Source: a virus. From it: a stretch of 22,051 nucleotides of DNA. A model generated the notes under the pieces. That model was not told where the DNA came from. It did not search any database and saw nothing but the letters and a program-made list of their open reading frames with translations. The stretch covers positions 1 through 22,051 of the IMG/VR virus record IMGVR_UViG_3300044705_000040; one strand, given 5' to 3'. Positions 1 through 22,051 of the stretch are shown piece by piece; position 1 is the first letter of the stretch, and every line of letters starts with the position of its first letter. Made by a program: the position numbers and the translations under genes.

Positions 1-278
1 TCGCCCTTCGCCGCTTGAATTGCGTTGTAGATCCGGACCAGAGTCCAGTCCGGCACATCGTTCAGGTCTTCCTCGGTGAGTACGACCCGAACCATTGCGA
101 TCGTCATGGTACGAGCACGATCGAAAGTCGCTTGATCGCTGAACCGCAGAAGCTGGAATGTCGCGTTGTTCGGCGTCTTGCTGAAGAACAGGACATTACA
201 GGGAAACGGCGGCCGCTGATGATTCACTGAACCGCGAAGGCGACTTTGCGCCTCGCTGCGCTGCTGTGCGTTTGGCAT
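1..278 (-). CDS. Unknown phage protein, C-terminus beyond window
   Basis: This reading frame starts at an ATG at 278 and stays open to the left edge of the window, so only 92 residues are visible. The start is supported by a purine-rich AAGAGA site a few bases upstream. The visible part begins MPNAQQRSEAQSRL, then has a Pro/Phe-containing stretch and a mixed alpha/beta-looking segment (FQLLRFSDQATFDRART, VRVVLTEEDLNDVPDWTLVR). I do not recognise the family. It is the last visible gene of the leftward block, separated from the upstream Xre-type gene by a 209-base gap that contains a dyad and a structured element, so its expression may be controlled separately. The sensible amino-acid composition and the ribosome site make it more likely real than the competing frames over the same bases. 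Confidence 0.65.
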   Translation of the reverse strand, partial: MPNAQQRSEAQSRLRGSVNHQRPPFPCNVLFFSKTPNNATFQLLRFSDQATFDRARTMTIAMVRVVLTEEDLNDVPDWTLVRIYNAIQAAKG

Positions 279-320
279 TGATCTCTTGGCGGAGAGTTTG
301 TGGTGGCGAACCTTTTGTGT

Positions 321-396
321 TGGCGTGGCCCACTGGCGTATGAGTGGTGCTTCCTTCCAGCCAGACAGCTCGCACCCTTCGGTTTGAGCCACGCCA
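321..396. other. Possible structured RNA (three-way junction fold)
   Basis: A 7-8 bp stem TGGCGTGG/CCACGCCA closes a 76-base element (321-328 with 389-396). Inside it CTGGC (333-337) pairs with GCCAG (360-364), and GCTC (368-371) pairs with GAGC (386-389), with a further ACC/GGT pairing inside the last arm. The length and closing stem recall a tRNA, but there is no proper T-loop or third arm, so it is not called a tRNA. It could be an untranslated leader structure for the gene at 1-278, a small RNA, or chance. Confidence 0.3.
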
Positions 397-410
397 TACC
401 ATCTACAGAC

Positions 411-475
411 CAAAGGTCACTAATCGGTATAACCCCGTCAAGGGTCAATTTTACCGATACGAGTAGTGACCTTTG
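411..475. promoter_or_regulatory. Long dyad next to the Xre gene, candidate operator
   Basis: CAAAGGTCACTA (411-422) is the perfect 12-base inverse of TAGTGACCTTTG (464-475). Inside it ATCGGTA (423-429) pairs with TACCGAT (452-458), leaving a 5-base bulge on one side. The loop holds two TTGAC copies on the minus strand. There is no T-run after either arm, so an intrinsic terminator is unlikely. The dyad begins 12 bases past the stop of the helix-turn-helix gene, which makes an operator for that protein or a leader structure for the next gene plausible. Confidence 0.5.
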
Positions 476-487
476 ATCTTGTGCGCG

Positions 488-787
488 TTACGCGCTCTGG
501 TAGATGATCGAGGGGGCTGCGGCGTTGCCGAGGATCTGGACCTTAATCACACTGTCCAGCATAGCACGCATGCGGAGAAGACGCTCGAGGCTGAAGCCGC
601 GCAGCTTGCCGGTCACCACGAGGCTGATCTGGGAGGGAGCTTCGCCGGTGATGTACCCGGCTTCTGTCTGCGTCAGCTGCCGGCGGTCGAGCTCTTTCGC
701 GAAATCCTTCGCCACAGACTTGCGAAGATTGTCGAGCTGAACAGCGATGGCCTTGCGGCGCGCGGCGAGCTTGGCACGATGGGACAT
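488..787 (-). CDS. Xre/HigA-like helix-turn-helix DNA-binding protein
   Basis: A 99-residue protein starting at ATG 787, preceded by the ribosome site GGAAGGT. A basic N-terminal helix (residues 1-33) is followed by a helix-turn-helix at about residues 37-80: LTQTEAGYITGEAPSQIS, then GKLRGFSLERLLRM. This pattern (LTQxEaa...QxxISxlxxGklxxFSLxrLlrm...) is typical of the HTH_37/Xre group, which includes HigA-type antitoxins and phage regulators. It probably binds DNA as a dimer and represses transcription. No HigB-like toxin is seen beside it. An in-frame TAA lies directly upstream of the start, so the frame cannot be extended. Its first 115 bases overlap the end of the upstream gene in another frame. 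A dyad that may be its target lies just downstream. Confidence 0.85.
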   Translation of the reverse strand: MSHRAKLAARRKAIAVQLDNLRKSVAKDFAKELDRRQLTQTEAGYITGEAPSQISLVVTGKLRGFSLERLLRMRAMLDSVIKVQILGNAAAPSIIYQSA

Positions 788-1020
788 GAGTTACCTTCCT
801 GAGTGAGTTGATCGGGTGTGCTCTCGATCCCGGATTCGCGCCCGATCACGCGCCGGGTCGTAAGGTCTGGGCGATCGGCAGGTTCGATGTCAGCCGGGTA
901 GCCCGTAGCGGCTTCGATGTACTTGGCAACGCCGTAAGCGTTCGCCTCCGGGATGGGATTCGTCCTTCCCCACACCACCCCGGACGGTGTGTCCTGGCGG
1001 AACGTGATGCGGTAATTCAT
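673..1020 (-). CDS. Unknown phage protein overlapping the Xre gene
   Basis: A 115-residue frame starting at ATG 1020 in an ATGA overlap with the stop of the preceding gene, which indicates coupled translation. The first 80 or so residues (MNYRITFRQDTPSGVVWG..., NAYGVAKYIEAATGYPADIEPAD) read like a small folded protein. The last 38 residues (rich in Ser, Arg and Pro) lie entirely over the start of the Xre gene and look like an out-of-frame reading of it. The family is not recognised. The long overlap is unusual in a block where most overlaps are 1-10 bases. Either the tail is genuinely double-coding, or an original stop was lost and the protein ran on. Confidence 0.65.
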   Translation of the reverse strand: MNYRITFRQDTPSGVVWGRTNPIPEANAYGVAKYIEAATGYPADIEPADRPDLTTRRVIGRESGIESTPDQLTQEGNSCPIVPSSPRAARPSLFSSTIFASLWRRISRKSSTAGS

Positions 1021-1256
1021 GAGCGAATCAGTGAGACTTCGACCTGAAAGGTCGAACTATCTTCGACCTCTGCCGCAGGGATGTTTTCCTGGACAGAAAT
1101 GGCCTCCGACGCACGACTGCGACCATCTTCTTCGGAGAGGCGACCGGCGAAGACGAAAACCTGATCGGCTTGACCGAATGCCGTTGCTCCTCGCCAGACG
1201 TTGACAGTCGTGACGCCGTTGGCACATTGCTGGCACTTCACGCGGTGGGCTTTCAC
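1017..1256 (-). CDS. Unknown small phage protein with a CxxC pair
   Basis: A 79-residue protein whose GTG start at 1256 overlaps the stop of the upstream gene as GTGA. The N-terminus carries a single C-x2-C pair (VKCQQCANGV, residues about 7-14) followed by a strand-rich middle (TTVNVWRGATAFGQADQVFVFAG) and an acidic C-terminal part. One CxxC pair alone would not make a complete zinc site unless the protein dimerises. The family is not recognised. It sits in the tightly coupled leftward operon. Confidence 0.7.
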   Translation of the reverse strand: MKAHRVKCQQCANGVTTVNVWRGATAFGQADQVFVFAGRLSEEDGRSRASEAISVQENIPAAEVEDSSTFQVEVSLIRS

Positions 1257-1441
1257 GTCTTTTCCTCCGGCGGAAAGAGCTTCGCTTCCGCCGCGTTGTA
1301 GAGAGCGTCAGCCCGTTCTACGTACTTTTCGACTGGTGCGCTCTTGACTGTGTTCGGGTTGGCCCTGTCCCCCGCGTCGAGGATAGCGGCGATGATGGCA
1401 ACCGTGATGACGCGGAATAAGCCGTGGTCTTCGATGTTCAA
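1253..1441 (-). CDS. Unknown 62-residue phage protein, TTG start
   Basis: The likely start is TTG at 1441, overlapping the preceding stop as TTGA and preceded by a clear AGGAGA ribosome site 8 bases away inside the end of the upstream gene. A longer frame reaches to 1501 but would need a long overlap. The protein (NIEDHGLFRVITVAIIAAILDAGDRANPN...) has a hydrophobic first helix and a second helix rich in Ala/Glu/Lys with the ending PPEEKT. The hydrophobic part is short and interrupted, so a soluble helical protein is more likely than a membrane one. The family is not recognised. Confidence 0.7.
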   Translation of the reverse strand: MNIEDHGLFRVITVAIIAAILDAGDRANPNTVKSAPVEKYVERADALYNAAEAKLFPPEEKT

Positions 1442-1617
1442 AAGAGCTTCTCCTGTTTGGGTAGAACCTCGGGGAGCCGGTCTTCTTCGACCTTCTCCCA
1501 CTCCTGATCGCTGTCGAGCGACGGGATGTGATTCTGGCTGCGTGCTGTCAGCCAGAGGTCAAACGCCTTGGCGTCTTCGTCATTGTCGACGTAGACGGCC
1601 TTCCACATGCGCGGCAT
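1438..1617 (-). CDS. Unknown 59-residue phage protein
   Basis: The start is ATG 1617, which shares two bases with the stop of the upstream gene (TAATG). An alternative GTG start 9 bases upstream is less likely. The sequence begins MPRMWKAVYVDNDEDAKAF and ends PEVLPKQEKLF, with many acidic residues and a Trp/Tyr-containing N-terminus. No known domain is recognised. Its last bases carry the ribosome site of the following TTG-started gene, so the two are probably translationally coupled. Confidence 0.75.
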   Translation of the reverse strand: MPRMWKAVYVDNDEDAKAFDLWLTARSQNHIPSLDSDQEWEKVEEDRLPEVLPKQEKLF

Positions 1618-1913
1618 TAGTGCCACTCCGTTTCGAGAGGAAAGTCTGGGGCGAACGTTTCGGGAAGACCGATCGCGAGACTAGCGAAGAAGTTCTCGAT
1701 GTGACAGCAGTAGCCCATCTGCTCGACGCTTTTGTGTGCTTCCGCGACCTCGTCCTTCGTCATGGCAAGCGTTCTGTGCCATTTGAAGTTGACCGTGCCC
1801 CCGGTGCGGTAGACGACGCAGTACAGCTCCGGAACCATTGGTCCAACAGCGATGACGTCGTGCGGCTCCGGCACGACGAGCGTGACGTCAACGAGACGGT
1901 GCATGTTTGGCAT
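1617..1913 (-). CDS. Unknown phage protein (YRTGGTxNFxWHR type)
   Basis: About 98 residues from ATG 1913. An ATG at 1904 and a TTG at 1949 (with an AGGA further upstream) are alternative starts. The core LYCVVYRTGGTVNFKWHR followed by TKDEVAEAHKSVEQMGY resembles a small conserved protein of unknown function that I have seen in other tailed phages, where a strand with TGGTxNFxWHR precedes a helix ending in EQMGY. No catalytic motif can be named. Its start region overlaps the end of the upstream gene (stop at 1888) and its stop overlaps the next start, so it is inside a coupled operon. Confidence 0.75.
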   Translation of the reverse strand: MPNMHRLVDVTLVVPEPHDVIAVGPMVPELYCVVYRTGGTVNFKWHRTLAMTKDEVAEAHKSVEQMGYCCHIENFFASLAIGLPETFAPDFPLETEWH

Positions 1914-2091
1914 CCCGGAGCCGGCAGGCTTCACTGACAGTGTCAGCAATGCTGCGAGGATCCTGTTGATTGTCGTTAATGGCGGAGGTACACGCTGGAC
2001 AGAGCTTCACCCGCTGCACGTCGGCGAACGTGGCGCAATACTGTGTCACGGCGCCGTCGTGCTGGCAGTTGAACAAGAAGCCGCGCTTCAC
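1888..2091 (-). CDS. Small Cys/His-rich protein, putative zinc-binding
   Basis: The GTG at 2091 overlaps the upstream stop as GTGA and is the likely start (67 residues), although the frame is open to an earlier start at 2112. The N-terminal half contains C-x-H, then C and C-x2-C: FNCQHDGAVTQYC and VKLCPACTSAI. This arrangement is common in small treble-clef or zinc-ribbon proteins that bind nucleic acid or protein. The C-terminal half is charged and probably helical. The role is unknown. It lies in the leftward operon directly after the 59-residue first gene. Confidence 0.7.
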   Translation of the reverse strand: MKRGFLFNCQHDGAVTQYCATFADVQRVKLCPACTSAINDNQQDPRSIADTVSEACRLRDAKHAPSR

Positions 2092-2267
2092 TTCTGCCGA
2101 GCCTCGAGACAATCCACGAGATCCCCAACGCCACGATCGATTCGAGCGTTGAGAATCATGTAGTGGTCGCCGTTGTCACAGTCCGTTGCCTTGTTAACAG
2201 CGTCACGGATTTCCCACTGTGCCTGACGAATCTTCTCGATGGCTTCTTTGATGGAGAGTTGTGGCAT
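2088..2267 (-). CDS. Unknown 59-residue helical phage protein
   Basis: ATG 2267 is preceded at 5 bases by the ribosome site ACAAAGGTA. The protein (MPQLSIKEAIEKIRQAQWEI... NARIDRGVGDLVDCLEARQK) appears to form two or three helices with regular hydrophobic spacing, which suggests a small helical bundle or coiled coil. It is too short and too plain to assign. It is the first gene of the operon that runs leftward to the window edge. A promoter-like sequence with a 17-base spacer lies 49 bases upstream of the start. Confidence 0.75.
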   Translation of the reverse strand: MPQLSIKEAIEKIRQAQWEIRDAVNKATDCDNGDHYMILNARIDRGVGDLVDCLEARQK

Positions 2268-2315
2268 TGCCGTACCTTTGTGAGGAAGGATACTACTGCG
2301 CCCCGCGCTACATAT

Positions 2316-2344
2316 AGTATGTGGCAGGGTTCATGAAATCACAA
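2316..2344 (-). promoter_or_regulatory. Leftward sigma-70-like promoter
   Basis: On the minus strand TTGTGA (2344-2339), a 17-base spacer and CATACT (2321-2316) form a promoter-like element just upstream of the first gene of the 2267-to-left operon. The -10 box shares ATACT with two other leftward candidates. The spacing is ideal but the match is read by eye only. Confidence 0.55.
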
Positions 2345-2367
2345 GGGTAAGTTTTGTCTGGTGGTCG

Positions 2368-2658
2368 TTAGATAAGATCGGCGAACGACCCGAACGACTC
2401 GTCCAAGAGCGCCGGCACGGCTTGTGACTGTCTGGCCAGCCGCCTTCCAATTTCAAGAGCGCCGGCAAGGCTAGCAGCTCGTGCCGCCCCCGCCGGATTT
2501 TTTACAACGAGCCAAACCCGATAGGGCCCATCAATTGATGCGTGATCTATCGGGGTCCCATTGATCGGGATGTGTCGAATAGCAACACCCAAAGTGACGA
2601 GCTCACGGAGCCCGTCACTCAGGGTTTGCAGGTCAGCTTGACCTGGCCCTACTCCCAT
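2368..2658 (-). CDS. Unknown 96-residue phage protein
   Basis: The preferred start is ATG 2658, ten bases inside the end of the upstream gene, with GAGGG as ribosome site. A longer start at 2688 exists but overlaps more. The protein has an N-terminal helix (QTLSDGLRELVTLG), a central strand-rich part (VAIRHIPINGTPIDHASIDGPYRVWLVV) and a C-terminal Ala-rich helix (AGAARAASLAGALEIGRRLA), a compact alpha/beta arrangement. The family is not recognised. It is the last gene of the operon that begins at 3672. The 100 bases after it carry the promoter of the next leftward operon. Confidence 0.7.
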   Translation of the reverse strand: MGVGPGQADLQTLSDGLRELVTLGVAIRHIPINGTPIDHASIDGPYRVWLVVKNPAGAARAASLAGALEIGRRLARQSQAVPALLDESFGSFADLI

Positions 2659-2807
2659 ACCCGACCCTCGCCAATCATGGTGTACCACCGCCGAACGCCC
2701 CTGTGCCAGTCCCTACGCTGGCTAGGCATTACGTGTCGGCAGTGTGCGCACTCGTGTACGCCCGGACCGACGATTGCGCGCCACAGCGCCCCCAGTGCGC
2801 GCCACAT
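2649..2807 (-). CDS. Small Trp/Arg-rich Cys/His protein
   Basis: 52 residues from ATG 2807, which shares bases with the stop of the preceding 28-codon gene (TGATG). The sequence starts MWRALGALWRAIVGPGVHE, then contains C-x2-C flanked by His (HECAHCRHVMPSQRRDWH), and ends rich in Arg and Trp. Cys and His could bind one metal ion. The amphipathic, basic, Trp-rich composition would suit a nucleic-acid or membrane-surface role. Neither can be settled from the sequence. Coupled translation with the membrane peptide upstream suggests the two may be made in equal amounts. Confidence 0.65.
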   Translation of the reverse strand: MWRALGALWRAIVGPGVHECAHCRHVMPSQRRDWHRGVRRWYTMIGEGRVWE

Positions 2808-2893
2808 CAGTTCCACCACCATGTGAAGGCGGCATTTGCCGCCACCGTGAGGATGGCGCACAGCGCCACAAACACGCGGTCACCCTTGGTCAT
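2807..2893 (-). CDS. 28-residue single-pass membrane peptide
   Basis: A very short gene with a good ribosome site (ACAAAGGTA, 7 bases before ATG 2893). The peptide starts MTKGDR, has one hydrophobic segment of about 18 residues (VFVALCAILTVAANAAFT) and ends in WWWN. Charges at the N-terminus followed by a hydrophobic helix suggest insertion in the inner membrane. The gene overlaps the upstream stop as ATGA and the downstream start as TGATG, so both its borders are coupled, which argues that it is real. Function unknown. Phage membrane peptides of this size often act on host membrane proteins, but that is general knowledge, not evidence here. Confidence 0.7.
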   Translation of the reverse strand: MTKGDRVFVALCAILTVAANAAFTWWWN

Positions 2894-3054
2894 TTTGCCC
2901 TACCTTTGTATGCCGTGCGCTTCCGCGGCACGGTCAGTTTGGCCCAGAGAGAGTGCCACCGCAGACGTCCGCTGGGCACGGCGCCGGCTTTGTCCAGTCT
3001 GGTAAGCATGTCCACAACAAGCTCCACGCCGGAAGGTGCTGTTACTGTTGTCAT
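2890..3054 (-). CDS. Unknown 54-residue basic phage protein
   Basis: ATG 3054 has the ribosome site GGAGGGG 7-8 bases upstream. The protein starts MTTVTAPSGVELVVDMLTRL and becomes basic and Trp-containing (SGRLRWHSLWAKL, VPRKRTAYKGRAK). The last codons also carry the ribosome site of the following membrane-peptide gene. No family is recognised. A gap of 132 bases with short GTGGGAA-type repeats separates it from the winged-helix gene upstream. Confidence 0.7.
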   Translation of the reverse strand: MTTVTAPSGVELVVDMLTRLDKAGAVPSGRLRWHSLWAKLTVPRKRTAYKGRAK

Positions 3055-3071
3055 GTTGGGCCCCTCCAATA

Positions 3072-3108
3072 TGTGGGAAGTGTGTGGAAATGTGGGAAAC
3101 TCTGGAAA
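3072..3108. repeat. Four short TGTGGGAA-type direct repeats
   Basis: TGTGGGAA (3072), TGTGGAAA (3083), TGTGGGAAA (3091) and TCTGGAAA (3101) lie in tandem with spacings of 11, 8 and 10 bases in the gap between the genes at 2890-3054 and 3187-3672. Spacing near one helical turn would fit a protein-binding array. A short GGGGT-TCG-ACCCC hairpin follows at about 3116-3128. No gene is seen in the 132-base gap. Confidence 0.35.
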
Positions 3109-3186
3109 CCTGCTTGGGGTTCGACCCCCTGCCGCTCCGGGGTGGTTGCAGCCAGTTGGCTACCCCACCCCGGACGGCGCAGGTGC

Positions 3187-3672
3187 TTACTTCTGCTTCT
3201 TGCCACCCTTCTTGGCCGGGGCAGCCGGTGCCGGGGCCTGTTCCGCCACCGTGGCGGCTGCCACGAGAGTAGCCTTGTCCGGCGCCCCTTCACTGGACTC
3301 GGGGGCGAACTGCACCGTGCGCTCGTACCCGTACACCAGCCCGTCACGGTTCGGCTGCTTGCGGCTGACGATCTTACCGTTCTTCTTCTGCAACCGGCTG
3401 AGCTGGATGCCGACGGTCGTCGTCATACCGATGGGGTCCCGATCCGGGAATTTGGCGGTGAGCTCGGCGACGACCTCCTTCTTGGTCACACCTGCCGGAC
3501 GAAGCAGGGCTTGGTGCAACGTGCCGATCACCCCGTTTTCCCGCTTTGCCTGATTGGCAGCCTTCTTTGCCGCCTTGGCGGCTTCGCGCTGTTCCCGCTT
3601 CGCCTTGAGTTCGGCGGCGCGGAGTTCGGCCTTGGTCTGGGTGGGCTGGGTGCTGGTGGTTTCGCTGGTCAT
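3187..3672 (-). CDS. Basic winged-helix-like DNA-binding protein
   Basis: 161 residues from ATG 3672, with AGGAG as ribosome site. There are three parts. Residues 1-45 are a Lys/Arg/Ala/Glu-rich helix (AELRAAELKAKREQREAAKAAKKAANQAKRE, given here in outline only). Residues about 47-118 look like a winged helix: GVIGTLHQALLRPAGVTKKE as first helices, a recognition helix around TTTVGIQLSRLQKKNG, and a wing KIVSRKQPNRDGLVYGYER. The C-terminal 35 residues are rich in Ala, Pro and Lys and end PAPAAPAKKGGKKQK. This layout resembles nucleoid or linker-histone-like proteins, so DNA binding is likely. Target and role are unknown. A promoter-like element lies 68 bases upstream, making this the first gene of an operon running to 2368. 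Confidence 0.8.
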   Translation of the reverse strand: MTSETTSTQPTQTKAELRAAELKAKREQREAAKAAKKAANQAKRENGVIGTLHQALLRPAGVTKKEVVAELTAKFPDRDPIGMTTTVGIQLSRLQKKNGKIVSRKQPNRDGLVYGYERTVQFAPESSEGAPDKATLVAAATVAEQAPAPAAPAKKGGKKQK

Positions 3673-3739
3673 GGTCTGGCTCCTGTTTGGGGTTGTGCTA
3701 CCTTTGTGGGTTGGTGCCGTGCTGCGTTGCTATGCCCTA

Positions 3740-3768
3740 AGTATCGGGCAGTTGGTGGGTCTTGGCCA
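3740..3768 (-). promoter_or_regulatory. Leftward promoter candidate before winged-helix gene
   Basis: On the minus strand TGGCCA (3768-3763), a 17-base spacer and GATACT (3745-3740) precede the gene starting at 3672. The -35 match is moderate. The -10 matches the other leftward candidates. The same gap has two small dyads, TGCCC/GGGCA (3733-3737 with 3746-3750) around the -10 box and GGCCA/TGGCC (3764-3768 with 3776-3780) over the -35 box, which could be operator or weak terminator arms. Confidence 0.45.
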
Positions 3769-3784
3769 GTGGTTTTGGCCGAGT

Positions 3785-3949
3785 TTACGATTCCCGAACA
3801 TTTGACTCTGGCTGTCTCACTGGGCGGACAGTGTAGCGGTAGGCGCCGTAGGCCAAGTCCAGTTTGTCCGCGCGGGTACGGGCACGGCGCCGGTTGGTGT
3901 ACGTGCCCCCTACCCGTAGCCCTGTCTGGTTGTCGATGATCTCGTACAT
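3785..3949 (-). CDS. Unknown small basic phage protein (RADKLDxxYGAYRY type)
   Basis: The likely start is ATG 3949, two bases after the stop of the preceding gene, giving 54 residues. A longer frame to 4027 would overlap that gene fully in another frame and is rejected. The sequence MYEIIDNQTGLRVGGTYTNRRRARTRADKLDLAYGAYRY resembles a family of tiny phage proteins with two strands, a basic helix containing RADKLD and a final YGAYRY strand. Function unknown in those phages as far as I know. It is the second gene of a two-gene leftward unit. Confidence 0.8.
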   Translation of the reverse strand: MYEIIDNQTGLRVGGTYTNRRRARTRADKLDLAYGAYRYTVRPVRQPESNVRES

Positions 3950-3951
3950 GG

Positions 3952-4089
3952 TTACTTGCTGTCCTGCTTTGAGGACAGGTCGGCAACGAGCTCGTTGTAC
4001 GCGCTTGGCATGTTGCGGGTCCAGCATGTGCCCATGTAGTGTAGCACCTGCTCGAAGGTTGCGGAGGTTGTGCTGATGGTCGTTGCCAT
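3952..4089 (-). CDS. Unknown 45-residue phage protein
   Basis: ATG 4089 is preceded by GAGGATAG as ribosome site. The short protein (MATTISTTSATFEQVLHYMG, ending LVADLSSKQDSK) has one clear helical middle part and no known motif. It is the first gene after a well-formed leftward promoter at 4147-4175 and is followed after two bases by the 54-residue gene. A longer frame up to 4275 reads mostly through untranslated sequence and lacks a ribosome site. Confidence 0.7.
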   Translation of the reverse strand: MATTISTTSATFEQVLHYMGTCWTRNMPSAYNELVADLSSKQDSK

Positions 4090-4146
4090 GTGACTATCCT
4101 CGTTGGGTTGGGGCTGGTGGTGTGTGCGCCCCGGTTGGTACGTACA

Positions 4147-4175
4147 AGTATCGTATGACATGGGAGAAAACTCAA
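4147..4175 (-). promoter_or_regulatory. Leftward sigma-70-like promoter
   Basis: On the minus strand TTGAGT (4175-4170), a 17-base spacer and GATACT (4152-4147) form the best leftward promoter candidate. It lies 58 bases upstream of the first leftward gene (start 4089). Together with the candidates at 3740-3768 and 2316-2344 it gives a common form TxGxxx-N17-xATACT. Confidence 0.6.
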
Positions 4176-4405
4176 GTGAATTGTGGCAGTGGCTTTGTAA
4201 CAGTTGATTGTAACAATGTGACGTGAATGTGGCGGGCTGGTCTGGTGTTTGGGGGTGCGGGGCTGACCGACCCACGACCTCGCACCTCGTTTGTGCCCAG
4301 CACCATCCTTAACAACTCGAGGATGTTTGCCCATCAAAGCACACGTGATCTATGTGGTTCAATCTCTAACCACCGGCCTCGCGCCGTCGCCGATCGACAC
4401 GGAGC

Positions 4406-4480
4406 CTTGAGCGGCCGGCAGAGGTGACCGGCCTCAAGAGGGGACGTCAGGGGGTGGAGGGGAAATAGGCCGGTCAACCT
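4406..4480. repeat. Overlapping inverted repeats, mutually exclusive hairpins
   Basis: The central segment GACCGGCCTCAA (4426-4437) can pair in two ways. To its left, TTGAGCGGCCGG (about 4407-4418) matches it over 10 bp with a 2-base bulge. To its right, AGGCCGGTCAACCT (4467-4480) matches AGGTGACCGGCCT (4422-4434) over 9+4 bp with a 1-base bulge. The two hairpins cannot form at the same time. The GGCCGG-type core therefore occurs three times in 75 bases, either as RNA switch arms or as protein-binding sites. Confidence 0.5.
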
Positions 4481-4733
4481 GACCCCCGGCGGGAGCCCCC
4501 CTAAAATATGAAGCAAATTTTCGGACGATGCGACCTCATCTATTCGGTCTTGAGCCACGGTAATGGTTGTCACCGCGCTGTCCGGTATAATAAGGCAATG
4601 AGGGACCCTCAACCTTCCGGACACCCGATTCAGTGCTTGGTGCGCCCTAGGTGTCCACCCCGGACCCTCCCTCCCTCGGCCTTTTCCCTCGGCAACCCCT
4701 TCTGCACGCGTTTCCCGTCCCTAAACGGTCTTT

Positions 4734-4881
4734 ATTACCCGATTAGGTCCCTATTACCTCTATCACAACACCTAATACCTCGCCTAACCCATTACCCTAT
4801 ATATGTTTATCCTATACGTATTATTAGAAGATTACCTCTGCACAAGGTTTTGAAAAAAAAAAAATTTACCACTACAATACC
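4734..4881. repeat. ATTACC/AATACC repeat array in AT-rich DNA
   Basis: ATTACC occurs at 4734, 4753, 4791 and 4831, with AATACC at 4774 and 4876. The first four sites, counting AATACC at 4774, are spaced 19, 21 and 17 bases, close to two helical turns, and all are in the same orientation. CGATTAGGT occurs at 4740-4748 and again at 4938-4946, with its inverse at 4969-4977. The arrangement resembles iterons of an origin or terminase-binding sites of a packaging region. The sequence cannot decide between them. Confidence 0.45.
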
Positions 4882-4894
4882 CTTATAATTAGGC

Positions 4895-4906
4895 AAAACG
4901 CGTTTT
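4895..4906. promoter_or_regulatory. Perfect palindrome AAAACGCGTTTT
   Basis: A 12-base perfect palindrome lying six bases after a TATAAT hexamer (4884-4889). Its placement near a possible transcription start would suit a repressor site. It could equally be part of an origin or packaging site. Confidence 0.35.
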
Positions 4907-4946
4907 TGTAAAGCCATATGCCACAAGGACTTACGTGCGATTAGGT

Positions 4947-4995
4947 ACAAAAAGAGACGCCCAATCAGACCTAATCGTCTAATCGGGCGTCTCTT
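4947..4995 (-). terminator. Leftward-oriented intrinsic terminator candidate
   Basis: AAGAGACGCCC (4952-4962) pairs with GGGCGTCTCTT (4985-4995) over 11 bp around a 22-base loop that contains an inner GAC/GTC pair. Read on the minus strand the stem is followed by a T-run (CTCTTTTTGTAC), as expected for a Rho-independent terminator. Read rightward there are only two T bases, so rightward transcription should pass. It would stop antisense transcripts coming from the structural genes, or it may serve another role such as packaging. Confidence 0.55.
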
Positions 4996-5140
4996 GCTGG
5001 GAAACTGGCGGTGATGTGGCCGGTTGTCTCTCCGGGCGACAACGAACAATAATGTGACCCCCCACTCGGCACAAGGGGGCTCCTCGGATACTCACCTTTC
5101 GCACTTGTGCCCTTCGTTTTCGCCTTTGAACTTTCCATCT

Positions 5141-5782
5141 ATGAGCGAGCCACTGAATCAGCCCACGCTCCGCATTGTGCCGGACGACCCTGCAGAGGAA
5201 ACGTCGGCGGTCATTCCCACCCCGGAGCAGGAAATTATTCAGCACGATCCTCAACATCCACCCCCACCCACTCGTCAGCCCGGCGACGAGCCGATTATCA
5301 TTAATGAAGCCAAGCCAGACACGGATGATCTCCTTACGGAAGTCCTCGAAGGAAAGCATGTCTACTCGTGGCCGGCTGGGGCGGTGGTCGGAGATGGAAC
5401 GCCAGGTCCCGGTCGGCGGCCGATCGATGTAGACGAGCGTATTGTCCGCGCTATGGCTATGGTAGGCGGGACGTATGATGAGATCGGTGAGTTCTTCGGC
5501 TGCTCCGGTACGGTTATTCGGAAGCGGTTCGGGGATATTGTACGCGGTGCGCGAGCGGGACGGAAACTTCGACTACGGCAAGCCCAGTACCAGACGGCGC
5601 TCGCTGGTAATGTCACGATGCAGATCTGGCTTGGTAAGAATGAGCTGGGTCAGCGTGATGAAGGCCGTCAACCACTCGGCGATCTATCCCGGTTCTCGGA
5701 CGAAGAGCTGGCGCAGATTGCGCAAGGTAAGGTGCCGGGGCTGCTCGGGGCGGGAAAGAAGGAAGATGAGGACGAGAAGTGA
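5141..5782 (+). CDS. terS: Terminase small subunit (putative)
   Basis: 213 residues from ATG 5141. The frame stays open upstream to 5024 but only through sequence that reads as untranslated. No Shine-Dalgarno site precedes ATG 5141, which is odd. The first 90 residues are Pro/Glu/Asp-rich and probably disordered. The middle holds a helix-turn-helix (about residues 105-135: VDERIVRAMAMVGGTYDEIG, then CSGTVIRKRFGDIVRG), followed by a helix with LRQAQYQTALAGNVTMQIWLGKNELG, typical of small terminase or terminase-like DNA-binding subunits. The protein should recognise the packaging site and load the large subunit. The gene overlaps the large-subunit gene by four bases (GTGA), and the noncoding region in front may contain its target. 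Confidence 0.85.
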   Translation: MSEPLNQPTLRIVPDDPAEETSAVIPTPEQEIIQHDPQHPPPPTRQPGDEPIIINEAKPDTDDLLTEVLEGKHVYSWPAGAVVGDGTPGPGRRPIDVDERIVRAMAMVGGTYDEIGEFFGCSGTVIRKRFGDIVRGARAGRKLRLRQAQYQTALAGNVTMQIWLGKNELGQRDEGRQPLGDLSRFSDEELAQIAQGKVPGLLGAGKKEDEDEK

Positions 5783-7281
5783 CGCAGATCCCACAGTCAG
5801 TTCGAGCGGCGGCGCTTCTTGAACTTAGACGCCGTCGCGGACAGAAGGCTGATGAGCTTCATGACGAGAACGGTAATTTTATCGGCATGCAGCGGTATTG
5901 TAAGCTCGTCACGCCGAACTGGAATTGGGATTGGCGACATCTGAGGTATGTTGACCACTATCTTGACGAAATCATCGCGGGTCGGTTGAAGCGATTGATC
6001 GTTGAGATGCCGACGCGTATCGGCAAGACAGAAAAGGTCAACGTTCGGTTTCCGGCCGCCTATTTGGAACTCAACCAAGATCATCCGATCATCTTGGGTG
6101 GGTACAATGAGCGGTTTGCGATGCGACTTTCACGTAAGGTCCACCGCATTGCGAAGGATCGCATACCCATGTCCAATCGGACAAGCGCAGCCGACTGGGA
6201 AACGGCTGAAGGCGGGGGTATCCGAGCGGCGGGCGTGGGTGTTGGTATCGCCGGTCTGCCGGCGAAGGGTCTACTGATTGACGACCCGACCAAGAACAAG
6301 GAAGACGCCTATTCTCAGGCCCACCGCGATAAGGTCTGGGACTGGTACACGGAAGATATGTACACCCGTTTGGAGCCGGACGGGTGGATCATTATTACGA
6401 TGGCACGCCGGCATGAGGATGATCTGGTCGGACGCATTTTGGCCAGTGAGGACGGTCCGAACTGGACGGTCCTGCGCCTCCCTGCGCTCGCCGAAGAGGA
6501 TGATCCTCTTGGGCGTGCTGAGGGAGAAGCATTGTGTCCGGATCGCTTCGATGAAGAAGCGTACGCGAAGATGCGTACGGTCATGGGCGAGGTGGCATTC
6601 TCGGCGCTCCAGCAGCAGAGGCCGACGCCTGCCTCGGGTCTTATCTTCCAGTCGGATCTGATTCGGTTCTACACCACCCCGGACCACCCCATTCAGGAAA
6701 AGGATGGCAGCATGGTGCCGGTGCTACCGGGTGGTAGATGGGATGAGATATTCCAGAGTTGGGATATGTCGTTCAAGGATAAGTCTGCAAGTGACCCTAT
6801 CGCTGGGCACGTTTGGAGTCGGAAAGGCGCCGATGCGTATTTTCTGGATCGCGTTGGCGGGCGGCGAAGTTTCACCAAATCGCTTGATGAAGTTCGGATG
6901 CTGTCGCGCAAGTGGCCCAAGGCTTTGTTGAAATTGGTCGAGGATAAAGCGAATGGACCGGCGGTCATTGCGACGTTGAAGTCGGAGCTTGGGGGATTCA
7001 AGGCCGTAGAGCCGGAAGGGGACAAGGTGTCGCGTGCGTGGTCTGTCACGCCCTTGTTCGAAGGGGGCAACGTCTGGTTTCCACATCCAAAGATTGCACC
7101 GTGGGTGGAGAAAGTCATTAATCAGATGATTCAGTTTCCCTTTGGGGCTAATGACGACGATGTAGACGCTCTTGTTCATGCTCTACGCAAGGTTATGAAG
7201 GCGATTGAGCGAGAGCTGCGACATAAGCGGTTCCGACAGAGACAGGTCCGAACGAAAAGTCTCCAATTGATGAAGATGTAA
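5779..7281 (+). CDS. terL: Terminase large subunit (ATPase and nuclease)
   Basis: 500 residues from GTG 5779. This is the motor that pumps DNA into the procapsid and cuts it. The ATPase domain shows a Walker A-type loop EMPTRIGKT (76-84, Lys83), Walker B LLIDD (165-169) and the motif IIITMARRHEDDLVGR (204-219), which matches the common TRWHEDDLxGR of large terminases with Ala-Arg-Arg replacing Thr-Arg-Trp. The RNase H-like nuclease domain shows acidic residues at SWDMS (Asp329), VEDK (Glu388, Asp389) and NDDDVDALVHAL (Asp459-463). The Walker A loop differs from the usual PPRHGKS form by TRIGKT. Length is normal. The gene is coupled to the small subunit and followed by a 62-base gap before the portal. 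Confidence 0.96.
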   Translation: MTQIPQSVRAAALLELRRRRGQKADELHDENGNFIGMQRYCKLVTPNWNWDWRHLRYVDHYLDEIIAGRLKRLIVEMPTRIGKTEKVNVRFPAAYLELNQDHPIILGGYNERFAMRLSRKVHRIAKDRIPMSNRTSAADWETAEGGGIRAAGVGVGIAGLPAKGLLIDDPTKNKEDAYSQAHRDKVWDWYTEDMYTRLEPDGWIIITMARRHEDDLVGRILASEDGPNWTVLRLPALAEEDDPLGRAEGEALCPDRFDEEAYAKMRTVMGEVAFSALQQQRPTPASGLIFQSDLIRFYTTPDHPIQEKDGSMVPVLPGGRWDEIFQSWDMSFKDKSASDPIAGHVWSRKGADAYFLDRVGGRRSFTKSLDEVRMLSRKWPKALLKLVEDKANGPAVIATLKSELGGFKAVEPEGDKVSRAWSVTPLFEGGNVWFPHPKIAPWVEKVINQMIQFPFGANDDDVDALVHALRKVMKAIERELRHKRFRQRQVRTKSLQLMKM

Positions 7282-7343
7282 TAGAGAAGGCCACGTTTTG
7301 CCCATCCTTGTGAGACCGACCGTCGCCTATTTATGTTCGGTAC

Positions 7344-9434
7344 ATGGCGACTTCGGTGAGTACACGAGTCGGGCGCACGCGCAGGAGTCTCGTACGCCGG
7401 ATCGTGGATGCGGTGACGGGTACCAAGCCGGCTGACCGGCCCAAGTACCCGCCATCGCCTTTTGACAAATGGGACTTCTCGAAGATCGACGCCGTCATTG
7501 ACGAAGCGTTCGAGTCCCAGACTATCGACGTCTCCCTCCAGAACAGCGGACAAGAAGGAATCACGCCGGCGCCAGGTCAGGCCTTCTTCTATCCTCGGCG
7601 CACCACTACAAATCCGATCGTTGTCAACCGTCTCTTCTTCCAGGGTGATCACTGGCAGAATGGCGACGGCTGGATTGGTCCGCACCCTGAGCAGACCAAC
7701 GAGAATTTTAACGATACGATGACGGAGATCGCGAATATCTTCACGTCGAAGAACGCGATTCGGGAAATCGTTACTCGTCACGCTCTTGGTGTCGTTGGTC
7801 GAAATATCCAGTGGGGTTTCTCGCCAGTTGACGAAGCCACTGATCCAAGTGGAAAGCCACCGGAAGAGGTTGTTGCGAAGATCGAAGAAGCCAAGAAGCT
7901 GATTCGTCCGTGGCTACAGTCACGAAAAGTCCAAACGCTGCTCCGGGATGCGGTGTGTACCCTGCTCCTGTCTGAGCGCGCCGGTATTCAGCTCGTCATC
8001 CCACCGGGACTCGCTGAGACAGACGGCGCCGGCAACCTTGTCATCGAAGCCGCCTCTATTGGGGAGGCGCTTGGGTATCTTTATCCCGAGCACCCGTTAC
8101 CGGATAATGCGGCGGTTATCCAGGACAAGGATACCCGAACCGAGGCCGGTGTCTGGCGCTACTCGAAGGAAGACGAGGATGACGAAGAAGCGTTGGCTGA
8201 AGGCGGCGACACCACGGTTCATTCCGATGACGATGAAGTTGAGTACGTAGCGATCTGCTTTGTAGATGAAACTGGCAAGACCGTCATCCGCGTATACCGT
8301 GACGGCGAGGATGACGAGCCATATGCCGAGTCAGAACTCGATATGGGCGGCCGAATCCCCATGTTCGAGATGCGTCGGGCGGCGCTCGTCACACTTCAGG
8401 TTCAGCAGGCACAACGCGCCTTGAACCTTGCCGAGTCCATGATTCCCCGGACGGCCGTCACGGCAGGGTTCTTGGAGCGCCTTCTCATTGATGCACAACT
8501 GCCCGGCGAGCCTGAGCTGGACGATGAAGGCAACGAGACGGGTCGTTGGATCGAAAAGCCCTTCTATACGGGCGCCGGTACGACGAATTTCGTGCAGTCG
8601 ACGGAGTACGAGGATGAAGAAGGTCGGGTCAAACGAGCGTCTGCCAAGATGCAGTATCGGGAACCGATCGCAGCAACGGGTCCTATCACGGCGTCTGACA
8701 AGCATTATCGCTCGATCCTTGACGAGACAGGCCAACTTCATGTCGTCATGGCTGGGGACTCGAATCCGTCGGGCACGTCGCGCTTGAATGCTCGTATCGA
8801 ATACCTGTCCACGCTTCAGTTGACGCAAGGCGAGGCTGAGGCGTGTTTCCGTTTCATTGTTGATACCGCGTTGGCGATGGCCGAGGCGCTGAGTAAGAAG
8901 CCCGGCTACTTCACCAACGTGATTCGATGCCAATGCGCGTGTCGTCTTGACGCGGGTCCGCTTCAGCCAGCGGATCGCCAAGCCATCGAGCAGGCCATTG
9001 GCAAGACGATTTCGCAAGAAACGGCTATGGCGCTTGTCGGAATCGAGGATGTCGAGGCAGAAAAGGCCCGCATGGCTCTCGATCCAATGTCTCGCACGGC
9101 ATACGCGGCAGCAGTTGGTGACGCGCTCAATAAGTTGACGGCGCCCGGTGCCACACTGGAAGGCGCTGCCCGGTTCATCGGCATCGATCCTAAACAGATT
9201 GATCTCCTGATGAGTGGTTCCCCTGGGCCAGAGCAGTTGCCTTCCAGTGGGGCACCTACCGGCACAGGACCAATTAGTCCGAAGAAGGTCGATCCAACGC
9301 CTTCTGATCGTCAACGCGGTCCCGGTGTTGGTGGTCCTAATAAACTTCCTGCGCCCGCCCCGGCAACCAAGCCGGCAACTTCTAGCTCCGGCAGCTCGGC
9401 TGGAGCTGGCTTACCCATCACCGGAGCGAAGTAA
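7344..9434 (+). CDS. Portal protein
   Basis: 696 residues from ATG 7344, with no clear Shine-Dalgarno site. Portals form the dodecameric ring at one capsid vertex, through which DNA enters and to which the tail connector binds. Position right after the large terminase, size and sequence support the call. There is a helical middle region, a segment AGDSNPSGTSRLNARIEYLS (about residues 470-490) of the kind seen in SPP1 gp6-like portals, and after it a long helix with ACFRFIVDTALAMAEALS. An acidic insertion lies at about residues 272-310 (runs of Asp/Glu), and the last 80 residues are Pro/Gly/Ser/Thr-rich and probably disordered. The length is larger than many portals (about 500) mainly because of these two parts. 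Confidence 0.92.
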   Translation: MATSVSTRVGRTRRSLVRRIVDAVTGTKPADRPKYPPSPFDKWDFSKIDAVIDEAFESQTIDVSLQNSGQEGITPAPGQAFFYPRRTTTNPIVVNRLFFQGDHWQNGDGWIGPHPEQTNENFNDTMTEIANIFTSKNAIREIVTRHALGVVGRNIQWGFSPVDEATDPSGKPPEEVVAKIEEAKKLIRPWLQSRKVQTLLRDAVCTLLLSERAGIQLVIPPGLAETDGAGNLVIEAASIGEALGYLYPEHPLPDNAAVIQDKDTRTEAGVWRYSKEDEDDEEALAEGGDTTVHSDDDEVEYVAICFVDETGKTVIRVYRDGEDDEPYAESELDMGGRIPMFEMRRAALVTLQVQQAQRALNLAESMIPRTAVTAGFLERLLIDAQLPGEPELDDEGNETGRWIEKPFYTGAGTTNFVQSTEYEDEEGRVKRASAKMQYREPIAATGPITASDKHYRSILDETGQLHVVMAGDSNPSGTSRLNARIEYLSTLQLTQGEAEACFRFIVDTALAMAEALSKKPGYFTNVIRCQCACRLDAGPLQPADRQAIEQAIGKTISQETAMALVGIEDVEAEKARMALDPMSRTAYAAAVGDALNKLTAPGATLEGAARFIGIDPKQIDLLMSGSPGPEQLPSSGAPTGTGPISPKKVDPTPSDRQRGPGVGGPNKLPAPAPATKPATSSSGSSAGAGLPITGAK

Positions 9435-9436
9435 CC

Positions 9437-9595
9437 ATGCTCACGATCATTCTTGTCGTCATTCTCGTGGTGTGGCTCCTCGGCTACGGTGGCTACGGCC
9501 GCAGTCGTTGGGGTTGGGGGCCCTCCGGCGACATCGGGACACTGCTTTTGGTGATCCTGGTTCTGGTGCTCCTGTTCGGACCGTGGAGGCTGTGA
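9437..9595 (+). CDS. Small membrane protein, DUF3309-like
   Basis: 52 residues from ATG 9437, two bases after the portal stop. Two hydrophobic helices (LTIILVVILVVWLLGY and GTLLLVILVLVLLFG) flank a Gly/Trp/Arg loop RSRWGWGPSGDIG. The loop and the two short helices match the DUF3309 family pattern, a small bacterial membrane protein of unknown function. It is unusual in the middle of head genes. It overlaps the next gene as TGATG, so it is part of the head operon. Possible roles are membrane association of head assembly, a late function, or a captured host gene. None can be shown here. Confidence 0.8.
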   Translation: MLTIILVVILVVWLLGYGGYGRSRWGWGPSGDIGTLLLVILVLVLLFGPWRL

Positions 9596-9777
9596 TGGCG
9601 AGCAAGAAAAAGAACCCTTTCGGGAAGCAGTCTGTGAAGCAGAACCAGAAGGGCAAGATGCACTCGAAGAGCACCAGTCTCACGAAAGGGTCGCACATGA
9701 CGCGCGGTGCGGCCGGACGTGCCGGTGCTGGCAAGAGAAGCGGCTCACGCAAGGCCAAGAACGGATATAATCTCTGA
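9595..9777 (+). CDS. Unknown 60-residue very basic protein
   Basis: From ATG 9595 (TGATG overlap with the membrane protein) to 9777 (TGATG overlap with the next gene). The protein is rich in Lys, Arg, Gly and Ser (MASKKKNPFGKQSVKQNQKG ... GKRSGSRKAKNGYNL) with almost no acidic or hydrophobic residues, so it is probably disordered and binds nucleic acid or an acidic partner. The acidic part of the portal or packaged DNA would be candidates. A longer frame through the portal end exists in this phase but reads as out-of-frame portal sequence. Family not recognised. Confidence 0.75.
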   Translation: MASKKKNPFGKQSVKQNQKGKMHSKSTSLTKGSHMTRGAAGRAGAGKRSGSRKAKNGYNL

Positions 9778-9962
9778 TGCCGATTCGCTCGGGGTATCTT
9801 CCATCAACCGACGAGTTGCTTCGTTCGGCGGATATTACCCCGAGCGACATCGCAAATGCTACGCGGCAGTGTGATAAAGATGTTCCTCGTCTGCGTCCTG
9901 CGTGGCATGCAGAACTCATTGATCCCGCCGACGATCCCGGGCCCATACCAGACCCGGATTAA
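9777..9962 (+). CDS. Unknown 61-residue acidic protein
   Basis: From ATG 9777 (TGATG) to a stop that overlaps the next start (TAATG). The protein starts MPIRSGYLPSTDELLRSADI, has one helix with TPSDIANATRQCDKD and ends with a Pro/Asp run DPADDPGPIPDPD. It is acidic, in contrast to the basic neighbour just upstream, and translation of the two is coupled. No family is recognised. Confidence 0.75.
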   Translation: MPIRSGYLPSTDELLRSADITPSDIANATRQCDKDVPRLRPAWHAELIDPADDPGPIPDPD

Positions 9963-10564
9963 TGCCAAAGTTTTATCAGTGGGCGCCGCTGGCAGCCCGC
10001 TACCGCGATCCTGATACTGGACGCTTCGTAAGCCGTGACGCTATCCGTTACGGCTTGGATGATCTTATCCTACGAAGTCAGCAAAGGATAACACAAGCGT
10101 CGGATGACCTACGCAACGGACGTATGGATCTGTCCGAATGGCAGTTTGTCATGCGGGAAGAGATCAAGACAACCCAACTCGGTGCCGAGGCATTGCTCCG
10201 GGGTGGTTGGGACCAAATGACTCAGGCCGATTACGGTCGTGTCGGTGCGCGCGTGCGGGAACAATACCAGTACCTTGCAGACTTCACCTCGAAGCTCAAG
10301 AACGGTGACATGCGCACAGATGGTAATTTCATGAATTATGCGCGCATGTATGCCGCTGCGGCGCGTGTTGGTTATCACGAAGGGCAGATGGAGCAAGTGT
10401 TGTCAGTTGGATACACAGAAGAGCTGAATGTCTTACATCCGGCAGAGCACTGTGTTGAATGTGTCGAGTGTAAGCAGCGAGGCTGGGTACCGATTGGCAC
10501 AAATCCACCGATAGGCACACGAAAGTGCCTCGGTAATGACAAATGTACCATGCGCTATCGATAG
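9962..10564 (+). CDS. Minor head protein, SPP1 gp7/Mu gpF-like C-terminus
   Basis: 200 residues from ATG 9962. The N-terminus (YQWAPLAARYRDPDTGRFVSRDAIRYGLD) is followed by mostly helical sequence. The last 45 residues contain LHPAEHCVECVECKQRGWVPIGTNPPIGTRKCLGNDKC, a Cys-rich segment with C-x2-C-x2-C and two later Cys. The same arrangement closes many phage head-morphogenesis proteins of the SPP1 gp7/Mu gpF type, where it may bind metal. Such proteins join the procapsid near the portal and affect DNA ejection or head completion. The position after the portal and before the scaffold fits. A strong ribosome site for the next gene overlaps its end. Confidence 0.75.
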   Translation: MPKFYQWAPLAARYRDPDTGRFVSRDAIRYGLDDLILRSQQRITQASDDLRNGRMDLSEWQFVMREEIKTTQLGAEALLRGGWDQMTQADYGRVGARVREQYQYLADFTSKLKNGDMRTDGNFMNYARMYAAAARVGYHEGQMEQVLSVGYTEELNVLHPAEHCVECVECKQRGWVPIGTNPPIGTRKCLGNDKCTMRYR

Positions 10565-10574
10565 GAGGTGCGCG

Positions 10575-11018
10575 ATGGGTACGTCAGTTCCGGGCAGTAC
10601 GCCCAACACGACCACAACGCAGACCGGCGGTGGCGCGAATCCCACGCCTGCGACCAATCCAAGCGGTACGGAAGTCGTGGAAACAGGCAACGGTCAGCCG
10701 AATACGAGCGGTGGTAGCACGACTCCACCGGGTCTTGCCGGTCAGACGACCGTGCAGCAGCCGGATCCGAACGCGACGGGCGTCGCGAATCAGAGCTCGG
10801 CGCCTCAGCCGGGAACCGGAACCACCCCGGCCGCGTCCGATTCGGATGTGCAGAATCTTCAGCGCGCTGTGCAGGCTCCGGGGGAGAATGCGTCGACGCA
10901 CGTGCTCGTCGCGAATAGCGACGTCAACGTGATTCGTCGCCTCTGGTCGGACGCCGAACGTGGCGTCGAGGGTGCGTGGGATCGTCTGCGTACTGCTCTT
11001 GGCCACGTTTTCGGCTAA
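10575..11018 (+). CDS. Low-complexity Thr/Gly/Pro-rich protein
   Basis: 147 residues from ATG 10575, chosen because of a strong AGGAGGT site 7 bases upstream. The first 90 residues are almost only Thr, Gly, Ser, Pro, Asn, Ala and Gln with no hydrophobic core (for example GSTPNTTTTQTGGGANPTPA). The last 55 contain a short strand (STHVLVANSDVNVI) and an amphipathic helix (RRLWSDAERGVEGAWDRLRTAL). It may be a linker with a C-terminal docking helix, but no family is recognised. A strong hairpin follows the stop. Confidence 0.7.
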   Translation: MGTSVPGSTPNTTTTQTGGGANPTPATNPSGTEVVETGNGQPNTSGGSTTPPGLAGQTTVQQPDPNATGVANQSSAPQPGTGTTPAASDSDVQNLQRAVQAPGENASTHVLVANSDVNVIRRLWSDAERGVEGAWDRLRTALGHVFG

Positions 11019-11027
11019 GAATGACTA

Positions 11028-11071
11028 TCGCCCTAGTTTCGTCTGACATGGTCTTGACGGAACTAGGGCGA
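11028..11071 (+). terminator. Strong hairpin after head-gene segment
   Basis: TCGCCCTAGTT (11028-11038) pairs perfectly with AACTAGGGCGA (11061-11071). A T-G wobble and an inner CGTC/GACG (11040-11043, 11056-11059) extend the stem to 16 bp around a 12-base loop. No T-run follows, so it may be a partial terminator, an RNA-stability or processing element, or an attenuator between early head genes and the scaffold-capsid unit. The right arm also contains TTGACG, 17 bases before TTAGTT, a weak promoter possibility. Confidence 0.55.
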
Positions 11072-11122
11072 CGAGGTTAGTTTGCCCGATAGTTCAAATT
11101 CACCCTCTGCTTCAGGTCCAAT

Positions 11123-11938
11123 ATGGGCGCCTCCGTTCCACCAGTGGCCGCACCGGCCACCCAGAGTGTCGAAGACATTCTGCAAAAGATTTTCAGCTCA
11201 TCGAACTGGCGGTCGGAAGTCGAGAAGACAGTTCGACGCAACGAGAAACTGCTTCGTAAGCTCAAGACACAGCAGGATGTTCTCGACAGGATTGGGGCCA
11301 AGTTCAACCTCGAGACGGGCGAGCCCAAGGAAGGCAAGCTCCTCACGAAGGAAGAAGCGGCTGCCTATGACGCTTTCGTCAAGCTCGGCAAGAAGCCGGA
11401 AGAGCTGACGGTGATCGTCAAGGAACACGGCGAGCTGAAGATCAAGGAGGACGAGCGAGCGGAGGAAGAGAAGTACGAAGATGCGGCGAATGCTCTCGGT
11501 TTCGAGAACGTGCCGGCGCTCACGCGTTGGCTGAAGCGAGAAAAGCTGCATCTCGAGTTCAAGGATCAGAGGGTAGAAGACCCGGATACCGGGAAGAAGG
11601 TGGTCCAAAAATTGCCGTTCGTCAGACCTGCTGCGGATGATAAGGCGGCGCTCGTCGCTCTGGACGAATACATCGAACAGGAAGTTCCCGAGTTCATCGA
11701 CGTCTTCAAGACCAAGCCTGCTTCGGAGGAAGTCGAAGAGGCTGGTGGTAGTGAAGGAGATGACGAAGACATCGTGACCCGTGCTGCTCGTGAGGCTTCG
11801 GACCGTGTCCGGGGTGGGAGCGGCGTGAAAGTTCCTGCGACTCGGTCGGCGACCAGCCAGCCGAGTCGTAACAAGGATGCGAAGAAGCTCGAGCAGATCG
11901 AACAGGAAGCCCGCTCGAGTCAGCAGTACGCGCTGTAA
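11123..11938 (+). CDS. Scaffolding protein (putative)
   Basis: 271 residues from ATG 11123, with only a weak AGG ribosome site. The protein is very rich in Glu, Lys, Asp and Arg and mostly helical, with likely coiled coil at about residues 25-60 (WRSEVEKTVRRNEKLLRKLK) and 95-125. It has an acidic stretch around residues 200-220 (EEVEEAGGSEGDDEDIV) and a basic, Ser-rich C-terminal tail. No protease motif is seen. Location directly before the decoration and major capsid genes, high charge and helical content fit an internal scaffold that directs shell assembly and then leaves. The assignment rests on position and composition rather than on a motif. Confidence 0.7.
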   Translation: MGASVPPVAAPATQSVEDILQKIFSSSNWRSEVEKTVRRNEKLLRKLKTQQDVLDRIGAKFNLETGEPKEGKLLTKEEAAAYDAFVKLGKKPEELTVIVKEHGELKIKEDERAEEEKYEDAANALGFENVPALTRWLKREKLHLEFKDQRVEDPDTGKKVVQKLPFVRPAADDKAALVALDEYIEQEVPEFIDVFKTKPASEEVEEAGGSEGDDEDIVTRAAREASDRVRGGSGVKVPATRSATSQPSRNKDAKKLEQIEQEARSSQQYAL

Positions 11939-11952
11939 TTCCGTTCGACCAA

Positions 11953-11967
11953 CACGGCAGGGCCGTG
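11953..11967 (+). other. Short hairpin in decoration-gene leader
   Basis: CACGGC (11953-11958) and GCCGTG (11962-11967) form a 6-bp stem with a 3-base loop in the 71-base gap between the scaffold and decoration genes. No T-run follows. It could stabilise the 5' end of a processed capsid message. Confidence 0.4.
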
Positions 11968-12009
11968 GTGAACCTGCAAGAATCCTAGAAACATCTCACT
12001 GAGGTCATC

Positions 12010-12417
12010 ATGGCCGAAACCATCGTAACGAAAAGCGCCAACGCTTCGGTCGACGCAACGACCGGCATGGTGGCGCCGCAGGTGAGCCAGAAAATCCTCG
12101 GGGAGGACATCGCCTCTCCGATGACGCCGCTCACCATGCACGCCGACGGCATGCTGTATCGTGCAACGGCGGCCGCTGCGAACGCGAACGCCCGTATCTT
12201 CGGGTGGTCGACTCGCGCTGGCAAGGCAGGTCAGCCGATGACGGTCTACGGTGTCGGTGTCGTCGGCAAGTACAGCGACGAAGGTCTCACGCCGGGCAAC
12301 ATTCTGTTCCTTGGCGAGACCGCTGGCACGCTTTCCTCGATCGCCACGACCGGCGATGCGGTTGGCTGCGCGCAGGCGATCGACGCCAGCAACATTCGCG
12401 TCACGCGCAACATCTGA
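12010..12417 (+). CDS. Head decoration / capsid cement protein (putative)
   Basis: 135 residues from ATG 12010, preceded by GAGGT. The protein is small, Ala/Gly/Thr/Val-rich and strand-rich: MTVYGVGVVGKYSDEGLTPG, LFLGETAGTLSS, GDAVGCAQAIDASNIRVTRNI. The pattern of short strands ending with 'avG.Aid.s.irV' resembles capsid cement proteins that sit on the outside of the shell and stabilise it. The place between scaffold and major capsid genes is the typical one. Codon choice is strongly biased toward G/C third positions, like the major capsid gene, as expected for an abundant virion protein. Confidence 0.75.
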   Translation: MAETIVTKSANASVDATTGMVAPQVSQKILGEDIASPMTPLTMHADGMLYRATAAAANANARIFGWSTRAGKAGQPMTVYGVGVVGKYSDEGLTPGNILFLGETAGTLSSIATTGDAVGCAQAIDASNIRVTRNI

Positions 12418-12423
12418 TTCTCG

Positions 12424-12556
12424 GTTGACGTCGGCGGAGTACCGATTCCGCGAAGTTTGCTGACAGGAGGGCTCGGTCGGCGTCAACATCCTGCTTTACT
12501 GGGCTGCCGAGGGCAGGCCTTTCACCGCAAGACCCTCACGACATAACCCTCGGCAG
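12424..12556 (+). promoter_or_regulatory. Structured leader of the major capsid gene
   Basis: The 147-base gap before the capsid gene has GTTGACG/CGTCAAC (12424-12430 with 12481-12487) and a perfect 10-bp stem CTGCCGAGGG/CCCTCGGCAG (12504-12513 with 12547-12556). The second stem reaches into the ribosome site AGGAG (12555-12559) and ends eight bases before the ATG at 12565, so it could tune translation or protect the message. No gene is seen in the gap. Confidence 0.5.
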
Positions 12557-12564
12557 GAGCACAG

Positions 12565-13632
12565 ATGCCTCCGAAAAACCTCGGCATTCTGACGATGTCG
12601 GACATGCTGAAAGAGCGTTTCCAAACGCCCGTTCAGCTTGGTCTCGATACGATTCAGCGGTCGCTGCAGGCTGATCTGGCGATCCACAACCGTATCGTCA
12701 ACGACATCACTCAGACCTTCGCCGACACCACATCGGATCGTCGCCGTCGCTACGGCGTCTCGAGTCAGCTGGAGTTCTTGACGGCTGACGAGTTCACCCG
12801 CGCACACACCCAGAAGGTCATCACGGGCTCGGAAGTCGAGTTCCCGATGGATGGCTTTCAGGCCGCGGTCGGTTGGACTGCGCAGTTCTTCAAGAACAAG
12901 TCCGTGGCAGACATGGCCGCGACGCAGGTTGCCGCCAAGGTCGGCCACGTCGCACGTATTCGCAGCCAGCTGCAGAAGGCGATCTTCGGGTCGTCCAACT
13001 TCAGCACTTTCGACTATCGGGTCGACAACGTGCAGCTTGACGTCAAGCGCTTCGTGAACGCTGACGGTGCGCCGATCCCGATGGGTCCGAACGGCGAGAC
13101 GTTCAACGCCTCGACGCACACGCACTACCTGTTTCACGACACACTGGACAACGCGTCCGCACACGCGCTCGTTCAGACCGTGCTCGAGCACCACAACGAC
13201 GGGCAGATCCGCGTCTTCATCAACTCGGCCGACGAGGCTGCGTGGCGTGCTCTCGCGGACTTCAAGCCATACGTCGACGCCCGCCTCACGATCCCGATCA
13301 CGACCTCGAACCCGACGACTCGCCTCGATCCGTTCAAGACGAACGACCGAGCGATCGGCCTGTTCGACGCCGCCGAGGTCTGGGTCAAGCCGTGGGCACT
13401 CTCGAATTACGCGGTGGCCATGGACATCGCGACGCCGATGAAGCCGCTGGCGCTTCGGACGCGTGATGGTGGCGGTGCGCGTCTCGATACTGTCGGGACG
13501 AATGTGCTGTTCCCGCTTCAGGCCGACTACATGGAGTCGGAGTTCGGCTTCGGCGTCTGGACCCGCACCAACGGTGCGGTGCTCTATCACGCCGCCGGCG
13601 CGGTCGCCTACGTCGATCCCGTCATCCCGTAA
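12565..13632 (+). CDS. Major capsid protein
   Basis: 355 residues from ATG 12565, with GGCAGGAG as ribosome site. Features support a major capsid protein of the HK97-fold type: a helical N-terminus (LTMSDMLKERFQTPVQLGLDTIQ), then DRRRRYGVSSQLEFLTADEFTR and mixed strands, a long helix-rich middle (QLQKAIFGSSNF), a P-domain-like stretch (LVQTVLEHHNDGQIRVFINSADEAAWRALAD, in outline) and C-terminal strands ESEFGFGVWTRTNGAVLYHA ending in a hydrophobic tail. No N-terminal prodomain typical of protease-matured capsids is obvious, in line with the absence of a protease gene. Codon bias is strong. The gene follows the decoration gene and precedes connector genes, the standard order. Confidence 0.88.
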   Translation: MPPKNLGILTMSDMLKERFQTPVQLGLDTIQRSLQADLAIHNRIVNDITQTFADTTSDRRRRYGVSSQLEFLTADEFTRAHTQKVITGSEVEFPMDGFQAAVGWTAQFFKNKSVADMAATQVAAKVGHVARIRSQLQKAIFGSSNFSTFDYRVDNVQLDVKRFVNADGAPIPMGPNGETFNASTHTHYLFHDTLDNASAHALVQTVLEHHNDGQIRVFINSADEAAWRALADFKPYVDARLTIPITTSNPTTRLDPFKTNDRAIGLFDAAEVWVKPWALSNYAVAMDIATPMKPLALRTRDGGGARLDTVGTNVLFPLQADYMESEFGFGVWTRTNGAVLYHAAGAVAYVDPVIP

Positions 13633-13636
13633 GATC

Positions 13637-13651
13637 GCTGACGAGGTCAGC
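13637..13651 (+). other. Short hairpin after the capsid gene
   Basis: GCTGAC (13637-13642) and GTCAGC (13646-13651) form a perfect 6-bp stem with a GAG loop starting four bases after the capsid stop. It is not followed by T bases. It may slow 3' decay of the capsid message or be incidental. Confidence 0.35.
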
Positions 13652-13688
13652 CTCGACGCAGTAGTCACGTTCTTTCATGGAGTTTTCA

Positions 13689-14060
13689 ATGGCGGACAAT
13701 CAGAATCCGACGCGCGAAGAGCTCGAGGCGATGGACGAAGCCGAACTTCAGGCTCTCGCCACGCAGCGCGGCATCACCGTCAAGGCGTCGGATGGCAGCG
13801 GCACGCCGTCCGTCGACGACTACGTCGAGGCTCTCGCGCCTCAGAGTGGTACGGCTCCCACGCCGACCCCTCAGGAGACGCAGGGTCTCCACACGCAGTC
13901 GCCGGCTCCCGGCAGCAAGGCTTCGTTCGACACGACCATTCGTGGCGGACGGTACGTGAACGCTCGTGGTCAGTTCGTGAACGCGCACGGCCAGCGCATC
14001 GATGAAGAGGGCAATGTCATCGATGGCTCCGAGACCCAGGCTCCGCCGGTCAAGGAGTAA
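13689..14060 (+). CDS. Unknown head-region protein with HeH/Rho-N-like helix pair
   Basis: 123 residues from ATG 13689, with GGAG 8 bases upstream. An ATG 12 bases earlier lacks a ribosome site. Residues about 8-47 (TREELEAMDEAELQALATQR, then VDDYVEAL) look like the two-helix LEM/HeH or Rho-N-type fold that many phages encode next to the capsid gene. The middle is Pro/Thr/Gln-rich and flexible. The C-terminal part GGRYVNARGQFVNAHGQRID contains two near-identical halves (VNARGQ, VNAHGQ), which look like a short repeat of strand-turn units. A head-associated or head-fibre role is a guess from position. Confidence 0.7.
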   Translation: MADNQNPTREELEAMDEAELQALATQRGITVKASDGSGTPSVDDYVEALAPQSGTAPTPTPQETQGLHTQSPAPGSKASFDTTIRGGRYVNARGQFVNAHGQRIDEEGNVIDGSETQAPPVKE

Positions 14061-14069
14061 CGAAGCAAG

Positions 14070-14246
14070 ATGGCGCGCCCCAGACCGACGCCGCCGACTC
14101 CTGTTACGCCCGATGATCCTAACGAATTCGGGCGTAAGATGGATCTGCAGCTTCGGTCTGGGGGACCGCGCGATTTCGCACGTCTGACGGCCGGCAGTGA
14201 GATGAACAGCGGCCGGTCTGAAGTCAAGACACCGGAGCCGCAATAA
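14070..14246 (+). CDS. Unknown 58-residue Pro-rich protein
   Basis: From ATG 14070, 9 bases after the preceding stop. The ribosome site GAAG is weak. The N-terminus is Pro/Thr-rich (MARPRPTPPTPVTPDD) and the rest is basic and polar (GRKMDLQLRSGGPRDFARL). The stop overlaps the next start as TAATG, which supports translation. Only the coupled position between capsid and connector genes is informative. No family is recognised. Confidence 0.65.
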   Translation: MARPRPTPPTPVTPDDPNEFGRKMDLQLRSGGPRDFARLTAGSEMNSGRSEVKTPEPQ

Positions 14247-14653
14247 TGGCCGTCACCCCCACAAGTCTGATCCGCCCTCTTGGTCCGATCACGCCTGAAC
14301 TTTTTCCAGGCAAGCCGAGCAATGTGCTCGAGCAAGAACTGGAAGAGTACATTGATCGTGCTGAAACGGACAACAGGGTTGTGAACGAGCCGAACACGGA
14401 GAGAATTGATCCTCTCGTTCGGGCCCTCACGCTTTACTACGTATTCAACGACGCGTATATCGCGGCGAATGCGCGCCCTCTGACTGTACAGGTAACGGAG
14501 AAGGGTGGCCACGGTTTCTCGACTGAACAGATTCGGAACCTGCGCGCGCTGCGTGATCAGTATCTGGCGGAGTTCACCGGCCTTCTCACGCCTTCTGCGA
14601 CTGGTGTGAGCAAGAAAGCCAACGCTGCCGTTCGAAACGTCTTTACGTGGTGA
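14246..14653 (+). CDS. Head-tail connector-type protein (putative)
   Basis: 135 residues from ATG 14246 (TAATG overlap). Mostly helical: VLEQELEEYIDRAETDNRVVN, RALTLYYVFNDAYIAANA and TEQIRNLRALRDQYLAEFTG, linked by short loops. A small helical protein directly after the capsid unit corresponds in place to the adaptor (SPP1 gp15-like) that docks under the portal. The sequence itself is not diagnostic, and the exact rung of the connector is uncertain. Confidence 0.6.
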   Translation: MAVTPTSLIRPLGPITPELFPGKPSNVLEQELEEYIDRAETDNRVVNEPNTERIDPLVRALTLYYVFNDAYIAANARPLTVQVTEKGGHGFSTEQIRNLRALRDQYLAEFTGLLTPSATGVSKKANAAVRNVFTW

Positions 14654-14656
14654 TCC

Positions 14657-15025
14657 ATGCCCCCACTCTATGACGTGACGGCAAGCGACCTTCTGTCCGA
14701 TCCGAACGGTAAGTTTCAGCATCTCAAAGATGATGCCGCTCGTTTGGCTGAGAACGAGCTAGCAGAAAATCTGCTTGGTCTCGTACCCCCGGCATACACT
14801 GATCCGGATGATGTAGCGAAACTCGAGCTTGCTGTCGCAATGCAGATCAAGTTTCAACTGGATCAGGGTACGTCTCCGATGATTCACAAGTCTGAGACGC
14901 AAAATAAGCCGGGAATCACAACGGCCTACCGCGACCGCTACATCCACCCCGGAGCGGCCGAAATCGTCGCGCGCGTGACAAAGACCGCGCATACGATCTT
15001 CAGCCCACCACTATTCGGAGTCTGA
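14657..15025 (+). CDS. Unknown protein of head-tail joining region
   Basis: 122 residues from ATG 14657, four bases after the preceding stop. The sequence has a helix-rich middle (FQHLKDDAARLAENELAENLLG, in outline; DVAKLELAVAMQIKFQLDQG) and a C-terminal segment TTAYRDRYIHPGAAEIVARV. By order it could be the second connector or stopper protein. No motif confirms this. It is followed after one base by a GTG-started tail gene. Confidence 0.6.
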   Translation: MPPLYDVTASDLLSDPNGKFQHLKDDAARLAENELAENLLGLVPPAYTDPDDVAKLELAVAMQIKFQLDQGTSPMIHKSETQNKPGITTAYRDRYIHPGAAEIVARVTKTAHTIFSPPLFGV

Positions 15026-15026
15026 C

Positions 15027-15542
15027 GTGCCCGGTCTGCCGCTGATAGTAACGCAGATCGAAGCTCCGATACGTCTCACAAAGGGTGAGCAGGCTTTGCT
15101 TGCTCTTCCAAACCGTCTTAAGAACCTTCCTCGTCTCATGAAGGAAGGTATTGCTCCGGCTATGAACCGGATGCAGATGCTACACTGGCAGACGGAAGGT
15201 CGCCGTTTTGATCATCCTTGGGCGCCACTTGAGCCGGCGACTATCCGGAAAAAGAGACGTAAAGGCACGCTGGATCGCGGTATTCTTCACGATACGGAAC
15301 ACTTGTTCAAGGCTGTGTTCCGTGCTCGTGCCAGTGACGACCGGCTGAAGCAGATTCCGGGTGGTTTTCGTCTTCTTGCGAACACGAAAATTTTCTATGC
15401 TATTTTTCATCAAGTAGGCACGCAGTTTATGGCTGAGCGACAGGTGATTCCAAATCCTCTGCCGCAATCGTTTGTTAAAGAATGTAGGAATATCATTCGT
15501 GTGTACCTTTTGACTGGTGATATCCTTCAGAGGTCCGCATGA
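15027..15542 (+). CDS. Virion morphogenesis protein (Phage_tail_S/Mu gpG-like)
   Basis: 171 residues from GTG 15027. The pattern MLHWQTEGRRFDHPWAPLEP, then TIRKKRRKGTLDRGILHDTEHLFKA (in outline), GGFRLLANTKIFYAIFHQVGT and IPNPLPQSF near the C-terminus matches the phage virion morphogenesis family found next to tail-terminator genes (F-W-x-P-L-x-x-x-T-x-x-x-K, L.dtG.L..s, y...HQ.G, P.R.fl..). These proteins take part in tail completion or joining of tail and head. The stop overlaps the next start (ATGA). Confidence 0.75.
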   Translation: MPGLPLIVTQIEAPIRLTKGEQALLALPNRLKNLPRLMKEGIAPAMNRMQMLHWQTEGRRFDHPWAPLEPATIRKKRRKGTLDRGILHDTEHLFKAVFRARASDDRLKQIPGGFRLLANTKIFYAIFHQVGTQFMAERQVIPNPLPQSFVKECRNIIRVYLLTGDILQRSA

Positions 15543-16075
15543 TTGATGTATCAGTTCGTTTGCTTGCGAATTGGGCCGCTGTGGCGACACATGGCGTGAA
15601 CGATATCGCAGCAACGATACCACGCAAGAACCTCAACAGCGCACAGGATGACGAAGCGCCCCCTTCGGTAGCATTCTTTGCGGACTCGGATGACGAGGGC
15701 ACTGCTGAGGAGCTCGATCCACCTGAAGTTCCGGCTCTGGTGTTTTGGGGGGACGCCGATGCCTCGGTGCAGCGAAAGGGCGGACTTAACGTTATCGCGA
15801 AACAAGTTCGGTTCGCGGCTGGGTACGTCACAGATAGTTCTGCCGACGCATTGACTGCCATACGTAATTGTGGGTACATTCTACGTGCAGGGCGTATTTC
15901 GTTTATGAGCCGGTTCAACTCGTTGACCCTGAGTAAAGACTATCGGGAACTCAACGGCGTTCGAATCTTGTCGATCGATGAGGTCAATGAGCACCGTGTG
16001 ACGGTTGCTGTCGGCAAGCGCAAGATGTGGGGCTTTCTGGAAATCAAAGCAACTGTCATCGACACACTCTCATAA
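15539..16075 (+). CDS. Tail terminator/completion protein (putative)
   Basis: 178 residues from ATG 15539 (ATGA overlap with the preceding gene). A helical N-terminus (VSVRLLANWAAVATHGVND) is followed by an acidic segment (FADSDDEGTAEELDPPEVPA), which leads into VLFWGDADASVQRKGG-like strands and a C-terminal region of alternating strands (GVRILSIDEVNEHRVTVAVG). The order before the major tail protein and the mixed alpha/beta nature agree with a tail terminator, but no signature motif is visible. Confidence 0.6.
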   Translation: MIDVSVRLLANWAAVATHGVNDIAATIPRKNLNSAQDDEAPPSVAFFADSDDEGTAEELDPPEVPALVFWGDADASVQRKGGLNVIAKQVRFAAGYVTDSSADALTAIRNCGYILRAGRISFMSRFNSLTLSKDYRELNGVRILSIDEVNEHRVTVAVGKRKMWGFLEIKATVIDTLS

Positions 16076-16090
16076 CAGGCGGGTATCCCG

Positions 16091-16870
16091 ATGTTCAAAG
16101 CCCCTCCGGATCCTCAGAACCTCTACGTCGGCAAGGGTCAGGTTCTCTTCAATCGTTTCGACGCGAACGGCAACCCGACGGCGTTCAAGCACCTCGGTAA
16201 CGTCGATTCGCTCGAGATCACGACGAACGACACGAAGATCCAGAAGTATTCGGCGATGTCGGCGTCCGCGCCACTTCTCAAGGAAGTGATGACGCGGCGC
16301 ATTGTGACCCTCACGCTGAAGGGCTCCGAGTTCCACCCCGACAACATGGCGCTTCTCACGATGGGCGTCGTCAACACGCTCACGCAGGCTGCAACTGCGG
16401 TCGTCGGAGAAGCCGTGGCGGCCACGACGGTTCCCGGTTCGTACTTCACGACGAAGCAGATGGGTCCGATTACCGCTGTCACCGTGCATTTCGGCGCAAC
16501 CGCCGGTGTGGCTGGTACCGACTACGTCATCGTCGACGCGACGGTTGGCCTCATTCACATTCTGCCCACCACAATCCTGACTGGCGCGGTGACGGTCGAC
16601 TACACGCCGACCGCCTATGCCGGCGCGGCCGGTCTGTCCGTGGTCGCCGGTGGCACGCAGGGCGTGATTCAGGGCGCGCTCAAGTTCGTCGGCGATCCGA
16701 CGGCCGGACCGAAGCAGATCGTGGACGTCTGGCGCTGCAACGTGTCTCCGAACGGCGCCTTCGGGCTCATCAGCGACGATTTTGCCGATCTGAGTCTCAC
16801 CATGACGGTGCAGGACGACTCGGCCAACCACCCGGCGTCGCCCCTGTATCAGTCGATCTACGCTCCGTGA
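16091..16870 (+). CDS. Major tail (tube) protein
   Basis: 259 residues from ATG 16091, with GGCGGG upstream. Strand-rich: GNVDSLEITTNDTKIQKYSA, RIVTLTLKGSEFHPDNMALL, and a domain with AVTVHFGATAGVAGTDYVIV. The opening LYVGKGQVLFNRFDANGNPT with 'lGnvdsleit.....' is typical of phage tail-tube subunits that polymerise around the tape measure. The last part VDVWRCNVSPNGAFGLISDD also fits the family. Codon use is as biased as in the capsid gene, pointing to high expression. Residues about 115-185 could be an added Ig-like surface domain. The following genes are the tail assembly set. Confidence 0.88.
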   Translation: MFKAPPDPQNLYVGKGQVLFNRFDANGNPTAFKHLGNVDSLEITTNDTKIQKYSAMSASAPLLKEVMTRRIVTLTLKGSEFHPDNMALLTMGVVNTLTQAATAVVGEAVAATTVPGSYFTTKQMGPITAVTVHFGATAGVAGTDYVIVDATVGLIHILPTTILTGAVTVDYTPTAYAGAAGLSVVAGGTQGVIQGALKFVGDPTAGPKQIVDVWRCNVSPNGAFGLISDDFADLSLTMTVQDDSANHPASPLYQSIYAP

Positions 16871-16905
16871 GCGTAGGTCGGGCAACCCCTCACCGGGAGT
16901 AGGAC

Positions 16906-17124
16906 ATGAAGGAAGGCGATACCTGCACGACCGCCGGCGGCCAGTCGGGTTTCTTGGTCGAGACCGGCGCTCAGGGCGAAGGCGAGTTCACCTGTTTCGC
17001 CGGCGCAACGTTCGAAGAAGCGAAGAATGCGGCGCGTGGCGGTGTCGGCGGCTATCAGGCGCCGGAGTCGCAGGAGAGCATCGAACGGCACAACCCGCCG
17101 CAGGAAGGCGAGAGCAACGCGTAA
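16906..17124 (+). CDS. Unknown 72-residue protein after the tail tube gene
   Basis: From ATG 16906, preceded by GGGAGTAGGA. The first half is Gly/Thr-rich with two Cys (GDTCTTAGGQSGFLVETGAQ, GEFTCFAG) and could form a small beta unit. The second half is polar and ends ESQESIERHNPPQEGESNA, probably disordered. No family is recognised. It ends 24 bases before a strong hairpin that separates it from the chaperone genes, so it is likely co-expressed with the tail tube. Confidence 0.65.
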   Translation: MKEGDTCTTAGGQSGFLVETGAQGEGEFTCFAGATFEEAKNAARGGVGGYQAPESQESIERHNPPQEGESNA

Positions 17125-17148
17125 GACCTCATCCGAGGCAACTGGTAG

Positions 17149-17180
17149 ACTGGGCTGCTGCGAACGCGGCAGCCCAGTTT
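17149..17180 (+). terminator. GC-rich hairpin before the tail chaperone gene
   Basis: ACTGGGCTGC (17149-17158) and GCAGCCCAGT (17169-17178) form a perfect 10-bp stem. A wobble and two more pairs bring the loop down to GAAC, and TTT follows. The short T-run suggests a partial intrinsic terminator that reduces transcription from the abundant tail-tube gene into the chaperone and tape-measure genes. Confidence 0.7.
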
Positions 17181-17202
17181 GCTAAGCAATAGGGAGAAAT
17201 CC

Positions 17203-17700
17203 GTGGCAAACGATGAAATCGTAATCAAGTTGAGTGGCCGTACCTTTCGTAAGGCTACGACTACGACGATCGACCAAGACGCATATGTCATGCGTCGTAT
17301 GCGTGATTTCGGCCTCATTGAGATCGCGTCGTCATTTGATGTTAAGAAAGATGATTTGAACGATTTTTCCGAGAAGCTTTTACTTCAGGCTTTCGAGACT
17401 GGCAAGCTTTTCGAGATCCTCGGCGGTGTGTTGGTGGAAGATGGGGTCGCTTGGACGCGCGAAGTCGCGGCTCAGAACGCCCACTTCTTCGGAACACTGA
17501 CCAAGGTCGAGGATAAGGAACAACTCTTTTCAAGTATCGCAGCTGTGCTGCTTGATTTTTTAGTGGCCGCCGCCGCATGGTCGACGCGTTCCCAGAGATT
17601 TTCCGTAGCGGAAGCCGTCGGCGGCCTCAAAGAGAGCGCCCGTACCGCGGAGACCCCGAGCTCGACGTCGGAGAGTGGAATGGTGTTGTCCGCGCCCTAG
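17203..17700 (+). CDS. Tail assembly chaperone (gpG-like)
   Basis: 165 residues from GTG 17203, chosen for the AGGGAG site upstream. The protein has a strand-rich start (NDEIVIKLSGRTFRKATTTT) and a helical main part (RRMRDFGLIEIASS, NDFSEKLLLQAFETGKLFEILG, LFSSIAAVLLDFLVAAAAWS). Its place between the tail tube and tape measure genes, and the overlap with a second frame at a slippery site, identify it as the first tail assembly chaperone, equivalent to lambda gpG or SPP1 gp17.5. It binds the tape measure before tube polymerisation and is absent from the finished virion. The unshifted C-terminus after the slip site is Ser/Arg-rich. Confidence 0.85.
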   Translation: MANDEIVIKLSGRTFRKATTTTIDQDAYVMRRMRDFGLIEIASSFDVKKDDLNDFSEKLLLQAFETGKLFEILGGVLVEDGVAWTREVAAQNAHFFGTLTKVEDKEQLFSSIAAVLLDFLVAAAAWSTRSQRFSVAEAVGGLKESARTAETPSSTSESGMVLSAP

Positions 17701-17885
17701 GAGAAAACAATCCAAGTCAGTACAGAGAGATACTGACTTGGCCGGTTCAGGAGGCCCTGCTAGCGTACATTGAGCGTGTCTTAAAGCCCGACGCGCTTGA
17801 GCATTACAATAAGTTGATGGATTGGTACATGCACGGCAGGCTTGGGAAGAAACCTTCGATTCCGGCGATTTTGAAAGATGTCTGA
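17203..17885 (+). CDS. Frameshifted tail chaperone fusion (gpGT-like)
   Basis: Reading 17203-17562 and continuing one base back from 17562 to 17885 gives a 227-residue fusion. The second frame alone (ATG 17577, 102 residues) contains the conserved-looking part GDPELDVGEWNGVVRALGEN, then WPVQEALLAYIERVLKPDALEHYNK and a C-terminal YMHGRLGKKPSIPAIL. Such fused products are standard in long-tailed phages and are made at a low, fixed rate relative to the unshifted protein. They recruit the tape measure to tail-tube subunits. The stop overlaps the tape-measure start by eight bases. A separate start at 17577 has no good ribosome site, which favours the fusion. Confidence 0.85.
17556..17626 (+). promoter_or_regulatory. 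-1 ribosomal frameshift signal
   Basis: The heptamer T-TTT-TTA (17556-17562) is read in the zero frame as GAT TTT TTA GTG, an ideal X-XXY-YYZ slip site. Two bases after it GGCCGCCG (17565-17572) can pair with CGGCGGCC (17619-17626), with an inner hairpin TTCCG-TAG-CGGAA (17601-17613). This would stimulate slippage, although the spacer is shorter than the usual 5-9 bases, so the lowest pairs may open. The shift leads into the second chaperone frame. Confidence 0.85.
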
Positions 17886-20800
17886 CGATATTGACATTGG
17901 TCTAGGAGTATACGAGAAATCTGGCTCACAGGCTTTAATTGAAGCCGTGCGACAGAAGCTCCAGGCCTATCGTCAGGAGCTTCAGAATCTTGTAGACTTC
18001 GAGGCAGAGTACGGTCAGCACGGCAGCACTGGCATTGAGGGCAGCTTCCGTGCTATCAACGCCGAGGTCAACGATGTTATTACCCAGTTTCTTAAGATGG
18101 GTAGTACCATCGATATCACCAACGCGCAGGCTGTCAAAGCTTTTCGAGAAGAAGCCGTCGAACTTCGGAACTACCTCGAGAGTATCGACGCTGCTGGTGC
18201 TGCGATAGATCGTCTCAATAACGGTCTTACCGCGCTCAACCAAGCCAGCCAACGCGCGAACGAAGGCCTTGCTACAGGGGCGGCATCCACCCCGGCCGCG
18301 CAAGCCGGTCCTGCTCTTGCTGAGGCCTCCGCGGGAGCAGCACAAGCTGACGCAGAAGTTCAGCGCCTCGCGACGGATGTTAATATCGCGATTGGCGCTT
18401 TTGTGCGTATGGCGCAGGTTGTTGATATCTCCAGCAAAGAAGCTGTCACAGCCTTCCGTGCGGAAGGTGACGCTCTTGCTGCAAACCTAGTGCGCCTTGG
18501 CGCAACCGACGCGGAACTCAACCGTATCGGTACGGCAATTGCCGGTGTTGAGCGGGCCTATGGCGCCAACACTGTTGCTATCAATGAAAATAATGCATCA
18601 GTTGATAAGATCCCGGTTACGGCGCGTCGTGGTGCGAATGCCTTCGCAACACTCGCGTTCGGTTTGGCCGCGGGCGGTACTTCTGCGCGTTCCGCTGCGA
18701 TTGCAATCGGTAGTGCTGTATCTGCGACTGCCGCCTTCGCAGAATCCGCGCGTATTGCGGCGGCGGCGTCCGGTATAGGTGCGCTTATCACTGTACTGGC
18801 TACAGTCATTGGTCTTTTCTATGACCTGAACAAGGAAGAGAAGCAGTCGGCCGATTTCTTGAACAACATCGGCAACCTTCGAGCAGATCAGCTAAAGATT
18901 CTTGAGCAGACTGCGAGGGCCAACGCGGATGTTGCTCAACAGGCCGCGGCCGCTGCAGCGGCACAGGTAGAGGCTAACGCCCAGTCGCTAAATCCGATCA
19001 AGAATGTTGAGGCCGCGTTCCAGACGTTCCGCGCACGGCAGCTTCAGGACCATTATAACGACCTTCTTGCGATTCAGAAGAAGTACACTGACGCGCGGAT
19101 TGCGGCCGAAGAAGATGAGCAAAAGCGTCTTGAGGAGCAAGGTCGCAAGGAAATCGAGAAGGCACAACAGCAGGAGACCGAGCGACTTCAGGGACCGGCT
19201 GCGGCACGGCGCCTCGCGGCTGACCAAGAACTTGCAGACTCGCTTCGAGAACTAGCGAAAGAGACAGGCTTTGAGAAAGACCGCACGGCAGCTATTTCTG
19301 GTCTGCGACGTCAGCATGCAGAGACCATTGCCAAGATTGATCAGGAAGAAGAGGATAAGCGCCGAGTTCTTTTCGAGAAGTTGCAAAGCGACCGGCTGAA
19401 ATCTGAGGCCGCTCTTGAGCAGGACTCGTTTCAGGTTCGTCGTGATGAGGCCACTCGACGTCAGCAGCAAGCTGCAGAAGAGATTACAAAAAATCGTGAT
19501 CTAAACGCCAAACAGCGTCACGACGCGATCGTTATCACAGAACAGACGCTTACTGCCGATCTGACTAAGATCGAAAGAGACCGGCAGGAAGAGATTCGCC
19601 ATATTGTAGAAGATGCTCAGGGTAAGTTGGATGAGATCGGCGGCACTGGCGTTGACGAAGAGAAGATCCGTAACCGCTACAAGACCCAGCTTCAAGTCTT
19701 GCAGGCGGCAATTGCCAGCACGTCTACGAGCGACGCGGTAAAGGAAGCCGCGCGGCAGGGTATCGCGCTTATCAATCAGCTGATCCCGCAAGAAGTCGCG
19801 GAAGATCGGATCAAGCAGATTGAGAAGCAGGTGTCTGCCACGATTACAACGTCTGAGCAAGATGTCACAAGAATTAATGCTCTTGTTGCAGCACACGGTC
19901 TAACTGAGGAGCAGGCGCGGACGCAAATCGTGGACGCGCTTAATAAGCAGAAGCAGGCTATTGAGGACATCCTGCCGGAACTCGAGCAGGAGGCCGCACT
20001 TCTGCCAGGTGACGCGGAGGCTCAGGCAAAAGTCGAGCAGTACAAGACCAAGCTCCTTGAACTCAAGATCGCAATCGCTCAGACATCGGACGAATTCTAT
20101 AACCTGCGCGTTGCTGGTGTGAATGCGACAGAGGATGCTATTGCGAAGATGATTACATCCGTTCCGTCTTTGATCCAGAACAATTCGGAACAGGTAAATA
20201 ACATCAACGCAATGCGTGTTCATCTTGCATCAGCAGAGGCAGAGCTTGCGGATTTGATGAAGGGCCCCCAGACAGAAGCTTCGGCGCAGCGCATTACACA
20301 GTTGCGTGCAGAAATCCAAGGTGTTAACATCGATCTTAACAACGCCAAACAGTCACTTACGACGTGGAAGGATCTGTTCTTGGATGCCGCGCGCTCTATT
20401 GTTTCCGCGCTTTTTGAAGTGGAAGCAAAGATGTTCGCGGTTTACCTCGTGCAGAAGACTCTTGGCCTGTTTGGTGGCGGTGGTGGTGGCCTCAGTGCAG
20501 TAACGCAGCTTGCGGGTGACGTTGCCGGTGCTTCTATCGGAGTGGCTAGTGGCGGTCTTGTTACTGGACCCGGTACGAGCACGAGTGACAGCATACCTGC
20601 CCGTTTGTCTACGGGGGAGTATGTTATAAACGCGCGCGCCGTAAGCCGTGCAGGGGTCGGCTTCCTTAACGCAATTAACTCCCTAGGGAGTATGGGTACC
20701 ATACGCCCGCGTCGGTATGCCGGGTTTGCAGGGGGTGGCTTAGTTACCACTACCGACCAGACCGGCGAGGGTGGTAGTAAACATGAATTGACCCTCGGTC

Positions 20801-20907
20801 TCGAGGACGGAGTTGTCCTAAAGAAGCTGGAAAGCTCTGCCGGCGAGGCTACGCTTTTCAAAGTTCTCGAGAAGAACAGAAACAAGCTTCGTTCGCTCAT
20901 TGGATAA
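17878..20907 (+). CDS. Tape measure protein
   Basis: 1009 residues from ATG 17878, overlapping the chaperone end by eight bases. This is the longest gene, as expected for the protein that sets tail length and is ejected with the DNA. Residues 63-123 and 167-227 are two copies of a helical unit. Residues about 255-315 are Ala/Gly-rich and hydrophobic with a likely membrane-inserting helix (GALITVLATVIGLFYDL). Residues about 320-860 are long coiled-coil-type helices rich in Gln, Glu, Lys and Ala. The C-terminal region has SGGLVTGPGTSTSDSIPARL and STGEYVINARAVSR (about 888-925), a motif shared by many tape measures. No lytic transglycosylase or peptidase domain is seen. Ordinary codon use contrasts with the strongly biased tail tube gene. 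Confidence 0.93.
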   Translation: MSDDIDIGLGVYEKSGSQALIEAVRQKLQAYRQELQNLVDFEAEYGQHGSTGIEGSFRAINAEVNDVITQFLKMGSTIDITNAQAVKAFREEAVELRNYLESIDAAGAAIDRLNNGLTALNQASQRANEGLATGAASTPAAQAGPALAEASAGAAQADAEVQRLATDVNIAIGAFVRMAQVVDISSKEAVTAFRAEGDALAANLVRLGATDAELNRIGTAIAGVERAYGANTVAINENNASVDKIPVTARRGANAFATLAFGLAAGGTSARSAAIAIGSAVSATAAFAESARIAAAASGIGALITVLATVIGLFYDLNKEEKQSADFLNNIGNLRADQLKILEQTARANADVAQQAAAAAAAQVEANAQSLNPIKNVEAAFQTFRARQLQDHYNDLLAIQKKYTDARIAAEEDEQKRLEEQGRKEIEKAQQQETERLQGPAAARRLAADQELADSLRELAKETGFEKDRTAAISGLRRQHAETIAKIDQEEEDKRRVLFEKLQSDRLKSEAALEQDSFQVRRDEATRRQQQAAEEITKNRDLNAKQRHDAIVITEQTLTADLTKIERDRQEEIRHIVEDAQGKLDEIGGTGVDEEKIRNRYKTQLQVLQAAIASTSTSDAVKEAARQGIALINQLIPQEVAEDRIKQIEKQVSATITTSEQDVTRINALVAAHGLTEEQARTQIVDALNKQKQAIEDILPELEQEAALLPGDAEAQAKVEQYKTKLLELKIAIAQTSDEFYNLRVAGVNATEDAIAKMITSVPSLIQNNSEQVNNINAMRVHLASAEAELADLMKGPQTEASAQRITQLRAEIQGVNIDLNNAKQSLTTWKDLFLDAARSIVSALFEVEAKMFAVYLVQKTLGLFGGGGGGLSAVTQLAGDVAGASIGVASGGLVTGPGTSTSDSIPARLSTGEYVINARAVSRAGVGFLNAINSLGSMGTIRPRRYAGFAGGGLVTTTDQTGEGGSKHELTLGLEDGVVLKKLESSAGEATLFKVLEKNRNKLRSLIG

Positions 20908-20910
20908 CAC

Positions 20911-21840
20911 ATGCCTATTCAGCAAGATACTGCAACGGATTACCTCGACCTCCTGAATAGGCTAGTTGCGTTCGCGACCGGCTTGGCGGCGAACCCTTGG
21001 GTGGTCATGCGTAACACGCTCGGTGGTACGATCGCAGCGCCGACCGGCGAGGTCATCCTAAAGGGCGTTGGGAGCGCCGGAACTGACCAAATCTTCGTTG
21101 GTATTCAGCCGTTTGCCAATTCGACGGCGGATTACTATAATTGGAGGCTTGCAGGTTTCACTGGCTTCGACAACTCGCTCGCATGGTCCGCCCAGCCGGG
21201 CGTAATGCAAAATGTATTCCTGACCCTCTGGAATGCTCCCATCCCGTACACGTTTGTCGGAAATGGTCGGCGCCTGATCGTTATTGCGAAGATTTCAACT
21301 TTCCAGATGATTGCGTACTTAGGTTTCATCAATCAGTACGCATCGCCTGCGCAGTATCCCTATCCTCTAGCTATTGGCGGGAACTTGGCAGAAGGTCAAG
21401 AACCGGCAGGCAATAGTACGGCGTGGCGCTGGTCAGTTCCTGACAATACTAATCACAATTTCCCGCACAGTAACTCGGTCAATACGTTTGGCGTTCCTGC
21501 TAATACGTATCAGCTGAGGTTGCGCTCGCCGGCAGGTGTTTGGCTTGCGTTACGAGCGGCCGATAATGGAAGCTATGGCGACTTCAATATTTGGCCGTTC
21601 TCTGGTGGAATGGGTAACCTTCAGCAGAATCTTGGTCCTACGGCTCAATCACCAATTTTGCCGCTCATTCTTTATGACACTACGCCCGAGGTTTATGGCG
21701 AGTTCGATGGAGTAGCCGCGACGTCTGGTCAAAACATTGGCGCCGAGGATCTTCTCACTGTTGGCACGGATAACTGGTTTGTTGTCCAAGATGTTTTTCG
21801 AACAACACGTGATAGATATAGCTGTGTGAGGCTGGTATGA
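20911..21840 (+). CDS. Distal/minor tail protein (putative)
   Basis: 309 residues from ATG 20911, three bases after the tape measure. An N-terminal helix (DYLDLLNRLVAFATGLAANP) is followed by strand-rich sequence with many aromatic residues and Asn/Gly turns: WVVMRNTLGG, EVILKGVGSAGTDQIFVGIQ, ADYYNWRLAGFTGFDNSLAW, FQMIAYLGFINQYASPAQYP and WRWSVPDNTNHNFPHSNS. The composition is typical of baseplate or adsorption proteins. The slot matches the distal tail protein of SPP1-like phages, but the sequence is not clearly of the Dit family, so only a distal tail role is proposed. I have a recollection of similar 'GTDQIFVGIQ...DYYNW' proteins in other phages, not certain. Confidence 0.65.
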   Translation: MPIQQDTATDYLDLLNRLVAFATGLAANPWVVMRNTLGGTIAAPTGEVILKGVGSAGTDQIFVGIQPFANSTADYYNWRLAGFTGFDNSLAWSAQPGVMQNVFLTLWNAPIPYTFVGNGRRLIVIAKISTFQMIAYLGFINQYASPAQYPYPLAIGGNLAEGQEPAGNSTAWRWSVPDNTNHNFPHSNSVNTFGVPANTYQLRLRSPAGVWLALRAADNGSYGDFNIWPFSGGMGNLQQNLGPTAQSPILPLILYDTTPEVYGEFDGVAATSGQNIGAEDLLTVGTDNWFVVQDVFRTTRDRYSCVRLV

Positions 21841-22051
21841 GCTATCAGACCGGCGGTGCAATAAGCCCGGTTGATTTGCTGACCCAGTTCAAGGGATTCC
21901 TTGCGGCAGCGGGTTGGACCGTAGATCAAGACTTTGCCCAATCAACAGGTAGAGTCGTTGCTGTCCACAAAGGTAGCAAGTTTATCAACATGCGTTCCGC
22001 TATCAACGAGGTCAATGGTGGCCTTGGTTCGAATGGCGCAACACCTGTTTC
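21837..22051 (+). CDS. Second distal tail protein, C-terminus beyond window
   Basis: Starts at ATG 21837 in an ATGA overlap with the preceding stop and is open to the window end, so 71 residues are visible. The N-terminus (MSYQTGGAISPVDLLTQFKG, FLAAAGWTVDQDFAQSTG, VVAVHKGSKFINMRSAINEV) has a helix ending in Gly-Trp, then strands. It shares the D-L-L helix and a following W-x-V with the start of the preceding protein, which suggests related folds. Function unknown. By position it belongs to the tail tip. Confidence 0.7.
   Translation, partial: MSYQTGGAISPVDLLTQFKGFLAAAGWTVDQDFAQSTGRVVAVHKGSKFINMRSAINEVNGGLGSNGATPV

Follow-up and report, generated by a model that had tools for sequence, protein, structure and literature searches.

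The AT-rich intergenic stretch in front of the packaging genes of this virus is probably the control region of a rightward late promoter, with sites upstream at which a phage regulator would bind, and as far as its sequence features go we regard it as a reasonably well supported element of a familiar type. The DNA analysed, here called the window, is IMG/VR record IMGVR_UViG_3300044705_000040 at its full length of 22,051 bases, a single metagenome contig that represents part of a genome. The original prediction had read the stretch as an origin or packaging site marked by ATTACC repeats: a genuine, conserved cis-acting region is present and the ATTAGGT sites stand, whereas the supposed ATTACC iterons are mostly unconserved and are not helically phased.

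Gene arrangement

Between about 1 and 4.1 kb of the window the frames run mostly leftward, and beyond them lies a rightward packaging and structural block comprising terS, terL, portal, major head protein and tape-measure protein (Table 1). The repeat stretch sits in the apparently non-coding gap of about 1 kb that separates the leftward from the rightward block. It is indeed as AT-rich as had been claimed (37% GC, against 51% to 65% in 500-base windows elsewhere), and its nearness to the small terminase gene is likewise borne out, the likely terS ATG at 5141 being 164 bp from position 4977. The predicted structure of TerS was too poor for use (mean pLDDT 47). Among the leftward genes, a small helix-turn-helix protein (488-787, minus strand) matches Pfam HTH_37 (E 1.2e-9) and phrog_2339. 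A known structured RNA or tRNA was considered and rejected: Rfam gave no match at gathering score and the window holds no tRNA.

Table 1. Positions of the features discussed, in window coordinates (L003 is the relative used for comparison)
Feature	Position	Strand	Basis or conservation
Basic protein, putative RTTAGG binder	3187-3672	-	68% identical in L003; predicted winged helix
GC-richer left part of block 4602-4887	4602-4667		TGGTGCGCC..TAGGT.TCCACCCCG; L003 alignment
Six A[AT]TACC copies, span	4734-4881	+	1/6 exact in L003
ATTAGGT (RTTAGG site)	4742-4748	+	Conserved, L003 2109
ACCTAAT, inverted RTTAGG site	4770-4776	-	Conserved, L003 2138
CCTAAC, inverted RTTAGG site	4783-4788	-	Conserved, L003 2150
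Putative sigma-70-type promoter, TTGAAA-N17-TACAAT	4850-4878	+	10/12 consensus; conserved, L003 2217-2245
A12 run, -35 end and start of the 17-base promoter spacer	4853-4864	+	Sequence
ATTAGG, shortly past the -10	4888-4893	+	Outside the block aligned with L003
Second direct CGATTAGGT	4938-4946	+	Segment outside the block aligned with L003
Strong hairpin, inverted CGATTAGGT (4969-4977) at its centre	4952-4995		No counterpart in the L003 alignment
Conserved 42-bp leader directly before the terS ATG	5098-5139		34/42 identical in L003
terS, small terminase candidate	ATG 5141, 5141-5782 in frame 5024-5782	+	Position; HTH-region relatives
terL, large terminase	5779-7281	+	phrog_38, E 1.6e-89
Portal	7344-9434	+	Named from position and relatives; own PHROGs match just E 3.6
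Major head protein	12565-13632	+	phrog_3990, E 7e-27
Tape-measure protein	17878-20907	+	phrog_2335, E 9.1e-17

Conservation of the intergenic region

Conservation was judged from one pairwise comparison, between the window and its sole informative relative, L003 (IMGVR_UViG_3300000363_000495), which was found by a portal scan of viral contigs and whose gene arrangement matches that of the window (identity 76% for TerL and 56% for the terS frame; the leftward basic protein is listed in Table 1). When both intergenic regions were aligned locally, three blocks scored higher than any of 300 alignments in which the window side had been shuffled (maximum 31): 4602-4887 against L003 1976-2255, which scores 58 and has 199 identities in its 286 window bases, 5098-5139 (score 44) and 4487-4524 (score 36). 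The next block, with a score of 28, falls inside the shuffle range. A coding explanation of the conserved block was rejected, as a six-frame comparison returned just alignments with stops or shifted frames, and these, together with the single-base gaps, argue that block 4602-4887 is non-coding. The conserved letters, their conserved spacing to the hexamers, the gene order and this non-coding character can all be read directly from the two sequences.

Several smaller elements appear in the same comparison. The island at 4487-4524, conserved and non-coding, contains CTAAAATATG, and that at 4639-4661, also conserved and non-coding, is GC-rich and reads TGGTGCGCC..TAGGT.TCCACCCCG. The leader before terS is in frame with that gene in L003 and one base out of frame in the window, with no clear Shine-Dalgarno sequence to be seen. 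Upstream of leftward gene starts both phages carry CGATA[CT]TT, on the minus strand at 3739-3746 and 4146-4153 of the window and at 1184, 1455 and 1636 of L003, and this may be the -10 of leftward promoters; the window has another copy at 17532, inside the rightward gene block.

Close relatives of the portal and capsid proteins were found only in L003 and L004, both from the single-protein portal scan of viral contigs. Single-protein scans of these contigs with TerL and with the capsid protein found no relatives and alignment scans with the same two proteins nothing further, while the portal alignment scan found three more loci, about 31% identical. A DNA-pattern scan for the GC-richer island returned nothing beyond the record of L003 itself (entered as L005). 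The genome scan gave eight distant TerL loci (26-43% identical), and the TerS scan 506 relatives, of which 80 were kept, all of them distant except L003. ATTAGGT was counted over 92 loci (95 minus the copies L001, L002 and L005): 25 of them, mostly AT-rich, hold at least two copies, and only L003 has a cluster shortly upstream of terS. In L027 and L031 there is one opposite-strand ATTAGGT pair each, within 46 bp and kilobases from the terS match. A blastn search of 4450-5180 against phages found no match, nor did tblastn with portal and capsid in 50,697 phage records (threshold E 1e-5).

RTTAGG sites and ATTACC repeats

Two repeats of the stretch had been pointed out, and they fare very differently when L003 is taken into account, so that a single relative suffices to tell the significant repeat, RTTAGG, from ATTACC, the one that first catches the eye. 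The sequence CGATTAGGT is present twice directly and once inverted, as described (4740 and 4938 on the plus strand, 4969-4977 on the minus strand), and these three copies are all that the window contains; in shuffles, the occurrence of any 9-mer three times over both strands had P 0.006. It is part of a motif, RTTAGG, that has six of its eight copies in the window within 4742-4975 and four of its six copies in L003 within 2100-2155. Measured from the -10 hexamer TACAAT (4873 in the window, 2240 in L003), the offsets in window and L003 are -131 and -131 for ATTAGGT, -103 and -102 for ACCTAAT, -90 and -90 for CCTAAC, and -23 and -23 for TTGAAA. The joint 7-mer score of the two sequences was reached in 0 of 3000 paired shuffles, over stretches whose limits were chosen once the alignment had been seen. 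No named family in the libraries searched matched the RTTAGG motif.

The six A[AT]TACC copies in a single orientation are there as well, on the plus strand at 4734, 4753, 4774, 4791, 4831 and 4876, with 6 more on the plus and 11 on the minus strand elsewhere in the window. For the motif as named post hoc, none of 2000 dinucleotide shuffles of 4734-4977, made with a shortened A-run, contained as many as six copies; with any 6-mer allowed P is 0.034, and with any 6-mer plus one alternative letter 0.017. The excess is thus real, but modest after allowing for free motif choice. The helical phasing ascribed to these repeats is absent: at 10.5 bp the six sites have phases of 0, 8.5, 8.5, 4.5, 2.5 and 5.5, with a resultant of 0.10 (P 0.95), and the first four copies alone give P 0.55. 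The sole copy that is exact in L003 is the one at 4876, within the promoter; those at 4753 and 4831 are retained there as ATTAC, and those at 4734, 4774 and 4791 diverge more. With one copy of six exact and no phasing, ATTACC does not behave as an iteron.

The putative late promoter

In a consensus scan TTGAAA-N17-TACAAT was the top promoter match of the region. As positions 4000-5400 hold five promoter-like sites against 1.0 expected, the consensus by itself is weak evidence for a promoter; hexamers and spacing are conserved in L003, where the spacer is A-rich and equal in length, and terS, terL and portal lie downstream. The run of twelve A, correctly reported, is mostly the spacer of this putative promoter. 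The hexamers had been overlooked in the original prediction, as had the RTTAGG sites at 4771, 4783 and 4888 and the hairpin at 4952-4995.

With z about -6 for both strands, this hairpin is highly stable; five T follow it on the minus strand, so that it could end leftward transcripts; the output of the consensus scanner did not contain it. The leader of L003 is shorter than that of the window and its fold is ordinary (z -0.9).

From these features we infer that the hexamers serve as a promoter, that RTTAGG is bound by a regulator, and in which direction this would act. A host RNA polymerase of the sigma-70 type would bind the two hexamers, and transcription from them would run through terS, terL and portal into the genes beyond. 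The RTTAGG sites, an inverted pair and one more, lie some 95-145 bp before the presumed start; a phage DNA-binding protein would occupy them and turn the promoter on late, or alternatively repress it. In the window, with its longer leader, the extra sites and the hairpin may tune the late promoter.

A candidate for such a regulator is the basic protein encoded on the minus strand at 3187-3672, and the putative link between it and RTTAGG consists of neighbourhood and shared conservation. Its structural model (mean pLDDT 72, pTM 0.50, built on a two-sequence alignment) has, over residues 48-116, three helices and two strands in winged-helix order. Over 46-121 it is matched by many winged-helix regulators of the Fur, PerR, MarR and PadR types, at Z values of at most 8.0 and a best Foldseek E of 0.028; such Z values may reflect just a common arrangement. 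That no known regulator family appeared among these structure matches was not weighed as evidence. Pfam and PHROGs families all fell short of E 0.05, and tblastn of the phage collection gave no match.

Comparison with known late promoters

Sigma-70-type hexamers before a packaging and structural operon, and conserved short repeats upstream of them, are both found here. In these respects the stretch resembles the Ltr-, RinA- and Alt-dependent late promoters of Gram-positive temperate phages, in which a sigma-70-type promoter lies in an intergenic region before packaging and structural genes, with short repeats clustered upstream and a small candidate DNA-binding protein encoded nearby. According to PMC13123087, the P23 late promoter of Phi13 has a repeat region from -107 to -42 whose deletion abolishes activity, and at the TP901-1 late promoter Alt binds four repeats from -76 to -32. 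Unlike the four direct repeats between -107 and -32 so described for Phi13 and TP901-1, the RTTAGG sites form an inverted set, and they lie farther upstream than the repeats of either phage. The candidate protein is likewise encoded nearby but, unlike the proteins of the Ltr, RinA and Alt systems, its gene points leftward, away from the late operon; it is likened to them by its proposed role.

Alternative explanations

A packaging site (pac or cos), in which TerS would bind RTTAGG or other conserved islands and TerL would cut in the intergenic region or at the terS start, is in our view possible though unlikely. The stretch lies directly upstream of terS, and the conserved islands outside the promoter (4487-4524, 4602-4667 and 5098-5139) are left unaccounted for by a late promoter; the island at 4639-4661 was also looked at by eye as a possible cos site. 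The pac of SPP1, as described in PMC6316719, overlaps the late promoters PL1/PL2, a ribosome-binding site and gene 1, so that packaging could coexist with a promoter here too. With that region the stretch shares a late promoter, here putative, and a terS start lying together, with separate conserved elements on either side; TerS binding and cleavage are hypothetical for the stretch. The TerL relatives include those of Listeria B054/LP041 (about 41% identity), and LP041 is described in PMC6033974 and PMC8303350 as circularly permuted, a likeness that gives a weak hint of headful packaging. A packaging site alone, however, would have no need of the fixed spacing between RTTAGG and the hexamers.

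Rather more doubtful is an undescribed late-gene switch, in which a winged-helix regulator with no sequence relatives in the libraries searched would bind an array of inverted RTTAGG sites some 95-145 bp upstream of the late promoter, and would couple late transcription to the start of packaging through the array itself or through the adjacent conserved islands.

A replication origin, with iterons beside an AT-rich unwinding stretch, is improbable. The clustered repeats, the base composition and the position between divergent gene blocks would suit it, and repeats beside an AT-rich stretch recall origins of the oriL/oriR type in SPP1 (PMC6316719). Unlike the repeats described there, however, those of the window are mostly unconserved and unphased and have no recognised origin-binding protein nearby; the leftward frames tested of this partial genome yielded no recognised initiator or replication gene, and the GC skew, proposed as a check for an origin, is mostly positive both left and right of the site, with no switch of sign there.

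That the repeats arose by chance in an AT-rich spacer is the least likely reading of all, for while the modest excess of ATTACC and the loss of most of its copies from L003 fit it, the conservation of the RTTAGG sites, the hexamers and the spacing between them makes chance a disfavoured account of RTTAGG.

Implications

The reading as a rightward late promoter with upstream regulator sites yields a testable late promoter, an operator motif and a candidate regulator for a phage lineage in which neither portal nor capsid had a tblastn match.
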